Of a DNA stretch of 64,000 nucleotides, positions 1-64,000 are shown piece by piece. Below the pieces are notes generated by a model, which searched no databases, was not told the DNA's origin, and saw only the letters and a program-made list of their open reading frames with translations. How positions within the stretch are numbered: position 1 is the stretch's first letter; each line of letters begins with the position of its first letter. A program made the position numbers and the translations under genes. Source of the stretch: a virus; the IMG/VR virus record IMGVR_UViG_3300036045_000005, positions 1 through 64,000 of that record; one strand, given 5' to 3'.

Positions 1-1
1 G

Positions 2-214
2 TTTGCCGAGACGGAAACGATGTTGGTGATCAACCATACCCGCAAGAATCAACTGAAGGAGATGACCCACTCCCCCTTCTTGCGCGATTGGGCAAAGGTG
101 GGACACATCGTCATTCGCCCGGACATCGCCGAAGGCCACGCCCAAATCGTCATTGACCGTGCGCCCATGACGGATGAAGAAGATGAGCAGTTGAATGAGG
201 CGTTGTTTAATTAG
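2..214 (+). CDS. Hypothetical protein, possibly 5'-truncated by the window edge
   Basis: The frame is open from the first bases of the window, so the true start may lie upstream. The first internal ATG is at 20 and has no clear ribosome-binding site, which favours truncation. The visible part ends in an acidic tail (DEEDEQLNEALFN). No domain is recognised. A strong inverted repeat follows immediately. Confidence 0.5.
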   Translation, partial: FAETETMLVINHTRKNQLKEMTHSPFLRDWAKVGHIVIRPDIAEGHAQIVIDRAPMTDEEDEQLNEALFN

Positions 215-218
215 TGTG

Positions 219-255
219 GTAACGGCCGTATGCCTGAATGGTAGACGGCCGTTAC
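219..255 (+). terminator. Perfect 11-bp inverted repeat built on ACGGCCGT
   Basis: GTAACGGCCGT (219-229) and ACGGCCGTTAC (245-255) are exact inverted repeats around a 15-base loop, just after the first gene. There is no T-run, so it may stabilise RNA rather than terminate transcription. Each arm contains one copy of the palindrome abundant across this genome. Confidence 0.5.
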
Positions 256-267
256 TCAATCCCCAAC

Positions 268-504
268 ATGAACGAAACACCTGAACTTTTACCCTGCCCA
301 TTTTGCGCCCAGGCTGCCTGGCTCCGCGATGGCCTGCCTTTTGTGGTTGAGTGCCCAGCCTGTGGCGCGACTGGCCCGGAAGGGCTGACAGCAGCGCGGG
401 CAATTGAGAGGTGGAACACCCGGCCGTACCGCCTGGCAGTGGAAGCGGCCTTGAACAGCCTGACCCCTTCGCCCCTGGTGATTGCTTTCTTTCGGCCACG
501 TTAG
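268..504 (+). CDS. Lar-like zinc-ribbon protein (restriction alleviation family)
   Basis: 78 residues. Two zinc-binding pairs are visible, CPFC (10-13) and CPAC (29-32), followed by GATGPEG and AIERWNTR. This is the layout of the Lar restriction-alleviation family (LxPCPFCG ... CxxCGAxGP ... AIxxWNxR). In Rac prophage Lar modulates type I restriction; most phage relatives are only inferred to act likewise. I chose the ATG at 268 because the family begins just before LxPCPFC; the in-frame ATG at 238 would lie inside the preceding hairpin. Confidence 0.7.
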   Translation: MNETPELLPCPFCAQAAWLRDGLPFVVECPACGATGPEGLTAARAIERWNTRPYRLAVEAALNSLTPSPLVIAFFRPR

Positions 505-512
505 CGAGTTGG

Positions 513-540
513 TTGACACGGCCGTAAACATCGCTATAAT
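513..540 (+). promoter_or_regulatory. Sigma70-type promoter with downstream AT-rich element
   Basis: TTGACA (513-518), a 16-base spacer and TATAAT (535-540) lie upstream of the gene at 588. The sequence just after the -10 (GTATGATTTAATTATATC) resembles elements after other promoters in this window, notably at 11871 and 29177, which suggests a shared regulator. Confidence 0.8.
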
Positions 541-587
541 TTAGTATGATTTAATTATATCGTTTCAAATTTGTACAGGAGATCATC

Positions 588-827
588 ATGCAAACCAGTA
601 TTGTTAGCACCATTAGAGTAACCAGAGATCACGAATTTTATTTCCTAACCATTGCCCGTAACGGCGAACTGGCCACCCGTGAACGTATCCCCCAACAGCG
701 AGCCAAACAAATTGTTGAAGCCCACAACGGCAACGGCCGTACCATCGGCCACGAGCCAGTAGATTGGACACCGGGCGGGTCACGTCAGTTCACCTGGACG
801 GTGGATGTAGAGGACGAGGAGGAATGA
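588..827 (+). CDS. Hypothetical early protein
   Basis: 79 residues, first gene behind the consensus promoter at 513. AGGAG sits about eight bases before the ATG. The protein is mixed alpha/beta in character with an acidic end (VDVEDEEE). No family is recognised. It is followed four bases later by the gene at 831 and is probably cotranscribed with it. Confidence 0.7.
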   Translation: MQTSIVSTIRVTRDHEFYFLTIARNGELATRERIPQQRAKQIVEAHNGNGRTIGHEPVDWTPGGSRQFTWTVDVEDEEE

Positions 828-830
828 GCC

Positions 831-1325
831 ATGCCCAGATATAAAACTGTACACCAACCCGACGAATTTAACGCCCACTTCGCGGCCACCGTCGCCACTC
901 ACGCCAACGAACTGCTGGCGCAATGGCAGGCAGGCGTAAATACCTTCGCCCAGACTGCGCTGCAAGCCCGCCGTGAATACATCGAGTGCATCCGCAACTT
1001 GCACATTGACGGACTGGACGGCGCGGCCGTGCCCGATGCTGCTTACTACCTGACGGCCGACGTGACTGAAATCCTTGTTCGCCCAGCTGCACCCACGAGG
1101 GGACGGCCGATGGCTGATTACCGCGTCCGCCTGTTGTCGGGCGAGACACTGGACATTAGCCGGGAACTTGGCGAACACATCACCTGGGAAGGGCGCAATC
1201 TGCTCCACTATTCTGACCACATCCATCTGCCCGGCGACAAGCGTGGCCACGCCAAGTGGCGGCGTTTTCGGATGGACGGGAATGATTTTGGCCTGCTTCT
1301 GGAGGTGGAACGTGCGCTGGCATGA
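831..1325 (+). CDS. Hypothetical protein
   Basis: 164 residues with a good ribosome-binding site (GAGGAGGAATGAGCC before the ATG). No catalytic motif or membrane segment is apparent. Its last 14 bases overlap the start of the DNA-binding gene at 1312, implying translational coupling. Confidence 0.7.
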   Translation: MPRYKTVHQPDEFNAHFAATVATHANELLAQWQAGVNTFAQTALQARREYIECIRNLHIDGLDGAAVPDAAYYLTADVTEILVRPAAPTRGRPMADYRVRLLSGETLDISRELGEHITWEGRNLLHYSDHIHLPGDKRGHAKWRRFRMDGNDFGLLLEVERALA

Positions 1326-2094
1326 TAATCCTCACCCGGAGTTGTGGGCGGACATGAAGCAAGCCGCTCACGTGTTGGGCATCCATGAATCGGCGGGCGG
1401 CAATGCCCTGGAACGGGCCGGGGTGCCCATCTTCAAACATCGCGGCAAGCGGTTCGTATTGCGGGCTGACCTGAAAGTGTTTGCCGCCACCTTTCCCAAA
1501 CAGAGCTGGACGGCCGACGAAGAAGCCATCTACCGCAACCTGTGGGGCTACCGGCCAGTTTCCGAGATTGCCAAAATCCTGAAGCGCAGTGAGACGGCAC
1601 TGATGGTGCAGGCGAACCGGCTCAGGCTGACGGCCGTTGCCGCCTGGCCGGGGGTGCTGACAGAATCCACCCTCGCCCCGCTTTTGGTCATGGACAGAAA
1701 GAGCGTCTGGCGATTGATGTTGCCAGGGAGTGGTGCATTGCCAGCCATCACCCTGTACAAGCGCAATAAGCCGGTGCAGGTGGTGTATGAAGACCAGATG
1801 TGTCGCTGGTTGAAACGGCCGGAGAATTGGGTCTACCTCACCGACACCGAGCGCATTACGCACCCGCCATTTGCTCAGGCAATCGCGGCGGGCAAGCGCA
1901 AGTGGAACGATGCCTGGCTCACGCCGGGGGAGGCGGCCAGCCTGTTGGGTATCCATCATAAAACGGTCAACAAGTACATTCACCGGGGTTCGCTCCGGGC
2001 GATTAAACACGGTAACTGGCGCATCCAGCGCAGCAGTGTGGAGCGGCTACGAGATTGTCTGAACTATCACCGGCAATTCGCGGCGGCCGATTAA
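1312..2094 (+). CDS. Multi-HTH DNA-binding protein with SANT/Myb-like segment
   Basis: 260 residues. The GTG at 1312 is preceded by GGAGG at ideal spacing inside the upstream gene; the longer frame back to 1075 overlaps that gene and is not needed. The N-terminus reads like a helix-turn-helix with a wing (MKQAAHVLGIHESAGGNALE). The middle (SWTADEEAIYRNL, then VSEIAKILKRSETALMVQ) resembles a Myb/SANT-like fold. The C-terminus (WLTPGEAASLLGIHHKTVNK) resembles excisionase/MerR DNA-binding domains. Probably an early regulator or DNA-binding factor; targets unknown. Confidence 0.7.
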   Translation: MRWHDNPHPELWADMKQAAHVLGIHESAGGNALERAGVPIFKHRGKRFVLRADLKVFAATFPKQSWTADEEAIYRNLWGYRPVSEIAKILKRSETALMVQANRLRLTAVAAWPGVLTESTLAPLLVMDRKSVWRLMLPGSGALPAITLYKRNKPVQVVYEDQMCRWLKRPENWVYLTDTERITHPPFAQAIAAGKRKWNDAWLTPGEAASLLGIHHKTVNKYIHRGSLRAIKHGNWRIQRSSVERLRDCLNYHRQFAAAD

Positions 2095-2104
2095 GGAGGT
2101 CGAG

Positions 2105-2320
2105 ATGATTGGTATGTTATGGCTCGGCGAGAGCCGCCTGAGCCTGGAAGAGAATGTACAGAAAGCGGCCGATTATTACATCCAGAAGTACGGCCGTCGC
2201 CCCGCCTGGTGCTTTGCCAATCCAAAGGAAGTGGCTGGGGAGACCAGGGTAGGCGGGATGACAGTCAAGCCGATGGTGACGATCTTGCCGCGCCATCTTT
2301 GGCTGGGGGTGGGAAGCTAA
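2105..2320 (+). CDS. Hypothetical small protein
   Basis: 71 residues with a strong ribosome-binding site (AAGGAGGTCGAG then ATG). It contains NVQKAADYYIQKYGRRPAWC, a pattern often seen in small phage proteins of unknown role. The stop codon overlaps the start of the exonuclease at 2320 by one base, so the two are likely coupled. Confidence 0.7.
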   Translation: MIGMLWLGESRLSLEENVQKAADYYIQKYGRRPAWCFANPKEVAGETRVGGMTVKPMVTILPRHLWLGVGS

Positions 2321-2892
2321 TGGGCGCGAGTACCTGGGCCAAACAGCTATACGCCAGGGATTTCCTGGTGCTGGATGTAGAGACCACCGGCATGGGTAGC
2401 CGGGATGAGGTGGTGCAGATGGCGCTGGTGGATAAGGCGGGAATCGTATTGCTCAACTCGCTGGTACGGCCGTGTGCTGCACCCATCACCCGTGAAGCCT
2501 TGGGCATCCACCACATTACGTCGGCGATGGTGGCCGATGCGCCGACGATGGGCTTCTTTGCGGAGACGATCAGGGGATTGTTTTACGGCCGTGCCGTCAT
2601 CGCCTACAACGCCGATTTTGATGCCCGCCTGCTGCGCCAGTCATTGGCCGCCAACGGCCTAAAGCCAGAGGATGTCATCGGCAAAGCAGATTTTATAGAC
2701 CTGATGAACCCCTACGCCCGCTATTGGGGAGCCAGGGGCAGGCGTGGCGGTTATCGCTGGCAATCGCTAGATGATGCCTGTGCCCAACAGCGAATCAAGG
2801 TAGCGGCCGATGGACACAGCGCGTTAGGGGATTGTCTACGTACCCTGGCCTTGCTCAAGGTCATGGCAGGAGAGAACAATGGCAGAGGGTAG
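2320..2892 (+). CDS. DnaQ-like 3'-5' exonuclease (DEDD family)
   Basis: 190 residues. Exo I is visible as LDVETTG, Exo II as AYNADFDARLL, and the last motif as HSALGDCLRTLALL (DEDDh type, His followed by Asp after four residues). This matches the epsilon/RNase T exonuclease fold that trims DNA or RNA 3' ends with two metal ions. A stand-alone enzyme of this size could proofread or degrade host nucleic acid. The start at 2320 overlaps the previous stop; the longer frame from 2119 only shadows the gene at 2105. Confidence 0.88.
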   Translation: MGASTWAKQLYARDFLVLDVETTGMGSRDEVVQMALVDKAGIVLLNSLVRPCAAPITREALGIHHITSAMVADAPTMGFFAETIRGLFYGRAVIAYNADFDARLLRQSLAANGLKPEDVIGKADFIDLMNPYARYWGARGRRGGYRWQSLDDACAQQRIKVAADGHSALGDCLRTLALLKVMAGENNGRG

Positions 2893-2901
2893 CGCAATTC
2901 A

Positions 2902-3108
2902 ATGGGGGACTGTTCTGTGAAAGACCAGGACACAAGATACGATTTGGTGGCGGCGTATCAAAGAGCCATAGAAGCGAATGCCCCAGTACGTGCCCGGCGC
3001 ACGGTCGTCTACCGGTGCATCCTCGCCGGAGCGAATAAAGCAATTTGTGGGCAACAACCGCCGCCCACACAAACTGAGACGAACCCAACAGTGGAGATAG
3101 TGCCATGA
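2902..3108 (+). CDS. Hypothetical small protein
   Basis: 68 residues from the ATG at 2902. A GTG at 2917, preceded by GGGGGA, is an equally good start. Ends with a Pro/Thr-rich stretch. No recognisable domain. It overlaps the next start by four bases (ATGA), as expected in this operon. Confidence 0.55.
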   Translation: MGDCSVKDQDTRYDLVAAYQRAIEANAPVRARRTVVYRCILAGANKAICGQQPPPTQTETNPTVEIVP

Positions 3109-3305
3109 CCTACAAATCTAACTATCGGGTGCAGCGTACCCGGTTTTACCAGTGCGGCCGTAAAACCCTCTTTCTGGATGAGCAGTCGGCCAAAACCCGT
3201 GCTGGACAAATCAACAAGGCGGAAGGCTACCAGAAGATGGAAGCGTATCAATGCAATTGCCAGGGATGTCACGGCTGGCACTTGCGGCGAGTGAAGGGAA
3301 AATGA
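3105..3305 (+). CDS. Hypothetical small protein with Cys/His-rich end
   Basis: 66 residues. Cys residues in YQCG, then CNCQGCHGWHLR near the end, could bind zinc. This C-rich '...CxCxxCxxWH' ending is common in small phage proteins. ATG at 3105 has GGAG upstream and overlaps the previous stop; its own stop overlaps the methylase start. Confidence 0.7.
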   Translation: MTYKSNYRVQRTRFYQCGRKTLFLDEQSAKTRAGQINKAEGYQKMEAYQCNCQGCHGWHLRRVKGK

Positions 3306-4186
3306 TGAATATTGACCAAACTATCACCCGCCCCGCCTTACGTTATTATGGCGGCCAATGGAATAACGCTCCCTGGATCATCAGCCATTGGCCTGCTCAC
3401 GAAACACGCATTATCCCATTTATGGGTGGCTTGAATGACGAGCTACGCGCTCCACGTGCTAGGCTTACCAATGCCAGCGATTTAGATGACCGTGTAGTTA
3501 ATTTCTTTCAGGTATTACGCGACCATCCAGATGACCTGATAAGAGTTATTCGTTTGACCCCCTGGCATGAAGGAGAGTATGAAATCTCCCAATCCCCACA
3601 CCGCGAGCCACTAGAGGATGCCCGCCGCTTCTGGTGTGCTTGTTGGATGTCTGTGAGCGGGGGGCCAAAACCTGGTAAATCTGGTTTTCGCTGGACACGA
3701 GATAGGGACGGTCGTTGGTCAACACCGGCTACCGATAGCTTAAATATAAACCATCTACACCTCGTTGCGGAACGATTGCGACACATCCATTTTTTGAAGC
3801 GCGACGGCCTGGAACTGATAGATGACCATCTAGGCATAGAAAAATCCCTGATTTGGTGTGACCCACCCTTTATCAAAGAAACCCGTGCCAGCGGCGCAAA
3901 CTCATATGCTCACGAGACAAGCGAGCAACTCCATTTCGATCTGGCTGCATTGCTCCAACGAGCGAATGGGTACGTCGCCATTACCGGATATGCCTGGAAT
4001 CCAGATGGCTATAAAAATCAGATGTATGAATTGCTCTATGAGGCTCATGGTTGGGTCCGGGTTGACAGCAACCGCCGGGTGAATGGTGGCGGTACACGCC
4101 AACAATCTCTATGGTTGTCACCGCGCACTTGGGACGCACTGCAAATTGAACGCTACCCGCTCCTGGCAGGAATAAAAGGATATTGA
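3302..4186 (+). CDS. DNA adenine methylase, D12 class (Dam-like)
   Basis: 294 residues. The N-terminal RYYGGQWNNAPWIISHWP and IPFMGG correspond to the AdoMet-binding start of D12-class N6-adenine methylases. IWCDPPF (about 184-190) is the catalytic DPPY-type motif with Phe in place of Tyr, a substitution accepted in this family. It would methylate adenine in phage DNA, for example to escape restriction. The gene is more AT-rich than its neighbours and contains no ACGGCCGT, suggesting later acquisition. ATG at 3302 or 3305 both follow AAGGGAAA. Confidence 0.85.
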   Translation: MMNIDQTITRPALRYYGGQWNNAPWIISHWPAHETRIIPFMGGLNDELRAPRARLTNASDLDDRVVNFFQVLRDHPDDLIRVIRLTPWHEGEYEISQSPHREPLEDARRFWCACWMSVSGGPKPGKSGFRWTRDRDGRWSTPATDSLNINHLHLVAERLRHIHFLKRDGLELIDDHLGIEKSLIWCDPPFIKETRASGANSYAHETSEQLHFDLAALLQRANGYVAITGYAWNPDGYKNQMYELLYEAHGWVRVDSNRRVNGGGTRQQSLWLSPRTWDALQIERYPLLAGIKGY

Positions 4187-4188
4187 AA

Positions 4189-4587
4189 ATGGACACCATA
4201 GCCATGAACACCCATGAAAAAGCTGGCCCATTTGAACAATGGATGAATCCAATCACCGGCGAAGAGACTGCCTTTGTCACCTTCCCGGTGGTCAACGGCC
4301 GCATGAATCGCACCGTCTGCCTGACGGATTATGAAGACGGCTATCGCCGCACCTGGGAGATTACCTATACGCCGGCCGTTGCCAATCGGTCAGCCATGCT
4401 GCATGTGTGGGGAGACGCGCCATTATTAGATACCATTGGTGAGGCAAAACCGGACACGGCCGAAGAAGGATTCTATTTGACAGAGGAGGAGTTTGGCGAC
4501 GGCCGTCGGTTAGTTGGGTGTGCGCTACTGGCAACCATGCTGACGGTATTATTGTTATGCCTTTTGGCGTTAATGGCGCGTCATTGA
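4189..4587 (+). CDS. Hypothetical protein with C-terminal membrane anchor
   Basis: 132 residues. A soluble N-terminal part is followed by one hydrophobic segment near the end (VGCALLATMLTVLLLCLLAL) and a short basic tail, so it is probably tail-anchored. AAGGA lies nine bases before ATG 4189. Function unknown. Confidence 0.65.
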   Translation: MDTIAMNTHEKAGPFEQWMNPITGEETAFVTFPVVNGRMNRTVCLTDYEDGYRRTWEITYTPAVANRSAMLHVWGDAPLLDTIGEAKPDTAEEGFYLTEEEFGDGRRLVGCALLATMLTVLLLCLLALMARH

Positions 4588-4666
4588 TATTTTGGCCTTG
4601 ACGAAATGCAGAAGTCGCAATAATATCAACAGCATGAACAGTTTGTTATTCCCAGCAGAGGCCACA

Positions 4667-4867
4667 ATGGAAGAATACAGTTTCACCGATTTGGGTAAGC
4701 GGTGGAACGTAGACCGTACAACGGTATGGAGATGGTGGAATGACGGCCGTTTCCAACGTTGGCGGCGTAAGGGGCCAGGTCAGACAAGTGATGTACTCAT
4801 TCCTGTAGAAGAGGTTGAACGCTTTGAGCGGGAACACAACCTGGTCGCTCCACCACCGCATCCCTAA
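4667..4867 (+). CDS. Excisionase-like helix-turn-helix protein
   Basis: 66 residues. SFTDLGKRWNVDRTTVWRWW is a clear HTH of the excisionase/AlpA type, followed by a wing-like basic segment and LIPVEEVERFE, typical of DNA-binding domains that read 'the column name then the helix'. Located between the methylase and the attachment site, convergent with the integrase, it is a candidate directionality factor (Xis). The ATG at 4667 aligns with the family; the upstream TTG at 4592 is less likely. A terminator-like hairpin follows. Confidence 0.65.
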   Translation: MEEYSFTDLGKRWNVDRTTVWRWWNDGRFQRWRRKGPGQTSDVLIPVEEVERFEREHNLVAPPPHP

Positions 4868-4871
4868 AAAA

Positions 4872-4902
4872 GAAAGCCGCCCGGCACGGCGACTTTCCTT
4901 TT
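4872..4902 (+). terminator. Intrinsic terminator after the HTH gene
   Basis: GAAAGCCGCC (4872-4881) pairs with GGCGACTTTC (4888-4897) with one mismatch, followed by CTTTT. A run of A on the 5' side means it can also act on the opposite strand, ending the integrase transcript. A second small hairpin (GGGC-ttct-GCCC) follows at 4903-4914. Confidence 0.6.
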
Positions 4903-4977
4903 GGGCTTCTGCCCGGACTTTATTGAACCTTAACAACTGAAGCTATCGCTGACGCGGTGCTTGGAGCCGTTATGGTG

Positions 4978-5019
4978 TGGTGCCAACTGGATTTGAACCA
5001 GTGACCTAGGGCTTATGAG
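4978..5019 (-). other. attP: Phage attachment site: 3' half of a tRNA(CAT) gene
   Basis: Read on the minus strand, the segment runs from a CTCATAA anticodon loop (anticodon CAT) through a variable loop, a T-arm (ACTGG-TTCAAAT-CCAGT) and an acceptor 3' strand TGGCACC with discriminator A. The 5' side of the anticodon stem is missing: upstream bases (ATTAT) cannot pair with GCCCT. A half-tRNA starting at the anticodon loop, right beside an integrase, is the classic attP core that restores a host tRNA-Met/Ile2 gene after insertion. Confidence 0.82.
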
Positions 5020-5162
5020 ATAATCGGTGAGAGGTGCTGACGAGCGGCTTTCAAAGCCCTCCGGTACAGCCGATTATGCACAACACGGCCCTCTTTGGTC
5101 AAATTTCTATATCTTCTCTCTATCTTGCTTCCAGTTAAATTGGGCGTGTCGTTGTTGAACAT
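5013..5162 (-). CDS. Possible small basic protein between integrase and att
   Basis: 49 residues on the minus strand, overlapping the 3' end of the integrase and ending at a TAA inside the tRNA-derived att core. The C-terminal two thirds is strongly basic and helical in character (RVVHNRLYRRALKAARQ). No convincing ribosome-binding site. It may be a real accessory DNA-binding protein or a chance frame. Confidence 0.3.
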   Translation of the reverse strand: MFNNDTPNLTGSKIERRYRNLTKEGRVVHNRLYRRALKAARQHLSPIIS

Positions 5163-6324
5163 CACTACTGGCCCACCGCGCATAGGACTGGATAACGGTT
5201 TGCGGACTGTTGCCCAGGACGCGGGCAACGGTAGTGACATCAGCACCACGACGCAGTGCCTCAATGCTCCAGGCGTGTCGCCAGGCGTGGGGGTTGGCGT
5301 ATGCCTCTACACCCGCCTCAATCGCCAGACTGATCATGACCTGATAAATGCCGTCGCGGGTCATGGGGCCACGAATGCCAGGGAATAGGGCATCACCACC
5401 GGGATGAATCGTGAGCCAGCGAGACAATACGTCACACGCCTCTCCGTCCAGGTAAATCTGTCGGCTACGCGGGTAGCCGCCCCGTCCCTTCTCCCACACT
5501 GTCGCCGTACCCGCTTCCAGATTGAGGCGGTCAACCCGCATGGAGGCCACGCCACCAACGCGACAGGCAGAACTGGCAAGCACTTGCAGGATGGCCTCGT
5601 TGCGGACACCGAGGGCAAGTTTGCCCTTAAGCGGGATAGGGAATTGCCCGGTGCGGCCGGTGAAAAGCAGATCGCCTTCATCAACGGCCGTCACTACTGC
5701 GCGGACGCAACACCATTCAACCAGGGCTTCGCCAGACAGTCGGCCGTAGCTAGCTGGCCGGGGAATGTATTTATAGCGGGTGTAGTGGTGCAAGGTGACA
5801 CGGCCGTTCTGTGGGTCAACATCTTCGCGGCGCAACCGATCCAGTTCGCCCACTTTGGCCCCAGTCTCCTCCTTCAGCCAGTAGTAAGCCCAATCGCGCA
5901 GGGCGTACAGGCGGGCAACCCAAAGGATGTGCCGGGCATCCTCCACTGGAATGGCCTTTGGTTCTTCGGTGGAGGGTGGGGGGATGGATAGGCGGGCGGC
6001 GGGATTGTTGGGGATCAGCCCTTCGTCGTGCAGCCACTTGAAAAATTGGCGGCCAGCACGGATGTAGTTGCGGAGGCTATCTTGTGACAAGCCTCCTTCT
6101 GCGGTAGGGCGCACATCACTATCTGCCCAACGGCTCTCCCGTTCCAACAGTTCAGCCCGCCAACGGCGCAAATCGTTGATAGTGACTGCCGTTACCTCGA
6201 CATCACCAATGCTTTTTACCAGGGCCAACAGACGACCAGTGAACCACTGACGGGTACTTTCGGAGACTTCTCCCCTCCTTGAAAGGTCAAAGTGAGCGAT
6301 AGCTTCAGAGAGTTTCATAGCCAC
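5107..6324 (-). CDS. int: Tyrosine recombinase (phage integrase)
   Basis: 405 residues, a usual length for XerC/XerD-like phage integrases. An N-terminal SAM-like core-binding domain (LSEAIAHFDLSRR ... YIRAGRQFFKWLHDEG) precedes the catalytic domain: Arg I in ACRVGGVASMRVD, HxxR in HAWRHAWSIEALRRG, and the nucleophile in VIQSYARW. The second His/Trp position reads LGNSPQT. It integrates phage DNA at the tRNA-derived att site just downstream of its stop. GTG at 6324 or ATG at 6318 are possible starts; neither has a strong ribosome-binding site, suggesting weak translation. Confidence 0.93.
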   Translation of the reverse strand: MAMKLSEAIAHFDLSRRGEVSESTRQWFTGRLLALVKSIGDVEVTAVTINDLRRWRAELLERESRWADSDVRPTAEGGLSQDSLRNYIRAGRQFFKWLHDEGLIPNNPAARLSIPPPSTEEPKAIPVEDARHILWVARLYALRDWAYYWLKEETGAKVGELDRLRREDVDPQNGRVTLHHYTRYKYIPRPASYGRLSGEALVEWCCVRAVVTAVDEGDLLFTGRTGQFPIPLKGKLALGVRNEAILQVLASSACRVGGVASMRVDRLNLEAGTATVWEKGRGGYPRSRQIYLDGEACDVLSRWLTIHPGGDALFPGIRGPMTRDGIYQVMISLAIEAGVEAYANPHAWRHAWSIEALRRGADVTTVARVLGNSPQTVIQSYARWASSDVQQRHAQFNWKQDREKI

Positions 6325-6409
6325 GACAGACGGCCGTAATGAATACGGCTTACGGCGGTGTGTCTTCAGAGTTGCCTCTGTCGCGCTTTATGTGCGTTTT
6401 GTTGATATA

Positions 6410-6449
6410 GAGATGTGCCGGGACGAGTTGGCACCGCCCGGCACATCTC
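6410..6449. terminator. Perfect 12-bp inverted repeat upstream of integrase
   Basis: GAGATGTGCCGG (6410-6421) and CCGGCACATCTC (6438-6449) flank a 16-base loop in the divergent region between int and the + strand gene at 6495. No T-run on either side; it could be an operator, recombination accessory site or RNA hairpin. The rest of 6325-6494 holds an AT-rich stretch (6450-6480) that may contain the + strand promoter. Confidence 0.5.
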
Positions 6450-6494
6450 GGAATTATGTATGAATAAATTATCTATGTCAAAAGGGAGACGAAT

Positions 6495-6818
6495 ATGGAT
6501 GAAAATCGTAGGGCAAACGGACGCTTTTGGTTGGTGATGTTGGGGCTGTTTGGTCTCAGCACCCTGTATGACGTGCTGGTGATTCGGCGAATGGACAGAG
6601 ATCGGCTGATGGAGCAGTGGACGTGGGCGACGGTTGTCTTTGGCGTGGCTTACACACTGGCGGCCGTTGCCCTGCTGGACTGGAAAGCGGCGCGGCTGGT
6701 ATTTATCGCCTTCTGCTTTTCTGGGACACCCATGAGCATCGGCGATCTGGTGCGTTACCTGGAGCGCAAACGGAATGGCGACCGGGTAATCCGTGAAGTA
6801 ACCCGCCAATGGGAATGA
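6495..6818 (+). CDS. Membrane protein, three hydrophobic segments
   Basis: 107 residues. Hydrophobic stretches are seen at about 11-28 (FWLVMLGLFGLSTLYDVL), 45-63 (ATVVFGVAYTLAAVALL) and 68-80. AAAGGGAG precedes the ATG. First gene rightward of the integrase; it could affect superinfection or membrane physiology, but no family is recognised. Confidence 0.65.
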   Translation: MDENRRANGRFWLVMLGLFGLSTLYDVLVIRRMDRDRLMEQWTWATVVFGVAYTLAAVALLDWKAARLVFIAFCFSGTPMSIGDLVRYLERKRNGDRVIREVTRQWE

Positions 6819-7039
6819 ACCAGAACACCGTGATGCTTATCGTCCCTGTCCACATGTTGGACGAACTCGACCACAGTTTATCAGTGGCGGCCAATGCCAT
6901 GACCCCATTGGCGAACGGGGCGAAGATTTCACAGGAGGCACAGATCAGTTTGGCGGCCATCGGGCAGATTGCTTTGAATCAGGCGAGGACGGCCGTGCAG
7001 CGATTGAGAGAAAAAGAAGTGGACGTATTGCCAAATTAA
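6815..7039 (+). CDS. Hypothetical small helical protein
   Basis: 74 residues from the ATG at 6815, which overlaps the previous stop. It is Ala/Gln-rich and likely helical (AQISLAAIGQIALNQARTAV). No domain recognised. It ends 11 bases before the replication initiator gene. Confidence 0.6.
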   Translation: MNQNTVMLIVPVHMLDELDHSLSVAANAMTPLANGAKISQEAQISLAAIGQIALNQARTAVQRLREKEVDVLPN

Positions 7040-7050
7040 CGAGGATTGTA

Positions 7051-8046
7051 ATGAGCAAGATCGTACCGAACACAACTCAAACACCTAACCTGTATCTGGA
7101 CAGGCTGTTGATGCTGTTGGATGAGGGCGAGTTGAAAACGTTATTGTATGCAGTACGGCGCACATTGGGGTTTCACAAAGGAAGTGACCGCATTAGCACA
7201 AGCCAGTTTATGAACGGAAATGGGCACAGGGGGGAAGATGGTGAGTTGGTAGAGTATGGCACAGGTTTGACCAAAAGCACCCAACTGGCCGTGCTGGAAC
7301 GGCTGACAGCATTCGGGCTACTTGTTGAGGTAGCACCGAATGAAGCCAATAAGGGCATCGAGTGGGCTTTGCAATTGGACGAGCGCAAAGTGCAATGGGA
7401 TGTCCTGCGTGAACGGTATGAGCAACGCAAAGAGAAAGGCCGCTCCCGAACGAAACGCGGCCGTGTAGCGGCCTCCGCCAAACGGCAGCAAGGTGGTCTA
7501 TTCATTGAGCCACCTGGACGGTCTAACCAACAGACCACCAGTGGTTCAACCATTAGACCACCAGTGGTTCAACCATTAGACCACCAGGCGGTCTATCCGT
7601 TAGACCCACAAAAGAAAGATAGAAAGCCAGTAGGAAAACCAGTTAGAAAAGAAGAGGACGATCCAAACCTGAATGAAGCGTGGGGGATGTTGTTGGAATT
7701 TTGCGAGGAAGAAATGGAAACAGCCGTCAAAATCTGGCAGCTTCAAACCGCCTTTTCTGAGAAATCCAAGATTCCCCGCCCAAACATTGACAGCGAGAGC
7801 GGGCGTCAGGAACTTAAAGATTCCTGGTGGCCCACATTGCGCGAGGTGTTGCAGGTTTGCGAGGGAGACCTGGCGCGGGCGATTGCCGGGTTAGCGGAGG
7901 GGATTGCCAGCCAGAGCGAATGGAAGGCAGACAGTATTTCCACACCTACCTCCGTTCGCAAGAAAACATTAGCGAAAATTGCCGCCATGCAACGGGTGGC
8001 CAGTAATGGCAATGGGCAATATGCCTATGCCACCTACACCATTTAA
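7051..8046 (+). CDS. Replication initiator protein (lambda O-like position)
   Basis: 331 residues. The N-terminal 110 residues form a winged-helix-like domain (LYLDRLLMLLDEGELKTLL ... STQLAVLERLTAFGLLVEV) as in phage initiators of the Rep/DnaD-N type. A basic Ser/Gln/Pro-rich linker follows (residues about 125-210), then a helical C-terminal domain. The linker DNA contains direct repeats (7532-7607) like the iterons inside lambda O. An AAA+ loader gene follows ten bases later, completing an O/P-like pair. Homology to O itself is not visible; the role is inferred from architecture and context. Confidence 0.72.
   Translation: MSKIVPNTTQTPNLYLDRLLMLLDEGELKTLLYAVRRTLGFHKGSDRISTSQFMNGNGHRGEDGELVEYGTGLTKSTQLAVLERLTAFGLLVEVAPNEANKGIEWALQLDERKVQWDVLRERYEQRKEKGRSRTKRGRVAASAKRQQGGLFIEPPGRSNQQTTSGSTIRPPVVQPLDHQAVYPLDPQKKDRKPVGKPVRKEEDDPNLNEAWGMLLEFCEEEMETAVKIWQLQTAFSEKSKIPRPNIDSESGRQELKDSWWPTLREVLQVCEGDLARAIAGLAEGIASQSEWKADSISTPTSVRKKTLAKIAAMQRVASNGNGQYAYATYTI
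7493..7607 (+). repeat. Iterons inside the initiator gene, candidate replication origin
   Basis: Copies of AGACCACCAGTGGTTCAA start at 7532 and 7555 (23-base period), with a diverged third at 7578 and a partial fourth (AGACCC) at 7602. The core GGTCTA appears in the other orientation at 7496, 7520 and 7590. Repeats of this kind within an initiator gene act as binding sites for the encoded protein in lambdoid origins. The next segment is A-rich (7607-7650) and could unwind. Confidence 0.75.
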
Positions 8047-8056
8047 GGAGATAACC

Positions 8057-8953
8057 ATGCAAACAGCGAGTTGGAATGTACGGAATGCACAGCAGCAATT
8101 AGCCCGGCAGCAGGCAGGTAACGGACGGCCGCTGCCAATCGGCCAGATCGAGGTAACACCCGGCCTGACCTGGGTAGAAGCTCCGCCAGAAGTTCCGCCA
8201 GCGCGAGCATACCAATTAACGCCCCTGGATGCCTTTACTTTTGACCACTTAAAAACCGAGGAGCAATGCACCCTATTACAAAGCGCATTGGACAAGGCGA
8301 GAGAGTGGAAGGCAGCTTACCGCCTGCAACCGGGGCTAAGTTTTGTATTGGCCGGGCCGGTGGGCGCGGGTAAAACCACCATCGCTGAAAACTTGATACA
8401 GCCTTTCCTTCGTCTGGTGGGGCCACAAATGGAGGAGGGTGATGTCCGGCATATCGCTCAGCTGCGTTTGATTTATGACCAGATGCAGGATCGGCAGTCG
8501 CGGGAGCGGCTAGACGCGGAGATTGCTGATTTTGAGGCGTATTTCCAGCCGCGAGAGGTGAGTAGCGGCCTGTTGCTCGAAGCAACCAGCCTGATGTGGC
8601 TGATGGCTGACCAGGGGCCGCTAGGCGTTTCGCTTGACCGTTACCAGGTGATCATCGTAGACGATGCTGGTTGTGAAGATTTTAGCACGGCTACCTACAC
8701 ACCTGATCCAGAAGCGGTCAAACCGGTGCGCCATAACCGGTACGGCCGTTTCTTTGACCATTGTTACCGCACCCGGAAACATCTTCTAATCACGAGCAAT
8801 ACACCGTTGCTAAGAGAGAGCGTGATCAATCCCGATTTTATTGACATCTTTGGCAAACGGGCATTCGATAGGCTCTACCAGATGGCAAAGGGGTTTATGG
8901 TTGACCTGTCTGGGTTGCCCTCTTATCGCCAGTATGTGGTGCAGGGGGTGTAG
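8057..8953 (+). CDS. DnaC-like AAA+ helicase loader
   Basis: 298 residues. Walker A is GPVGAGKTT (about 100-108), Walker B is VIIVDDAG, and a sensor-like stretch reads HLLITSNTPL, followed by an arginine-bearing helix (GKRAFDRLYQMAKGF). This matches the DnaC/IstB-type loader that delivers DnaB helicase to an origin. No phage helicase of the DnaB type is seen, so the host enzyme is probably recruited, as in the lambda O/P system. AAGGAG precedes the ATG. Confidence 0.82.
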   Translation: MQTASWNVRNAQQQLARQQAGNGRPLPIGQIEVTPGLTWVEAPPEVPPARAYQLTPLDAFTFDHLKTEEQCTLLQSALDKAREWKAAYRLQPGLSFVLAGPVGAGKTTIAENLIQPFLRLVGPQMEEGDVRHIAQLRLIYDQMQDRQSRERLDAEIADFEAYFQPREVSSGLLLEATSLMWLMADQGPLGVSLDRYQVIIVDDAGCEDFSTATYTPDPEAVKPVRHNRYGRFFDHCYRTRKHLLITSNTPLLRESVINPDFIDIFGKRAFDRLYQMAKGFMVDLSGLPSYRQYVVQGV

Positions 8954-8955
8954 CG

Positions 8956-9201
8956 ATGCAAGATGATGGGGAAGCGGCCATCCCAAGAGCCTACTACCAA
9001 TGTATCGAGAATGTTCTGATGCGGAGAGGCGGCGACATTATCGGCATTAGCTTTACATCGGGGCAGGTATTTCCGCTTCTGCGCTTTGAAGGGGTGAGCG
9101 CCGTCATGCTCAACGACGTGGGCACCGAACACCTGATACCGTCGAAGATGTTGGCGCAACGCTTTCGCAAGGTAGAAAACGATGACCAGACTAAGCCCTA
9201 A
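8956..9201 (+). CDS. Hypothetical protein
   Basis: 81 residues, three bases after the loader stop. A beta-rich middle (GDIIGISFTSGQVFPLLRFE) is seen but no known motif. It overlaps the resolvase start by 20 bases. Confidence 0.65.
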   Translation: MQDDGEAAIPRAYYQCIENVLMRRGGDIIGISFTSGQVFPLLRFEGVSAVMLNDVGTEHLIPSKMLAQRFRKVENDDQTKP

Positions 9202-9643
9202 ACAATTGCAAACGGCCGTCGCCAATGGCAGCCAGGTGATTGAGTACGATAAACCTGTTGTGGCAACGGCCGTCATCAAGCGAATCCCCATGGCCCCCTT
9301 CGGCAAAGAACGGCCGCGAGTGACGGCCAATGGCACGTATATGCCCCGCGATTATGAACGGAAAAGGAAGTTGCTGCGCTGGCAGTTTGGCGAAGTGCCG
9401 GGCGGTCTGGTGCATTTGTCGGTGACGGCCGTGCGCCAGATGCCAAAGGATTGGAGCAAGGTAAAACGTGAGCGGATGCGTGGCCGGTATGCCGCGCCAG
9501 AGCCAGACACCGACAACATCCTGGGCGCGGTCATGGATTCGCTTTGGGAACGGGATAACGCGGTTATCTCTGTATTTTGTGAAAAGGTATGGGGCGACAA
9601 GCCGGAACTGGTGATTGAAGTCGCCCCAGTTCAGGAGGATTAA
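9182..9643 (+). CDS. rusA: RusA-family Holliday junction resolvase
   Basis: 153 residues. PMAPFGKERPRVTANGTYMP near residue 40 and the metal-binding segment PDTDNILGAVMDSLW with following RDNAVI are diagnostic of RusA endonucleases, which cut four-way junctions during recombination and clear branched DNA before packaging. Size fits the family (about 120-150) with a short N-terminal extension. Placed with the replication genes, as in lambdoid phages. Confidence 0.88.
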   Translation: MTRLSPKQLQTAVANGSQVIEYDKPVVATAVIKRIPMAPFGKERPRVTANGTYMPRDYERKRKLLRWQFGEVPGGLVHLSVTAVRQMPKDWSKVKRERMRGRYAAPEPDTDNILGAVMDSLWERDNAVISVFCEKVWGDKPELVIEVAPVQED

Positions 9644-9645
9644 CC

Positions 9646-9706
9646 CCTGTGCGGGCTAGGCCCGTTTACCGGGCGCATGGATGAACCCAGCTTTCACCCG
9701 CGCAGG
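9646..9706 (+). promoter_or_regulatory. Structured 5' leader that may sequester the ribosome-binding site
   Basis: CCTGTGCGGG (9646-9655) can pair with CCCGCGCAGG (9697-9706) with one G-U pair, enclosing an inner hairpin GCCCG-tttac-CGGGC (9660-9674). The 3' strand overlaps the AGGAG (9704-9708) of the gene that follows. The fold suggests translational control by RNA structure. It matches no riboswitch class that I recognise. Confidence 0.5.
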
Positions 9707-9711
9707 AGTTG

Positions 9712-10386
9712 ATGGATTGTAACATGAGAATTGCTAACTGGACGAAGTTATCATCTAAGGAGTTGTGGCGTACCTGGCTGACGCGGTTTGAGGGTGAGGA
9801 GGATGCGATAGTCACGGCCGTTTTCATCGGCAACCGCCTGGTGAAGGATAAAGCCCGCTCAACTAAGCGCATCTTCTACAGCATCAAGGATGAGTTTCTG
9901 CGCCGCACTCAGGCCACGGGCCAACGTGTGCGCCATGAGGTAGACCACTGTTACCGTTGTGATGGCACAGGTAACGCCTATGAGGAAGAAGATGGAGTTT
10001 GTCAGCGTTGCTGTGGAGATGGTATCTGGCGAGACCGCTGGCTTTACGTCCATCGCTTTGAAGTCAACGGCCGTCCTTACTGTTTCCATTCCTACACCGA
10101 ACCGGCCGTACTGCTGACCGGGCAAGGCGAAGATTTGGAGAGCTACGGTGGGCAGTTCGGTGAGGAGGAATTGGCGGAACTGGCACTGCCCATGACCGGC
10201 CTGCTGCGAATGTTGCGTTATGTAGCGGCCGTGTATTGGGGTCTGGTTTTTGACGATGGACGGTACGTCCGCCCGCCACCCAAAAAGGAAACAGGTGCGG
10301 TGGAGGAAGAGACGGCCGGTTCACGGCCAATGAATCTCCGTTTCTTCTGGGTGGGGCAGCCAACGATAGGCGACATTCTATTTTGA
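9712..10386 (+). CDS. Zinc-finger protein with DnaJ-type CxxCxGxG repeats
   Basis: 224 residues. CYRCDGTG and CQRCCGDG (about 82-110) form a pair like the cysteine-rich domain of DnaJ, embedded in an otherwise unrecognised protein. The rest is aromatic-rich. It may bind nucleic acid or a partner protein. Start is uncertain: TTG 9709, ATG 9712 and ATG 9724 are in frame; AGGAG sits very close to 9712. Confidence 0.65.
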   Translation: MDCNMRIANWTKLSSKELWRTWLTRFEGEEDAIVTAVFIGNRLVKDKARSTKRIFYSIKDEFLRRTQATGQRVRHEVDHCYRCDGTGNAYEEEDGVCQRCCGDGIWRDRWLYVHRFEVNGRPYCFHSYTEPAVLLTGQGEDLESYGGQFGEEELAELALPMTGLLRMLRYVAAVYWGLVFDDGRYVRPPPKKETGAVEEETAGSRPMNLRFFWVGQPTIGDILF

Positions 10387-10410
10387 CGTGATTTACAGGA
10401 GAAAACAAAG

Positions 10411-11007
10411 ATGAACGTTCCACAAATAACCATGCCGCCAGAGGCGGCACAATTAAAATTAGAGGCGTATCGGAAGCAATTGCGTCGTCGGGCAGATGAG
10501 GAGTATAAGGCGGCCGTTGCTGGTTATGCGGCACTGGCTGCGGGCAAGCCTCTGCTGAACCTAACGGACGCTTTTAACCATGCCGGGTTGGGGGAGGACG
10601 GCCGTCCCCGCCTGGCTATCGCCCGCGCCGACCGGAAACAGGTCATGCTAGATGTCTGGCGCGACCGACGCGAGGCGGTATTCGACTCTCGCAAAAACCC
10701 GCAAGTCTTTGGCTACGTGGGCACATTGCGGATGCGTATTCCGGTGGATTTCAGCATGAACGGTGCGAAAGATGGGTATGCCCTGGTGCCCCTCGTCCCA
10801 GCCGATGTGCGGCCGATGACGGGGAGCCTGAAGGATTTCTTCATCTTATGGGAAGTGGAGCAGTGGTCAGATCGGCCGTTGACAGCCGTACCCGATTATG
10901 ACCCCCTTCTGCTCCAACATATTGCCGGAGATTTATATGCGGTGATAGCCGAGTGGGATTTGACCCCACTTGAACGGGCCATTATGACCGGACGGCGGGT
11001 GGCGTAG
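10411..11007 (+). CDS. Hypothetical protein with N-terminal coiled coil
   Basis: 198 residues. The N-terminus is a charged helix (AAQLKLEAYRKQLRRRADEE). The remainder is mixed with no motif recognised. AGGAGAAAACAAAG precedes the ATG. Last gene before a promoter region at 11037. Confidence 0.65.
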   Translation: MNVPQITMPPEAAQLKLEAYRKQLRRRADEEYKAAVAGYAALAAGKPLLNLTDAFNHAGLGEDGRPRLAIARADRKQVMLDVWRDRREAVFDSRKNPQVFGYVGTLRMRIPVDFSMNGAKDGYALVPLVPADVRPMTGSLKDFFILWEVEQWSDRPLTAVPDYDPLLLQHIAGDLYAVIAEWDLTPLERAIMTGRRVA

Positions 11008-11036
11008 AAAGAGAGATAGAGAAAGGGCACAGATAT

Positions 11037-11066
11037 TTGACGGCCTTGCCTCATTCAACATAGAAT
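11037..11066 (+). promoter_or_regulatory. Promoter with downstream GATTTAATCA element and flanking inverted repeat
   Basis: TTGACG (11037-11042), 18-base spacer, TAGAAT (11061-11066). GATTTAATCA follows at 11074-11083 and exactly matches one arm of the palindrome at 29177. CTTGCCTCA (11045-11053) and TGAGGCAAG (11094-11102) are perfect inverted repeats that flank the transcription start and reach the start codon region at 11106. Confidence 0.65.
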
Positions 11067-11105
11067 GGTGTGTGATTTAATCATACGAAGATGTGAGGCA
11101 AGACC

Positions 11106-11477
11106 ATGCAAGAGAAGTCTGGACGTGGGGGGAAACGCCAGGGTGCTGGCCGTCGCGCCCGATATGGCAGCCCAATGCCTCGTTCCGCTTTCACCGCCCG
11201 CCCCGATCAAGTTGTTTTCTACCTGCTTCTGTCTGGAAATGAGCGCACCGTTTCGGCAGGGGTGCAACGGGCAGTACGGCGGCTGGTGGAGTCGAATGAC
11301 CCGGAAGCGGCCGCACTATATGAGCAGGCGAAGTGGATGACCAAACAGGCTGAGGCGGAACTGGAGGCGGGCAAGACTGTAGGTGAGGAAGTGAAGCAAG
11401 AAGAGATATTACGCCATGTCTTAGAACACCACCTGCGGCTGGTGGCATTGTGGGAAAATCGTGAAGGGAATGGTTGA
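11106..11477 (+). CDS. Small basic protein, possible ribbon-helix-helix DNA-binding protein
   Basis: 123 residues. It begins with a basic Gly/Arg stretch (GRGGKRQGAGRRARYG), common in phage DNA-binding proteins, followed by ARPDQVVFYLLLSGNERTVS and AGVQRAVRRLVE, which resembles a ribbon-helix-helix. The context GGCAAGACCATG before its start is shared with the gene at 11910. Confidence 0.6.
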   Translation: MQEKSGRGGKRQGAGRRARYGSPMPRSAFTARPDQVVFYLLLSGNERTVSAGVQRAVRRLVESNDPEAAALYEQAKWMTKQAEAELEAGKTVGEEVKQEEILRHVLEHHLRLVALWENREGNG

Positions 11478-11495
11478 CGACCGTCCCCTTTTTTT
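11466..11495 (+). terminator. Intrinsic terminator overlapping the stop codon
   Basis: GGGA-at-GGT pairs with ACC-g-TCCC around a five-base loop, followed by CTTTTTTT. The TGA stop of the gene at 11106 lies in the hairpin. Confidence 0.6.
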
Positions 11496-11540
11496 GTTAT
11501 CATTCAGTATGATAAAATCGGACTAAATCAAAGGTGAGAG

Positions 11541-11756
11541 ATGACGACAAAAACTACAACCATCAAGCGAGGGCGCAAGCCGCAGTTTGACGAACCGGGC
11601 AAGCGGGATACGGCTTATCTCCCGCAATCTAACCACGAGATTCTGGTGGCAATTGGTGACGACAATTTCAGCCGGGGAGTTCGTGTCGCCCTGGAAGCGT
11701 ATCGCCGGCAATTCGGCGATGCGCCTAACCAGGAACTCCTGGCTCAAGTAGTGTAG
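11541..11756 (+). CDS. Small ribbon-helix-helix-like protein
   Basis: 71 residues. Basic start (TIKRGRKPQFDEPGK) followed by a strand and SRGVRVALEAYRRQF, the pattern of short Arc/CopG-like regulators. Upstream sequence GTATGATAAAATCGGACTAA resembles the elements downstream of other promoters here. Followed by a strong hairpin. Confidence 0.6.
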   Translation: MTTKTTTIKRGRKPQFDEPGKRDTAYLPQSNHEILVAIGDDNFSRGVRVALEAYRRQFGDAPNQELLAQVV

Positions 11757-11802
11757 GCAGCCGACCAAGCGGCTTCTTCATTCTTCTCTTCCTCTTCCTG
11801 GC

Positions 11803-11840
11803 GTAGACCCTGGCCCAAAACCAGGGTCTACTGCTTTATT
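11803..11840 (+). terminator. Perfect 11-bp terminator hairpin
   Basis: GTAGACCCTGG (11803-11813) and CCAGGGTCTAC (11821-11831) around CCCAAAA, followed by TGCTTTATT. It separates the small regulator gene from the promoter at 11839. Confidence 0.75.
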
Positions 11841-11866
11841 GACAACGGCTTGAAAATCGCTATAAT
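11839..11866 (+). promoter_or_regulatory. Consensus sigma70 promoter
   Basis: TTGACA (11839-11844), 16-base spacer, TATAAT (11861-11866). The -10 context ATCGCTATAATT is nearly identical to that at 529-541, and GTATGATAAAATCATA follows directly. It drives the long accessory operon starting at 11910. Confidence 0.85.
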
Positions 11867-11909
11867 TAAGTATGATAAAATCATATATATTCAAAAGCGG
11901 GGCAAGACC

Positions 11910-12884
11910 ATGAGAGAGGCAACAGCAGCAGATATACCGGGTGTTAAGGGAGCATTTAATGGCACAAGCTGGACACCGGAGAAGCGGGAAGAATCGGCTA
12001 TCAAAAGCTACCTGGATCATATGGTGGCTGTGAAAATAGAGTTTGACCAGTGGCGTACTCCTGAGAACGGTACACAAATGGATGAGGCGTTAGAGGCGTA
12101 TCGGGTGAAATATGCCAGCCTATACAACGCTTATCTGTCAGCGCATGGGCGCGTGGCTTCTGCCGCCATTACAGGTGGCTCGAATTTCCCCACGCGGCGG
12201 ATGCAAAAGCGAGGGGCAACGGCCGACAAGCGGGTACACGAATGGATGGGATGGAGCGATAGGCGGCTTGCCCAATTACGCGATCTGTATGACCCCAAAC
12301 GGATCGCCCGCGCTGCGGCCAAAGCCCCCATTTCCTCAGACAACCCGGTGTTAGCTGTCGCCCAATTGCAAGACAGGATTGATAAGGCAGAGAAGGTTCA
12401 GGAGTTAATGAAAGCTGCCAATAAGATTGTCAGGAATGGCAAGTTGACGGCCGAGGAAAAGGTATTGAGACTGACCACTCTTGTTGGTTCAGAACATATA
12501 GCCCGGAAATTGCTACAACCTGATTCTTGCAACCGATTAGGATTTGCCGATTATCAACTGACCAACAACAACGCCAATATCCGCCGTATGAAAGCACGTA
12601 TTGCGGAGTTGGAGTTAGCGGCGAAGCGTGAAAGCGACAGCGACCAGCGCGGCGACATTACTATTGAGCGCAACGTAAATGAAAACCGCCTGCAAATCTT
12701 CTTCCCTGACAAGCCAGTAGCGGCCGTGCGTGACGTACTCAAGAGTAACGGCTTCCACTGGTCTCCTTCCATCGGCTGTTGGCAAAGACAGCTAAATGAT
12801 CATGCGACTTACGCTTTTGAGAACCATATTTGGCCGGTAATTGCCCGGCATTACGAAACCACTAACAAGGAGGAGCGGCCGTGA
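11910..12884 (+). CDS. Hypothetical protein with C-terminal domain seen in phage/plasmid polyvalent proteins
   Basis: 324 residues, starting at ATG 11910 behind the promoter at 11839. The N-terminus is acidic and helical, with a long helical middle (coiled-coil-like RRMKARIAELELAAKRES). The C-terminal segment ENRLQIFFPDKPVAAVRDVL and GFHWSPSIGCWQRQL resembles a small domain often attached to helicases and polyvalent proteins of mobile elements. Ends in EERP with a GTG start overlapped. Possibly a DNA-metabolism or host-takeover protein. Confidence 0.6.
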   Translation: MREATAADIPGVKGAFNGTSWTPEKREESAIKSYLDHMVAVKIEFDQWRTPENGTQMDEALEAYRVKYASLYNAYLSAHGRVASAAITGGSNFPTRRMQKRGATADKRVHEWMGWSDRRLAQLRDLYDPKRIARAAAKAPISSDNPVLAVAQLQDRIDKAEKVQELMKAANKIVRNGKLTAEEKVLRLTTLVGSEHIARKLLQPDSCNRLGFADYQLTNNNANIRRMKARIAELELAAKRESDSDQRGDITIERNVNENRLQIFFPDKPVAAVRDVLKSNGFHWSPSIGCWQRQLNDHATYAFENHIWPVIARHYETTNKEERP

Positions 12885-13135
12885 ACAACAGATTTGTTGC
12901 GATAGCCACCACCGAAGGCAGAATCACTGCAATTACTATTCATCTGCCTGATACAACAGGCAACCACGCAACCCTTTGCGGTATGGATGGAAACGATCCA
13001 CACCCGTCAGTCAATCAATCGTCTGCCACTGCACCCGCCCGCGCAAAGGTGAACTGCCCGCAATGTTATGCCTTGTGGAAAGTAGCGCAGCAATACACAA
13101 AAGCGGACTTTATCTGGACGGAGGGACGGCTGTGA
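12881..13135 (+). CDS. Hypothetical zinc-binding protein
   Basis: 84 residues. A Cys in LCGMDG and a CPQC pair could bind zinc; this pattern is common in small phage proteins. The GTG start lies in GGAGCGGCCGTGA and overlaps the preceding stop; its own stop overlaps the next start in the same manner. Confidence 0.65.
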   Translation: MNNRFVAIATTEGRITAITIHLPDTTGNHATLCGMDGNDPHPSVNQSSATAPARAKVNCPQCYALWKVAQQYTKADFIWTEGRL

Positions 13136-14115
13136 AATCCATCACCGTCCCACCCATCATTGACACCGCCATGCGCCAGGGGGCAACGCTGGCTGTGAAC
13201 ATTTCCGGTGGCAAGGATGGGCAGGCAATGGCTAACACCCTCGGCCGCCTGCACCAGGAGCGCGGCTGGGCGGGCGGCATCTTCGCCTTGCACATGGACC
13301 TGGGCCGGGCTGAATGGCCGCAGACACCCGGCCACGTGGAGCGTATCGCCCACGAGAATGGTCTGCCCCTGGTGGTAGTCAATCGGCCGCAAGGCGATCT
13401 GGTGCAGGAGATTGCTGACCGCATGGAGAAGTTGCGCGGCACCGGCAAACCCTTCTGGCCTTCTTCTGCCAGCCGTTATTGCACGGCCGACCAGAAGCGC
13501 AGCCAGGCGGACAAGGTTTACCGCGACGTGGACGCGCACCTCGCTCCATTCTGGCCCTCAGCCTCCAGTCGCTATTGCACCGCACACCACAAAACGAACC
13601 AGGCCGATAAGGTTTATCGCCAGCACCGGATCGTCATCAGCGCCGAGGGCATCCGCGCCGCCGAGAGCAAGACCAGAGAGAAGAAAAACCCACTGCACAT
13701 GCGGGAGCAAATCACCGCCAAAGCCCTGGTCAACCTTTCCCTTGAGGATGCGCTGGCTTACCGCAACCCGGAGCAGCGGTTGGGCATCAACTGGTATCCG
13801 ATTTTCGATTGGTCAATTGATGACGTATGGGCAGCCTGCGGCACGTCTGCGGCCGACCTGGAAACACGACGGGCATTGTATGCCGACGGCCGTGAGGCGG
13901 AAGCCCTGGACGGCTGGCCCTGCCACCCCGCCTATGTCTTTGGCAACCAACGGTTAAGCTGTGCCCTGTGCGTCCTGGCAAGTGACAACGACATCCGCAA
14001 TGGGGCGAAGCATCACCCGGAGCTATATGCAACCTATCGCCAGATGGAAGAAGAAGGTGGGTCTACGTTTAAGCACGGCCGTTCATTGGCCGACATTGTG
14101 GAAGGCGATCTATGA
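13132..14115 (+). CDS. PAPS reductase-family protein with internal duplication
   Basis: 327 residues. NISGGKDGQAM (23-33) is the PP-loop of the PAPS reductase/adenine nucleotide alpha-hydrolase fold, which binds ATP or a sulfonucleotide. SRYCTADQKR is the family's substrate-binding segment, here present twice: FWPS...VYR at 108-131 recurs at 140-163 (DNA 13453-13524 and 13549-13620). The C-terminus has CALC, a likely zinc or Fe-S site. Phage members are linked to nucleotide or DNA modification, but no reaction is established. GTG start at 13132 has GGAGGG upstream. Confidence 0.82.
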   Translation: MKSITVPPIIDTAMRQGATLAVNISGGKDGQAMANTLGRLHQERGWAGGIFALHMDLGRAEWPQTPGHVERIAHENGLPLVVVNRPQGDLVQEIADRMEKLRGTGKPFWPSSASRYCTADQKRSQADKVYRDVDAHLAPFWPSASSRYCTAHHKTNQADKVYRQHRIVISAEGIRAAESKTREKKNPLHMREQITAKALVNLSLEDALAYRNPEQRLGINWYPIFDWSIDDVWAACGTSAADLETRRALYADGREAEALDGWPCHPAYVFGNQRLSCALCVLASDNDIRNGAKHHPELYATYRQMEEEGGSTFKHGRSLADIVEGDL

Positions 14116-14363
14116 GCAGAACCAAACATCAACCATCTCAAGCCGGGTTCTTTCCCAAAATAACTGTTGCTCACCAGCAGGAATGGTTGTGGACATACGA
14201 TTCAGCCGGGTGGGGGATGTTTTTCACACGCCCCGCAGGGTCAAAGGAGTTGTTTTACAACCGGTTCGCGGGCACACCCAAACACCCTCGGAGCGGGCAC
14301 GGGCCAGGAGAATATGTTGATGAATTTGGAAAGGTTTGTGTAGCACAGGAGCAACGGCAATGA
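14112..14363 (+). CDS. Hypothetical small protein
   Basis: 83 residues between two PAPS reductase-family genes, overlapping each by four bases. Aromatic-rich (EWLWTYDSAGWGMFFTRP). The tight coupling suggests that it works with its neighbours. No family recognised. Confidence 0.6.
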   Translation: MSRTKHQPSQAGFFPKITVAHQQEWLWTYDSAGWGMFFTRPAGSKELFYNRFAGTPKHPRSGHGPGEYVDEFGKVCVAQEQRQ

Positions 14364-15337
14364 ACAGGGTTAAGCAGCAATTTCTCCTGGACAAGCGGGT
14401 GCTGTTCAATTACAGCATCACCAACGGCCGTATTGATGGCCCGTTGGATGATGCGCCGGTCATTGTCTCCAATGGCGTTGGCACGGATTCCGTCGCGCTA
14501 CTCGTCGAGTTGCACCGTGCCGCAGTGGTGCCGGATGCCATCGTGACCGCGCTGGTGGGGCAGGGGGAATTTGGCAATGAGCATCGCCGCTTTTATCAGT
14601 ACATCCCGATTTTGGAGAAGTGGTTGACTGACGTTGGCTTCCCGCCCATCACCTTTGTCTGGTATGAGATGAAGCGGCAGGCCAAACACTTTGAGTATCG
14701 AAGTCTGGCGGGGAACTGTCTGGCGAATCGGATGCTGCCCAGCATCTCCTACCGACGCAATCACAGTTGCAGCCTGAAGTACAAGGGCGCGGAGATTGAC
14801 CGGTGGGTGACGGCGCGGTACGGGGAACGGCCGTGTTATCGGCTGGTGGGTTACGACTGTGGCGAAGGGCACCGCAACGCCCGTTTTAGTGCCAGGCCAA
14901 CCAACAGTGCGCGAGGCAAAGACCTGTTCATTTATCCATTGCAATATCTAGGAATGACGCGGCAGGACTGCGAGGAGGCCATCACGGCCGCCGGGTTGCC
15001 ACTGCCGGGCAAATCTTCCTGTACCTTCTGTGCTTCGATGCACCCAGAAGAGATAGACGAATTGCTCCCCGATGAGTTGTGGCGCATTGTCATCCTGGAA
15101 GCCCACGCTTCGCCCAACCTGAAAACCATCAAGGGGTTGTGGGGGCATGACGGCCGGATGACAGATTACATCGTCATGCGCGGCCTGTTGCCCGCCGTCC
15201 TGGTGGCTGAGGTATGGGCGAAGTGGGCGGCCGACGAACGGCCGTCGGAGTTGCGTGATAACCCGGATGCAATTGCAGATGTCGTGCTTTTCGAGGAATC
15301 GAGAAGGCTGGCCGATATTGTGGAGGCAGAACTGTGA
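14360..15337 (+). CDS. Second PAPS reductase-family protein
   Basis: 325 residues. VSNGVGTDSVALL (36-48) is a PP-loop variant ending in the conserved Asp-Ser. HSCSLKYKGAEIDRW matches the CxxK substrate segment. CTFCASMHPEE resembles the Cys pair of DndC/PAPS-like phage proteins. Its end (RLADIVEAEL) closely matches that of the paralogue at 13132 (SLADIVEGDL), suggesting an ancient duplication or a shared interaction tail. Good AGGAG before ATG 14360. Confidence 0.8.
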   Translation: MNRVKQQFLLDKRVLFNYSITNGRIDGPLDDAPVIVSNGVGTDSVALLVELHRAAVVPDAIVTALVGQGEFGNEHRRFYQYIPILEKWLTDVGFPPITFVWYEMKRQAKHFEYRSLAGNCLANRMLPSISYRRNHSCSLKYKGAEIDRWVTARYGERPCYRLVGYDCGEGHRNARFSARPTNSARGKDLFIYPLQYLGMTRQDCEEAITAAGLPLPGKSSCTFCASMHPEEIDELLPDELWRIVILEAHASPNLKTIKGLWGHDGRMTDYIVMRGLLPAVLVAEVWAKWAADERPSELRDNPDAIADVVLFEESRRLADIVEAEL

Positions 15338-15894
15338 ACGAAACATTGATCTATCGGGAGAAGGCGGTCTATATCAAACCCGGCACATTTTCCGGGTACG
15401 TCGCAATCGTCCCCAACCAAAGCGGAATCTCGCGGAAGAAATTACAACACGAAGATTGTGACGTGGTAACCGCCCTGGCGAAAGGGTGGATTGATGAGCA
15501 GTTGGATCGAGAGCTGCCGGTAACTCTCTACACCTTCGGCTACCAAAAGCAACACCCCCAAACGCTGTATGACCACTTGAAGCGTCTAGGCGCGGTACTG
15601 GTGGATATTCGTTATAGCCCGCACTCCCGCAACCCGGTTTGGAATGGGGGCAACCTGAGCATCGTTCTCGGAAATAGGTACGTCTACCTTCGCAGCCTGG
15701 GCAATGTCAATTACAACTCCGAGGAAGGCATCCGGATCGCCGACATCGAAACAGGCGGTGCGAAGGTTGCCGCGATGATGCAGGTTGCGCCGGTCATTCT
15801 GTTGTGCGTCTGCCCGAATCCTGAGACTTGCCACCGCAAGGTGGTAGCCGATGCCCTGGCCGTGCGCTATGGCTGGCAGGTGGAGCATTTGTAG
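15334..15894 (+). CDS. DUF488 family protein
   Basis: 186 residues. The C-terminal 120 residues have the DUF488 signature: TLYTFGYQK start, VLVDIRYSPHSRNP, and LLCVCPNPETCHRKVVADAL near the end. DUF488 proteins are small single-domain proteins of unknown biochemical function, with a conserved Cys-His-Arg, sometimes found with modification or repair genes. The N-terminal 60 residues are extra. The GTG start overlaps the preceding TGA. Confidence 0.85.
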   Translation: MNETLIYREKAVYIKPGTFSGYVAIVPNQSGISRKKLQHEDCDVVTALAKGWIDEQLDRELPVTLYTFGYQKQHPQTLYDHLKRLGAVLVDIRYSPHSRNPVWNGGNLSIVLGNRYVYLRSLGNVNYNSEEGIRIADIETGGAKVAAMMQVAPVILLCVCPNPETCHRKVVADALAVRYGWQVEHL

Positions 15895-16104
15895 ATGGGT
15901 ATTGAACTCTATGCGATTACCCACTACCGGGTTTTTATCGAAGTGGAGAGGCGGCTGGCAACACCCAAATGGTATTCGGTTCAGGCTGCCATTGCTTGGG
16001 TCATTAGTAATCAACTTGGCCGGAGCAAGGTTATTGGAGAGTTGGGCACAACCTCTTGTATCCATGTTGCCACCGTGATTGCAGAACAACAATGCACCAG
16101 TTAG
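15895..16104 (+). CDS. Hypothetical small protein
   Basis: 69 residues, starting directly after the DUF488 stop, with GGTGGAG about ten bases upstream. No motif recognised. It overlaps the Mom-like gene start by 13 bases. Confidence 0.55.
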   Translation: MGIELYAITHYRVFIEVERRLATPKWYSVQAAIAWVISNQLGRSKVIGELGTTSCIHVATVIAEQQCTS

Positions 16105-16745
16105 CCATTACCCTCGGCACTAAAGCCGATCTGCATTGGGCGCAGCAGACCGTCACCGCGCATCACTGTTTGCACCAGCCCGTACACAACCAGGCACGGC
16201 CGATGGTTTACGTCCTCACCATCAACGGCTTGCGCGCTGGCTTGATGATGGTTGGTTTACCCCATGCCACCAAAAACAGAGGGTGGTGGGGCTACGATGG
16301 CCTGCCAACACAGTGGCAAGTAGTAGACCTGTGCCGTATCTGGATTGCGCCGGAGTTGCAACCAGGTGGGTATTGGGCATCACGGCGACGCGTACCCGGC
16401 TTCACTGACCGGCGCGGCATCTTCCGGCCAACCGTTGCCACCTGGTTTATCCATGAAGTGCTGGCGCGGGTGCAGCGCGACCGCGTTTCCCTCTGGCCGC
16501 CGGTCTATCTGGACAAGCCCTATCACATTCGGCTGGTCATCAGCTACCACGATCCAGCTCTGCACCGGGGAACTATCTACAAACTGGCGGGGGCGGAGCC
16601 GATGTATACGGATGAAGCAGGTACGGCCGTGCCTGGGCCATCGGGTAAATATGGCTGGTGCTGGCGATTGCCGGAACCAGATTGGAATTGGAATGAGATT
16701 GATATAGCAGGGCCGCGCACGTTGCGGCTGCCGTTGGAGGTGTAA
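16092..16745 (+). CDS. Mom-like DNA modification protein (GNAT fold)
   Basis: 217 residues. VTAHHCLHQPVHNQARP at the N-terminus, GLRAGLMMVGLP, VVDLCRIWIAP, TWFIHEVLARV, and especially VISYHDPALHRGTIYKLAG follow the order seen in the Mu Mom / XF1762 family, which converts adenine in phage DNA to a methylcarbamoyl form to evade restriction. I match these by memory of the family pattern; overall identity cannot be measured here. ATG 16092 is preferred over 16056, as it matches the family start. Lies between DUF488 and the cytosine methylase. Confidence 0.62.
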   Translation: MHQLAITLGTKADLHWAQQTVTAHHCLHQPVHNQARPMVYVLTINGLRAGLMMVGLPHATKNRGWWGYDGLPTQWQVVDLCRIWIAPELQPGGYWASRRRVPGFTDRRGIFRPTVATWFIHEVLARVQRDRVSLWPPVYLDKPYHIRLVISYHDPALHRGTIYKLAGAEPMYTDEAGTAVPGPSGKYGWCWRLPEPDWNWNEIDIAGPRTLRLPLEV

Positions 16746-16746
16746 G

Positions 16747-17166
16747 GTGAAGGCGATACTTGAAGAACGAATTAAGATAAGCCAGGAGAATATAGGGCGA
16801 ATGGGCAAAGACGGCCGTCCGCCCAAAATGTCCATCCCTGTTCAGGCAACGGACGAGGATGTGTTTATTACTGAGACATTCAATATGACGGTGGCAGAGT
16901 TGGAGCGATTGCGCCAACACCGTGATGCTCTATTGGCGGCCGTCCAGGAATTAAAATCAGAGTTGATAGCGGCTCGCTGCGGGATTACGCCGCTTGCCAC
17001 CAACTTTGCGGGGCCGTGTATTGCCCACGTAGGCGGAGCAGAAAAGGAATTTGCCAGTTATGCGGAAGCCCGCGCCTGGATACAGGCTAGTTTCGACGCG
17101 ATGTTTCCGGCCGTTTTAGCTGCTGTTACCGGGACGGATACACGAGGAGCAGCCAATGCCGCGTAA
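16747..17166 (+). CDS. Hypothetical protein with coiled-coil segment
   Basis: 139 residues from GTG 16747 with GGAGGTG upstream. A helical stretch (VAELERLRQHRDALLAAVQE) suggests oligomerisation. It overlaps the cytosine methylase start by 11 bases. Confidence 0.6.
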   Translation: MKAILEERIKISQENIGRMGKDGRPPKMSIPVQATDEDVFITETFNMTVAELERLRQHRDALLAAVQELKSELIAARCGITPLATNFAGPCIAHVGGAEKEFASYAEARAWIQASFDAMFPAVLAAVTGTDTRGAANAA

Positions 17167-18970
17167 AAGTTCAACACTCTCAATTACCGATATGTTTTGT
17201 GGGGCGGGCGGGAGCAGCCAGGGGGCGCGTCGCCTGGGGCTGGATGTGCAGCTTGCCATGAATCATTGGCGGCTGGCCGTCGAAACTCACAACTCGAATT
17301 TCCCTGACACCCATCACGACGTGGCCGATTTACGCATCGTCCACCCCGGCCGTTACTGGTCAACCAACATATTACTGGCTTCGCCTGAGTGTACCAATCA
17401 CTCCATTGCCAAAGGCGCGAAGCGTCGCCGGGGCCAGCTTTCGCTGCTTGAAGATGAGCAGGTGGACCCCTCGGCCGTGCGCTCTCGTGCCACCATGTGG
17501 AACGTGCCGGAATACGCCGAACACCATAATTACGACATCATCATCGTGGAAAACGTCGTGGATGCCCGCCACTGGCGGCCGTGGGATGGCTGGCTAACGG
17601 CGATGCGCAACCTGGGTTACGAGCATGAGGTTGTCTATCTCAACAGCATGTTCGCCCACATGCGGCCGTTGCCCAACCCGCGCTATGGGGATTTTGCGCC
17701 GCAGTCACGCGACCGGCTGTACGTTGTTTTCTGGAAGAGGGGGAACAAGAAGCCGGACTTAGAGATACGGCCGTTGGCCCACTGCCCCCAACATGGCAAT
17801 GTGGAGGCGGTGCAAAGCTGGAAGAAACGGCCAGGCGATCCCTTCTGGCGCTGGGGCAGGTATGGAGCGCAGTACGTCTATCGCTGCCCGCATTGCGGGC
17901 AGGAGATTACGCCCTACTACTACGCCGCCGCCAATGCCATTGATTGGTGTTTACCAGCCGAGCGTATTGGTGACCGGGCACGGCCGCTTAAGGAGCGCAC
18001 TCTGCAACGCATCCAGCGTGGGCTGGAGATGTTTGCCGGGCAGCACCTGGTGGTTGACCTGGCCTACACACACGGCCACAACAATCGGAGTGTGCCCCTC
18101 TTCCGGGCATCCCTGCCCACCCAAACAACAGCAAGTACGGCCGCGTTGCTCATGCTGCCCTTCACCGTTGAGACATTGTTCACCGATGGCGAACGGCTGC
18201 CCCGGCCGGTTGACGAGGCCCTGGCCACCCAGACAACGCGCCAGAGTACGGCCGTTGTTACTCCGCCGTTTCTGACCAGTGTCAACTATTACGACGACAT
18301 TGTGCGGGGGGTGGATGGGGCTTTGCCGACACAAACAACAAGCGAGAAACTGGCGGTAACGTTGCCACCTTTCCTGACCATCAACTACAGCCCTGGCTAT
18401 AGCAAGGCGGTTGATGAGGCTCTGGCAACCGTGACAGCGCAAGACCATCACGGGTTGGTGATACCACCCTTCCTCCTGGGGTATGCCAACCAGGAAGGCC
18501 CGGCGAAGGGAGTGGACGAACCTCTCCGTACTTTCCATACGGAGAATGGGCAGGCATTGGTTATGCCCTTCATCGCCAGTTTGCACGGAACAACCAACGG
18601 CATGGCTCTCCCCAAAGGCGTGGATGATCCTCTCGCCACCTTTGCGGCCGGTGGCAACCATCACGGCCTTGTTGTCCCATTCACCCTCAGCTACTACGGG
18701 GCGAATGGCAATGAGCGGCCGGTTGACCGGGAGATGGGCACGGTGACAACGACTGACCGCCACGCGCTGGTGCAGCCGGGGCAGGAAATACGAGTTGAGG
18801 ACTGTGGCTTCCGCATGTTGGAGCCGGGCGAGATTGGCCGGGGGATGGCTTTCGATAACGAATATATCGTTCTAGGTAACAAGCGGGAGCAGGTGCGGCA
18901 ATACGGCAATGCGGTTACGCCCATTGCCGAGGAACTATTATTGGAGCGTTGCGTGGCGACGCTGTTGTAA
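17156..18970 (+). CDS. DNA cytosine C5-methyltransferase with repeated recognition region
   Basis: 604 residues, longer than usual. Motif I is DMFCGAGGSSQGARR (12-26). Motif IV is SPECTNHS with catalytic Cys79 (PEC rather than PPC). ENVVDARHW is motif VI. Motifs IX/X appear at the end (RQYGNAVTPIAEELL). A CPHC zinc site lies near residue 245. The region 330-560 holds six diverged repeats of the type VDEALATQTT...LV. Such repeats are found in phage and archaeal C5 methylases in place of a compact target-recognition domain. Target unknown; GGCC or CGGCCG is an attractive guess given the genome's bias. Confidence 0.88.
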   Translation: MPRKSSTLSITDMFCGAGGSSQGARRLGLDVQLAMNHWRLAVETHNSNFPDTHHDVADLRIVHPGRYWSTNILLASPECTNHSIAKGAKRRRGQLSLLEDEQVDPSAVRSRATMWNVPEYAEHHNYDIIIVENVVDARHWRPWDGWLTAMRNLGYEHEVVYLNSMFAHMRPLPNPRYGDFAPQSRDRLYVVFWKRGNKKPDLEIRPLAHCPQHGNVEAVQSWKKRPGDPFWRWGRYGAQYVYRCPHCGQEITPYYYAAANAIDWCLPAERIGDRARPLKERTLQRIQRGLEMFAGQHLVVDLAYTHGHNNRSVPLFRASLPTQTTASTAALLMLPFTVETLFTDGERLPRPVDEALATQTTRQSTAVVTPPFLTSVNYYDDIVRGVDGALPTQTTSEKLAVTLPPFLTINYSPGYSKAVDEALATVTAQDHHGLVIPPFLLGYANQEGPAKGVDEPLRTFHTENGQALVMPFIASLHGTTNGMALPKGVDDPLATFAAGGNHHGLVVPFTLSYYGANGNERPVDREMGTVTTTDRHALVQPGQEIRVEDCGFRMLEPGEIGRGMAFDNEYIVLGNKREQVRQYGNAVTPIAEELLLERCVATLL

Positions 18971-18979
18971 GGAGCAACA

Positions 18980-19258
18980 ATGTACACATCTAAACAAAAA
19001 CAATACATAGATAGCGTAGACGGCCGTGCCCACCAAAGCGCGGTGGAAATTATCGGCCAACTTGAGGCAGAGATTGCGGCAATACGGCCGGTAGCAGAAG
19101 CGGCGGCAAGCCTTCGCGCTCACAACATGAAGACCCGTCAAAAATACGGGGCAAGTCCGATAGATTCTGTGAACAAAGTCATTGGCGATCTTGTTGTTGG
19201 CCTCGAGGAAGCGGTGGATGCTGCCAGCATTGCCGGTTATTTGGAGATACGGCCGTGA
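18980..19258 (+). CDS. Hypothetical helical protein
   Basis: 92 residues, with AGGAG before the ATG. Ala-rich helices (IGQLEAEIAAIRPVAEAAAS) dominate. Ends in the RP-stop produced by an ACGGCCGTGA sequence. No function assigned. Confidence 0.6.
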   Translation: MYTSKQKQYIDSVDGRAHQSAVEIIGQLEAEIAAIRPVAEAAASLRAHNMKTRQKYGASPIDSVNKVIGDLVVGLEEAVDAASIAGYLEIRP

Positions 19259-19288
19259 CCCGAATCCACTGATAGAAGGATGGCAAGC

Positions 19289-19612
19289 ATGATCTTCGAG
19301 ACGCTAAACGAATCCAACGAACAGGGCGAATTACTGCTGGTGGATGGGGGGATGTGTCACTTCCACCTGCGGCGTGATGGGCAACTGACCATTCGGGAAA
19401 TCATTGTACAGCACGGCCGTCAGGGGCAGGGCATTGGCGCGGCGATGCTAACCCGACTGGCCTCTCTGCCAGGAGCGACCAACCTTTTTGCTAAATGCCC
19501 GGCTAACCTGCGGGCGAATGATTGGTACAAGAGAATGGGCTTTGTTCTGGAAGGGCAGGAAACCACCAAGAACGGCCGTGTGCTGAACCTATGGCGACTG
19601 CAATTGAACTAA
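19289..19612 (+). CDS. GNAT family N-acetyltransferase
   Basis: 107 residues. LTIREIIVQHGRQGQGIGAA contains the acetyl-CoA binding motif A (R/QxxGxG/A), followed by ANDWYKRMGFVLEG, the typical motif B ending. Small phage GNATs often modify host proteins or toxins; the substrate here is unknown. ATG 19289 has AAGGA eight bases upstream; ATG 19280 is too close to it. Confidence 0.82.
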   Translation: MIFETLNESNEQGELLLVDGGMCHFHLRRDGQLTIREIIVQHGRQGQGIGAAMLTRLASLPGATNLFAKCPANLRANDWYKRMGFVLEGQETTKNGRVLNLWRLQLN

Positions 19613-20346
19613 TCTACTGCGGCGGTGGTAATCCGCGCTTTTATGAAATCGCCAGAGATGCAGGCTTTCTTTATGGCGCACAGTTGCCGGATACTGTCTA
19701 TGGCCCCCTGCACTTTGCTGACCAGGATTGGAAGAAGCCCAACCGGGATGCTTATATGGCAGCTCTGGCGCAGCACCGTCCACACATGGCTTCGGTGCTG
19801 GATTGGGAGCAACCAGAGCAATTGTCCGAAGTCCTGGATTGGGCAGAGCAAGCCACCCAGTACGTTAATGTAATCATGCTCATCCCCAAAGTGGTTGGCG
19901 GTGTTGCCCGGTTGCCCCGTATGATAGGCGGCAAAGAGGTTCGCCTAGGCTACAGTGTACCAACCAATCACGGTGGCACGGCCGTACCAGTTTGGGAGTT
20001 TCATGGCTGGCCGGTACACCTGCTTGGCGGTAGTCCGCAAGAGCAGATGGCTCTTGCCGGTGGCTATCACCGGAAGCGGAAAGCGAACCAACGCGATTTA
20101 TTCCGCTCTCACCTGCATGTAATCAGCGTCGACGGAAACATGATGCAAAAAATGGCGACGCGATTTTGTGCCTTTTGGGATAGCTCGAAAACATCGCTGC
20201 GTGGGTACTGGCCCACGATTCAGGAGTTTGACGGCCGTGCCTGGGGAGATGGTGGAGCCGGTGCTGATGCCCCCTATGAGGCGTTTCGTCGGTCATGCCT
20301 GAATATCATGCAGGCATGGAAGGAGATACAAGGGAGGCAAGCATGA
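19591..20346 (+). CDS. DUF6610 family protein
   Basis: 251 residues. IELIYCGGGNPRFYEIARDA, then FADQDWKKPNRDAYMAALA, LLGGSPQEQ and a final ADAPYEAFRRSCLNI match the phage and bacterial family DUF6610. Charged and conserved Asp/Glu/His residues hint at an enzyme. Members often sit near GNAT or DNA-modification genes. Overlaps the GNAT gene by 22 bases, so it is coupled to it. Biochemical function unknown. Confidence 0.72.
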   Translation: MATAIELIYCGGGNPRFYEIARDAGFLYGAQLPDTVYGPLHFADQDWKKPNRDAYMAALAQHRPHMASVLDWEQPEQLSEVLDWAEQATQYVNVIMLIPKVVGGVARLPRMIGGKEVRLGYSVPTNHGGTAVPVWEFHGWPVHLLGGSPQEQMALAGGYHRKRKANQRDLFRSHLHVISVDGNMMQKMATRFCAFWDSSKTSLRGYWPTIQEFDGRAWGDGGAGADAPYEAFRRSCLNIMQAWKEIQGRQA

Positions 20347-20567
20347 AGCCAACCAATACCATCTCCCTTCAATACGCCATGATCGCTGACGAACTTGGCT
20401 CGATCAAATTCCGACAGAAGCGAGCCTCTATTTTAGGTGAAAGGCTGCTTGCTGATGACGAATACGAGGCGGTGGTTGAGCATCTGCAAACCGAAATACA
20501 GCGTCTACGCGCTCTGGGCAATGGCCGTCCCTGGCCGCAGCAGATGAGTTTGTTTTTAGGAGCATGA
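20343..20567 (+). CDS. Hypothetical small helical protein
   Basis: 74 residues from ATG 20343 (GGGAGGCAAGC upstream), overlapping the previous stop. Charged helices with EYEAVVEHLQTEIQRLRALG. No domain recognised. Confidence 0.6.
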   Translation: MKPTNTISLQYAMIADELGSIKFRQKRASILGERLLADDEYEAVVEHLQTEIQRLRALGNGRPWPQQMSLFLGA

Positions 20568-20568
20568 G

Positions 20569-21075
20569 ATGAAACACGAACCAGGAATGAAAGTTTTGAT
20601 AATTGAAGATTGCAGACCGGACGGCAAGGCCGCTGGTCAAATCGGGACTTATGAAGGCGATCAGCCATATTCCGTTAATGTTTCGATCTATAGCGTAGAT
20701 AGGGAGTTTGACTATAAATCGTTTATGAAGTGGAACGATGAACAAGACAATCCGCTCCCGGCATTGGGCGATGTGAATTTTGATGATGACCCTTGCCCAC
20801 AACCGGAAGGAAACGATCTCCACGCTGCTTTTGAACACTTTGAAAAATGGACGGAGTGGGCTGAACGAAATAAATACAGAATGGCTTACTACGTGGTGCG
20901 GGAGAATCCACAGATCCACCTTGATGACGGGTCTGTGATTTGGGGTATTGAATGTTGGTGGACACCAGTAGATGGTGCCCCACCATTAGAAGAAGCACAG
21001 CGTCAAACCGAAGAAACCAAGAGCTTGTTCAGGAAACTATTAGCGGGTGAGGGTGAGGAGGAGCGGTATGAGTAA
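20569..21075 (+). CDS. Hypothetical acidic protein
   Basis: 168 residues. Strongly acidic, aromatic-rich, with no clear motif; AGGAG lies ahead of the ATG. The gene is less GC-rich than its neighbours and contains no ACGGCCGT, which may point to separate origin. Confidence 0.6.
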   Translation: MKHEPGMKVLIIEDCRPDGKAAGQIGTYEGDQPYSVNVSIYSVDREFDYKSFMKWNDEQDNPLPALGDVNFDDDPCPQPEGNDLHAAFEHFEKWTEWAERNKYRMAYYVVRENPQIHLDDGSVIWGIECWWTPVDGAPPLEEAQRQTEETKSLFRKLLAGEGEEERYE

Positions 21076-21328
21076 GAAAAACCCCAACAAAACCAGATGG
21101 AAAAGGCCGCGCAATAGACCAGCCAAACGTCTGGCTGAGGCTGATGAGGAACAGGTGCGCCGTTGGCACAACTTGTATGCAATAGGCATGGGTATCCGTG
21201 AAGTGGCGGCTCGTGGCGGTGTCAACCCACAGGCTCTTATTGCCCGATTTCACGAACTTGGCTACGAAGTGCGGCCGGGAGGTGGTAGCCTGCTCCGCCG
21301 CTTTAACGAACAGGAGGAACGGCCGTGA
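21068..21328 (+). CDS. Basic helix-turn-helix-like protein
   Basis: 86 residues. Basic start (KKNPNKTRWKRPRNRPAKR) and LYAIGMGIREVAARGGVNPQ, which resembles an HTH of the resolvase/sigma-like type. Probably a DNA-binding factor. Ends in EERP within the coupling sequence GGAGGAACGGCCGTGA. Confidence 0.55.
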   Translation: MSKKNPNKTRWKRPRNRPAKRLAEADEEQVRRWHNLYAIGMGIREVAARGGVNPQALIARFHELGYEVRPGGGSLLRRFNEQEERP

Positions 21329-21633
21329 CTATCTACGTAGGCGACTTATGCCAATACCCTACACGGCACGGCCGTTGGTGCCACATGATGACCGATCAGG
21401 ACGATCTGACGGAGTTACATGAGATGGCAAAGCAGTTAGGCATCCGTGCCTTCTTCCGGTCTCACCGGCTGCACCCGCATTACGACCTGGTGGCCAGCAA
21501 ACGGGAGCGGGCGATTACGTTGGGCGCGGTAGCGGTGAGCAGCGAGGAAATGGTGAAGAAGTGTAGCCGGTTATTCACCCATACTTTAGATGCCCTAAAC
21601 CCTATACTGGAATCAGAGGGGGAACGGCCGTGA
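21325..21633 (+). CDS. DUF4031 family protein
   Basis: 102 residues. The pattern TIYVGDLCQYP...W.HMMTDQDDLTELHEMAKQLGI...FF...RLHPHYDLVASKRERAITLGA fits DUF4031, a family of about 90 residues widespread in phages and actinobacteria; function unknown. GTG start overlaps the previous stop. Confidence 0.8.
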   Translation: MTIYVGDLCQYPTRHGRWCHMMTDQDDLTELHEMAKQLGIRAFFRSHRLHPHYDLVASKRERAITLGAVAVSSEEMVKKCSRLFTHTLDALNPILESEGERP

Positions 21634-21878
21634 ACGAGCAACAATTCATGATAACGCTGGGGCAGCGCATCAGGTACGCTCGTATGCGAGCCGGGCTAAC
21701 TCAGCAAAAATTATCCAAGCGAGTCGGAGTATCACGTGCCCAAATTACCAACATCGAGCGAGGCGTGGGCGGGGCCTCACTGTGGACGATTGCTCGGATT
21801 GCTGCGGGCTGCGAGATTGATTTACATACGTTGCTCAATCCCAGTGTTTTACCGCACAGAGAGGAGGAACGGCCGTGA
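21630..21878 (+). CDS. XRE-family transcriptional regulator
   Basis: 82 residues. A full lambda repressor-like HTH is visible: LGQRIRYARMRAGLTQQKLS, then SRAQITNIERGV and LWTIARIAAGCEIDLHTLL. No peptidase or dimerisation domain follows, so it is Cro-like in size. It could bind the recurring AT-rich operators of this genome, though that is only inference. GTG start overlaps the DUF4031 stop. Confidence 0.85.
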   Translation: MNEQQFMITLGQRIRYARMRAGLTQQKLSKRVGVSRAQITNIERGVGGASLWTIARIAAGCEIDLHTLLNPSVLPHREEERP

Positions 21879-22453
21879 GCTACACTATCATCTACGCCGA
21901 TCCTCCCTGGGTATTCAATAACAAAAACACTGGCGGGTCTATGATTTCTGGTGCGTCGGCACAGTACAAAGTGATGTCGGCAAGTGACATTGCGCGTTTG
22001 CCAGTCGCCTCTATTGCGGCTGACAACAGTATCCTGTTCATGTGGTGGGTTGCCAGCCAGCCACAAGAAGCCCTAGATGTGGTGCGGGGGTGGGGGTTTA
22101 CGCTAAAGACCATGACCGGCTTTGTCTGGAACAAACAGACAAAAAACGGGTTGCCCTTCTTTGGCATGGGCTTCTATACCCGGCAAGGCAGCGAGAACTG
22201 CCTGATCGCCGTCCGGGGCAAGCCACAACGGATTGATGCTAGTGTCCGCGCAGTGGTATCTGCTCCAGTGGGTAAACACTCAGAAAAGCCGGGCATCTTC
22301 CGTGAGCGGATTGTAGAACTGATGGGCGATGTTCCGAGAGTTGAATTGTTCGCCAGATGCAAACTGCCTGGCTGGGACGTTTGGGGAAACGAGGTGAGAA
22401 GCGACATCGAATTAGAGAAAGCTGTGCCAATTGCGCCGGGGTGGAAGGAATAA
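21875..22453 (+). CDS. MT-A70 family N6-adenine methyltransferase
   Basis: 192 residues. YADPPWVFNN (7-16) carries the catalytic DPPW. LFMWWVASQPQEALDVVRGW, GFYTRQGSENCLIAVRGKP and VELFARCKLPGWDVWGNE are family hallmarks. Phage MT-A70 enzymes methylate adenine in their DNA, giving protection from restriction. It is the second adenine methylase here after that at 3302. GTG start overlaps the XRE stop inside GGAGGAACGGCCGTGA. Confidence 0.9.
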   Translation: MSYTIIYADPPWVFNNKNTGGSMISGASAQYKVMSASDIARLPVASIAADNSILFMWWVASQPQEALDVVRGWGFTLKTMTGFVWNKQTKNGLPFFGMGFYTRQGSENCLIAVRGKPQRIDASVRAVVSAPVGKHSEKPGIFRERIVELMGDVPRVELFARCKLPGWDVWGNEVRSDIELEKAVPIAPGWKE

Positions 22454-22478
22454 TGCCCCATTGCGCCAGAAAATTAAA

Positions 22479-22500
22479 TATAATAAAATCAAACTAATTC
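22479..22500 (+). promoter_or_regulatory. Probable -10 region with ATCAAA element
   Basis: TATAAT (22479-22484) is followed by AAAATCAAACTAATTCAAAA, which resembles the sequences after the promoters at 30631 and 37811. A matching -35 is not obvious (GCCCCA or TTGCGC), so it may need an activator. Confidence 0.45.
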
Positions 22501-22523
22501 AAAACCAGACTGTGAGGGAATCC

Positions 22524-22850
22524 ATGAACAAGAGACATCTCCCCGCTCTGATCGCCTTTTTGATTCTGTTGTCGGTGACAACGGCCGTCGCTGCCAAAAC
22601 TGTGCCCGGTAAGGCGCGGCAAATCACACAAACTGGTCGGTTAACGGTGGAAGTGATTGCCGGGCAAGATACGCTGACCGCCTTATCCCTATCTGGCTTT
22701 ACAGAGCCGCCGGTGGTTGTTTGTGGCGGCACAGACCAGGTAGTGTTGGTGATGTGCCAATCGCTGGGGTCGGACGTGGCCGGAGTGTGGGTGCGTTCGG
22801 TGGAGTTCACCGGGCAGATGACCATTAACTGGATTGCTGAGGGGGAGTAA
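22524..22850 (+). CDS. Small secreted protein with signal peptide
   Basis: 108 residues. MNKRH-LPALIAFLILLSVTTAVAA-K is a clear Sec signal peptide with AxA cleavage near residue 29. The mature part is beta-rich and contains two Cys (VVCGG and VMCQS) that could form a disulfide. It has its own upstream -10 element. A prophage-expressed envelope protein (for example superinfection exclusion) is one possibility. Confidence 0.65.
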   Translation: MNKRHLPALIAFLILLSVTTAVAAKTVPGKARQITQTGRLTVEVIAGQDTLTALSLSGFTEPPVVVCGGTDQVVLVMCQSLGSDVAGVWVRSVEFTGQMTINWIAEGE

Positions 22851-22854
22851 CCAT

Positions 22855-23478
22855 ATGGATTACGAGATTACAAAGATCGGCCACCGTCTGACTATAAAGG
22901 TTATTGACATAGGTCTCGCGGGTAGAGAGACATTACACGGGATCGTCTTGAACCCGACCGAACGGGGTGTTGACCGGTCTGTAGTTGAGAAGTATCTCCA
23001 ATCCCTCATCAATCACATCACCTATGTCCGCGAGGCTGGCCTGCAAATAGGGGTCAACCCACAACAACTAGCAGAACATGATGCCTCTAAATTCTCCCTG
23101 CAGGAGTTTCCCCAATACGCCCGTCAATACGCAGGAGATAGCGGTGATCCAGACGGCTGGGCCAACGCCTGGCTGCACCATATCCACCACAACCCCCATC
23201 ATTGGCAGTATTACATCTTCCCTGACGGCTACAGCCCGAAGGGGAGCAAGGTAGAGAATGGGGCCGTGCCAATGCCGCCCCACTTCGCCCTGGAAATGGT
23301 CGCTGATTGGATGGGCGCAAGTATGGCTTACACTGGTTCGTTCGATATGACCGACTGGCTGGTTAAAAACATGTCACGTATTCGCCTGCACAGCGAAACA
23401 GCCGATTTTGTGAACAACACCCTGGATATGCTGGGCTACGCCGATGTGGTGTGGATGCAACGGTGGGCAGGTGCATGA
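22855..23478 (+). CDS. DUF5662 family protein
   Basis: 207 residues. SLINHITYVREAG, AEHDASKFSLQEFPQYARQY, WLHHIHHNPHHWQYY and MVADWMGASMAY match DUF5662, phage and bacterial proteins with a His/Asp-rich pattern reminiscent of HD-type metal sites. Function unknown. ATG 22855 has GGGGGAG at good spacing. Confidence 0.8.
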   Translation: MDYEITKIGHRLTIKVIDIGLAGRETLHGIVLNPTERGVDRSVVEKYLQSLINHITYVREAGLQIGVNPQQLAEHDASKFSLQEFPQYARQYAGDSGDPDGWANAWLHHIHHNPHHWQYYIFPDGYSPKGSKVENGAVPMPPHFALEMVADWMGASMAYTGSFDMTDWLVKNMSRIRLHSETADFVNNTLDMLGYADVVWMQRWAGA

Positions 23479-23885
23479 GCCGAACCTCTCCTCTCTTGAC
23501 ATGCCCTCATTGCGGGCAATCCATGAGGCGAACAGAACCGGAACTGACAACGGCCGCCAATCATCGCTATCGTTGTCAGTGCGGCCGTTTTTATGAATGG
23601 ACACCAAGCGATTCTGCTACGGATAGTAACCGATTGATCCAGATTAACTATGTTTTTGACACCACAGGTACAGCCCACCAGGAGACCATGAAAGGACCTG
23701 GTTATAGACCACGAAACCATCCCTGCCATTTCCCTGTGGCAGCCCTGGGCGAGCCTGGCGGCGGTTGCTTGATGTGCAAAGAGTGGAAACAAAATGGATA
23801 CGGCAAATGGCGGCCGTATGCTATGCGCTTTTCCGATTACCGCCACAAAACAGCGGCAGCAGCACAGCAGGAGTATTGGCAGTGA
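23475..23885 (+). CDS. Zinc-ribbon protein
   Basis: 136 residues. CPHCGQSM and CQCGRF form a zinc ribbon in the first 45 residues; CLMCKEWKQNGYGKWRP follows later. Likely a nucleic-acid-binding protein of unknown role. The ATG overlaps the preceding stop. Confidence 0.65.
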   Translation: MSRTSPLLTCPHCGQSMRRTEPELTTAANHRYRCQCGRFYEWTPSDSATDSNRLIQINYVFDTTGTAHQETMKGPGYRPRNHPCHFPVAALGEPGGGCLMCKEWKQNGYGKWRPYAMRFSDYRHKTAAAAQQEYWQ

Positions 23886-23897
23886 CTTTGAGGCAAC

Positions 23898-24083
23898 ATG
23901 GTAAATTGTACCCAGGCGAGTGGCAACGGCCGTTCGCCTATCCCCGATAAACAAATGGAAAAAGAATTGATGCACTTGCGACGGCAACTCTCGAACATCG
24001 TCAAGCTGGCCATCCCGGCTCTTGAAAATGTTGAGGATTTGTTGCAATTGCCGGAAGATAAACGCATCAAAATCGAACGCTAA
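23898..24083 (+). CDS. Hypothetical small helical protein
   Basis: 61 residues, mostly helical (QMEKELMHLRRQLSNIVKLA). The TTGAGGCAAC before the ATG is a weak ribosome-binding site. Last gene before the packaging operon leader. Confidence 0.5.
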   Translation: MVNCTQASGNGRSPIPDKQMEKELMHLRRQLSNIVKLAIPALENVEDLLQLPEDKRIKIER

Positions 24084-24106
24084 CGGCGCAGAGGACTGCG
24101 CTTAAC

Positions 24107-24172
24107 TCGCCCCTCTCGTAATTGACAGCGGCACATTTGATGGACAAATGTCCTGATGGTGTGCCGCTTTTT
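24107..24172 (+). terminator. Leader hairpin before the terminase operon
   Basis: GCGGCACA (24128-24135) pairs with TGTGCCGC (24160-24167), followed by TTTTTATTT. A competing inner hairpin ACATTTG/CAAATGT overlaps the 5' arm. The preceding CGCCCCTCTCG and the CAGCGGC start of the stem are shared with leaders at 30677 and 37858, so it appears to be a family of related leader terminators. Confidence 0.65.
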
Positions 24173-24244
24173 ATTTGCCTTCGGATAGTGATATTTGCAG
24201 GCGAATGATACAGAAGGGACTTGTGAGACGCATAGGAGCGAGAC

Positions 24245-24829
24245 GTGGCACAGCAAAACACGGCCGCAAAAATCAAACTGGCAGAGCGTCGGCAAATGGC
24301 GGCGGATTTACGCAAGACCGGCCTCTCCTTCCAGGCCATTGCCGACATGATGAGCCAGAGCCTGGGCATCCCCTATAACAAGGCGATGGCTCACCGGGAT
24401 GTGGTGCATGTGCTGGACGAACTGGTGGCGAAAACGTCGGAGACGGCCGAACAGATTTTATCGCTTGAGTTGCTGCGCCTGGATGATTTAACAGCCGCCT
24501 GGTGGCCGACGGCTGTTGGGTTAAAGCCGTTGGTGGGGGTTGACCTGGCAGACCCGGAGGCGGTCAGGCGGTGGCTTGATGCCAACCGGGAAACGCTCGA
24601 TAAGGACGCTGCCAAAATCATCCTGGATGTGATGGCACGGCGGGCCAAGATGCTGGGGCTGGATAAGGAGAATGTCAACCTGTTTACCCCTAAGCCTATC
24701 GTCATGGCTCATGCTGATTTAAGCGACGTTGAGGAAGATGACCTTGACCGTATCATCGCTAACCTACAAGCAGCAGTTGGCTTCCGCCCTGGTGGAGAAG
24801 CAACGGCGGACAACGCGGCCAGCAGTTAG
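24245..24829 (+). CDS. terS: Terminase small subunit-like protein
   Basis: 194 residues. An N-terminal HTH (ERRQMAADLRKTGLSFQAIADMM) would bind the packaging site, followed by a helical oligomerisation region and an acidic C-terminus. Directly precedes the large subunit and overlaps it. The family was not identified by motif alone; position and HTH layout support the call. GTG start with AGGAG upstream. Confidence 0.75.
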   Translation: MAQQNTAAKIKLAERRQMAADLRKTGLSFQAIADMMSQSLGIPYNKAMAHRDVVHVLDELVAKTSETAEQILSLELLRLDDLTAAWWPTAVGLKPLVGVDLADPEAVRRWLDANRETLDKDAAKIILDVMARRAKMLGLDKENVNLFTPKPIVMAHADLSDVEEDDLDRIIANLQAAVGFRPGGEATADNAASS

Positions 24830-26405
24830 TAGCCGTCACACCCCTGGCCTTGATCTACTCTCCTGGACGGCCGTCTATCGCCGCGCCTTAAAACCCGGTG
24901 TGCCATTTGATCTGGTCAGCTACCCCTACCAAGCCGCGCTCTATGCTTGCACTGCTCAACGGATGGTGGTGATGAAGTGTGCCCAGGAGGGTATTAGCGA
25001 GTATGCGGTGAGCTACGCCATTCATGGCTGTGATCAGCGACGGGCTACGGTGTTGTATGTTTTCCCCACTGATACGGCCGTCAGCGACTTTTCTTCTGCC
25101 CGCATTGGCCCGGCGATTGAAGCCTCCAGCTATCTGGCGCGGGTTGTGGTGGATGGGGCAGGCAAGGAGAAAAGCGGCGCAGACCGAATCACCCTCAAGC
25201 GGATTCGTGACAACTTCCTGTATCTGCGTGGTGGGCACGTCAAACCGAACGGTCAGGCCCCGCAATTGAAATCGGTGGATGCGGACATCATCGTCCTGGA
25301 TGAGTGGGATGAGATGGACGGCCGTGCGCCAGCGATAGCCCGCAAACGGTTGGGCCATAGTGCCATTGCTGAGGAGCGGGACATCAGCACCCCAACCTAC
25401 GTTGGTCGGGGAATTCATGCTGAGTACCTGAAATCTGACCAGCGCGAATGGCACGTGCCTTGCCCCCATTGTGGCGAACGCCAGCCCATCACCATCAACC
25501 AGGTTGTGACGGAGTGGGATCAGCTGGAACGGCCGGTTGTCTGGCATGGGATGAAAGACGGCCGTGCCTTTGCTGCCTGCCGCAAGTGCGATGGGGAATT
25601 AGACCGCCTCGCTCCCGGAGAGTGGATTGCTGGCCAACCAGGTCAGCCAGTTGCAGGCTTCCACCTTTCCAAGTTGTTCAGTCCCACCGGAAACCTGGAC
25701 GCGATAGTGGCGGGTTTGCAGGAGGTGGACGAGACGAAGCGGCGGGAGACGGTAAACCAGGATTTGGGGCTACCTTACAAACCACGCGGGGCGAACATTA
25801 CCGATGTGGTGCTTGATGAGTGTCGCCGCGATTATGCCCATGGGCCGGTGCGGGGTGAGCGGCCGTTTATGGGAGTAGATGTGGGGCGGGTGCTGCATGT
25901 GGTCATTCGTGGGCCGCGTAATTCTGACGGTGAACGGCCGCAACGGTTTGCCGGGCATGCGGATAGCTTTGAAGAAGTCGGTCGTCTCGTTCACCAATAT
26001 AACGTGCAGACGGCCGTGATTGACGCTTTGCCGGAGACCCGTAAGGCGCGAGACTTGCAAGCCAGCTTCACAGACGGCCGTGTCTGGTTGGCTTATTACA
26101 CTGGCAGCGACGTGGGCACAAAGAAAGTAGAACCGGCTGATTGGAACGGCCGTGAGGGAGTGGTTAGTCTGGATAGAACCCGAATGATGGACATGACCCT
26201 GGCGCGGTTTATCGGCGGTGCGCCAGAGAACACCCTGCCTGCCTATGCTACCGACATCCCAGATTACTACGCCCAACTGAAAGCCCCGGTGCGCCAATTG
26301 GAAGATGGTATTGCCCGCTACGTGGAGAACGGGCCGGATCACTTCGCCCATGCGGAGAATTACTGCACGGCCGCCGCCCTGCGCGAAAGCTGGCTGTCAT
26401 GGTAG
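24738..26405 (+). CDS. terL: Terminase large subunit (GpA-like)
   Basis: 555 residues. The N-terminal ATPase contains VVMKCAQEGISEYAV (adenine/Walker-like region as in lambda gpA relatives, which show KxxQxGxS) and IIVLDEWDEMD (Walker B). CPHCGERQ and CRKCDG form the zinc site typical of GpA-family terminases. The nuclease half has FMGVDVG (first Asp), TAVIDALPE and a late D/H cluster. It packages DNA into proheads with the terS product. The start is uncertain because the frame overlaps terS; ATG 24738 is the first Met. Confidence 0.88.
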   Translation: MTLTVSSLTYKQQLASALVEKQRRTTRPAVSSRHTPGLDLLSWTAVYRRALKPGVPFDLVSYPYQAALYACTAQRMVVMKCAQEGISEYAVSYAIHGCDQRRATVLYVFPTDTAVSDFSSARIGPAIEASSYLARVVVDGAGKEKSGADRITLKRIRDNFLYLRGGHVKPNGQAPQLKSVDADIIVLDEWDEMDGRAPAIARKRLGHSAIAEERDISTPTYVGRGIHAEYLKSDQREWHVPCPHCGERQPITINQVVTEWDQLERPVVWHGMKDGRAFAACRKCDGELDRLAPGEWIAGQPGQPVAGFHLSKLFSPTGNLDAIVAGLQEVDETKRRETVNQDLGLPYKPRGANITDVVLDECRRDYAHGPVRGERPFMGVDVGRVLHVVIRGPRNSDGERPQRFAGHADSFEEVGRLVHQYNVQTAVIDALPETRKARDLQASFTDGRVWLAYYTGSDVGTKKVEPADWNGREGVVSLDRTRMMDMTLARFIGGAPENTLPAYATDIPDYYAQLKAPVRQLEDGIARYVENGPDHFAHAENYCTAAALRESWLSW

Positions 26406-26441
26406 GAGTGGCGGGGTGGGTGCAGCCCAAAGGAGAACATC

Positions 26442-26672
26442 ATGCAAATTAAACAGTGGGTTGAACAGAAGACAGAGCGTATTACGGCGAAGGCGAGTGA
26501 AGTGCAAAGACAGGTGGCGGCAGAGACGGCCGTTGCCCGTGCTTTGGGCATCTCCGTGCGCCAACTTCGCCGCCGAATCAATCGGGAAGCGGCGAACACG
26601 GTTAGAGCCACCAAACCAGAACCACATTTCCGGGCGGGGTTGGTGGCTCGCCAGAAGAAGGCGCGGCCATGA
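26442..26672 (+). CDS. Hypothetical basic helical protein
   Basis: 76 residues with AAAGGAG before the ATG. A helix-rich sequence with ALGISVRQLRRRINREAAN that could form an HTH. Between terminase and portal, where small head-assembly factors are common. Confidence 0.6.
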   Translation: MQIKQWVEQKTERITAKASEVQRQVAAETAVARALGISVRQLRRRINREAANTVRATKPEPHFRAGLVARQKKARP

Positions 26673-26905
26673 ACCGCACAGATAACCGAGCGACAAGAGC
26701 GATTAACGTCAATGATTGGGATGCCTATATTGCCCAACGCAATGCGGCGCGGCGGCGTGGGCGAAGTTTGCCGGCCGTACTGCTCGGCGCATTAACGGGG
26801 TTTGCCAGTGCCATTGTTGGCCTGGCTTTTGTGTCGTTGTTATGGGAGGCAGCGGCATGGTTACGAGGATGCTATGAAGATAGCTTCGGGCCGCGACGGC
26901 CGTAA
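26669..26905 (+). CDS. Small single-pass membrane protein
   Basis: 78 residues. Basic N-terminus (NAARRRGRSLPAV) followed by one hydrophobic segment (LLGALTGFASAIVGLAFVSL). Overlaps its neighbours on both sides. Role unknown; unusual inside a head gene cluster. Confidence 0.55.
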   Translation: MNRTDNRATRAINVNDWDAYIAQRNAARRRGRSLPAVLLGALTGFASAIVGLAFVSLLWEAAAWLRGCYEDSFGPRRP

Positions 26906-28400
26906 ACTGAACGCTTACTTGTTGGATGGCGATGGCATGAAGGATATTCCTCTGACGGCCGTCTCTTCCAGCGACATTGAACGGTGGTTCCGCAATGGCA
27001 CGACTACCGCCAAAGACCCGACACAGTATTACGAACGGGTGGTGACGCTCTTTCGTTGCGTGGAGCATCGTGCTTCTTCGCTGGCCACCATGCCGCGCCA
27101 GATCGAAAGCGTGGAAACCGGGCAGAAGGTTGCTACTGCCAATTTCCCCTCACCGCAATTTGATGACGACGGCAAGCCGTTGACTGAGGAAAACCTGCCC
27201 TTTGAGATTGACCTGGACGATCTGCTGTGGCGCACGGAGTTAGCGCAATGTCTGTTGGCCGCATCCTACTGGCATGTGTTAAAGAATCGGGTGAAGGTGA
27301 CGGAAGTACGCTGGTTAGACCCGCGCACTATCAGCCCTAATTACACCCGCTACAAAGGTCTGGTCAGTTTCGGCCGTACCGCCAACGGTATCAACAAAAC
27401 GATTCCCGTGGAGGAGATGGCTTACGTCTGGCGGCCGGGCTTGCAGGAGTTGGGGCCAGGTGTTGCCCCTGGTCAGGTGGCGGCGCGGAAAGCGGGCATT
27501 GCCGATAACATGGACAGCTTCATCGAAATCTTCTTCGAGAAGGGGGCGATGCCGACGATGGTGGTGTTTGCCGAGACACGGCCGGAGGAGCCAGAGCGTA
27601 AGCGAATTAAGAGCTACCTGGAAAAGATCATGACGGGGATTGGTAACGCTTTTGGGATTGAAGTGCTGAATTCCTCGCTCAAATTCCAGACGCTCACCCC
27701 GCCGCTCAAGGACATGATCATCCCGAATATCGAGGACAGTGCCCAGAAGGGTATTGTAGTGGCTTTGTTGGGTGGGGCGGGTTCGGCCGTTATCGGTGGT
27801 TCGGCGAATTTCGCAACGGCCGAAGTGGAAGACATCAACTTTTACAACAAAATCATGATCCCGGAGGCAAACCTTATCTTCCAGAAGCTGAACAAAACCT
27901 TCTTCAAATCTCAGGGGTTGAGGCTGGTGGCCCGGCCAGACCTGCTGGAGGTTTTCCAGCGGCAGGAAAGCCGGAAGGTGCTGGATGCTACCCGCCTGTT
28001 TGACCGGGGAGCGATTACGGCCGATGAGCTGCGCCAGGCGGCGGGCTACCAACCGAGCACAGCGCAAGAGAAACAAGAGGCATTAACCGGGCTGGTGGAT
28101 TTGGCTCAGGCTACCGAAACACAAACTGGTGCGCTCGGCGAAGCCGAGCGCACCAGGGAAAAAGAGCAGGAAGTACGCCGTTGGGAGCGTAAGGTACTTA
28201 AGCGTTTCCCAGATGTACCACCTTACGCCATCCCCTTTGCGCCAGAGCATTTGACCTCACAGGAAGCGATTGCCATTCGCCAGGCGTTGCTGACGGCGGG
28301 GACGGCGGAGGAGGTGAAGGCGGCGTTTGCTGCCCCCTTTCGCCCCGAAAGGCCCTTTCGCGTCCACGCTCGCGTTAAAAGCGGAAGTTCATCGGGATGA
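26874..28400 (+). CDS. Portal protein (HK97 type)
   Basis: 508 residues. Follows terminase and precedes a head morphogenesis protein. YERVVTLFRCVEHRASSLAT, the LDPRTISPNYTR strand, EEMAYVWRPG and the SAVIGGSANFATAEVEDINF segment leading to PEANLIFQKLN are characteristic of phage_portal proteins (SPP1/HK97 fold). The C-terminus is charged and helical. It forms the dodecameric DNA entry ring. ATG 26874 has GAGGA upstream; the longer frame from 26802 overlaps the membrane gene. Confidence 0.85.
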   Translation: MKIASGRDGRKLNAYLLDGDGMKDIPLTAVSSSDIERWFRNGTTTAKDPTQYYERVVTLFRCVEHRASSLATMPRQIESVETGQKVATANFPSPQFDDDGKPLTEENLPFEIDLDDLLWRTELAQCLLAASYWHVLKNRVKVTEVRWLDPRTISPNYTRYKGLVSFGRTANGINKTIPVEEMAYVWRPGLQELGPGVAPGQVAARKAGIADNMDSFIEIFFEKGAMPTMVVFAETRPEEPERKRIKSYLEKIMTGIGNAFGIEVLNSSLKFQTLTPPLKDMIIPNIEDSAQKGIVVALLGGAGSAVIGGSANFATAEVEDINFYNKIMIPEANLIFQKLNKTFFKSQGLRLVARPDLLEVFQRQESRKVLDATRLFDRGAITADELRQAAGYQPSTAQEKQEALTGLVDLAQATETQTGALGEAERTREKEQEVRRWERKVLKRFPDVPPYAIPFAPEHLTSQEAIAIRQALLTAGTAEEVKAAFAAPFRPERPFRVHARVKSGSSSG

Positions 28401-29148
28401 CAACGATGACCTGGGTGACATTGAACAGACGGCCGTCACCGATATTCATGTGGCTCTGCAAAAGCAACTGCGGGCAATTCGCAACGGGCACGGCCGTTCT
28501 GAAGATGAAATCATCGCCAGTATTGAGACCATCCTGGCGGCGAACTCCGAAGATTTACTGACGGCCGTCGCTACCCTGCTCACCAGTGGCACCGAAGCGG
28601 GTGGGGCAATGGTGGCCGACACCCTGATCGGTACGGGTATCAGCGTAGATTGGGCATTAGCAGATGCGGCCGCCAGCGAGTTTGTCCAGGGCTATAGCTT
28701 TGACCTGGTGACGGGCATTAACAATACAACGGCCACCCGTCTGCGGGGGGTGCTGCGTAGCTGGATTGAGCAGGGTGGGGACATGGAGGAGCTGGCTAAC
28801 AGCATCCGCCCCATCTTCGCCAATGAGCCAGCCACCGCCCGGATTGAGGCAATCTTCAATGTAGACCGGGCGCAGATGATTGCCGAGACGGAAGCGACGC
28901 GGGCTTATGCTGAGGGCAAGGTGGCCGGTTACATGGCGAGTGGCCTGGCTGACCTCCCGCCGGAGCGCAAGCCGCCGGATGATAGCCATGTGCGCTGCCG
29001 CTGCGATGTGACGTTGGAGAAGCAGGAGAATGGCGAGTGGCATTGGATATGGCTGACGGCGAATGATGAACTTGTATGTGATATTTGCGGCCCGCTTCAC
29101 GAACAATCTGTTGGGTTGGCGAAAGAGGCGTATGTGGTTGCTGCTTGA
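28327..29148 (+). CDS. Phage head morphogenesis protein (Mu gpF-like minor capsid protein)
   Basis: 273 residues. The C-terminal half contains IEAIFNVDRAQMIAETEATRAY and PDDSHVRCRCDVTLE followed by CDICGPLHEQSV, the typical minor-head-protein pattern (TE...A ... H..CRC). It helps build or close the prohead. Start at TTG 28327 inside the portal end is supported by GGAGGTGAAGG six bases upstream. Confidence 0.82.
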   Translation: MLPPFAPKGPFASTLALKAEVHRDDNDDLGDIEQTAVTDIHVALQKQLRAIRNGHGRSEDEIIASIETILAANSEDLLTAVATLLTSGTEAGGAMVADTLIGTGISVDWALADAAASEFVQGYSFDLVTGINNTTATRLRGVLRSWIEQGGDMEELANSIRPIFANEPATARIEAIFNVDRAQMIAETEATRAYAEGKVAGYMASGLADLPPERKPPDDSHVRCRCDVTLEKQENGEWHWIWLTANDELVCDICGPLHEQSVGLAKEAYVVAA

Positions 29149-29197
29149 TTCGTGATGACGATGCCAATATAATGTATGATTAAATCTGATTTAATCA
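29145..29197 (+). promoter_or_regulatory. Promoter with a perfect 21-bp palindromic operator at the start point
   Basis: TTGATT (29145-29150), 17-base spacer, TATAAT (29168-29173). At 29177-29197 two perfect 10-bp arms, TGATTAAATC and GATTTAATCA, flank a single T. This lies over the expected transcription start, a classic repressor position. The arm occurs alone or with changes at other promoters (11074, 541). Confidence 0.8.
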
Positions 29198-29199
29198 AG

Positions 29200-29466
29200 T
29201 TGAGTAAAAACGCAGCCACCGACCAGGCAGGACGGCCGTACCGCCTCATTTACCTGGACGGCGTGGGGCATATCCTGACACCGGCCGATTTGGAGGAACT
29301 CTATGCACATTACTGCCAACGAACCGATAGCGCAACAGGTGAGGGTTGTGCTGCTGAATGGAACGGATGTGACGGCGTTGACGACGGAGGTGGACACGAA
29401 GGAGGGGTGGGTGAAGTTGCTGTTGATGGGGGCGAACGGCCGTATCCTGTTGGACAGTGGGTCTAA
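29200..29466 (+). CDS. Hypothetical protein, start uncertain, overlaps next gene heavily
   Basis: The frame is open from ATG 29176, but that codon lies at or before the expected transcription start, so TTG 29200 is more plausible. The first 40 residues (AGRPYRLIYLDGVGHILTPADLEEL) look like real protein; after 29303 the frame runs over another gene and becomes Gly/Glu-rich, as shadows do. It is a short protein with a fortuitous tail, or the site of a frameshift. Confidence 0.4.
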   Translation: MSKNAATDQAGRPYRLIYLDGVGHILTPADLEELYAHYCQRTDSATGEGCAAEWNGCDGVDDGGGHEGGVGEVAVDGGERPYPVGQWV

Positions 29467-29614
29467 CCCCATTACCTTGCAGGTTCACGGTCGGGTGGTG
29501 GTTGGCTTTCACTCCGTCTACGTTTGCCCCTCCTGTGGCCTGGGCTTTGAGTTTGCCCGTGATTGGGTGCGGCATATTGCTGCGCCCCACTTTGTAGCTG
29601 ATGAGCGAATATAA
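29303..29614 (+). CDS. Hypothetical protein with C2H2-like finger
   Basis: 103 residues. RVVLLNGTDVTALTTEVDTKEGWVKLL is a pattern seen in small phage proteins near head genes. The end has YVCPSCGLGFEFARDWVRHIAAPH, a CxxC...H...H zinc-finger-like motif. GAGGAACTCT precedes the ATG. Confidence 0.65.
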   Translation: MHITANEPIAQQVRVVLLNGTDVTALTTEVDTKEGWVKLLLMGANGRILLDSGSNPITLQVHGRVVVGFHSVYVCPSCGLGFEFARDWVRHIAAPHFVADERI

Positions 29615-29996
29615 GATTGAACTGATTGGCGATGAGGAAATCGCCGCGCTATTGGAGGTGTTGAGCAAGCCTTACTTCCTCCAGCCAGCGTTCAACCGGA
29701 TTGGGGCGCGGCTTCGCACGGAGATGGCGAAGTACCCACCACCGCCGCCCGACAGCAAATACCGGCGCACTGGCAAGCTCGGCCGTAGCTGGGCGCATGA
29801 AGTGAAAAGTAGCCTGTTTGCGATGGAGGCGATTATCGGCAACAACACGCCTTACGCCCCAGATGTGCAGGGTGAGGGGCAGCAAGCGGGCATCCACCAG
29901 GGACGCTGGCAGACGGATCAGGAAGTGCTGGATGCCAATACCCATTTTGTGCTTGAGGAGATTGGGGAGGAAGTGGATAAGGTTTTGCGGTCGTGA
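29601..29996 (+). CDS. HK97 gp10-like head-tail protein
   Basis: 131 residues. The segment RTEMAKYPPPPPDSKYRRTG, with GRSWAHEV and IIGNNTPYAPDVQGEG, matches small phage proteins of the gp10/tail-completion type that have a YRRTGxLxRSW motif and a beta-strand at IGNxxxYA. Probably part of the connector or tail end. Confidence 0.68.
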   Translation: MSEYKIELIGDEEIAALLEVLSKPYFLQPAFNRIGARLRTEMAKYPPPPPDSKYRRTGKLGRSWAHEVKSSLFAMEAIIGNNTPYAPDVQGEGQQAGIHQGRWQTDQEVLDANTHFVLEEIGEEVDKVLRS

Positions 29997-30011
29997 CGGC
30001 CGTGAGGAGAC

Positions 30012-30281
30012 ATGATGTTTATCCAAGTGGGAAAACTAACGATCAACACAGACCAAATTGTTTATGTGGAAGAGCATGATTACCAGGGGGTGGCGATGCT
30101 CACCGTCACGTTTACGCATGGTCTACCCAAGAAATTAGTCGGGGAGGAGGCAGCGGAGTTCAAGGAGAAACTGGCGAAGGTGACAACCGATACTGTTATC
30201 CACTCTCATATAACGTTTCAGGTACCCAAAACGAAAGGGCTGACGGATAGGCTGGCCGCCTATGTGGGGAAGATAAAATGA
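30012..30281 (+). CDS. Hypothetical small protein
   Basis: 89 residues with GAGGAGAC just before ATG 30012 (a second ATG follows at once). LTINTDQIVYVEEHDYQGV and a following strand suggest a compact beta-rich fold. Overlaps the next gene by four bases. No function assigned. Confidence 0.6.
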   Translation: MMFIQVGKLTINTDQIVYVEEHDYQGVAMLTVTFTHGLPKKLVGEEAAEFKEKLAKVTTDTVIHSHITFQVPKTKGLTDRLAAYVGKIK

Positions 30282-30634
30282 GCGACATGATCAGTGCCAA
30301 AGAAGCGGGTGAGTTGATTGGCGTTCACGCTTCCACCATCGGCATCTGGATTCAGACGAGGCAGATAGAGGGCGCGAAGGTGGACGGCTACTGGCAGGTG
30401 CCACGGGCGGCGGCCGAGGCGAAAGCGGCTACTTACAAACGCCCTGTCCCCACACCGGATGAACGGAGCCGAATCACCGTGAGCCGCAAACCACCGGCCA
30501 GACCGGGCATTATTGATGCAGATGCGATGCGCCGGGCCAGGGAAAAGGTGATTGCGGTTTGGTCAGAGTGTATGCCGGAGGCTGAAGCACGGCGATGGTT
30601 TGCCGAGTTATTGGAGGCGATGAAGTCTGATTGA
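30278..30634 (+). CDS. Helix-turn-helix protein, excisionase/MerR-like
   Basis: 118 residues. ISAKEAGELIGVHASTIGIW is an HTH with the wing GAKVDGYWQVPRAAAE, as in excisionase-type domains; the remainder is helical. It lies just upstream of the capsid promoter, so it may regulate late genes. Its stop codon overlaps the -35 box of that promoter. Confidence 0.7.
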   Translation: MSDMISAKEAGELIGVHASTIGIWIQTRQIEGAKVDGYWQVPRAAAEAKAATYKRPVPTPDERSRITVSRKPPARPGIIDADAMRRAREKVIAVWSECMPEAEARRWFAELLEAMKSD

Positions 30635-30658
30635 CTTTTTGTTTTGTTTCTGTAAAAT
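30631..30658 (+). promoter_or_regulatory. Promoter of the capsid operon
   Basis: TTGACT (30631-30636), 16-base spacer, TAAAAT (30653-30658), followed by TAAATCAAACAAATTC. The same layout and downstream sequence recurs at 37811. A terminator follows before the gene. Confidence 0.78.
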
Positions 30659-30676
30659 TAAATCAAACAAATTCAT

Positions 30677-30731
30677 GCCCCTCTTGGGAAACCGACAGCG
30701 GCTTGTGAGACCCCTCACAAGCCGCTTTTTT
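30677..30731 (+). terminator. Leader terminator between promoter and capsid gene
   Basis: AGCGGCTTGTGAG (30697-30709) and CTCACAAGCCGCT (30714-30726) form a perfect 13-bp stem with a 4-base loop and T-run. The 5' leader CCCCTCTTGGGAAACC is shared with 37859. Transcripts would stop after about 70 bases unless antiterminated, or form a small RNA. Confidence 0.85.
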
Positions 30732-30748
30732 GTTGTTTGGAGGTCAGT

Positions 30749-33169
30749 ATGCCTTCAGAAGAAGAAATGAAAATCGCCGCTGTGAATGACAGCACGAATG
30801 CCGTCACCACCGGCAGCGACGCGAAAGTAACCGCTATCACCATCACCGGCACGGCCGACAGCGGCACACAAGCGACTGAGCCGACGGCCGTAGAAGCAAC
30901 AACCCCAGTCGAACCAATCCCTGCGACTGAACCAGAACCGGAAGCTGGCAACGAACCGTTGAAAGCCACCGCCCTCAATGACGTAGTAAGCGCGGTGTTT
31001 AGTGCCATCTGGCGCGTGCTAGAAGCCAGCCGTGAATATGATGCCTGGACTTCCCATGTTTACGACGGCTTTGCCATTGTCCAGAAGGGGGCCGGGTATT
31101 GGCGGGTGGATTACACCATCGTGGACGGGCAGGTGGTCTTGCAACCCCGCGAGGCGTGGACGCTGGTGGAAGCGGAGTGGGTGGAAGCCGAGCGGCTAGA
31201 GAACACCACCGTCAGCTTTGGCGGTGAGGTGAAGGCTCTAGGCGCGGGCATCGTCGGTGGCTATCTGGTGAAGTTTAGCGACGCGGACACCCCTGATCTG
31301 GAAGATGATTTCTTCGATGCGGAGACGGATTTCGGCCCGCATGAGAAGTGCCTGGTCTATTACCAGCACGGGCTGGATGCCACGTTAGGCGTGAAGCGTC
31401 TGGGCGGCAAATTCGCCAAAGGGCTGGCAAGCCTGAAGGTTGACAAGGTGGGTGTCTGGATTCAGGCACAACTTGACCTGGCCGACGAATACGAAGCGGC
31501 CGTCTACCAGCTAACGGAAATGGGTAAGATGGGCTGGTCGTCTGGCACGGCCACCCACCTGGTGCGGCGCGAATTGAAGTCAGGGAGCAACGGCCGTAAG
31601 TCGTACCACATCACCACCTGGCCGTTGGGATTGGATGCCAGCCTGACCCCCACACCGGCCGCAGGCCCGGAACAAACCAAAGTTGTACCCCTCAAGTCTT
31701 ATGCCCAGGAGCAGGCAGCCAGGCTGCCCGGCCTAAAGGCGTTGTTACAGGAGGTGAAGACTATGGCTGTCTCCACTTCAACCGCAACCGCGACGGCCGT
31801 ACAACCAACCCCTGCCCCTGGTAAAGAAACAGTAATAACCCAATCGAATAAATCGGAGGATTTCAACATGCCCCCTGAAGAACTTGAAAAATTGATTACC
31901 AACGCAGTGAAAACCGGCGTTGCCGCAGTCGGAGAAAAGGTAACGGCCTTAGAAGCCAAACTCGCTAAAGAACCGGCCGTCAATGACAGCGGCTACAACG
32001 TACCCGGCGAGGATGAAGAAAAGAAGTTTACGGACATCCTGTACAACGTGCGCTACGGCGGTAAGAGCGATGACGAGGTGAAACACCTGGTCATGGACGA
32101 AATAGCTGGCGGTAATTACAAGGCGTTCGTCATGGCCCAGAACATCGCCTTCGCCAAATACATCCGCTTCGGTACTGGCGAGATGGATGCGAAAGAGGTG
32201 AAGTTGCTCAAGCGGCAGGTCTTTGCCCCGGCTTACGTCATCAAAGCGTTGCAAGACGGCATGGACATGCGCGAATTGAAGGACGCGATGGTAGAAGCGC
32301 AGGGTAGCCTGGGTGGGTACGCGGTGCCACCGAACATGCAGGAGAACATCGCCCGGCGTCTACCTGGCCTGACGGCCGTACGCGGTGGCGGCGCTCGTGT
32401 CATCACCCTGGTGCGTGGCAACTCCATCGAAGTGCCCGTCTATAGCGGTGGCAATGACCGCTACGTGGGCAACCTGCGCGGTCAGTGGGGAACAGAAACC
32501 CAGGCCCCAGCCGAACAAAACGCCACGCTCGGCATGGAAACGGTTATCGCCGACATCTACACCTACAAAATCCCGATGTCTACTTCGCTGGTTGAGGATG
32601 CTTCCAACCTGACGACACTGGTAGAAGACGACGTCGTGATGACGGTAGCCATTGATGAGGATGAGGTGTTCCTGATAGGCGACGGTGTGGGAAAGCCGCT
32701 GGGCTGGTTGCCGGGTGCGGCAAACAGCCTGAGCCTGACGGAAGTCAACTCCGGTGGCGCGTCCGCTCTTACGACGGCCGGCATTAAAGCCTTAAAGCGC
32801 GGTGTGGCCTCCCAATATCGTGGCCGGGGCAGCTTTGTTGCCAATAGCGACACCTACGGCGACATCGAAGCCCTCACCGTCAGCGGCACTGGCTCAGATT
32901 TTGCCTTCGGCGACTTGAGCGAAGAGGGTACTTTGCTGCGCCGTCCCGCTTTGGAATCTGAGGCGATGCCTGACGTAGCGGCCAACGCCTTCGCCATCCT
33001 GTTCGCGGACATGAGCGGCTACTACATTGTAGACCGGGCTGGCCTGACAGTGATGCGGATGCAGGACAGTTACACAGGGATCAACAAGGTGGAGTTGCAC
33101 GTGCGCAAGCGCGTTGGTGGCCGACCGGTTGAGACCTGGAAAGCGGCCGTGCAAAAGGTGGCGGCATAG
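30749..33169 (+). CDS. Fused prohead protease and HK97-type major capsid protein
   Basis: 806 residues. The first part (about 150-310) resembles the HK97 prohead protease (peptidase S78): GGYLVKFSDADTPDLEDDFF, the His in YYQHGLDATLG, and the Ser in MGWSSGTATHLV. The second part (from about 370) is a scaffold helix region, then a HK97 capsid fold (SLGGYAVPPNMQENIARRLP, EVPVYSGG, a DGVGKPLGWLPG loop and a VMRMQDSYTG end). Fusion of protease and capsid is known in some phages. Internal ATGs at 31764 (GAGGTGAAGACT upstream) and 31869 (CGGAGGATTTCAAC upstream) could yield capsid alone. Confidence 0.88.
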   Translation: MPSEEEMKIAAVNDSTNAVTTGSDAKVTAITITGTADSGTQATEPTAVEATTPVEPIPATEPEPEAGNEPLKATALNDVVSAVFSAIWRVLEASREYDAWTSHVYDGFAIVQKGAGYWRVDYTIVDGQVVLQPREAWTLVEAEWVEAERLENTTVSFGGEVKALGAGIVGGYLVKFSDADTPDLEDDFFDAETDFGPHEKCLVYYQHGLDATLGVKRLGGKFAKGLASLKVDKVGVWIQAQLDLADEYEAAVYQLTEMGKMGWSSGTATHLVRRELKSGSNGRKSYHITTWPLGLDASLTPTPAAGPEQTKVVPLKSYAQEQAARLPGLKALLQEVKTMAVSTSTATATAVQPTPAPGKETVITQSNKSEDFNMPPEELEKLITNAVKTGVAAVGEKVTALEAKLAKEPAVNDSGYNVPGEDEEKKFTDILYNVRYGGKSDDEVKHLVMDEIAGGNYKAFVMAQNIAFAKYIRFGTGEMDAKEVKLLKRQVFAPAYVIKALQDGMDMRELKDAMVEAQGSLGGYAVPPNMQENIARRLPGLTAVRGGGARVITLVRGNSIEVPVYSGGNDRYVGNLRGQWGTETQAPAEQNATLGMETVIADIYTYKIPMSTSLVEDASNLTTLVEDDVVMTVAIDEDEVFLIGDGVGKPLGWLPGAANSLSLTEVNSGGASALTTAGIKALKRGVASQYRGRGSFVANSDTYGDIEALTVSGTGSDFAFGDLSEEGTLLRRPALESEAMPDVAANAFAILFADMSGYYIVDRAGLTVMRMQDSYTGINKVELHVRKRVGGRPVETWKAAVQKVAA
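31852..31869 (+). promoter_or_regulatory. Internal ribosome-binding site within the protease-capsid gene
   Basis: CGGAGG about ten bases before an in-frame ATG at 31869 would start a protein at MPPEELEKLITNAVK, just ahead of the scaffold-like helices. This would let the phage make excess capsid over protease from one gene. Confidence 0.5.
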
Positions 33170-33183
33170 TTGCATAAAAATCC

Positions 33184-33215
33184 GGCGGGGCTGACTATCC
33201 AGCCCCGCCCCTTTC
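33184..33215 (+). terminator. Hairpin after the capsid gene
   Basis: GGCGGGGCTG (33184-33193) and CAGCCCCGCC (33200-33209) form a perfect 10-bp stem with a 6-base loop, followed by CCTTTCTT. It may partly terminate or protect the capsid transcript. Confidence 0.7.
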
Positions 33216-33230
33216 TTGGAGGATTCTCTC

Positions 33231-33680
33231 ATGAGCATGTTACTCAATTCTATAGGCAAAGACCTGTACATCCAGGTTTTAGAGCCGGGTCTGACTGCCC
33301 TCACCAACGCGAAATTTCCCGCCTCTGGCTCTTTCATTGATGTCTCTCGCTTCGAGCGGTTCGCGTTTCTGGTCGGTCTGGACGTGATTGCCGATGCCCT
33401 GGATTTCAAGGTACAGCAGGCGACAGCGGTCAACGGCACACCGAAAGACATCACGGGGGCAGCCGATACTGATTCAGCGGGCACTGATGACCAGAAGTGG
33501 ATTGTTATCGAGGTGCAAACCCGCAAGCTGGACATCAACAACGATTACCGATACGTCACGCTGGATGTGAGCGGTGTCAGTGGTACCGACAACGCCTGCA
33601 TCGTTTTTATCGGTGTTCCGACGAAACGGCCGGTCACGCAGCACGCCGACTTCCTGGATCACGTTATCGTCGCTGGGTAG
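33231..33680 (+). CDS. Structural protein, possible head decoration or connector
   Basis: 149 residues. A beta-rich sequence (GSFIDVSRFERFAFLVGLD ... DYRYVTLDVSGVSGTDNACI) with no enzyme motif; directly follows the capsid gene. Proteins of this size and place often decorate the head. TTGGAGG precedes ATG 33231. Confidence 0.6.
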   Translation: MSMLLNSIGKDLYIQVLEPGLTALTNAKFPASGSFIDVSRFERFAFLVGLDVIADALDFKVQQATAVNGTPKDITGAADTDSAGTDDQKWIVIEVQTRKLDINNDYRYVTLDVSGVSGTDNACIVFIGVPTKRPVTQHADFLDHVIVAG

Positions 33681-33702
33681 TCGCCGCCTATTGGTGGCCC
33701 AT

Positions 33703-33732
33703 GAGGACGGCCGGCGGCACCTGGCCGTCCTC
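33703..33732 (+). terminator. Hairpin with 10-bp stem
   Basis: GAGGACGGCC (33703-33712) and GGCCGTCCTC (33723-33732) around a 10-base loop, followed by TTATC. Contains the ACGGCC half of the abundant palindrome. May be a partial terminator or RNA stabiliser. Confidence 0.55.
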
Positions 33733-33749
33733 TTATCGGGAGATAACAC

Positions 33750-34097
33750 ATGGCACGTACAGCACTAACCGTAAACGAAATTGATAAGGACGGCCTGATC
33801 GTCAGCCTTTCGGCTGCCAATGCCGATGGGCATTCTGTGGCCGCAGACCGCAATGCGGCTAGTTATATTGAAGTGCTGAACGGTAGTGGCTCGTCCATCA
33901 CCGTCACCATTCAAACCCCGGCCACCGCAGGCGGGCTGGCCATTGCGGATCGTACCGTCTCCATCGGCGCAGGGGTGCGGCAAAAGATTTCATTGGAAGA
34001 TCGAGACCTGTATGTTCGGGACGATGGCACGATCTATGTGGACTTTTCGGCCGTTACCACTGTGACCTGCGGCGCGTTCAAAATCTCGAAGGACTGA
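33750..34097 (+). CDS. Structural protein, beta-rich
   Basis: 115 residues, with GGGAG upstream of the ATG. Strands such as SSITVTIQTPATAGGLAIAD and a C-terminal TVTCGAFKISKD suggest a small beta-sandwich. Between head and connector genes, so probably a head or neck protein; not assigned to a family. Confidence 0.6.
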   Translation: MARTALTVNEIDKDGLIVSLSAANADGHSVAADRNAASYIEVLNGSGSSITVTIQTPATAGGLAIADRTVSIGAGVRQKISLEDRDLYVRDDGTIYVDFSAVTTVTCGAFKISKD

Positions 34098-34099
34098 TA

Positions 34100-34723
34100 A
34101 TGGCCTACGCCACGCTGGAAGAGGTGATGCAGGAGATGGGTGTGCTGGAAGAGGGCATCAATACTGATCTGTTGCAGGCCAAGATTGATGCTGCCCAGGA
34201 CATCGTTGAAAACGTCACCCATCGCTGTTTTGAGGCGGATGCGGATGAAACCCGGCTGATTGATTACAGCGAGGAAACGGTGGACGGCCGCACCCTGCAC
34301 CTGCCCTACGACATTTGCCAGATCGCCGAAGTGCTGAATGGTGATGGTGAGGAAGTCACGGTGAATGAGTACGTGACCACGCCGCGATTACGCACCGTCT
34401 CTAGCGGCTCTTCGGTGATGCCGGCCGTGCGTGATGCCTGGCCCTGGTACGCGCTGACCATCAAATCTTCGGTGTCCAAAGCCTGGACGTATGAGGATGA
34501 CCGGGAGGAGGCGATCAGTATCACCGGCCGGTGGGCTTTTAGCGTGACCCCGCCAGCAGCGATTAAGGCGGCCACCATTCGCCTGGCTCATTGGCTCTAC
34601 ATGCAGAAGGATGACCTGCGCGACCGGGAAGAGAGCGAGGTTTCGCAAGATGGGATTCTCCTGTTGATGGGCGATTTGCCCAATGACGTGCAGGCGCGGC
34701 TGCTGCCGTTTGTGAGGTTGTAA
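34100..34723 (+). CDS. Head-tail connector protein (gp6-like)
   Basis: 207 residues. Starts YATLEEVMQEMGVLEE, then LLQAKIDAAQDIVENVTHR, and ends with IKAATIRLAHWLYMQKDD; this is the pattern of SPP1 gp15/HK97 gp6 adaptor proteins, whose helices dock on the portal ring. It ends one base into the next gene. Confidence 0.75.
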   Translation: MAYATLEEVMQEMGVLEEGINTDLLQAKIDAAQDIVENVTHRCFEADADETRLIDYSEETVDGRTLHLPYDICQIAEVLNGDGEEVTVNEYVTTPRLRTVSSGSSVMPAVRDAWPWYALTIKSSVSKAWTYEDDREEAISITGRWAFSVTPPAAIKAATIRLAHWLYMQKDDLRDREESEVSQDGILLLMGDLPNDVQARLLPFVRL

Positions 34724-35184
34724 TGTCAGACCTGGTGGGAATTCACAATGCGTTAGCCGCCCAAACCATCACGCTCACGAACGGCCGTGAGGTTCCGGCG
34801 TGGGCGTTGGATGAGGTGAAGAATAGCGTTATCTCTGACCGACTGCCGATTCGTCTGCTGCTGCCACCGGGCGCGGAAGGGGGTTCGGCCGTTGAGGGTT
34901 TTGAGATGGTCAGCTTCAAGAACGCGCAGGTCGTCTGGCGGGTGGTGGATTTGCTGCTGTACCAAACGATTGGCAAAGCGGGCGGGGTGGCGAATGTGTG
35001 GGAAGTGTTGACGGATTACGTCGCCCAATATGTCCGCTATTTTTCGACGCACCGCAAGCTCACACCCAGCGCAACGATCACCGGCTTTGCTCCACAAGCG
35101 GGTGTGTTTCAATGGCCGCGTGGCAGTGAGAACCAGTATCACGGCGTTCTGATGGCGGTGCTGGTGAGCGAAACGATTTGTTGA
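34723..35184 (+). CDS. Minor tail or neck protein
   Basis: 153 residues. A mixed fold with YVAQYVRYFSTHRKLTPSAT and a beta C-terminus (YHGVLMAVLVSETI). Position between connector and tail tube matches a tail terminator or neck protein; no motif proves this. Confidence 0.6.
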   Translation: MSDLVGIHNALAAQTITLTNGREVPAWALDEVKNSVISDRLPIRLLLPPGAEGGSAVEGFEMVSFKNAQVVWRVVDLLLYQTIGKAGGVANVWEVLTDYVAQYVRYFSTHRKLTPSATITGFAPQAGVFQWPRGSENQYHGVLMAVLVSETIC

Positions 35185-35212
35185 CCGCAGAGAATCTGCG
35201 ACCGGAGGACGT

Positions 35213-35608
35213 ATGAACAAAGTCATTGTTACCGAAGCGGGCGATGGGTTTAAGTTTTTAGACCCGTTTGCTAAGGCGTTTAAGGTGAAAGCGGGCGAGA
35301 CGGCCGTCGTTCTGAGCCAGACGTATGCCCATTCGCTGGTGAGGGATGGCTATGCTGAATGGGCAGAGGAGCCAGAACCACCACTAGCGGAAACGGAAGC
35401 GGCTGTATCCGATGAGGAAGCGACTGCTGCGCTGGTGGAAGTGGATGGCATTGGCCCCAAGACGGCCGAGAAGCTGGTAGCGGCTGGCATCCGTTCGCTG
35501 GCTGAATTGGTGGCGGCTGACCCGGCCGCTTTAGCGACAACATTGGACGTGACTGAAAGCAAGGTCGCAGCCTGGCAGGAAGCGTCCGCACAGCTTCAAG
35601 GAGAATAA
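35213..35608 (+). CDS. Helix-hairpin-helix protein in the tail operon
   Basis: 131 residues. The C-terminal half contains VDGIGPKTAEKLVAAGIRSL and DPAALATTLDV, a typical HhH pair that contacts DNA backbone or proteins. The N-terminus is a small domain (FKVKAGETAVVLSQTYAHSL) seen in phage neck proteins. Acidic linker between. CGGAGGACGT precedes the ATG; a short CGCAGA-gaa-TCTGCG hairpin lies upstream (35186-35200). Confidence 0.68.
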   Translation: MNKVIVTEAGDGFKFLDPFAKAFKVKAGETAVVLSQTYAHSLVRDGYAEWAEEPEPPLAETEAAVSDEEATAALVEVDGIGPKTAEKLVAAGIRSLAELVAADPAALATTLDVTESKVAAWQEASAQLQGE

Positions 35609-35610
35609 TC

Positions 35611-36084
35611 ATGGCAATATGTGAAGGTTCAAGCGGCGCAGACCTGCTGGTAGAGTATTCCGACGATCCGAGCCTGACCTGGAATGATGTCGGGCACACC
35701 TGGAACGAAGTGAATGGTGTGGTGGGTATGCTCGACGTGACGGGCGGCGACAAGGAAGCGGCGATGAAACGCACCTTTGGCGGCAACGTCATCGCGGGTA
35801 TGACTGGGGCTGGTTTGCAAAATGTCGTTCTGGATGTGGTTTTTGAGAACGATGCCAACAGCTTCCTGGAATTCCTGACTGACACGTGGGATGGCACGGG
35901 TGAACGGTGCTATTACATTCGCTGGTCTTATAACGAGGGTGCCTCTGGCGCGTTACGACGCACGGCCAAAGTCGCCTTGCTGACCAACCCGTTTACGGGC
36001 GGTAATGCGGGTGATGCGAACCCGGTGAGCAAGCAGTTGACGCATGTGGTTGACGGTATTATTCATCGGGATGCAGTTCCTTGA
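35611..36084 (+). CDS. Probable major tail tube protein
   Basis: 157 residues. Beta-rich with GVVGMLDVTGGDKEAAMKRT and FEN-like NVVLDVVFENDANSFLEFL, ending VVDGIIHRDAVP. It lies just ahead of the frameshifted chaperone genes, where siphoviruses encode the tail tube. The tube call rests on order and fold, not a recognised signature. Confidence 0.62.
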   Translation: MAICEGSSGADLLVEYSDDPSLTWNDVGHTWNEVNGVVGMLDVTGGDKEAAMKRTFGGNVIAGMTGAGLQNVVLDVVFENDANSFLEFLTDTWDGTGERCYYIRWSYNEGASGALRRTAKVALLTNPFTGGNAGDANPVSKQLTHVVDGIIHRDAVP

Positions 36085-36090
36085 TCGTAA

Positions 36091-36113
36091 GGGGCGGATC
36101 TCAGACCCGCCCC
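36091..36113 (+). terminator. GC-rich hairpin after the tail tube gene
   Basis: GGGGCGG (36091-36097) and CCGCCCC (36107-36113), extended by TCT/AGA across a mismatch. No T-run follows; TATAATAGGAG comes next. Together with the hairpins after the capsid gene it marks highly expressed structural genes. Confidence 0.55.
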
Positions 36114-36131
36114 TATAATAGGAGATGTGCC

Positions 36132-36953
36132 GTGGGCAATCGGGAGGTCTACGTACCGCAACACGTTTTTCATACGGCCGCTGCTGAGGATTATCCGGGG
36201 GTGACGGCCGTTTCCGCCAAACTCATCTTCCCCAACCCGTTTACATTAGGTGATTACAAACGTTGGTACCGGGCACTCATGCCGAACCTGGCGAACAAGG
36301 AAGACCCGGATAACGATGCTTTGCTGCGCGAATACCGGGCAGCGATGACGATTGCGGCGTTGGAGGAGATAATGCCAGAGGGTGATGTTGAGCCCAACCT
36401 GCATAACCCGGATGCGTTTAATCTGCGTAATGTGGTGATTGTGGACGGCCGTGTGCCAGACGATCTACCCATCCCTTTTGCTACCTGGGTTTGTGATTGT
36501 GCCGAGGCGTATTTTGGCAGCTACGTCGTCCTGGAGAATCGCCAGACGAAGATCGCCCGGTTGACCCGCTTCCGGCTGTCATCCAACACCATTGACGTGG
36601 CCGAACCGATGCTTGCCGGTTTGTTGCCGGATTTGCAGACTTACACTGGCAGCGTGACCTTTGCAAAGGTGATGACGAAGACGAGTTATTCGCGTTGGCA
36701 AAAGTCGTTACGTGCTTTGCCCGGCGTGGAAGCCACCGACATTGACAACACCTTCTTCATGCGCCAATACCGGGCGGCGTTGGAACTGATTGAGAGTTGG
36801 GCGGTGGGAGATATACCGTTAAAGCTGATGAAGCACAAAGATGGGGAGGAAGCCCCTTTGCTGCTGGCCTCGTTCCTGGTGCTGGCGGCCGAGGCATATC
36901 TTGCCAAGACGATGACCTTAAAAAAAATGCCCGCGCTGTATGGGGTCACATAA
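36132..36953 (+). CDS. Tail assembly chaperone, upstream frame (gpG-like)
   Basis: 273 residues from GTG 36132 with AGGAGATGTGCC ahead; the frame back to 36081 overlaps the tail tube gene and the hairpin. It lies between tail tube and tape measure as lambda G does. Ends soon after a slippery stretch of eight A residues (36920-36927), where a -1 shift would continue into the next frame. Longer than lambda gpG (140 residues). Confidence 0.75.
   Translation: MGNREVYVPQHVFHTAAAEDYPGVTAVSAKLIFPNPFTLGDYKRWYRALMPNLANKEDPDNDALLREYRAAMTIAALEEIMPEGDVEPNLHNPDAFNLRNVVIVDGRVPDDLPIPFATWVCDCAEAYFGSYVVLENRQTKIARLTRFRLSSNTIDVAEPMLAGLLPDLQTYTGSVTFAKVMTKTSYSRWQKSLRALPGVEATDIDNTFFMRQYRAALELIESWAVGDIPLKLMKHKDGEEAPLLLASFLVLAAEAYLAKTMTLKKMPALYGVT
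36920..36927 (+). other. Slippery site for -1 programmed frameshift
   Basis: Eight A residues read as TTA AAA AAA ATG in frame 0, so AAA AAA can slip back one base. The -1 frame runs open from well before here to 37243. This arrangement is the conserved G/GT frameshift of long-tailed phages. Confidence 0.8.
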
Positions 36954-37243
36954 TTCGGAAGGGTCGGGATGGCCCACCGCCCTGGTCGCTGGCGTTGGCG
37001 CGGGAGTGCCTGGATTATTACGGGAATTGGTTGCACTTCCCGCGCCCCGATGGCCCGTTGGCGCAAGATGAATATGAGATGGATTGTGTACATAATGCCT
37101 GGGCGATTGAGCGGATTTATTCTTCGGAGAAGGATAATGAGTTCAAGCGGCGAAACGGCCGTTTCCGGCTTTGGGTAATGTCTAAATCGCCAGAGGATGA
37201 GCAAGGCGTTTGGCTATGTCCCTGGCTCGAAGATGAAGAATAA
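36926..37243 (+). CDS. Tail assembly chaperone, frameshift extension (gpGT-like)
   Basis: About 105 residues translated only as the tail of the gene at 36132 after the -1 shift: KK then NARAVWGHIIRKG, with conserved PPPWSLALARECLDYYGNW. The open frame starts at 36797 but its upstream part is a shadow of the first gene. The fusion protein chaperones the tape measure during tail assembly. A terminator follows. Confidence 0.78.
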   Translation, partial: NARAVWGHIIRKGRDGPPPWSLALARECLDYYGNWLHFPRPDGPLAQDEYEMDCVHNAWAIERIYSSEKDNEFKRRNGRFRLWVMSKSPEDEQGVWLCPWLEDEE

Positions 37244-37247
37244 AAGC

Positions 37248-37278
37248 AAAAGCCCTGCTGGGAACAGACAGGGCTTTT
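37248..37278. terminator. Bidirectional terminator between convergent genes
   Basis: AAAAGCCCTG (37248-37257) and CAGGGCTTTT (37269-37278) around 11 bases. A and T flanks allow termination in both directions, between the + strand chaperone and the - strand gene at 37340. Confidence 0.8.
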
Positions 37279-37339
37279 GTGTCTCTTGCGAGACAAGACC
37301 GACTGCATTATATGCAATTCGCCGGAGAGCTACAACCCT

Positions 37340-37717
37340 CTATTCTACAGCGTTACCGGCCGTTGGTGTGCCTACTGCTTCTTCCTGGTAGCGCAGGTGC
37401 ATCACTTGAAAGTCTTTGGTCATCACCACGTCAAACGGCTCCCACCCGCCTTCACACAACTCCCTGAACAACCAGCGAGATATTCGCTCATCATTCCCAT
37501 CTAGCCGATGTAGTTGCAAAAAACAAGTTGTGCCGGTGACATCATGTTGAACATGGCGTAACTCCACTTTGGGCGCATGTATTTTAGCCTTGTCTATCAG
37601 CCAGTCTAAAACGTCTACGTGGGTACAATATAGGTTGAGGCTGGTGTAGTTGATGAAGCCCTGCTTATCCCCCCACATCGTTTCAACGGTCATGCTCAAG
37701 TATTTGTAACGCTTCAT
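37340..37717 (-). CDS. Reversed gene of unknown function (moron-like)
   Basis: 125 residues, the only opposite-strand gene in the morphogenesis region. It has a strong GGAGGAACCC before its ATG, its own promoter and a shared terminator. LFRELCEGGWEPFDVVMTK near the end resembles the 'GWE' motif of DUF4177-like small proteins. An independently expressed cassette inserted between tail genes is typical of a moron that acts in the lysogen. Confidence 0.72.
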   Translation of the reverse strand: MKRYKYLSMTVETMWGDKQGFINYTSLNLYCTHVDVLDWLIDKAKIHAPKVELRHVQHDVTGTTCFLQLHRLDGNDERISRWLFRELCEGGWEPFDVVMTKDFQVMHLRYQEEAVGTPTAGNAVE

Positions 37718-37758
37718 GGGGTTCCTCCTGTTTGGTGAAACAACGCTAAGATGGGGTT

Positions 37759-37788
37759 AGTATAAGTGCGGTAGGGGACGGCCGTCAA
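37759..37788 (-). promoter_or_regulatory. Promoter of the reversed gene
   Basis: On the minus strand TTGACG (37788-37783), 18-base spacer, TATACT (37764-37759). It diverges from the promoter at 37811. Its -35 lies in an ACGGCCGT copy. Confidence 0.7.
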
Positions 37789-37810
37789 ACAATTCCCTTC
37801 CCCCTGCTAA

Positions 37811-37839
37811 TTGACCCCTATCCTTTGATAATGTAAAAT
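37811..37839 (+). promoter_or_regulatory. Promoter of the tape measure operon
   Basis: TTGACC (37811-37816), 17-base spacer, TAAAAT (37834-37839), followed by TAAATCAAATCGAATT, as at 30659. A leader terminator follows before the gene. Confidence 0.75.
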
Positions 37840-37857
37840 TAAATCAAATCGAATTTA

Positions 37858-37916
37858 GCCCCTCTGGGAAACTTCCACAGCGGCTCGTGAGAACCCACTC
37901 ACGAGCCGCCTTTTTG
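37858..37916 (+). terminator. Leader terminator before the tape measure gene
   Basis: GCGGCTCGTGAG (37880-37891) and CTCACGAGCCGC (37898-37909), loop AACCCA, then CTTTTTG. The leader GCCCCTCTGGGAAACTTCC mirrors that of the capsid operon. Compensatory change in the stem (T-A at 30705 region becomes C-G here) supports a selected RNA structure. Confidence 0.85.
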
Positions 37917-37921
37917 TTTGA

Positions 37922-40405
37922 ATGAATGAAAAACGGCTAGGAATCCGAATCATCACCCAATACGACGGCAAGGGCGCAGGTCAAGCCGAGCAATCGGTCA
38001 AGGGCCTAAGCGGCGCCCTGGGCAATTTAGGGAAGATTAGCGCGGCCGTTGGCGGGGCGGGGCTGCTCCTCAAGATTGGGCGGGATGCCATTCAGACAGC
38101 CAGCAATATCGAGGAGATGCAGAGCAAGTTTAACGTCGTCTTTGGCTCCTCCGGCGATAGTGTCACCAGCCAGCTTGAACAATTTGGCGAGCAGGCTAAC
38201 CGTTCACTCTACGATTTACAGGGGTTTGCAGCCAGTTTCCAGGATACGTTTGTGCCGTTGGGCTTTGCCCGTGAACAGGCGGCGGAACTCTCTGTTGGCC
38301 TGACCAAACTGACCGAGGATTTAGCCAGCTTCAACAACCTGGCCTCTTCCGATGTAGCGGCCAACCTAAGCAGTGCGCTAGTGGGCAACCATGAGGCGGT
38401 GCGCTCCTTTGGTATTGTCATCACCGAGACAACGCTCAAAGCGGAACTGGCGGCCAACGGTTGGGATAATCTGACCGGCGCGGCGTTGGAGCAGGCCAAA
38501 GTCCAGGCGCGGCTGAACATCATCATGCGTTCCACAACGGACGCGCAAGGTGATGCGATTCGTACCTCTGATAGTTACGCCAACCAGGTGCGGGGTATGC
38601 AGGCGGCGTGGCAAGAGTTCCTGGCAACATTGGGCACGGCCGCTCTGCCAGTAGCAACGGCCGCCGTGCAAAATCTCGCTGAAGCAGCCAGACAGGTATC
38701 CACCGACATTAAACCATCCATCGCTGCCCTCACTGGCGAATATGGCAACGCTGTTGAGGAGATGATCGCCGACAACATCCAGGGCGCAAAGACGCTGGAG
38801 GATTTGGCGGCTGAGGGCGCGAAGCTATCCAGCACCTACAACATGCTGGGTGGCTTTGCTGGGCATGTGACTGGCACCCATCACCAGATGCGGGAGGGGA
38901 TTCTGGCGACCGGTCGTGCGATGGCGGCGCAGGCAGGTTCGTTTGGTGAGTTTGAGACGGCTGTTTCTTCCTTCACCGGTGTTGCCCGGCGCGAGTTTGA
39001 ACTGTATGTGGAGACGCTGGGAATGACGGTTGAGGAGTATTACAACCTGGTTCATGCGGCGGCGGCTGTCGAATCCAGCGACAAGGCCATGCTCACGGCC
39101 GCCCAGAATGTCGGCTACCAGATGGAGCAGAACAGTGAAACCCTGGCAACGGGTAGCGGTATGGCCCAGATGTATGCAGACAAAGCCATTGCTGCCGATG
39201 AAGCCTCCCGTAAGTTTGCCATTGGGCTGGAACAGCAGCGGCTGGCGACGATTGCCGCTAACACCGCTCTGGTGAGTGCATTTAACGCAACGGCCGAGCC
39301 CGTCCAGGCTTTCCTGGCAGCGCAACAACAATCCCTGGATGCTCAAGGTGAGTGGGTGACTTATACCCGGAATAACGCGGGGGAGATTGCCGACATTTCC
39401 GAGCAGTTGGCGGCCGACCTGACGGAAGACCAGCGCACAGCCTGGGAAGAAACCCTCAAGAACACAACCGAAGGTAGCGCGGAATGGCTGACTGCCTGGA
39501 AAGCGTTGCAAGCTGACCTGACCGCCACGCAACGAGCCGAACTGATCGCCCAACGTGCCGATCTAGAAGCGGCCGGTGAGACCGTCGGCTCTGCTTACAC
39601 CGGCAGCATTGAGGACATGCAGGCGGCCAAAGACGCGGCCATTGAAGCGAACAACGCGATTATCGCTTCTTACCAGCAGCTGGCCCTGGAGGGCAGCCTG
39701 GCCCTGGCGGAAGCATCGCCAGACCCGGAGGCGTTGCAGCGTACCTTAGATTATGCGGTGGCGATTGGGGCGATGAGCCAGGCGGAGGCGGACTTGCGAC
39801 TGGAAGCGGCGAATACCCGCCTGGAGATTGAGGCCCTGAATCAAAAGGTGGTGGAAGGCTCAATCACTACCGCAGACGCGGCCGTGATGTACGACGAGCT
39901 AACGTCCAGTCAGGGGCGGGCGGCGGATGCCTCCGGTCGGTTGACGGAAGAAGGGGCAAAAATCGGGGCTGGCTTTCTGGAATCACTGCCGGGCATTGAT
40001 CAGGTCATTGAACGCCTGAACGCCCTGGACGGCCGTCACGTGCGAACGACCGTAGAAACCAATTACGTTAGCACTGGCGAACCGGGAAAGGCGGCGGGCG
40101 GGGATAAAGATGAGGAGGTTGGCTCAACCACCGGTGGGGGCGGCCGGGCATTTGGTGGGCTGGTTTATCCCAACCGCTTATACACAGTTGGCGAACGTGG
40201 GCCGGAAGTGTTCATGCCTTCAACGGCTGGACACATCATCCCAAATCACAAATTGGGCGGGTTAGACATGGGCAGCATTAACGTCAACGGGCCGTTGATT
40301 GGTACCGTCATTCAACAACCAGGCGAATCAGCTACCGAACTGGCAAACCGCATTAGCCAGATATTGGCTAAACGTTCCCGGCAAATTCGGGTGGCAGGAG
40401 GGTAG
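37922..40405 (+). CDS. Tail tape measure protein
   Basis: 827 residues. Starts with a glycine-rich helical segment (AVGGAGLLLKIGRDAIQTAS) and the long IEEMQSKFNVVFGSSGD region typical of tape measure proteins, followed by long Ala-rich helices and a C-terminal GGLVYPNRLYTVGERGPEVF motif common to many. It sets tail length and is later ejected. No ribosome-binding site is seen between the terminator T-run and ATG 37922, which is odd for an abundant structural gene. Confidence 0.9.
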   Translation: MNEKRLGIRIITQYDGKGAGQAEQSVKGLSGALGNLGKISAAVGGAGLLLKIGRDAIQTASNIEEMQSKFNVVFGSSGDSVTSQLEQFGEQANRSLYDLQGFAASFQDTFVPLGFAREQAAELSVGLTKLTEDLASFNNLASSDVAANLSSALVGNHEAVRSFGIVITETTLKAELAANGWDNLTGAALEQAKVQARLNIIMRSTTDAQGDAIRTSDSYANQVRGMQAAWQEFLATLGTAALPVATAAVQNLAEAARQVSTDIKPSIAALTGEYGNAVEEMIADNIQGAKTLEDLAAEGAKLSSTYNMLGGFAGHVTGTHHQMREGILATGRAMAAQAGSFGEFETAVSSFTGVARREFELYVETLGMTVEEYYNLVHAAAAVESSDKAMLTAAQNVGYQMEQNSETLATGSGMAQMYADKAIAADEASRKFAIGLEQQRLATIAANTALVSAFNATAEPVQAFLAAQQQSLDAQGEWVTYTRNNAGEIADISEQLAADLTEDQRTAWEETLKNTTEGSAEWLTAWKALQADLTATQRAELIAQRADLEAAGETVGSAYTGSIEDMQAAKDAAIEANNAIIASYQQLALEGSLALAEASPDPEALQRTLDYAVAIGAMSQAEADLRLEAANTRLEIEALNQKVVEGSITTADAAVMYDELTSSQGRAADASGRLTEEGAKIGAGFLESLPGIDQVIERLNALDGRHVRTTVETNYVSTGEPGKAAGGDKDEEVGSTTGGGGRAFGGLVYPNRLYTVGERGPEVFMPSTAGHIIPNHKLGGLDMGSINVNGPLIGTVIQQPGESATELANRISQILAKRSRQIRVAGG

Positions 40406-42904
40406 ATGGGCTACATCGCATACCTAAAGCGCGGCGCAAAAACACTCCGGCTGGATGAAGCACCTTTCGAGGTGGATGCGGAGAGCTTCGTCCCGCCCGC
40501 CACGCAGGAAGAACCCTTGCTCGCCTTTGGCACAAGTGCGAACCGTTACGGTGGCAGCAACAAGGTGTCTGAACGGGCGTTTGATGTGGAGTTCAATTTG
40601 CCAGTGGTGGTGACAGGGCGGAGCGAAGCGGCCGTGCGCCTGAATGGGCAGCAGTTGGCTGCCTTCCTCGAGTCGGGCACAAAGGCTGATCCCGTTTTCT
40701 TCTGCTGGAAGGGCAATGATGATGTCTCGGTGGAGCCTCTTTGGGGGCAATACGGTGCGCCTGTTCGCTACGAGATTATTCACGCGGGCACACCTCAGGT
40801 AGATGATTTTTACCGCATGGGCGACCAGCGGAAGTATGCAGCGGGGTACAACGCAACGCTGCGGGTGAAGCCGTATGCTCAGGGCTTGCCGCAGCGATTT
40901 GGTAGTGCGGCAGGCGGGATTGTAGAAGACAATTTTGGCACGGCCGATGGCCGTTCGCGGGGGCTGATCATTCCAGAGGCCATCACGAATAAGTTCACAA
41001 ACTCAGTGTTTGGGCACTCAACATGGAACAACGGATGGACGGCCGGGAGTAGCCTGACGGCGACAGAGAACAATGACCCGGAATTTGTTCTACCGGGGAC
41101 GCGGGCCAGCGCCACACTGTTTAGCAACAGCACGTCCAACAATACATTTACCCAGTCCATTAACGTGGGCAACACCAACACCCATTGCCTCAGCGTTTAC
41201 GCCAAGAGACATGATGGCGGGGCGATTGATAGCAACCCTACGGAATTTTGGTTGTATTACAACAACCAGAAGCCAAGCTATACCTACACCTATCAGGCGA
41301 TAGGTAATGGCTGGTATCGGGTTTCCGTGACGGTAACAGGGATCAATTCGGCCGTTAATACTGGTGTTCAGGTGGTAAATGGGCAGAGCATCACCGTTGC
41401 CGGTTTCCAATTGGAGCAATTGGAATATCCAACCCCGCTTTGTTACGGCGATTTACTTGGCTGCGCCTGGTCGGGAACGGCCCACGCCAGTACATCTACC
41501 CGCACAGTTGCGCGGTGGCGAATTCCCGCACCCACTCTACTGTCTACCAATGCAGGCACATTGCGGGTTGTTGTTAAGATGTCTCAGGCTGATGATCGGC
41601 CGTTAGATGCCACATATTTCCATGACACGATTGGCGGTATGATCTTCGGTTTCAACAGCGGCGCAGCCACCTTTTTTTTCACGGATGGCACAAATACAGC
41701 CACCTCGTCGGCACAATCCTTTGACCAGGGGGATGTGCTAATTTTCCATTGCGTTTACAGCACCGGTCTGTTCGGAAGTGGTGGATTGCAGATTTACCGT
41801 GATGGCACGGAGATTGCCAGCGACAATACTTACACACCACGAGAGTTTGGCGATTATTTCTACCTCGGCACAACGGAAGTGGGGGGGTTCCCTGGCAACG
41901 ACACGTTCTCTGATTTCGCCATTTTCGACCGGGCGTTGACGGCCGGAGAGATTTTAGCCGATGCTACCAATATCAGTGCCTTCGTCAACGGCGGCGACGG
42001 CCTGGGGCAGTGCCTCTCGCCCATCCCCTGGTTGTGGACGGATGACGGCGACGATGTGCTAGAGGGCTGCGACGACAACTGGTGTGTTATTGGGGGAATA
42101 CCTGGCAACACACCCTCGTCGCGCCTGCAATTTGCTGCTAGCTACTCTACTCAGCTCTCAAATGCCCGTACATTTTGGCTAGACAACCTGCCCTTAGAAC
42201 AGTTTGTAAGCCCAATGGATAACAAGTTTTACGACCTATCTGGCGTGGCAGAAGCAGGCACGTGTGGAGGGGAGGCTGTGGCCGCCAATGTGGGTTCATC
42301 TGAGGGTGTGGTGGGTAATGCACAGGTGGCACGACCTGACCTGCTGAGGGGGAGAGACATTCAGGTGATTGCCCGGATGAGGGACATTGGTACGGCCGTT
42401 TGGGTCAAGTTCAGGCAAGGGCTGGGTAATGATGGCCTGGACACGGATTTTAAGCCCCTAACCACCGATACCACCTACCGGCTTTACGAGATCGGTCGTT
42501 CTTATTTTGCCAGTCCAGCAAAGATGATGGATGGGGTTATTGAGGAGGTGTTGGGCGGGGCCTCTAATACCGTTAAGATTGTTGCCAGGCGTGATTCTGG
42601 TTCGCCTGCGTTGTATATTGATTACCTTGCCCTGTTGTTTAACGCCATGAAGTTGGTGGACAGGGTAGGCAACAACATCACCATCTTTTACGACAACGGT
42701 AAGGCGGTTACAAGTTCATCCACATCTTTGCCCCTGACTTTTAACGGTAACAGTGTGGAGGTATACGGCCGTTCTCTGGAGCTGCATCCCCATAAATACA
42801 ACATTATCAATTGGTATCCTGGCGACAACACTACCGCGCCAGCGATTACCGTGACCTGGACTTTCCGGGGAATTTGGATAACGCCCCTTTGGTCAATTCA
42901 CTAA
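40406..42904 (+). CDS. Distal tail protein fused to carbohydrate-binding-like domains
   Basis: 832 residues. The first 160 residues (beta-rich, around FEVDAESFVPPATQEEPLLAF) resemble a distal tail protein. The middle has a domain like those in surface glycan-binding proteins (WLYYNN...GNGWYRVSVTVTG, residues about 280-345) and a LamG-like jelly roll (GTLRVVVKMSQADDR ... LQIYRDGTEIA ... FSDFAIFDRALTAGEI). Probably binds the host surface. Starts one base after the tape measure stop. Confidence 0.72.
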   Translation: MGYIAYLKRGAKTLRLDEAPFEVDAESFVPPATQEEPLLAFGTSANRYGGSNKVSERAFDVEFNLPVVVTGRSEAAVRLNGQQLAAFLESGTKADPVFFCWKGNDDVSVEPLWGQYGAPVRYEIIHAGTPQVDDFYRMGDQRKYAAGYNATLRVKPYAQGLPQRFGSAAGGIVEDNFGTADGRSRGLIIPEAITNKFTNSVFGHSTWNNGWTAGSSLTATENNDPEFVLPGTRASATLFSNSTSNNTFTQSINVGNTNTHCLSVYAKRHDGGAIDSNPTEFWLYYNNQKPSYTYTYQAIGNGWYRVSVTVTGINSAVNTGVQVVNGQSITVAGFQLEQLEYPTPLCYGDLLGCAWSGTAHASTSTRTVARWRIPAPTLLSTNAGTLRVVVKMSQADDRPLDATYFHDTIGGMIFGFNSGAATFFFTDGTNTATSSAQSFDQGDVLIFHCVYSTGLFGSGGLQIYRDGTEIASDNTYTPREFGDYFYLGTTEVGGFPGNDTFSDFAIFDRALTAGEILADATNISAFVNGGDGLGQCLSPIPWLWTDDGDDVLEGCDDNWCVIGGIPGNTPSSRLQFAASYSTQLSNARTFWLDNLPLEQFVSPMDNKFYDLSGVAEAGTCGGEAVAANVGSSEGVVGNAQVARPDLLRGRDIQVIARMRDIGTAVWVKFRQGLGNDGLDTDFKPLTTDTTYRLYEIGRSYFASPAKMMDGVIEEVLGGASNTVKIVARRDSGSPALYIDYLALLFNAMKLVDRVGNNITIFYDNGKAVTSSSTSLPLTFNGNSVEVYGRSLELHPHKYNIINWYPGDNTTAPAITVTWTFRGIWITPLWSIH

Positions 42905-45396
42905 TGAGCGACTTAACCCTGGCTGCCTTCCAGAAGTTCAGCACTACGCCTCGCCTCGAGCCGGCCAACGACCTGGACGATGCCTCTATCACCCATTTGG
43001 CGCGGGGGCTGCAAGGGCCAGCCGAAGCGGAACTGTTTATCCCGCGTGAGGTAGAGACACCCTTGCTGCTAAACGGAAGTGACCGGCTGGTGATTTATGA
43101 CGGGCAGACGGCCGTGCATGAAGGCATGGTGACTGGGCGCGGCTTCCAAATGGGGCAGGGGGCAGAACAAGGCGTGAGCATCGAAGCCCCTGGCTTTTGG
43201 GGGGCACTGCTGGCACGGCGCACGATTGATAAACGCTGGGCGGATAACAGACTGACGGAAGAAATCTGGACGGAAGACCTAAATGCGCAGACGAGCAAGT
43301 TTCGCCTGAACCGCCAGCATTTTCGGCTGGTCTTTACGCCTGTAAATGGCGAGAGCTACGTGGACGGAGATATGTACGCGGTGAGTTACGGTATGCCGTC
43401 CGGCGAAACTATTAAGAAGGTGGTTTTTTCTTACGAATTTAGCGAGGTGGCCGTCTTGTCGCCTGCGGCCGCCCGCCATAACGACGACGCGGATAATGCC
43501 AACACGTTCACCGATTTGCCCACCGCTATTGACGGCGATCCAGGTACTGGCCCCAATGTCACCCTTTCTTCGGACGATTATTTGTATATCCGGGTGCCTA
43601 AAGATGTAGAGGCTGATGGTCTCCGGTTCAATGTGGGCAGTAGTGTCAACAACAACGCGGCCACTATGGGCCTGGAGAAATATACGGGCAAGCCACGAGA
43701 CAACACCCCGCTTTCCGCCCAACATAACAACGGCGGCGCGTTCACCGTGTTAACCAACGCCTTTGACAACAACGCAGGCACGAGTGTCAACGTCACCCTG
43801 ACCAAAGATGATTATCTCTATATCCGTTCCCACACGGCGCAAATTCGCGGCCTACGTTTCGATCTAGGAGGAACGGTAAACACCAACGAAGCCCGTCTAC
43901 GGGTGCAGCGATACAACGCGGATACTGGCGGTTGGACATCTATTACACCGGAAGAGAATCAGGTGGAGAGTAAAGGCACCAATGACATGATGCCGTTCAC
44001 CAAAGACGGTTCGCTTCTGTGGTCTGAGGATGTGGTTACTGGGGCAACAACGGTGAATGGCATGGCCGGATTGTGGTGGCGGATCACGCCATCGGCTGAC
44101 CTGACGGCCGTCACCATCAACGAGATTTATGTGCTGACGGGTTGGGAGAGTGTGACGATTGCCGATGGCACGGCCTCAGGCGGGGCAACGCTGGCCCAAG
44201 ACGGTGACATTACCTTTACTTATGCAGCGGACTGGAAAGAGATTCGGATCAACGACGAGCGCGGGTTCTGGTTGCGCTTACGGCCGTCGGCCACGCTGGA
44301 TGCCGTCACCTTCCTGGAAATCGAACTGCTAGATCGGCAAGAATGGGAGTTGCGCCTGCGTGATCGGGGTGCAGGCACTACGATATGGAATGTGACGGCC
44401 GATGATTCAGACACGGCCACTCTAACCATTATTGCTCCCACAACCCCCCTGTATTTTGAGTTTATCTCACGAGGCAACCAACGTGGCTATGGCAATGGCA
44501 CCGTTTTTGCCAGCCTGGTTAGCCTCACCGTTTACTCGGAAACATCAGACATTAACCTGACCGAGATTGCGCGGGACTGTATTGATACCCTGTCGGCCGA
44601 AGGTGTGTTGAATAGCACCGAGGTGTATCTCAATGCACCAGCCTCTCCCCTGGCTCTGGAACCATTTCATACGGTGGGGCCAGAAAGTTGGGCCTCTATT
44701 TTATCTCGTGCTGCCTCATTCGGTGACGAAGATGGCAATGAATGGCGAGTTTATCTCCGGCCGTCTGATGATGCACCTACCCCTGACGGCCGTCCCGTGC
44801 TGGCGGTGTCGCAATACCCGGCATTGACTGAAGCAGCTTACGCGGTGACACCAGAGGAACTGGAGGCATCAGTTGAAATTATCCAGGACTTTGCCTCACT
44901 GGTGAATATGGTGGTCGTGCGCTACACAGAAGATGGTGAGGGTAGCGGCTACGTTGAATTTGAGGATGAGGCCAGCATTGAGAAATGGGGAGAGTTTCAC
45001 CTGGATAGTCCATTGGATATTGGGTTTGCTTCCGACTCTACTGCCATCGGGATTGGCACTCGTTATCTGGCGGCGCACAAAGACCCGAAGTTCATTGTTT
45101 CTGGGCCACTGCGAATGAAGGGTTACATCCGCAATGAGGGTGGTGGGCAAACGCCTGTCGCCCAAATCAAGGCGGGGGTGAACATTCGCCTGGAGAACTT
45201 CCTGGAAGACGTGGCCCAGGTCAGCGGGGCGGGGCTGACCTTCCGCATTACGCGAGTGACGTATGACGATGTGACGGAGACGGCCGAGATTTATACCGGG
45301 TTGGTGCCAGATGCAATTGAGATATTACTGGCGCAGCAGGCATTGGGGCTGGCGGCCGTTGTTGGCGGTCAGCCAGACCAAAGGGCATGGCGATAA
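42904..45396 (+). CDS. Tail hub / baseplate protein with internal repeats
   Basis: 830 residues from ATG 42904, overlapping the previous stop; the frame back to 42811 shadows that gene. Two repeats of about 75 residues are visible around 43470-43680 and 43720-43910 (each with ...NDAFT.L..A.D...GT..NVTL..DDYLYIR...GLRF). The C-terminal part (LVNMVVVRYTEDGEGSGYVE ... EKWGEF) is typical of siphovirus hub proteins. It likely forms the tail tip and presents sugar-binding domains. Confidence 0.7.
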   Translation: MSDLTLAAFQKFSTTPRLEPANDLDDASITHLARGLQGPAEAELFIPREVETPLLLNGSDRLVIYDGQTAVHEGMVTGRGFQMGQGAEQGVSIEAPGFWGALLARRTIDKRWADNRLTEEIWTEDLNAQTSKFRLNRQHFRLVFTPVNGESYVDGDMYAVSYGMPSGETIKKVVFSYEFSEVAVLSPAAARHNDDADNANTFTDLPTAIDGDPGTGPNVTLSSDDYLYIRVPKDVEADGLRFNVGSSVNNNAATMGLEKYTGKPRDNTPLSAQHNNGGAFTVLTNAFDNNAGTSVNVTLTKDDYLYIRSHTAQIRGLRFDLGGTVNTNEARLRVQRYNADTGGWTSITPEENQVESKGTNDMMPFTKDGSLLWSEDVVTGATTVNGMAGLWWRITPSADLTAVTINEIYVLTGWESVTIADGTASGGATLAQDGDITFTYAADWKEIRINDERGFWLRLRPSATLDAVTFLEIELLDRQEWELRLRDRGAGTTIWNVTADDSDTATLTIIAPTTPLYFEFISRGNQRGYGNGTVFASLVSLTVYSETSDINLTEIARDCIDTLSAEGVLNSTEVYLNAPASPLALEPFHTVGPESWASILSRAASFGDEDGNEWRVYLRPSDDAPTPDGRPVLAVSQYPALTEAAYAVTPEELEASVEIIQDFASLVNMVVVRYTEDGEGSGYVEFEDEASIEKWGEFHLDSPLDIGFASDSTAIGIGTRYLAAHKDPKFIVSGPLRMKGYIRNEGGGQTPVAQIKAGVNIRLENFLEDVAQVSGAGLTFRITRVTYDDVTETAEIYTGLVPDAIEILLAQQALGLAAVVGGQPDQRAWR

Positions 45397-45593
45397 TGAA
45401 ACGATGTAGATGGCCACTACTGTCATTGATTGCGTTGATAGCGATATTGGTTCTGCTCCTGGCTCAGGCACAGGCAAGTGTACGGCCGCGACTGTGGCTG
45501 ATTGATCCCGGCGAAACGCGGCAGATTGGTTGTGCGGATGGCAGCCGGCCGGCCGTTGAGCAGAACGGCCGACTGTTTGCGAGTTGTCCATGA
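45396..45593 (+). CDS. Small exported or membrane protein
   Basis: 65 residues (or 68 from ATG 45387). A strong N-terminal hydrophobic segment (LLSLIALIAILVLLLAQAQA) ends in AQA, a likely signal cleavage site. Two Cys in the mature part (IGCADG and SCP). Overlaps the neighbour on each side. Perhaps a lysis accessory. Confidence 0.6.
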   Translation: MKRCRWPLLSLIALIAILVLLLAQAQASVRPRLWLIDPGETRQIGCADGSRPAVEQNGRLFASCP

Positions 45594-45682
45594 CTTTGAT
45601 CGTTTGCCCTTTCCTCCTTCTGCTTTTCTTGAGCAGCACATACCTGTTCTGGCGATTTGGGAAATGGCTATTCAGGGCATGA
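45590..45682 (+). CDS. 30-residue membrane mini-protein
   Basis: ATG 45590 overlaps the TGA of the previous gene (ATGA). The product is almost one membrane helix (VCPFLLLLFLSSTYLFW) with a basic end (RFGKWLFRA). Size and charge resemble holin-like or antiholin-like peptides. Tight overlap favours a real gene. Confidence 0.45.
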   Translation: MTLIVCPFLLLLFLSSTYLFWRFGKWLFRA

Positions 45683-45706
45683 GGTAATTGACAACCGGAG
45701 ATTATT

Positions 45707-46792
45707 ATGGCGTTTACGATTCCAAATGAAGCCGACGCTTTTAATGCAGACCAGGCTGAACCGGACAAGGTAGACCTGGACATATTAGTGGCAGGCTACA
45801 TCAATAACGGTGTGATCAACGGCTGTGCTGTTTCTGCACAAGGCTCACCCAATATGACGGTGGCGGTGGCGGCCGGGCAGGTTTGCGTGGATGGTTATTT
45901 TCCGTTTATCGCAGCGGCTAATGTCACCATTACGACGGCTCACAGTACCAACCCGCGCATTGATTTAATTTGTGCTGATTACAATGCCGGACTTTCGGCC
46001 GTGGCGGGAACGGCGGCCGCTTCGCCTGTGCTTCCGGCCGTGCCTGCTAATAATATCTGTCTGGCGGCCGTTTACGTTCCTGCCGCAGACACGACCATTG
46101 AAAATAATCAGATAACCGACAAACGAGTTTTTGTCCTCAATAGATTTGATGAGCAGGCAGAGTTTAATGCCGGATCAACAGAGACGGGCGAGATAGGCGA
46201 ATTGTGCTGGGGCGCGACGGCCGCAGGTACATCGAATAATTCGCCGATCACGGGCACGGCAAAACATCCAGGCGTACTCAGGTTGCAGACGGGAACTACA
46301 TCCGGGAACAACTCCCGCATCCATCCAGCAAACAGCGCAACAACGGCAACACTTATACCAACTGATATAGCCCGCATGAGATGGATCATCTCACCGGGCA
46401 CAGTAACCACTTCCACGATCAAACTTGGTTTTGGTGTTGATCTTTCAGTGGCCACGGCTGGGGCCCTGGGATCGGCCGGGGCCTGGTTTGAGTATGATTC
46501 GGCCACCAATGCAAACTGGCGCACGGTCACGCGCCAGGCCAGCACCAGCACCACGAATACCAGCAGTGTGGCCGTCACTGCCTCAAATTGGTACGACCTG
46601 GAGATGGTGCGCTTACAGAACGGAAACTGGCAATTTGTGATCAACAAAACAATTGTCGCTACGCACAGCGCGAATTTACCGACAACGGCCAGCCTGGCCG
46701 GTGCTCTCGTGCAGACAGGTACAAGCGCGGCCCGAATCGTAGATGTTGACTTCTACGGCGCGAATTTCAAATTGGGGCAACGGTATACATAA
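45707..46792 (+). CDS. Tail fibre or receptor-binding-like protein
   Basis: 361 residues. The N-terminal 150 residues (VDLDILVAGYINNGVINGCA, AGQVCVDGYFPFIAA) match a base module used by many tail fibre proteins. The C-terminal half (TSTIKLGFGVDLSVATAG ... SNWYDLEMVRLQNGNWQFVINK) is a jelly-roll-like binding domain. CGGAG precedes the ATG. Confidence 0.7.
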   Translation: MAFTIPNEADAFNADQAEPDKVDLDILVAGYINNGVINGCAVSAQGSPNMTVAVAAGQVCVDGYFPFIAAANVTITTAHSTNPRIDLICADYNAGLSAVAGTAAASPVLPAVPANNICLAAVYVPAADTTIENNQITDKRVFVLNRFDEQAEFNAGSTETGEIGELCWGATAAGTSNNSPITGTAKHPGVLRLQTGTTSGNNSRIHPANSATTATLIPTDIARMRWIISPGTVTTSTIKLGFGVDLSVATAGALGSAGAWFEYDSATNANWRTVTRQASTSTTNTSSVAVTASNWYDLEMVRLQNGNWQFVINKTIVATHSANLPTTASLAGALVQTGTSAARIVDVDFYGANFKLGQRYT

Positions 46793-47619
46793 TGGCTACT
46801 TTTGTCTTACGCAAGTCGGGAGGTGGCTCTACTCTGCGCGGTGGGGACGGGCTGAGAGGGGCGGCTGGAGGTGGTGATGTGTCCATCACCCTGGACACGC
46901 TCACGTTGGCGGGTACGGCCGTCTCACTGACAGTTGTGCCCGGCGCAGTTTCCTTAGCGATGGATACCTTGACGCTGGCCGGTTCTGTGGAAGATTTAAG
47001 CGTCATTCCTGGTGCCGTTTCTGTGCTGCTGGATGTGCTGACGCTGGCGGGCAACGTAGAGAATTTGACCGTCTTGCCCGGTGCGGTGGCTATTCTCCTG
47101 GACGTGCTGACCTTAGCCAGTTCGGTGCCGGACTTGGTGGTGAGTACCGCCGTCTCCATTCTTTTAGACCCCCTTACGCTTGCTAGTAGCGTGGAAGACC
47201 TGAATGTATTGGCCGTTACCATTATCTTCCTGAACAGCCTGTTGCTGACCAGTACCCTGCCTGATTTGACCGTTGTGCCAGGCGGCATTGCCACTTTACT
47301 GGATGTGTTGACTTTAGCCAGCACTTTACCAGACCTAACGGTGAGTACGGCCGTTTCTATTCTGCTGGATTCCCTTACCCTGGCGGGCACGCTGCCAGAC
47401 CTGACCGTTGCGCCCGGCGCGGTGGCGGTCTTGCTGGATAGCCTAACGCTGGCAAGCAGCGTTGAGGATTTAACAGTAGCCATAGGCGTGATGGCCGTCA
47501 TTACCGCTTTTGGCACGGTGACATCGCCGCGACGGACAGGCATGGTTATTTCACCGGCCAGAAGTGGCGAAGTGGAATCGCCGCGACGAGTGGGCACGGT
47601 GATTACCCAGGAGCATTAA
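46792..47619 (+). CDS. Protein with nine 21-24-residue leucine/valine repeats
   Basis: 275 residues. After a Gly-rich start, nine units of the form V(S/A)xLLDxLTLAsxvxDLtVxPGA run from about 30 to 237. Four short units (GTVTSPRRT, GMVISPARS, GEVESPRRV, GTVITQEH) close the protein. The regular hydrophobic pattern predicts a beta-solenoid or stacked fold. It lies among tail fibre genes and may form a rigid fibre or cap. I know no named family. Confidence 0.72.
   Translation: MATFVLRKSGGGSTLRGGDGLRGAAGGGDVSITLDTLTLAGTAVSLTVVPGAVSLAMDTLTLAGSVEDLSVIPGAVSVLLDVLTLAGNVENLTVLPGAVAILLDVLTLASSVPDLVVSTAVSILLDPLTLASSVEDLNVLAVTIIFLNSLLLTSTLPDLTVVPGGIATLLDVLTLASTLPDLTVSTAVSILLDSLTLAGTLPDLTVAPGAVAVLLDSLTLASSVEDLTVAIGVMAVITAFGTVTSPRRTGMVISPARSGEVESPRRVGTVITQEH
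46879..47500 (+). repeat. Nine tandem repeats coding for a solenoid-like protein
   Basis: Units of 63-72 bases encode the LDxLTLA...DLTV pattern. Third-codon positions differ between copies, so repeats are old and kept by selection rather than recent expansions. Confidence 0.75.
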
Positions 47620-47979
47620 ATGGCAGACAAACCAGTAGACCAGGTGGTTGGATTGCAGACGTTGACATTGCGCGGGCAGGTGATGGCGGTGGGGTCACGG
47701 CCGCCGGTGTTGGTTGACACGGCCGTTCGCGCCTACAAAAAGCGCGTCTTCACCGATGAGCAGTGGGCGTACCTGAACACACGTAGTACGGTCGATTTGC
47801 AGCACCGTATCAGGCAGGGTTTCCTGCTAATCTGGCTGCTGCGACGGCCGGAGATGATGAATATGGTGAAGGGTGAGGCGGATCGGGTTAGCTCTAACCT
47901 GTGTTACCAGATTGAGGCGATCTGCCAGATTATCAAAAGTCGTGGAGGACAAGATGAACATCAACGATTTATCAGTTGA
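47620..47979 (+). CDS. Hypothetical protein
   Basis: 119 residues, starting directly at the previous stop. Contains RIRQGFLLIWLLRRPEMMNM, one amphipathic or short membrane helix. No family recognised. Overlaps the next gene by 26 bases. Confidence 0.6.
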   Translation: MADKPVDQVVGLQTLTLRGQVMAVGSRPPVLVDTAVRAYKKRVFTDEQWAYLNTRSTVDLQHRIRQGFLLIWLLRRPEMMNMVKGEADRVSSNLCYQIEAICQIIKSRGGQDEHQRFIS

Positions 47980-48148
47980 GGAGTTAGGGGCGTACCGCGA
48001 TCAGCTTCAGGCAGAGATCGAGAACCTGCGAGCCAAGTACAGAGATGCGGGTTTGTTGATTGAGCAGAAGCGCAATGAGACAAAGACGGCCGAACTGAAC
48101 GCGGAGATTGCCCGATTGAAGAAAGAAAAGGCGGCATTGAAGAAGTAG
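47954..48148 (+). CDS. Short coiled-coil protein
   Basis: 64 residues from ATG 47954 with GGAGG upstream. Almost one charged coiled coil (QLQAEIENLRAKYRDAGLLI, then EIARLKKEKAALKK). Possibly a tail or chaperone factor. The longer frame from 47873 overlaps its neighbour. Confidence 0.6.
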   Translation: MNINDLSVEELGAYRDQLQAEIENLRAKYRDAGLLIEQKRNETKTAELNAEIARLKKEKAALKK

Positions 48149-48202
48149 CCAGCCGCAAACTAGCACGGCTGTCTGATGGACGACGGCCGATGGAGGTGAA
48201 TC

Positions 48203-48658
48203 ATGGCGCAAGGAGACGGCGCGATTTACAACAACTTCAAAGAGCAGGTAATGGAGGGGGTGTTTAACCTGGCCTCTGGTGGGCACAGCTTGCAGCAAAC
48301 CCTTCACACTGGCTATACACCCAACATTGATTCCCACGCCTTGTGGGGTGATTCGGGCGTGTCGTCCACAGAGTATGGTTCTGGCTCAGGTTATACGGCC
48401 GGTGGGGTGACGCTCAGTAGCCAGGACGCGACCCAGGATAACACCAATGACCGGGGCGTGTTTGACGCGGCCGATGTGCTGTGGAGTTCGTTGGGGGCAC
48501 TCTCGCCAGCCACACCCAGCCATACGCTGCTGTGGGATACCACGCCCAGCTCACCGGCCGACCCGCTCATTTGTTATTGGGAGTTGGGCAGTACGGCCAC
48601 GAATGGCGGGAACTATACCCTACAGTTCGGCGCGAGCGGGATTATCTTGCTTACCTAA
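48203..48658 (+). CDS. Conserved phage structural protein, head/tail-associated
   Basis: 151 residues. The order IYNNFKEQVMEGVFNLAS, SGSGYTAGGVTL, DNTNDRGVFDAADVLWSS, then a beta C-terminus (NGGNYTLQFGASGII) matches a widespread phage protein with 'GYTxGGxxL...DDVxW' signature of unknown exact place in the virion. GGAGGTG precedes the ATG. Confidence 0.72.
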   Translation: MAQGDGAIYNNFKEQVMEGVFNLASGGHSLQQTLHTGYTPNIDSHALWGDSGVSSTEYGSGSGYTAGGVTLSSQDATQDNTNDRGVFDAADVLWSSLGALSPATPSHTLLWDTTPSSPADPLICYWELGSTATNGGNYTLQFGASGIILLT

Positions 48659-48670
48659 CAGGAGGCTTCC

Positions 48671-49414
48671 ATGAGCCTGGCAAATGCAGTTAAAGGGGCA
48701 CGGCACAGCGGGCAGGAAATCACCTGGACAGATGAGAGCGGGCTGGCCGTTGACCTGACCGGGGCGACGCTCACCGGCTTTATCCAGAATCAGGCGACCG
48801 GCCGTATCCGGGTGATTGATGGCGATCTAGATTTGGTGACGGCCGACGAGGGCGTGTTTTCCTGGGACTATGGCGTAAATGATGTGCTGACGGCCGGAAA
48901 GTTCATCGTGCAGTTTGTGGCGACCTATGGAGATGGCTCAAAGGAAAAGACCGTCATTAACGAAGACCACGAGTGGACGGTTTCCGAAGCCTATGATGCC
49001 ATTTCTAACGGCGATGTGATCACCATGTATATCGCCGACACCTGGAACTTTACCATCCACAATCTGGAAGATATTAGTTCCTACGAAGTGCTGACCCTGA
49101 TTGTCCGCAGTCCATCACAATTGACCGACAACGACACCCTGCTTTACGTCCGTTCTGATGATGGCCTTATCCGCATTGGCGGCGCGGCTCCGGCTGCTGC
49201 TTCTGGCGGTTCGCTCACGATTGGCACGGGGCAGGTAACGGCTTTGATTTCTATGAGCGAGACGGCTGTGCTGACCCCATCACAGGCCAGTAGCACCAAA
49301 TATCGCTGGTATGTGAAGGCATTTGATATTACACCCAACCCAGATCGAGCGTTGACGCTGGCTACCGGTCAGTTTGTCCTAAACGCGGGCGGTGTGCTGT
49401 CGGTTACGCCATAG
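48671..49414 (+). CDS. Baseplate or tail surface protein (BppU-like N-terminus)
   Basis: 247 residues. Two domains of similar pattern: GQEITWTDESGLAVDLTGAT...GVFSWDYGVNDVLTAGKF and NFTIHNLEDISSYEVLTLIV...RYRW-like YRWYVKAFDI. These resemble beta-sandwich baseplate modules that describe 'quantity to be bound' in tail proteins. Assignment is approximate. Confidence 0.6.
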   Translation: MSLANAVKGARHSGQEITWTDESGLAVDLTGATLTGFIQNQATGRIRVIDGDLDLVTADEGVFSWDYGVNDVLTAGKFIVQFVATYGDGSKEKTVINEDHEWTVSEAYDAISNGDVITMYIADTWNFTIHNLEDISSYEVLTLIVRSPSQLTDNDTLLYVRSDDGLIRIGGAAPAAASGGSLTIGTGQVTALISMSETAVLTPSQASSTKYRWYVKAFDITPNPDRALTLATGQFVLNAGGVLSVTP

Positions 49415-49418
49415 CAAT

Positions 49419-50270
49419 ATGAAACGGGTTATTGGCCTTCTCTTGTTTTTGGTGTTATCTGGCGTGGATACGACCGATGGGGTGGGGGAGTATCACACCT
49501 TCCTGCCGCTTGTGGTTGGGCCAGAACCGAAGGCGGGCGTGGTTTGGCTGGACACCGAACCGGCCGATGTGAACATCCTGCATTTTGAGTGGTGGTATGA
49601 CTACTCGTTGCGCGGCCGTGATGTGCCAGGCGTAGAGTTCGTACCGTTCTTCTGGTGTGACAAGTGGCCGCCTCATGCTTACGGCCGTAAAAGCCAGGAC
49701 TATTTCGAGTTGGCCGAACGTCACCTGACACCTGATTACAATAGCTACCTGCTCTTCCTAAATGAGCCAGACCTGACCGGCGACGACACAGGCGGCCAGT
49801 GCGATATGGAGCCACGCCGGGCGGCGTACCTGTACAAGGCTATCCGCGAACAACTTCCACACGCCAAATTGGTAGGCCCGGCCGTTTCTCACCGCGATTA
49901 TTGGAGTAACTGGCTCTGGCTGCGGACGTGGTACGGGCTGATTGACGAGATGGGGTTACGGCCGCCAGAAGTGGCCGCTATCCACACCTACATGAGCGAG
50001 AACCCGCAGTGGATTGTGGATTCTCTGTTCACGATGCTGGCCGAGTTTCCCGGCTCGCCGGGCACAGTTTGGGTCACTGAGTTTGGGAACTGCGATCCGG
50101 CCGTTGTGCAATGGATGTTAGACACCTGGCAGGCGGACGGCCGTGTGTCCCGCTACGCTTACTTCACGGTGCGCGATTTTGAGCCGCACTGCGAGAACCT
50201 GTTTTATAACACGCCTGGCTACTCGCTCACGCCTGCTGGCCGTGTGTGGGTGAAGGAGCATCCTCGATGA
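49419..50270 (+). CDS. Secreted glycoside hydrolase-like protein (Asl1/GH128-like)
   Basis: 283 residues. Signal peptide-like start (MKRVIGLLLFLVLSGVDTTD) followed by YHTFLPLVVG, a tag frequent in exported Chloroflexota proteins. The catalytic domain shows LLFLNEPDLTG (acid/base Glu) and GTVWVTEFGNC (nucleophile Glu), the two glutamates of a TIM-barrel retaining glycosidase. It could digest host sheath or wall polysaccharide for release or entry. Possibly captured from a host. Confidence 0.75.
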   Translation: MKRVIGLLLFLVLSGVDTTDGVGEYHTFLPLVVGPEPKAGVVWLDTEPADVNILHFEWWYDYSLRGRDVPGVEFVPFFWCDKWPPHAYGRKSQDYFELAERHLTPDYNSYLLFLNEPDLTGDDTGGQCDMEPRRAAYLYKAIREQLPHAKLVGPAVSHRDYWSNWLWLRTWYGLIDEMGLRPPEVAAIHTYMSENPQWIVDSLFTMLAEFPGSPGTVWVTEFGNCDPAVVQWMLDTWQADGRVSRYAYFTVRDFEPHCENLFYNTPGYSLTPAGRVWVKEHPR

Positions 50271-50827
50271 GACGAACCCCCGGCTATATTGCCTTCCTGG
50301 TGCTTCTCCTATTAGTGGTCTGCCTGGCGCTGGTCTTGTGGATATTGCCGGCCGATCCTGGCGTGATAACGCCCACGCCCATCACGCCGCAACCGGAGAC
50401 GGCCGCGCCGACGGATACAATGGAGAGCTACCCAACGGCCACCAACCCTTCAGCCACGTCTACCTCCTCACCAACGGCCGTTGTTTTGCTGACGTTCACG
50501 GCGACACCCGCCCCGCCGACATTGACACCACCATCGTTCCCGACGGCCGTGCCTACAATGACAGCCACCTTGTCGCCGACCGCAACACAACTCCCGTTTC
50601 CCTCAGCCACACCTACGGCCACGCTGACGCGCCTGCCAGAGAGCTACGTGGTGCAGCGTGATGATTGGCTGATCAAGATAGCCATTCGGCTGTATGGCGG
50701 CCGGTGGGGTTGGGAGTGGCGGTGTTTGTATGAGCGGAACCGGGCGGTGATCGGGGATAACCCACACCTGATTTTTCGCGGCCAGGTCTTGCGGGGAATA
50801 CGGCCGTGTGGAGGGCAAGGCGAATGA
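50267..50827 (+). CDS. Membrane-anchored LysM-like protein
   Basis: 186 residues. One N-terminal membrane helix (FLVLLLLVVCLALVLWIL), a long Thr/Pro/Ser linker (residues 35-130), and a C-terminal LysM-like domain (SYVVQRDDWLIKIAIRLYGG ... NPHLIFRGQVL). It would hold the cell wall from outside the membrane. It directly follows the glycosidase and overlaps its stop, so the two probably act together on the envelope. Confidence 0.72.
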   Translation: MRRTPGYIAFLVLLLLVVCLALVLWILPADPGVITPTPITPQPETAAPTDTMESYPTATNPSATSTSSPTAVVLLTFTATPAPPTLTPPSFPTAVPTMTATLSPTATQLPFPSATPTATLTRLPESYVVQRDDWLIKIAIRLYGGRWGWEWRCLYERNRAVIGDNPHLIFRGQVLRGIRPCGGQGE

Positions 50828-51027
50828 TGCAGCGATTGATTGACCGGCTACTCGCGCCGCGCATCGCCCGCATCCAGGAAGCGGAGCGTGACCGCTTCCG
50901 CCGTCTGATTGGGCAGGTGATGGAGCGACATGAATCACCGGCTGTGCTGCTGGCGGTGGGGCAGTTATTGGAATTACTCGACGAGGAATACAACCATGAT
51001 GGTGACGATGGAGAGGACGGTTGTTGA
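50824..51027 (+). CDS. Hypothetical helical protein
   Basis: 67 residues, one or two charged helices (APRIARIQEAERDRFRRLIG) ending acidic (DEEYNHDGDDGEDGC). It overlaps the LysM gene and the histidine kinase start. Possibly a partner of either. Confidence 0.55.
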   Translation: MMQRLIDRLLAPRIARIQEAERDRFRRLIGQVMERHESPAVLLAVGQLLELLDEEYNHDGDDGEDGC

Positions 51028-52210
51028 AGCAACAACTGTTGAAACGACAACGGTTGGCTGGCTGGCTGCCGCTACCAGGAGGGAGATCATCATTAACAGC
51101 TTGCTAGACCTTCAGGCAATTGTAGAACATGCCCTGGCCGGGATCACCATCGCCGACCGGGAAACCGGCGAGATCATCTACGCCAATCACGAAGCGGCCG
51201 AAATCCTCGGTCTGTCGCGTGATGATGTCAGGATGGCTGCTGGCACGTTGGTGGAACTTATCTATCTCAACGGCGATCCCTTTCCTATCTCTGAGACGGC
51301 CGTGATGAAGGCGCGACGATCCGGCCAGCGCGAACGTGCCACATTCGGCGTGAAGTATCCTGACGGCTCTGTGCGTTGGGTTTCATCGAAGGCTGAGCCG
51401 CGCATACTGCCCGATGGCACGGCCGTGATTGTTGCCAATCTGATGGGGATTACGGACGAAATCAAAGGGCAGCAAGAGCAACTGGAAGCGCAGCGTGAAC
51501 GGCTGGAGTTGGCCGAGTTGCAACAAAACGCCATTGATAATTTGAGCCACGAGATACGCACCCCGCTTAACCTGATTATGGGCTATGCGGATTTGCTGCT
51601 ACACGGGACAGTACCGGATGACCGGATAGCCCACACGTTGGGCATCATCCACCGCGAGGCTAAAGCGGTGGAGTGGATGGCCGAGACGCTCTTGTGGCTG
51701 GGCAAATTGGAATCTGGCAGCGAACTCGCATTTGAGCCATTAGACCTGACGGCCGTTGTCCGGTACCGGGCAGACGCGATCAGTCTGCTGGCTGAGCGTG
51801 AGCAAGTCGCGCTGATAATCGCTGGCGAACTGCCCGCTTGTCGCGTCTCCGGCCATGAAACCCTCCTTTCCCTGGCGATAGGCAACCTGGTTGGCAACGC
51901 CATCAAATTCACCAAGTACAGCGAAACTAGGCAGGTAACGGTCAGCCTGGAAGTGGGGGAGGGGGAGGCGACGGTCTCCGTCACCGATACCGGCATTGGT
52001 ATCAAGCCTGAACATCTATCGCTCATCTTCGAGAAATTCCGCCAGTTGGACGGTGGCAGCACCCGCAAATTCAGGGGGACGGGTATTGGGCTGCACTTTG
52101 TAAAACTCGTTGCGCAGGCCCATGGCGGCCGTGTGGAAGTGGAAAGTGAATTTGGCAAGGGGTCAACGTTCCGGTTGGTGTTGCCCCTGGAGGTCCCCCC
52201 TAGTGCATGA
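50996..52210 (+). CDS. PAS-domain sensor histidine kinase
   Basis: 404 residues, cytoplasmic (no membrane segment). A PAS domain (LQAIVEHALAGITIADRETG ... YANHEAAEILGLSRDD) is followed by a PAC-like part, a coiled coil (QEQLEAQRERLELAELQQ), HisKA with NLSHEIRTPLN (His185), then the ATPase: LAIGNLVGNAIKFT (N box), VTDTGIGI (G1), FEKFRQ (F) and RGTGIGLHFVK (G2). All catalytic residues are present, so it should be active. No response regulator is seen in the window. A complete histidine kinase inside phage late genes is very unusual. ATG 50996 has GAGGAATACAACC ahead. Confidence 0.88.
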   Translation: MMVTMERTVVEATTVETTTVGWLAAATRREIIINSLLDLQAIVEHALAGITIADRETGEIIYANHEAAEILGLSRDDVRMAAGTLVELIYLNGDPFPISETAVMKARRSGQRERATFGVKYPDGSVRWVSSKAEPRILPDGTAVIVANLMGITDEIKGQQEQLEAQRERLELAELQQNAIDNLSHEIRTPLNLIMGYADLLLHGTVPDDRIAHTLGIIHREAKAVEWMAETLLWLGKLESGSELAFEPLDLTAVVRYRADAISLLAEREQVALIIAGELPACRVSGHETLLSLAIGNLVGNAIKFTKYSETRQVTVSLEVGEGEATVSVTDTGIGIKPEHLSLIFEKFRQLDGGSTRKFRGTGIGLHFVKLVAQAHGGRVEVESEFGKGSTFRLVLPLEVPPSA

Positions 52211-52463
52211 AGCAGCCCGGCAGTTAGCGCAACTGGAAGAAACATCTCGTGCCAACGGGGTGGAGATTGCGGCCGTGCATGAAGACCTGCGCGAACTCAA
52301 GGATGAATTTCGGGGACTGTTTAAGCAGCTTCGGGGCGATCTGGCCTACATGCAGAGCCTCCAATTGAAGGATGCCGAAGGGACAAAAAAAAATTGGCAA
52401 GGGTGGCCGCCTTTGTTGGAGACACTTTACTTCCCAGGCTCAACCAGATTGAGCGACAGCTAA
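52203..52463 (+). CDS. Coiled-coil N-terminal part of an EAD-domain protein (frame 0)
   Basis: 86 residues from GTG 52203, overlapping the kinase stop. The first 60 residues form a coiled coil (VHEDLRELKDEFRGLFKQLR). At 52385-52393 a run of nine A occurs; beyond it this frame soon ends (TRLSDS) in unstructured sequence, whereas the -1 frame continues the coiled coil. Likely one gene with 52394-52831, joined by frameshifting or split by an indel. Confidence 0.6.
   Translation: MHEAARQLAQLEETSRANGVEIAAVHEDLRELKDEFRGLFKQLRGDLAYMQSLQLKDAEGTKKNWQGWPPLLETLYFPGSTRLSDS
52385..52393 (+). other. A9 run: candidate frameshift site joining two frames
   Basis: Nine A residues read ACA AAA AAA AAT in frame 0; a -1 slip gives AAA AAA AAA TTG and enters the downstream frame. 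Either programmed slippage, transcriptional slippage, or a homopolymer error. Confidence 0.6.
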
Positions 52464-52831
52464 CGGAACTGGAGCGACTAAGGTTTGAATCTCTTGAACA
52501 GCGTTTGGTGGAATTGGAGAAGCGCATTGACAGGCAGGACACGCGATGGGAACGAGTAACGGCCGCGACCGGCACAGGCCGCCTGGATGCTCGTGCCGCC
52601 TTGCACCAGATGATGGTGAAGGCGTTCAGCCTGGCGGACATGGCAACCCTCTGTTTGGAGATGGACATTGAGTACGACGAGCTACCAGGCGACACCATTT
52701 CTCACAAGGTCACGTCGCTCATTGCTTACATCGGTCGGCGGAACCAACGCTCTGATGGTGAGTGGGATTTGTCAAATCTGGTGAAAAAATTGAAGGAGAA
52801 ACGGCCGTCTTACAAGTGGCCGGATGTGTGA
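52394..52831 (+). CDS. Coiled coil plus EAD7-like effector-associated domain
   Basis: 145 residues from TTG 52394, or the C-terminal part of a fusion with 52203. A coiled coil (RLNQIERQLTELERLRFESL and EQRLVELEKRIDRQDTR) precedes a domain of about 80 residues: LHQMMVKAFSLADMATLCLE, MDIEYDELPGDTISHKVTSL, then LKEKRP. This matches the effector-associated domain 7 pattern (L..F...EL..LC..L..DY..L.G...K...L..Y), known from conflict systems of multicellular bacteria including Chloroflexota, where it recruits partners. In a phage it could act as a decoy or adaptor against such a system. Confidence 0.7.
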   Translation: MARVAAFVGDTLLPRLNQIERQLTELERLRFESLEQRLVELEKRIDRQDTRWERVTAATGTGRLDARAALHQMMVKAFSLADMATLCLEMDIEYDELPGDTISHKVTSLIAYIGRRNQRSDGEWDLSNLVKKLKEKRPSYKWPDV

Positions 52832-53295
52832 TGAAAGAGATTATTCAAATGATGGTCACGGCCGTGATGCTGGCAATTTCTCAGCCAGCAGACCCCACGC
52901 CGATTTTTACCCCGCCACCTGATAATTACACAGGCTCTTTGTCTCGCTACGATCCGCAGGTGATGGAGCGGGTGATTGAGTGGCGATATGAACATAATGT
53001 TCCAGCCGGATTTGACCCCTGGCCGACATACGCCACCTATGTGGCGGTGGTGGATTGCCGCAACGTGGGCCGTTCCGGCTGGATGACCCTGACCATTGAG
53101 GGGGAGACACGGCCGCCGGAGCGAATCTATGTCACCGATTGCGCGACACCTGGAACACCAGCTGCGGAGTGGATGGAGCGTGAGCAAATAGCGGCAGAGA
53201 TAGATTACGGTTCCTGGGTGCGATTTGGCATTGAAGATGGAAAGGGAGCATGGGCTGAGATCGTGCTGGATGACGATACCATGCTCAGTAATTAG
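52831..53295 (+). CDS. Probable secreted protein
   Basis: 154 residues from ATG 52831. A short hydrophobic start (IIQMMVTAVMLAISQPADPT) suggests export. The mature part is beta-rich with two Cys in VVDCRNVGRSGW and IYVTDCATP. The cell-envelope neighbourhood suggests action outside the cell. Function unknown. Confidence 0.6.
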   Translation: MKEIIQMMVTAVMLAISQPADPTPIFTPPPDNYTGSLSRYDPQVMERVIEWRYEHNVPAGFDPWPTYATYVAVVDCRNVGRSGWMTLTIEGETRPPERIYVTDCATPGTPAAEWMEREQIAAEIDYGSWVRFGIEDGKGAWAEIVLDDDTMLSN

Positions 53296-53304
53296 TGCGG
53301 TTTC

Positions 53305-53382
53305 CGCGCAACCCACCTTTCTCCCTTCCCCCAGGGGTTGCGCGTTTACCGGCGGCGACGGCTTCCTCCTGGCCGTCGCCGC
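53305..53382 (+). terminator. Two strong hairpins in tandem
   Basis: CGCGCAACCC (53305-53314) with GGGTTGCGCG (53335-53344), and GCGGCGACGGC (53352-53362) with GCCGTCGCCGC (53372-53382). Both stems are perfect, 10 and 11 bp. The intergenic stretch 53296-53426 otherwise holds nothing recognisable. Likely termination or RNA protection at the end of the secretion/kinase operon. Confidence 0.65.
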
Positions 53383-53426
53383 TCTCCATTTTACAGACGA
53401 TGTAAATGGGGTAGGGGGATGAGTGT

Positions 53427-53642
53427 ATGGTCTACGCAATTACCAAAAACAGGGTTGCTCATGTTTTGCGATTGCCCGCAGGTTTCGCCTGCGGCCGTCG
53501 CCCACATGCGTATGTAGTCACCGAGGAGATGCCTGCCGATTGTCGGCCGTGTGGTCAGTGTCGTGGTGTGATGGTGGGGGAGGGGAAACGGCCGAGGCAG
53601 CACGGCGGGCCAGGGCGGGGCGGTCTCCGGGTTAAGAAGTAA
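53427..53642 (+). CDS. Small Cys-rich basic protein
   Basis: 71 residues. CRPCGQCRG near the end could bind zinc; the tail is Gly/Arg/Lys-rich. GGGGGATGAGTGT precedes ATG 53427. No family recognised. Confidence 0.5.
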   Translation: MVYAITKNRVAHVLRLPAGFACGRRPHAYVVTEEMPADCRPCGQCRGVMVGEGKRPRQHGGPGRGGLRVKK

Positions 53643-53791
53643 TTGTATACTCGTAATAATTTGCATTAACAGGAGTATAAATAAAGGAGGGGGGGACGGG
53701 AAGCAAACCACTCCCCCAGGGGCGACGGTCGTTTATCGCAGTTGGCAAACGGCCACTTCGGATGCCTCAGCGCAGGCTGTATAATTTACGC

Positions 53792-53941
53792 ATGGAACCA
53801 GGGACAACAACCCAGGCGGAGGCGATTGCGTTTCTCATTTGTTTTGTGGGGATAGCCTGGATTTATTGGTGCATAGCCGTGCTGTTGCTTCTGGAATGGC
53901 TTGGCCTTATCCCCCCTGCCCCGCCCCTTGAAGAAGAGTAA
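53792..53941 (+). CDS. 49-residue membrane protein (holin-like)
   Basis: One long hydrophobic stretch or hairpin (AIAFLICFVGIAWIYWCIAV continuing to LLLLEWLGLI) with a Pro-rich acidic end (PPAPPLEEE). TATAAT lies at 53780-53785, so the transcript may begin almost at the ATG (leaderless). A candidate holin or envelope effector. The region 53643-53791 otherwise contains a TATACTC/GAGTATA inverted repeat and no other gene. Confidence 0.5.
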   Translation: MEPGTTTQAEAIAFLICFVGIAWIYWCIAVLLLLEWLGLIPPAPPLEEE

Positions 53942-53946
53942 TACGA

Positions 53947-54006
53947 TTGTAATACAATGGTGAAACAACTTTGGGATTGACGGCCGTTGTAACGTTGTGT
54001 TACAAT
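53947..54006 (+). promoter_or_regulatory. Promoter with TTGTAAC inverted-repeat operator
   Basis: TTGACG (53977-53982), 18-base spacer, TACAAT (54001-54006). TTGTAAC (53987-53993) and GTTACAA (53999-54005) form an inverted repeat between and over the -10. A further palindrome TTGTAATACAA sits at 53947-53957. The small regulator that follows probably represses itself here. Confidence 0.75.
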
Positions 54007-54013
54007 GCGGCGC

Positions 54014-54202
54014 ATGAGCGACACCAAAGAGGATACAGTTCCCGTTAGAATAAGCACCGAGAAGCACAAAGAGCTACAGATTATCAGCCAGCAAACAGAA
54101 TTATCACTACGCTCTCTGGTGGACAGAGCGGCTGATTTGCTGATAGAGCATTGGGGGCAGACGGGGACTGTGCCGCCTAAGACAGAGCGTCGTTCTAAGT
54201 AG
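54014..54202 (+). CDS. Ribbon-helix-helix regulator
   Basis: 62 residues. TVPVRISTEKHKELQIISQQ followed by LSLRSLVDRAADLLIEHW is the strand-helix-helix pattern of CopG/Arc-type repressors. The ATG at 54014 lies about eight bases after the -10, so the message is probably leaderless. Autoregulation through the inverted repeats just upstream is likely. Confidence 0.7.
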   Translation: MSDTKEDTVPVRISTEKHKELQIISQQTELSLRSLVDRAADLLIEHWGQTGTVPPKTERRSK

Positions 54203-54212
54203 ATAGCAAGTC

Positions 54213-54245
54213 GGCCGTGCGGGTGCTGTAACACCACACACGGCC
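54213..54245 (+). terminator. Hairpin after the RHH gene
   Basis: GGCCGTG (54213-54219) pairs with CACGGCC (54239-54245), with an inner GGTG/CACC stem. No T-run. Starts a 190-base intergenic region that also holds the leader below. Confidence 0.55.
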
Positions 54246-54267
54246 TGAACCGCCAGCCTGATTCACT

Positions 54268-54296
54268 TTGCAGCGGCCAGGTTGGTGGTCTATATC
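54268..54296 (+). promoter_or_regulatory. Possible promoter of a short leader
   Basis: TTGCAG (54268-54273), 17-base spacer, TATATC (54291-54296). An AGTAC/GTACT inverted repeat (54299-54317) covers the likely start. Weaker match than other promoters here. Confidence 0.45.
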
Positions 54297-54338
54297 TATA
54301 GTACCTAACTTCGTACTATACGCAAAAGGTTTATTGCG

Positions 54339-54385
54339 AAGCCCGCTGTGTGGCGATCTGAGGATTGCCGACAGCGGGCTTTTTG
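54339..54385 (+). terminator. Leader terminator before the gene at 54400
   Basis: AAGCCCGCTGT (54339-54349) and ACAGCGGGCTT (54371-54381) form a perfect 11-bp stem, with inner GGC/GCC pairs, then TTTTTG. As at 30697 and 37880, a gene with its own ribosome-binding site (AGGAGAGCGGC) starts right after the T-run. Confidence 0.82.
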
Positions 54386-54399
54386 TTTAGGAGAGCGGC

Positions 54400-54606
54400 A
54401 TGAAAAGGCAGACAAAGAAAGGCGGGCAATATCACCTGACATCCGAAGAGGTGGAGGCGTTGACCAAAATACGCCGGCAGCACAAGCGTCGCAAGCCTCC
54501 GCAGCGGAAGGCTGCCGGGCGTGAGCGGCATCCTCTGAATAGAGATAATGTTATCGTCATCCTGCTCATCTTTATTTTTCTGTATCTCGTCCTTCAGGGG
54601 GTGTAG
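54400..54606 (+). CDS. Small protein with basic N-terminus and C-terminal membrane helix
   Basis: 68 residues. Very basic first half (KIRRQHKRRKPPQRKAAGRE) and one hydrophobic end (VIVILLIFIFLYLVL). Tail-anchored; could recruit nucleic acid to the membrane. First gene of the operon encoding the membrane ATPase at 55298. Confidence 0.65.
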   Translation: MKRQTKKGGQYHLTSEEVEALTKIRRQHKRRKPPQRKAAGRERHPLNRDNVIVILLIFIFLYLVLQGV

Positions 54607-54607
54607 C

Positions 54608-54898
54608 ATGATAAATTGGATACCACTTCTCGCAAACACCAACGCGCTCCAAAAGCAGGATGAATACTACACCCAACTCAGGCAGGCTCTCACCGCTCCG
54701 GCCCGCCGTTGCTTGCTGTGCGGCCGTGCCCAACCAGCCAGCACCAAAGACTGGTATGAGATTGACATTGATGCGGATGGGACGCAGTTTCTTGTCTGCC
54801 CCGACGAGGTGTCAGACAAGAGCAACGACCTGGAAGTAGCCAGAGTTTTCATCAATGTGGGGATGAAGATTCAGGAGATGCGAATGCGAAATGGATAA
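54608..54898 (+). CDS. Hypothetical protein with CxxC
   Basis: 96 residues from ATG 54608 (CAGGGGGTGTAGC upstream). CLLCGRAQ and a later CPDE could bind zinc. Overlaps the next start by eight bases. No family recognised. Confidence 0.6.
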   Translation: MINWIPLLANTNALQKQDEYYTQLRQALTAPARRCLLCGRAQPASTKDWYEIDIDADGTQFLVCPDEVSDKSNDLEVARVFINVGMKIQEMRMRNG

Positions 54899-55304
54899 AC
54901 CAATCATCTTTCTTGCGGTGTTGGCACTTGCCCTATGTGGTCTGGCGACGCTTGCCCTACGGCCGACGGTGGACAAGGTGGCGACGGCCGTCATCGAGGA
55001 GCAGACGCGCACCGATCCCATGGAGAGCCTGATCACCTATTCCGCCGAAACGGAGCGCAAGACTAGCCCGATCATCTACATCTTCTGTGGCATGTTGCCG
55101 CTGGTAGTATTATTTACGGCCGTGTTCTTCATGGAACACGCCACCGACTTTCTGCGGGAGCGTCGGCTGTCAAGGCGGAAAGGTCGGCGACACTCCCCCA
55201 CCCTGCCACTCCCTCACCGGCCGGACGTATCACATCTATACGAACCATCTCGTGTCCCCCTACCTGCCCCGCCACATGACAGTCAAGGAGATCGCCAATG
55301 GTAA
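54891..55304 (+). CDS. Two-pass membrane protein
   Basis: 137 residues. Hydrophobic segments at 4-23 (PIIFLAVLALALCGLATLAL) and 61-80 (IIYIFCGMLPLVVLFTAVFF), with a basic, Pro-rich cytoplasmic tail. Probably a partner of the ATPase encoded next, whose start it overlaps. Confidence 0.62.
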   Translation: MDKPIIFLAVLALALCGLATLALRPTVDKVATAVIEEQTRTDPMESLITYSAETERKTSPIIYIFCGMLPLVVLFTAVFFMEHATDFLRERRLSRRKGRRHSPTLPLPHRPDVSHLYEPSRVPLPAPPHDSQGDRQW

Positions 55305-56869
55305 AAGTGACGGCTGTCTTGCTGCTCTTCCTGCTGCTGACCGCCTGCGCCACCCCACCTGCTCAACCGGGCGCAGGGGGTTATAGTTATGATCCAGCGG
55401 TCAACGCCACTATTGCTGCGCGTGGTGCCCAGGATGCGGCGGCGACCTATGAGGCAGTGCAACGGGCAACAACCGTATCGGTGCAGCAAACGGCTGTTGC
55501 TGCTCAGAACGCCACAGGAACGGTGCAGGCGGCGGCCACCCGGACAGCAGCGGTTGCTACCAGCACGGCCGAAAGCCTGAGCATCCAAGCTACCAGTATT
55601 GCGCTGGCGGCCGTGCAGACAGGCAACGCCATCAACGCCCAGGCCACGCAGATCGCAGTGGTGGCCGAGCAGACTCGATTGGCCCAGGAAGCGGCTAATA
55701 TCGAGATGGCTCGCGCCGACCAGCAACGACGGCTAGAAAACCAGCGCGACCGGGAGGAGATGTGGAACACCATTATCTTCCCAGCCCTGGTGTTGGTGGC
55801 GGTGTTGGTGGCTGTTGGCGGCATCGTGTATGCCGCCGTCTATATCTGGCGCCGGACGCAGCCGGTCATCCATGTGACCATCAACGGCCGTGATGTGCCG
55901 ATGATCCTGGATGGACAGCGCGGTGGCTACAAATTGCTGCCGCAAAATGTGATAGGTGATGTGCTGGCGCCGCCTGCCCCGGCGAGTGCGGCCGTGCAGC
56001 CCGAACCACTACCTGCCTTGCCGGAAGGCCACGTAGTGATTGCTGGCCCAACGCGTAGCGGGAAGACAACCACCCTCCTGGCAATTTTGCAACACCGGCA
56101 AGACGTGGTGGCGATAGACCCGCACGGGGCACCAGGCAAATGGGGCGATGCCCGTATGCTTGGTGCGGGGCGCAATTTTCAGGAAATTGCAGCCTTCATG
56201 CAATGGATGGAAGCGGAATTGAATCGCCGTGCGCAAGCATTGGCGGCCGACGCAAACACCAAGTTTCCTGAGATGACAGTGGTGGCCGATGAATTACCGG
56301 CCATAGCCGATGAGCTGGGTGGAGATCGTGCCTACAGCAGTTGGAAGAAGTGGGTGCGCGAAGGATGGAAATTCGGATTGTACTTTGTCTTTTCGTCTCA
56401 AAGTCTCCAGGTAAAGCCATTGGGACTAGAAGGCGAAAAGGACATACTGCGGAACTTCGTGGCCGCTATCGCTCTGGGCGGGGAGGCGGTTGAACGGTAT
56501 CCAGATTTGGCGCGGGGGATGGAACGTCCGGCTGTGCTGCGCACACTGCGCGGGACTGCCCGTGTCATCATCCCGCAAGTGGGATCGCCATCCTCCACCT
56601 CACCGACCAATGGCTATGTCGCCCCACCGGTCATCAACCTGCCCAATCCGCGCAGCCAGGCGGAGGTAGACGGCCGTGCCATGGATGGTGTTATCGCCGA
56701 GTGCGATTCGCTCAATGACGTAGGTCGTGTGCTGATGGATGCTGGCCCGGATGATATGGAAACACGGCCGTCTGGTCAGATGTTGCGGGAACGGGTGCGG
56801 CCGGCGTTGGCCTGGCGCATTAACTATCTGAGTTGCCCAGATTCAAGTCGGATATTGATCGGACGATAA
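55298..56869 (+). CDS. Lipoprotein-anchored FtsK/HerA/VirD4-like ATPase
   Basis: 523 residues. A lipoprotein signal (LLLFLLLTAC, lipobox Cys17), an Ala/Thr-rich repetitive region (residues 35-140), a membrane helix (IIFPALVLVAVLVAVGGIVY), then a cytoplasmic ATPase: VIAGPTRSGKTTTLL (Walker A, about 249), DVVAIDPHGAPGKW, and EMTVVADELPAIADE (Walker B). This resembles DNA-translocating or coupling-protein ATPases of plasmids. Lipid anchor outside and ATPase inside on one chain is unusual. It might move DNA at the membrane or interfere with host conjugation. Confidence 0.75.
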   Translation: MVKVTAVLLLFLLLTACATPPAQPGAGGYSYDPAVNATIAARGAQDAAATYEAVQRATTVSVQQTAVAAQNATGTVQAAATRTAAVATSTAESLSIQATSIALAAVQTGNAINAQATQIAVVAEQTRLAQEAANIEMARADQQRRLENQRDREEMWNTIIFPALVLVAVLVAVGGIVYAAVYIWRRTQPVIHVTINGRDVPMILDGQRGGYKLLPQNVIGDVLAPPAPASAAVQPEPLPALPEGHVVIAGPTRSGKTTTLLAILQHRQDVVAIDPHGAPGKWGDARMLGAGRNFQEIAAFMQWMEAELNRRAQALAADANTKFPEMTVVADELPAIADELGGDRAYSSWKKWVREGWKFGLYFVFSSQSLQVKPLGLEGEKDILRNFVAAIALGGEAVERYPDLARGMERPAVLRTLRGTARVIIPQVGSPSSTSPTNGYVAPPVINLPNPRSQAEVDGRAMDGVIAECDSLNDVGRVLMDAGPDDMETRPSGQMLRERVRPALAWRINYLSCPDSSRILIGR

Positions 56870-56878
56870 GGAGCAGAG

Positions 56879-57079
56879 ATAAGCAGCACAACGAAAGACT
56901 GGTGGCTGGAGTGTCCACATTGTGGCGGCAAGTTGGGGTTTGTGGAAAGCGCGGTGAAGAGGGGTGACCCGTTGCGAGCCAGTCTCAAAGAGGCGTGTGA
57001 TTGTGGTCACTGCAAAAAACGTGTGCCAGCCAGGGCGATGCTATGGAAAACCCGCCCGCCCCAAAAAAGGCAGTGGTAG
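56879..57079 (+). CDS. Zinc-ribbon protein with apparent ATA start
   Basis: 66 residues. AAGGAG (56868-56880 region) is placed five bases before an ATA codon at 56879, and no ATG, GTG or TTG precedes the first zinc pair. The product WWLECPHCGGKLGF ... CDCGHCKKRVPAR has two CxxC/CxC pairs like many small phage proteins. AUA starts are rare but known. Confidence 0.5.
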   Translation: MSSTTKDWWLECPHCGGKLGFVESAVKRGDPLRASLKEACDCGHCKKRVPARAMLWKTRPPQKRQW

Positions 57080-57097
57080 TTTCCCCTGTTGGCAGAC

Positions 57098-57128
57098 AAA
57101 AAACCGCTGGGACACGGCGGTTTTTTGT
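57098..57128. terminator. Bidirectional intrinsic terminator
   Basis: AAAAAACCGC (57098-57107) and GCGGTTTTTT (57117-57126) with a nine-base loop. It ends the operon that began at 54400. Confidence 0.85.
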
Positions 57129-57134
57129 TGCGAC

Positions 57135-57250
57135 GCACTGCGATAAATCTCGTCGCAATCCCCCTCCCCCATCGCACTGCGACCAGAGGTACGCACTGCG
57201 ACGCATTGCGACTGCGACGCGGAAAAACAGCAACCCCCACATAGTCGCAA
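57135..57250. repeat. Iteron-like cluster of GCAYTGCGAC
   Basis: Direct copies begin at 57135, 57174, 57193, 57203 and a shortened one at 57211; inverted copies lie at 57152-57159 and 57243-57252. Within 57080-57426 there is no gene. The cluster is followed by an AT-rich stretch (57255-57420). The layout suggests an origin, partition site or multi-operator control region. Confidence 0.7.
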
Positions 57251-57352
57251 CGCACAAAACAGCGAATAATCTCTCGCCCCATTAGCATAAAAATCTGTTT
57301 GTTGTTGCGGAAACGGCTGTGTTCCCTGCTGCGTTTTGCCTGTGTCAATTGA

Positions 57353-57382
57353 TTGACAAAATCAAACACTTTGATTTATAAT
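57353..57382 (+). promoter_or_regulatory. Promoter with AATCAAA-N3-TTTGATT operator
   Basis: TTGACA (57353-57358), 18-base spacer, TATAAT (57377-57382). The spacer holds AATCAAACACTTTGATT (57360-57376), a perfect 7-3-7 palindrome. The same operator lies at the same place in the promoter at 60514. Confidence 0.88.
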
Positions 57383-57426
57383 TCAAAACACCTTGATCAT
57401 TTGGTTGTAAAAAAGGAGTGTGGATC

Positions 57427-58083
57427 GTGGATAAAATCACCTGGAAAAAGAGCAAAGTTGAGGGAAGAACTGGCGTTTCCGTGCCGTACAATGCGGTATT
57501 CAACGAGCAACTGCAAGCAGCCGTGCCTTCGGCCAAATTCGAGCGGCAACCCTCGGCCTGGTTTATAGACGAAGAAGCGAAGGAGGAGGTCATCCCCCTG
57601 CTGGAAAAATTCTACCTGAACACGTCGCGCTACCGCGTGACCTGGGACATTAAGCAGGCGGGCAACATCCTGATTGATGGCGCGCGACTGATGTGGGTCA
57701 ATCGGGACCATTATAAATTCAGCCACGATCATGGCCTGGCGTTTAAGGTCGTGGAGAATACGCTGGACACCAGTGGTAGCCGCGCCAACCCTTATATTTA
57801 CGGCCGTCTGGTGCTGGAAATCTCCCTGCGCGAAGGTGCGGTGATTGAGCCAGCGCCGACTGAGATGGTTGCTATGGTGGAGGATGAGACGGCCGTGCGC
57901 CCCAACCAGCTAGCCGCCTTCCCCACCAGTGACCTGGTGGCAGAGTTGGAGCGACGTGGGCAGGCCAGCGAGACGGCTGCACAGGAGGCGATTAAGGCCA
58001 TCCTGACGGCCGTTGAGAAATCGAGTCGGGTACTTTTTGAAGAAGCGATTGAAAAAGCAAAGCACGTCATTGAGTACGCATAA
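57427..58083 (+). CDS. Replication-associated protein with HARP-like N-terminal segment
   Basis: 218 residues. RTGVSVPYNAVFNEQLQAAV ... FERQPSAWFIDEEAKEEVIP resembles the small domain found at the N-terminus of SMARCAL1-type helicases and in phage/plasmid DNA proteins. The C-terminal part is helical and acidic. It is first in the operon that encodes an SNF2 helicase, so it may act with it on DNA. GTG 57427 is favoured, as AAGGAGTGTGGATC fits it. Confidence 0.62.
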   Translation: MDKITWKKSKVEGRTGVSVPYNAVFNEQLQAAVPSAKFERQPSAWFIDEEAKEEVIPLLEKFYLNTSRYRVTWDIKQAGNILIDGARLMWVNRDHYKFSHDHGLAFKVVENTLDTSGSRANPYIYGRLVLEISLREGAVIEPAPTEMVAMVEDETAVRPNQLAAFPTSDLVAELERRGQASETAAQEAIKAILTAVEKSSRVLFEEAIEKAKHVIEYA

Positions 58084-58094
58084 GGAAGGGCGAA

Positions 58095-58445
58095 ATGGAG
58101 CATTTACAGGTATTCATAGAGTGGGCACAAAAAGATTATTCCCGCCTTGTTTCGGCGAAGCAGCGCAAATTTTTCGCGGATAAATTGCGGCGGGCGATGG
58201 CTGCCCACACGTTGCCTACAAACGACATGAGCGGCAGGTTTCCCTGCATCGCTTTTTTCTTCGATGCGGGCGTGGACGTGATCACCTCTACTGATTACAT
58301 TTTGGTGGAGATGCCTACACCGACGGCCGCCACGCCATACGGCCGTCTCTGCGTCAACTTTGGTGAGGCGGCTTGCCAACGGTTGGGGCTGCGGTGGGGA
58401 ATAAACGGTAAATACGTGGATGATAAGTCCGCTCGCCCATCATGA
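58095..58445 (+). CDS. Hypothetical protein
   Basis: 116 residues with GGAAGGGCGAA before the ATG. Mixed alpha/beta with no recognised motif. It overlaps the next gene by four bases; helicase operon member. Confidence 0.62.
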   Translation: MEHLQVFIEWAQKDYSRLVSAKQRKFFADKLRRAMAAHTLPTNDMSGRFPCIAFFFDAGVDVITSTDYILVEMPTPTAATPYGRLCVNFGEAACQRLGLRWGINGKYVDDKSARPS

Positions 58446-59113
58446 GCGAGTTACTTCTTGTCCGCCCCCCTACCCCAAAGACGGCCAGCATTGCCCGTAT
58501 CTCGTTTGACGGCGCGATGCTGCGTTGCTTCTTCCCGGAGAAGCGGGAGGACTTCAACCAGATCGTGAAGTGTCACAATCTGCGGTGGCAATCGCCGTAT
58601 TTCGTGCGTGAGATTACAGACGACACTGACCGCCTGAATTGGACGGCCGAACTCATCCACGCGCTGCTGGCTGGCGGCTTTTGCGTGAAAGCGGATGAGA
58701 GCCTCGTCCACACGGCCGTCAATCAGAGCTACACGAAAGAACCGCGTCGCACGGTATCGGCCGTTCGGACTGACCACTCGCAGTATGGTGGCTGGTTCCG
58801 CATCTGGTGGCATCGGGACGAGGACTGCTATCAGGTAGCCAAACGGCTGCCCGGAGCGCGGTACGCCAAGCCAGTTGTGGTGGTGCCGCCCGACAGTTTC
58901 GCCGAAGTACTGGATTTTGCGGAGCGGCACGAGTTTTTGGTACGGCCGTCGGCGTTGCGTGTGGCCGATGCTGCGCGGGCCGAACTGGAAGCGGCTCTGG
59001 TGGTGAGTGTGGCTGCGCCGGTAGAGCCAGAGGTGGTACGGCCGTCCACCAAACCACCCAAACTAGAAGTTCCCGATAAGGTGGCGATAGATGAATCGCT
59101 TCTCGATGATTAG
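58442..59113 (+). CDS. Helicase-associated (HARP-like) protein
   Basis: 223 residues. Two segments typical of helicase accessory domains: ARISFDGAMLRCFFPEKRED...RWQSPYFVREI and DEDCYQVAKRLPGARYAKPV, VVVPPDSFAEVLDFAERHEF. In some phages this domain is fused to SNF2 helicases; here it is separate and overlaps the helicase start by 23 bases. It probably gives DNA binding or fork specificity. Confidence 0.65.
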   Translation: MSELLLVRPPTPKTASIARISFDGAMLRCFFPEKREDFNQIVKCHNLRWQSPYFVREITDDTDRLNWTAELIHALLAGGFCVKADESLVHTAVNQSYTKEPRRTVSAVRTDHSQYGGWFRIWWHRDEDCYQVAKRLPGARYAKPVVVVPPDSFAEVLDFAERHEFLVRPSALRVADAARAELEAALVVSVAAPVEPEVVRPSTKPPKLEVPDKVAIDESLLDD

Positions 59114-60506
59114 TTCCCCCTACCCTCACCAGATTCCCGCCATTGAAAAGTTGTCCCGGCCGCGTGTCGGGGCGGCTTTTATGGAGATGGGCACGGGCAA
59201 GACGTTCGTGGCCTTGAACCTGGTACACAGCCGTCAGTCTCGCATCAATCGTGTCATCATCTATTGCCCGGTGTCTGGCAAGGAAACGTGGTATGAGGAA
59301 ATACGCAAACACACGGATGTACGGCCGTGTGACATCTGCCTGTTCGACGAGCGCACGAATATACGAAGCGTTCCCCGCTCTGCTTCCTGGCTAGTGATTG
59401 GCATTGAGAGCATGAGCAGTTCCGACCGCGTGGCCCTGGCCGCCCACGATCTGACGACGAGCGAGACGTTTGTCATCGCCGACGAGGGCAGCTACATCAA
59501 GGGTCATCGGGCCAGGCGGACGCAGCGCATCACTCGCTACAGCGAGGATTCGCGCTACCGGCTGCTGCTGAACGGCACACCGATTAGCCAGGGGTACGAA
59601 GACCTGTACGCCCAAATGAACTTCCTCAGCCCCAAAATCCTGGGGTACGGGTCATTCTACAGCTTCGCCGCCAACCACCTGGAATACTCCGAGAAATACA
59701 AGGGGTTGGTGGTCAGGGCGCACAACACCTCCTGGCTGGCGGCGAAGATGAACCCCTACATCTATCAGATAACCAAAGAGGAGGCGGGGCTGAACCTGCC
59801 ACCGAAGCTATATGACAGCCGCTATTTCCCGCTTGCCCGTGAGCAGCGGGAGGCATATGAGCAGGCGAAATACGAAATCCTGATGGATGCGGAGGAGGTG
59901 GATAGCTACGTCATCTTCCACCTGTTCACGGTGTTGCAGCAGATCGCCAGTGGCTTTTGGAAGCGGGACGGCTGTTTGTTGGAATTCCCTCACCGGCGCG
60001 TGGAGATGTTGCTGGATTACATGGAGGATGTCGGGGATCAGGAAAAGGTCATCATCTGGACGAAGTTCCGCCACTCCGTGCGCCAGATAACGGAAGAGTT
60101 GGCCGGGAAATACGGCCGTGATTCAGTGGCGCAGTATTACGGCGACCTGAACGAGAAGGAACGGGCGGCGGAGTTGGCCCGGTGGCGGCGAGAGGCTCGG
60201 TTCATTGTGGCAACAATGGAGACAGGTGGGCATGTGCAGACCTGGAACGAAGCGGCGTACAGCCTGTTCTATGAAAACGAATTCAAATACGCCAACCGGC
60301 TCCAGGCGGAGGACAGGAATCATCGCATCGGCCAGGGGCGACGACCGACCTATACCAACCTCTGGGCGCAGTGTGGGATTGAGGAGCGGATTGCGGCCAG
60401 CCACGCGAAGAAGGGGGACACGGTGCGAGATTTCCGGCGCGAAGTTGACAGGCTGAAGGATTTGAAGGGGAAGGAGTTGAAGAAGGCAGTCTTGGAATTA
60501 CTATAA
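59091..60506 (+). CDS. SNF2-family DNA helicase/translocase
   Basis: 471 residues. PYPHQIPAIEKL (Q-like motif), FMEMGTGKTF (motif I, 30-39), FVIADEGSYIKG (motif II, DEGS instead of DEAH), LLLNGTPISQGYEDLY (motif III), EKVIIWTKFRH (motif IV), and QAEDRNHRIGQGRR (motif VI). This is the compact SNF2 helicase found in many phages, used for replication or recombination. No primase domain is attached. Confidence 0.92.
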   Translation: MNRFSMISSPYPHQIPAIEKLSRPRVGAAFMEMGTGKTFVALNLVHSRQSRINRVIIYCPVSGKETWYEEIRKHTDVRPCDICLFDERTNIRSVPRSASWLVIGIESMSSSDRVALAAHDLTTSETFVIADEGSYIKGHRARRTQRITRYSEDSRYRLLLNGTPISQGYEDLYAQMNFLSPKILGYGSFYSFAANHLEYSEKYKGLVVRAHNTSWLAAKMNPYIYQITKEEAGLNLPPKLYDSRYFPLAREQREAYEQAKYEILMDAEEVDSYVIFHLFTVLQQIASGFWKRDGCLLEFPHRRVEMLLDYMEDVGDQEKVIIWTKFRHSVRQITEELAGKYGRDSVAQYYGDLNEKERAAELARWRREARFIVATMETGGHVQTWNEAAYSLFYENEFKYANRLQAEDRNHRIGQGRRPTYTNLWAQCGIEERIAASHAKKGDTVRDFRREVDRLKDLKGKELKKAVLELL

Positions 60507-60513
60507 TTTGGGG

Positions 60514-60541
60514 TTGACTAATCAAAGTCTTTGATTATACT
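60514..60541 (+). promoter_or_regulatory. Promoter with AATCAAA-N3-TTTGATT operator
   Basis: TTGACT (60514-60519), 16-base spacer, TATACT (60536-60541). AATCAAAGTCTTTGATT at 60520-60536 matches the operator at 57360 in both arms. A further small inverted repeat TTGGAC-atac-GTCCAA lies at 60566-60581 in the leader. Confidence 0.88.
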
Positions 60542-60591
60542 AATAGTAGTATTACTAACGTTTATTGGACATACGTCCAAAAGGAAAGATG

Positions 60592-61338
60592 ATGAACGAC
60601 ATTTACAAAACAATTGGTCAGAACGAAATGGCGGAACGTCTGGGGTTGTCAGTAGAGGAGTTGCTGGCGTTGATCCCTCAAGGGATTCCCGCCCATGCTC
60701 ACCCATCATCCCATTATGGGGAGTACCGGTTCCATGAATCTGGGGTCGAGCAGGTCAGGGCGATTGTCAATTGCCTGACTGGTGGTGGGCACGAATGGCA
60801 ATTTGACCACTATTATGATACACGGCTGAAGCTGCCCGTGATGGTGTGTAAAAATTGCGGCCTGGACAGCTTCCCGTCTACGCCCTATACAGGCAACGAT
60901 GCTCCCAAACTGTCAACCCCACGTGTAACAGGTGAACCGGCCACCGAAAAACAATTGGCTTACCTGCAAAAACTGAATGCCTGGTACGCACCAGACATTA
61001 CCAAACGCGAAGCCAGCGATCTGATTGACGAAGCCAAACAGCGCGTCGTCTCCCCCACCCTCTACTACGTTAAACCTATCCAGGCCACCTGTGAACGATG
61101 TGGCGTGGAATCGCCGGTTGAGGAGATGGTAGACGGTAAGGGTGGCTACGACTGGGATAATCCCGATGAGGATTTCCAGGGCAGCATCCACCTGATGAGC
61201 TATCGTTGCGCTGATGGGCATGGCTGCCAGGCTAATCGGCAGGCAAACGCAGAGGCGGCACGAATCACAGCGGAGGTGGAGCATTACGGCCGTTATGATG
61301 ACAATTCCCCTGGACAGATTGGAGGTGGAAAAATCTAA
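60592..61338 (+). CDS. Multi-zinc-finger protein
   Basis: 248 residues from ATG 60592. An N-terminal HTH-like stretch (EMAERLGLSVEELLALIPQG) is followed by CKNCGL, then ATEKQLAYLQKLNAWYAPD (a helical segment seen in phage DNA proteins), CERCGVESP and YRCADGHGC. Likely single-stranded DNA or RNA binding. Under the control of the palindromic operator. Confidence 0.68.
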   Translation: MNDIYKTIGQNEMAERLGLSVEELLALIPQGIPAHAHPSSHYGEYRFHESGVEQVRAIVNCLTGGGHEWQFDHYYDTRLKLPVMVCKNCGLDSFPSTPYTGNDAPKLSTPRVTGEPATEKQLAYLQKLNAWYAPDITKREASDLIDEAKQRVVSPTLYYVKPIQATCERCGVESPVEEMVDGKGGYDWDNPDEDFQGSIHLMSYRCADGHGCQANRQANAEAARITAEVEHYGRYDDNSPGQIGGGKI

Positions 61339-61457
61339 TAATAATCGGCCGTGCCAAGCACGGTCAATCCCGCAGACGGCCGTCACGCTGGTGGCGCGGG
61401 GTAAGCCTCCATTCGGAGGCAGGCGGCGGCCAAAAACCTTACACAAGGAGAATGGAA

Positions 61458-62240
61458 ATGTCTGAGGTAATTTACGAATCAAGTGTATTAGTGTCCAGGG
61501 AGCGCGGGGTGTTCCGGGTGGTTGTAGTCCCGGATGGCGGAAAGTTCTCCGTCGTCCAGATCGATCTAGACAGCGATCACAACCCCACGAACGAAACAAC
61601 TGTAGCCAGGTTCCGCAAGGCGAGCAACGCTGTAGAAGCAGTTACGTATCTGGAGGCCAACGGGGATTTCCCGGAGCGTCTAAAGATTTCTGTGCGCCAG
61701 ACGCAGCGTGGCGATTGGCTGGTTGTCGCTGCTCTGCAAAACAAATGCGGTATCGGTATCCACCGGTTAGGCAGCCCTGCCCCTGGATACACCACTGGGC
61801 AGCAGTACGGCCGTTATGCCAGCGAGGTAGAAGCGTGGCGGGAGGCTGCGCGACTGGCGGAGGAAAAAGATGGGGTTGTGGTTGAATGGGTGTATCCGCG
61901 ACCCAACCCTCAGTTTGTAGACCTCCCCCGCCAATACCCAAACGAAACCCATTACGCCTCATTTGAGGAGGCGGAAGCGGACGGCTGGATTTACATCAAT
62001 CCGTCGAAAACGATTGAGCATTATAACGGAGGCGTGATGTTTGCTCAGGACATTACACCAGGGAGGGCGCAAGGCTATGAGTTGGCGTTGATGATCAAAC
62101 ATGGTGGTCAATTGCAGCCCCGCCAGTTTGCGACCAACCAGATAATTTGGGCTGGTGGCAGATTCTCTTACCGATTCCGAACGGGCGACGTGGTGGATGC
62201 CATTAGGACGGCCCGGCGGTTTATTGATTCGCTTGCTTGA
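61458..62240 (+). CDS. Hypothetical protein
   Basis: 260 residues from ATG 61458; AAGGAG abuts the ATG at 61452, so the second is better. Beta-rich with several conserved-looking Trp/Tyr/Gly patches (QRGDWLVVAALQNKCGIGIH). No known domain. The gap 61339-61457 holds two small hairpins (CCGTG/CACGG, GCCTCC/GGAGGC) and an ACGGCCGT copy. Confidence 0.65.
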   Translation: MSEVIYESSVLVSRERGVFRVVVVPDGGKFSVVQIDLDSDHNPTNETTVARFRKASNAVEAVTYLEANGDFPERLKISVRQTQRGDWLVVAALQNKCGIGIHRLGSPAPGYTTGQQYGRYASEVEAWREAARLAEEKDGVVVEWVYPRPNPQFVDLPRQYPNETHYASFEEAEADGWIYINPSKTIEHYNGGVMFAQDITPGRAQGYELALMIKHGGQLQPRQFATNQIIWAGGRFSYRFRTGDVVDAIRTARRFIDSLA

Positions 62241-62246
62241 TGATGT

Positions 62247-62278
62247 GGACGGCCGTCACGATGACGGCCGTCCTTCTA
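62247..62278 (+). terminator. ACGGCCGT hairpin, perfect 10-bp stem
   Basis: GGACGGCCGT (62247-62256) and ACGGCCGTCC (62264-62273), 7-base loop, followed by TTCTAT. Between the gene at 61458 and the HAD gene; it may weaken read-through. Confidence 0.6.
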
Positions 62279-62283
62279 TAGCC

Positions 62284-63216
62284 ATGTACGACCTACACAT
62301 ATTCGACCTCGACAACACCCTGGCTTCCCGCGACCGAGACACCCTCTCCTCCGCCCCAGCCGCCTGGCTGCGCGAGCATCGGCCGCAGCGCGTGGCCATT
62401 GCCACCAATCAAGGTGGCGTGGGAATGCGCTACTGGATGGACAGTGGTGGTTTTGGTGAGCCGGAGAAGTTTCCTACGGAGACGGCCGTGCGCACCCGAC
62501 TGGCCGCTATCGCCGATGCTGTTCGCGCCCTCACCGGCGGCCAGGTGCGGGTCTACATGGCCTTCAGCTACCTCTCGCAGAAAGGCAATTGGTCGCCCAC
62601 TCCGCCCGGCCGCGAGGCTGAGCCTGAGTGGAGCCAGGCGTGGCGCAAGCCTAATCCTGGTATGTTGCTGCAAGCGGCGGCTGATTTTGGCGTGTCGCCA
62701 GAGCAGTGCATCTACGTTGGTGATTCCATCTCCAATGGCAGCGATGAAGTGGCAGCAGTGGCCGCAGGTATGGCCTATATAGATGAAAAGCAACTGTTCG
62801 GCCGTGTGGTCACGGTTTCCTACCGGCGTAGCTGGCCGATTGAGTGGCTACGGCCGCATGAACGCATTGGTCTGGATGTGGCGGCTACCTATCGCCGCTT
62901 CGAGCAGGCTCTCCGCGACAACCTGATGGTTTATCACTACATCCTGGGTATTGAGTTTGAGCCGATGGATGAGGCGGATCATGATTTCCATTTCGATGAA
63001 GCGAGCGCGGCCGTGCTGGAACACGAGATCGCATTACGCTGGATTCGGGACATGGATATTAACAGGAGATGGCTGGTGTACCTGACGGCCGAGGAACATG
63101 CCGAAGCATTAGCCAACCACCCACAGTATTTCCCATCACTCACTGGTGAGTTGATGGATATATATGGCCTGAGCGCGAAGGAGGCGATTGCGCTCAGGGA
63201 CAAAGCGAGGCAATGA
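62284..63216 (+). CDS. HAD-superfamily phosphatase (HAD-IIIA-like)
   Basis: 310 residues from ATG 62284. IFDLDNTLASRD (motif I, two Asp), VAIATNQGGVGMR (motif II Thr), RKPNPGML (motif III Lys) and CIYVGDSISNGSDEVAA (motif IV) define a HAD-IIIA hydrolase like histidinol-phosphatase or polynucleotide 3'-phosphatase. The C-terminal 120 residues form an unrelated charged domain. It may repair DNA/RNA ends or act on a nucleotide. The frame back to 62155 overlaps its neighbour. Confidence 0.82.
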   Translation: MYDLHIFDLDNTLASRDRDTLSSAPAAWLREHRPQRVAIATNQGGVGMRYWMDSGGFGEPEKFPTETAVRTRLAAIADAVRALTGGQVRVYMAFSYLSQKGNWSPTPPGREAEPEWSQAWRKPNPGMLLQAAADFGVSPEQCIYVGDSISNGSDEVAAVAAGMAYIDEKQLFGRVVTVSYRRSWPIEWLRPHERIGLDVAATYRRFEQALRDNLMVYHYILGIEFEPMDEADHDFHFDEASAAVLEHEIALRWIRDMDINRRWLVYLTAEEHAEALANHPQYFPSLTGELMDIYGLSAKEAIALRDKARQ

Positions 63217-63419
63217 TGTTACTCACAAAAGCAATGGCGTTGGAAAAATTGAAACAATACTTGTCATTTGCTCCTGGCTCTGTGGGGACACCGGAGGAGC
63301 AGGCGGAGCAACTGGTCTATCGTCAACAGGTGGTTGATCGCATCTTCGGCGAGCGGATATTTGTCAATGATGCCGAGTTCGAGGAGGCATTAGACCGGCT
63401 GGAGAGTGGTGATGAGTGA
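63213..63419 (+). CDS. Hypothetical small protein
   Basis: 68 residues from ATG 63213 overlapping the HAD stop; a second ATG follows. Charged helical, ending acidic. Overlaps the ParB-like start by eight bases. Confidence 0.6.
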   Translation: MMLLTKAMALEKLKQYLSFAPGSVGTPEEQAEQLVYRQQVVDRIFGERIFVNDAEFEEALDRLESGDE

Positions 63420-64000
63420 GACACCAAGTTTGTTTGCCGCTACCGTCGCGGCGATTGAAGAAATGGCCGTACATCTGGCAGAACAAATTGCCAGCCTGCC
63501 TCTGGCTGACCGGGTGGACGCGCTAAATCGTGCCCGTTACGCACTGCACCAGGTCAGCCCCTTCCGCGACGAACCTGTAGACTTGGTGCTGTGGCTGGAG
63601 GAAACAGCCGTAGAGCCAAACGACTACAACCCCAACTTCGTCCACCGGCCGGAAATGGAATTGTTGAATACCTCTATTGAGGTAGACCACCTGACGATGC
63701 CTATTCCGACACACGTGCCGAAGCGCGATGTGCTGGCCCTCATCGCCAGAAAAATAACAGGCATTATCGTGGATGGTGCTCATCGCCGCATTGTGGGCAC
63801 TAGCAACAAAAAAATCGCCAAACGGTTGCATGGGTATCTTCCTGTGACCATCACCCACACCTATACAGACAATGACCGCAAGGCATCCACTGTGCGCCAC
63901 AATCGGGCGCGAGGAGTACATAAGCTGGATGGCATGACTGACATCGTTTTGTCTATGCTGCGTAATGGCTGGACGGATGACGAAGTGGCAGCGGCAATGG
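63412..64000 (+). CDS. ParB-like nuclease/ATP-CTPase domain protein, 3'-truncated by the window
   Basis: 196 residues visible. VEPNDYNPNFVHRPEM, then GIIVDGAHRRIVGTSNKKIA and RKASTVRHNRARGVHKLDGM match the ParB/sulfiredoxin-like fold (substrate box GxHRR and RxxN/HN helix), followed by an HTH-like MLRNGWTDDEVAAAM. Phage members (IbrB-like) often occur with PAPS reductase-family partners (IbrA-like), two of which exist at 13132 and 14360. The gene continues past the right edge. Confidence 0.8.
   Translation, partial: MSETPSLFAATVAAIEEMAVHLAEQIASLPLADRVDALNRARYALHQVSPFRDEPVDLVLWLEETAVEPNDYNPNFVHRPEMELLNTSIEVDHLTMPIPTHVPKRDVLALIARKITGIIVDGAHRRIVGTSNKKIAKRLHGYLPVTITHTYTDNDRKASTVRHNRARGVHKLDGMTDIVLSMLRNGWTDDEVAAAM

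What the first reader, a model, noticed from the sequence alone, without database searches (positions are those of the whole stretch)
54400..57079. Membrane operon with a lipoprotein-ATPase chimera
A basic tail-anchored protein, a CxxC protein, a two-pass membrane protein and an FtsK/HerA/VirD4-like ATPase with an N-terminal lipobox and one membrane helix are overlapping genes under one leader terminator. This looks like a DNA-handling complex at the membrane, closer to conjugation parts than to virion genes. It could serve entry exclusion, transfer of the circular form, or blocking of plasmid transfer.
Basis: partly seen in the sequence, partly recalled or inferred. Interest (0 to 1): 0.75.

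Follow-up and report, generated by a model that had tools for sequence, protein, structure and literature searches.

The report
Plasmid-type DNA pump in a phage
A tailed phage, probably of a Chloroflexota bacterium, carries a plasmid-style gene set for a membrane-anchored DNA motor, followed by a cluster of short repeats that the motor may grip; this suggests the phage DNA can be moved or kept between cells like a plasmid, without making virus particles.

Summary
Genes 54400-56869 encode a basic tail-anchored protein, a CxxC protein, a two-pass protein and an FtsK/TcpA-fold ATPase with intact motifs, an N-terminal lipobox and one membrane helix. They lie between two strong hairpin terminators. 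A fifth, zinc-ribbon ORF (56879-57079) may follow.

The genome is a 73.6-kb tailed phage with a 127-bp terminal repeat, its own terminase, portal and capsid genes, and a ParA/RHH-like pair. The ATPase is therefore unlikely to be the packaging motor.

Its relatives sit on cyanobacterial plasmids, Chloroflexota elements and a few phages. They usually lie behind small membrane-protein genes, and in Chloroflexota often beside ParM.

New here: 260 bp after the ATPase stop lies the most clustered 6-mer of the whole genome, TGCGAC x7. Several relatives have a comparable array there, each with its own motif. In two paralogues the ATPase C-terminal domain and the array have diverged while most of the intervening sequence stayed about 90% identical. 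This resembles Streptomyces TraB, Spd proteins and the clt site.

Best reading: an element-specific membrane dsDNA motor that spreads or segregates the circular phage genome. DNA binding, lipidation and transfer are all untested.

The parts
53977..54006 (+). Candidate sigma-70-type promoter (TTGACG-18-TACAAT) with the palindrome TTGTAAC-N5-GTTACAA (53987-54005) overlapping it
   Evidence: consensus matches only; the palindrome is the only perfect copy in the window
54014..54202 (+). Small ribbon-helix-helix-like protein, possible autoregulator or site-binding protein (62 aa)
   Evidence: weak: PHROG Arc-like repressor E=0.014, Pfam Antitox_RHH E=0.11; an RHH-like ORF also precedes the homologous pair in L006
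54338..54384 (+). Leader terminator/attenuator hairpin with T-run, about 16 nt before gene 1
   Evidence: -33.8 kcal/mol, z=-5.8
54400..54606 (+). Basic tail-anchored membrane protein (68 aa); no homologue found
54608..54898 (+). CxxC protein (96 aa); no homologue found
54891..55304 (+). Two-pass membrane protein (137 aa); aligned with L006:7555-7935 at the same position
55298..56869 (+). FtsK/TcpA-fold membrane ATPase: lipobox C17, predicted helices 33-108 and 111-186 (the latter includes the TM 159-177), motor about 245-395, low-confidence helical C-terminal tail
56879..57079 (+). Possible fifth gene, four-Cys zinc-ribbon-like protein (66 aa), GGAG site, ATA start
   Evidence: not confirmed as a gene
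57095..57129 (.). Hairpin terminator at the end of the operon
   Evidence: -21.9 kcal/mol, z=-4.8
57129..57249 (.). Array of seven TGCGAC/GTCGCA sites (5 on +, 2 on -), candidate recognition (clt-like) site of the ATPase
   Evidence: 7 of 23 genomic copies in about 120 bp; 0 of 60 simulated genomes reach this clustering
57353..57382 (+). Perfect-consensus promoter (TTGACA-18-TATAAT) of the next gene block; marks the end of the module

Best explanation
The operon is a plasmid-type DNA-moving module inside a temperate tailed phage that probably lives as an episome. The ATPase is held in the cytoplasmic membrane by a lipidated N-terminus and one helix, with an extracellular helical stalk or hairpin and the motor in the cytoplasm. 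Its C-terminal tail, or a partner, grips the TGCGAC array just downstream. The ring then pumps the phage's circular double-stranded DNA, with the small membrane proteins acting like Streptomyces Spd proteins. Most likely this spreads the prophage episome across septa or cell contacts (TraB-like); moving it during division is nearly as likely. Shown by computation: gene layout, intact motifs, FtsK/TcpA fold, array, conserved context, co-divergence of the C-terminal domain and the array in relatives. Inferred: lipidation, DNA binding, translocation, spread.
For: The motor core folds like TcpA and FtsK. The family profile matches the pIJ101 Tra (TraB-type) motor (hhalign prob 95, E 2e-8) but not the phage's terminase (prob 2.5). 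Small membrane-protein genes precede the motor gene in most relatives. A repeat array follows the motor gene at +260 here and at +369 to +448 in six relatives, with different motifs. Paralogues L020/L021: core 90%, membrane protein 93% and downstream 122-aa protein 86% identical, but C-terminal domain 58%, and the arrays differ. L017/L094 have the most similar C-termini of all pairs (65%) and similar motifs, ATCCTGAG/GTCATGAG. In Streptomyces, one FtsK-like Tra protein plus a clt repeat site next to the tra gene suffices for transfer, and Tra binds clt (PMC3583192); spd genes are diverse and include integral membrane proteins (PMC4170104). The phage has ParA and no Pfam Relaxase or Replic_Relax hit.
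Against: No transfer has been shown for any family member. The window protein's C-terminal tail is modelled with low confidence and aligns poorly with the relatives' HTH tails, so its DNA-binding role rests on analogy; the covariation comes from cyanobacterial relatives only. The array could instead be a partition centromere or replication origin: in L006 it lies beside ParA. The array position is significant mainly through one clade (10/46 loci, p about 8e-5; 6/42, p about 0.02 with that clade counted once). Many relatives have no array directly downstream.
Confidence: 0.45

Rival explanations
1. Segregation motor: the ATPase works like a private FtsK/SpoIIIE for the phage-plasmid, clearing or resolving circular copies at the division septum, together with ParA or ParM partition proteins and a tyrosine recombinase.
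For: 8 of 11 actin-like ALP_N genes found in 30 genomes/records lie within about 3 kb upstream of the ATPase gene. The phage and its relative share a ParA-RHH-like pair (41% and 36% identity). A tyrosine recombinase is on most of these elements.
Against: The array is local, not spread polar KOPS-like sites (7 of 23 copies in one place). A ParA/ParM partition system is already present, so a second segregation engine would be unusual. The lipid-anchored stalk has no obvious role.
Confidence: 0.3
2. Coupling protein for relaxase-dependent mobilisation through another element's secretion channel.
For: Fold match to the coupling protein TcpA. Replic_Relax genes lie near the ATPase in six Chloroflexota elements.
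Against: No Relaxase or Replic_Relax in the phage or in several small plasmids of the family, pDU1 included, and no other secretion genes were recognised in the phage.
Confidence: 0.08
3. Superinfection or plasmid exclusion system at the membrane, or a defence ATPase.
For: Lipoprotein and small membrane proteins recall exclusion factors; neighbouring genes (histidine kinase, EAD7 protein) look accessory; weak mad8 match over the P-loop.
Against: No effector or nuclease in the operon; relatives are spread over plasmids with partition genes and element-specific arrays, which exclusion does not need.
Confidence: 0.07
4. Virion DNA-packaging or injection ATPase (A32/P9 type).
For: Structure search in viral proteins also finds A32-like packaging ATPases.
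Against: The phage has a GpA-type terminase, portal and capsid; the profile does not match the terminase; relatives are on plasmids without capsid genes (for example the 6.4-kb pDU1).
Confidence: 0.02

Closest known systems
Streptomyces TraB/Tra (pIJ101, pSVH1, pWTY27) with clt and Spd proteins
   Same: FtsK-like membrane motor, adjacent cluster of short repeats, small diverse membrane-protein genes nearby, works without relaxase; profile match to pIJ101 Tra; clt next to the tra gene in pWTY27
   Different: Here on a tailed phage; shorter protein; lipobox and extracellular helical segment; no sequence similarity outside the motor core; transfer not shown
TcpA coupling protein of pCW3 / FtsK motor domain
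   Same: Closest solved folds of the motor core
   Different: TcpA serves a secretion channel (stated in PMC5365140); FtsK uses a gamma domain and KOPS, not seen here
ATP-binding protein of the Nostoc plasmid pDU1 and kin
   Same: Same ATPase family, small upstream membrane-protein gene in several, HTH-like C-terminal tail
   Different: No lipobox or long stalk; function never reported as far as I found
Planktothrix phage PaV-LD ORF127L/128L
   Same: Another tailed phage with a distant member annotated FtsK/SpoIIIE behind an overlapping gene
   Different: Different N-terminus, no array found nearby, no ParA hit
TdtA of Thermus (transjugation)
   Same: Mobile-element-encoded FtsK-HerA ATPase that exports DNA on cell contact (PMC5365140)
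   Different: HerA-type, no DNA-binding domain detected, no lipobox described

Membership tests
FtsK/TcpA/VirD4 (FtsK-HerA) motor superfamily | RecA-like motor with Walker A, Walker B and FtsK/TcpA-type fold | tested here: met
   Motifs conserved; model core pLDDT about 90; top PDB hits TcpA and FtsK, E about 1e-7
FtsK/TcpA/VirD4 (FtsK-HerA) motor superfamily | Pfam FtsK_SpoIIIE above its curated cut-off | tested here: inconclusive
   21.3 bits against 24; 24.4 bits by summed fragments
Streptomyces TraB-clt transfer module | Membrane-anchored FtsK-like motor, homologous to TraB | tested here: met
   hhalign prob 95.4, E 1.9e-8 over the motor core only; TM segments
Streptomyces TraB-clt transfer module | Cluster of short repeats (clt) near the motor gene | tested here: met
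   TGCGAC x7 at 57129-57249; binding not tested
Streptomyces TraB-clt transfer module | C-terminal helix-turn-helix domain that reads clt | tested here: inconclusive
   Helical tail at pLDDT about 50 in the window protein; HTH-like tails and co-divergence with arrays in relatives
Streptomyces TraB-clt transfer module | Self-sufficient double-strand DNA transfer between cells | not testable with these tools
   needs an experiment
Relaxase-dependent coupling protein (T4CP) | Encoded with a relaxase and a secretion channel | tested here: not met
   No Relaxase or Replic_Relax in the phage; other relaxase families were not searched
Phage packaging ATPase | Terminase (or the sole packaging ATPase) of the virus | tested here: not met
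   Separate GpA terminase at 24729-26405; no profile match to it
Phage-plasmid | Phage structural genes plus plasmid maintenance genes on one circular genome | tested here: met
   Terminase, portal, capsid, ParA, 127-bp terminal repeat; an integrase-type recombinase is also present, so chromosomal integration is possible
Bacterial lipoprotein | Signal peptide with lipobox cysteine | tested here: met
   Pattern match at C17, also in the L006 relative; lipid attachment itself not testable here

The most novel reading that the evidence does not exclude
A tailed phage that has two ways to spread: virions, and a TraB-like pump that moves its circular double-stranded genome directly from cell to cell (for example along filaments), using an element-specific repeat array and a lipid-anchored motor with an extracellular stalk; the same unrecognised family would explain how many small 'non-mobilizable' plasmids of filamentous cyanobacteria and Chloroflexota spread.
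Probability: 0.3. Interest if true: 0.9.

Novelty: new variant of a known kind. Interest (0 to 1): 0.62.

Why it matters
If right, it links phages to relaxase-free DNA transfer as in Streptomyces and extends that mode to Cyanobacteriota and Chloroflexota, where the sequence-based matches to named cyanobacteria found here are, as far as I know, mostly filamentous genera. It offers a testable cis-site for each element and a candidate transfer or maintenance role for a gene on pDU1, a plasmid used to build laboratory vectors. A lipid-anchored FtsK-type motor with an extracellular helical stalk has, as far as I know, not been described.

Tried and rejected
Single-protein scans of viral contigs with the ATPase, the two-pass alignment and the CxxC protein found no relatives; tblastn of the window ATPase against phages found none. 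Packaging ATPase: rejected because a terminase is present. KOPS-like polar motif: rejected, the motif is local. 'Non-mobilizable' as evidence against transfer: dropped, because pIJ101, a conjugative TraB-type plasmid, carries the same MOB-suite label and pPg_01 has a relaxase despite it. PADLOC mad8 hit: covers the P-loop only, not followed. Literature searches found nothing on this family.

Full report
Observation. Genes 1/2 abut, 2/3 and 3/4 overlap, and their codon-position GC resembles that of the phage's terminase and capsid genes. The ATPase has a lipoprotein-type signal with Cys17, a hydrophobic helix at 159-177, and intact Walker A, Walker B and Q-sensor motifs. The leader hairpin ends about 16 nt before gene 1, leaving no room for a promoter, so the operon depends on read-through; a second hairpin closes it at 57095-57129. 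A small RHH-like gene (54014-54202) precedes the leader hairpin; its candidate promoter overlaps the palindrome TTGTAAC-N5-GTTACAA. A possible fifth gene, a zinc-ribbon-like ORF with an ATA start, follows the ATPase.

The genome. The window is 64 of 73.6 kb of an IMG/VR record whose first and last 127 bases are identical. It encodes GpA-type terminase, portal, capsid and an integrase-family recombinase. Outside the window it encodes ParA (68024-68965; Pfam match) followed by an RHH-like gene (68962-69300; no Pfam match). I therefore read it as a temperate tailed phage with plasmid-type maintenance, possibly also able to integrate. The host is inferred only from the kin of the ATPase (Chloroflexota side of the tree).

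Relatives. The nearest is a second 73.4-kb viral contig (L006), with an RHH-like ORF, a two-pass protein, a lipobox ATPase with the same domain order, a 113-aa gene and then ParA. Two-pass proteins align at 27%, ParA proteins are 41% identical. More distant members are on cyanobacterial plasmids including pDU1, in 21 of 400 Chloroflexota and 22 of 386 Cyanobacteriota genomes and in phage PaV-LD. In most, small or multi-pass membrane-protein genes directly precede the ATPase gene. In Chloroflexota elements a ParM-like gene is typically upstream (8 of 11 ALP_N genes, one record probably a provirus of a counted genome) and Replic_Relax is sometimes near. Only the two phage proteins have both the lipobox and the long Ala/Thr/Gln-rich segment.

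Structure. The model gives two long helices, 33-108 and 111-186, the second including the membrane helix, then a well-predicted motor core; the tail is uncertain. A lipid-anchored start and a membrane helix at 159-177 would put the segment between them outside the cell, perhaps as a hairpin, and the motor inside. Best solved matches are TcpA and FtsK. The family profile matches pIJ101 Tra (prob 95) and a staphylococcal plasmid FtsK-like protein (prob 97), but not the phage terminase (prob 2.5).

The array. From 57129 to 57249 there are seven TGCGAC/GTCGCA sites in both orientations. This is the strongest local clustering of any 6-mer in the genome; none of 60 simulated genomes of the same trinucleotide make-up matched it. 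In five related cyanobacterial loci and in L006, the top array also lies +369 to +448 after the ATPase stop, each with a different motif. The L006 array partly reflects a hairpin and repetitive coding sequence and is the weakest of these. Across 46 loci the top array falls within about 600 bp downstream in 10 (about 2.3 expected; 6 of 42 with the related clade counted once). Two paralogues of one Phormidium genome are about 90% identical through most of the operon except at a linker before the motor core, at the ATPase C-terminal domain, and at the array. The simplest reading is that the C-terminal domain reads the array.

Mechanism. These features parallel the Streptomyces system: a single FtsK-like Tra protein, a repeat-containing clt site next to its gene, and diverse Spd proteins, without relaxase (PMC3583192, PMC4170104, PMC5365140). 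I put the general claim, an element-specific membrane DNA motor of plasmid type that is not a virion part, at about 0.75; cell-to-cell or septal spread at about 0.45; pure segregation at about 0.3. A possible third use, serving as a coupling protein, fits the Replic_Relax-bearing elements better than the phage.

Limits. I found no experiment on any member. The window protein's tail is poorly predicted and aligns badly with its relatives, so its link to TGCGAC is by position and analogy. The array could be a centromere or origin. Genes 1 and 2 are orphans. The filamentous-host pattern of the named cyanobacterial hits (from my own knowledge of these genera) is suggestive only.

Noticed in passing
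window 50930-52210 and 52394-52831: A PAS-histidine kinase (Pfam PAS, HisKA, HATPase_c) and a protein with effector-associated domain EAD7 (E 2.6e-16) lie between the tail/lysis genes and the ATPase operon; both are unusual in a phage.
   Followed up: no
window 57418-58083 and 59091-60506: A gene block behind a perfect-consensus promoter includes an SNF2-type helicase (59091-60506); the 57418-58083 product looked HARP-like by eye but has no Pfam match.
   Followed up: no
L079 (G253:C177), downstream of the ATPase: ORFs downstream of the ATPase carry a repeated translated motif (FKTLQSGSVMR), suggesting an interspersed DNA repeat, perhaps a CRISPR-like array on this small Chloroflexota contig.
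   Followed up: no
L010:4725 on, L007:10959 on, L011:4729 on: Other strong 6-mer arrays on these elements lie next to RHH or replication genes (possible centromeres or iterons).
   Followed up: partly
L009 and L019: The same stretch occurs in a viral contig and in a contig of a TM6 genome assembly, so that candidate phylum may carry a member of the family, or the bin is contaminated.
   Followed up: no
L013 and L018 (Patescibacteria bin): pDU1-like plasmid contigs binned in a Patescibacteria genome; probably cyanobacterial plasmids mis-binned.
   Followed up: no
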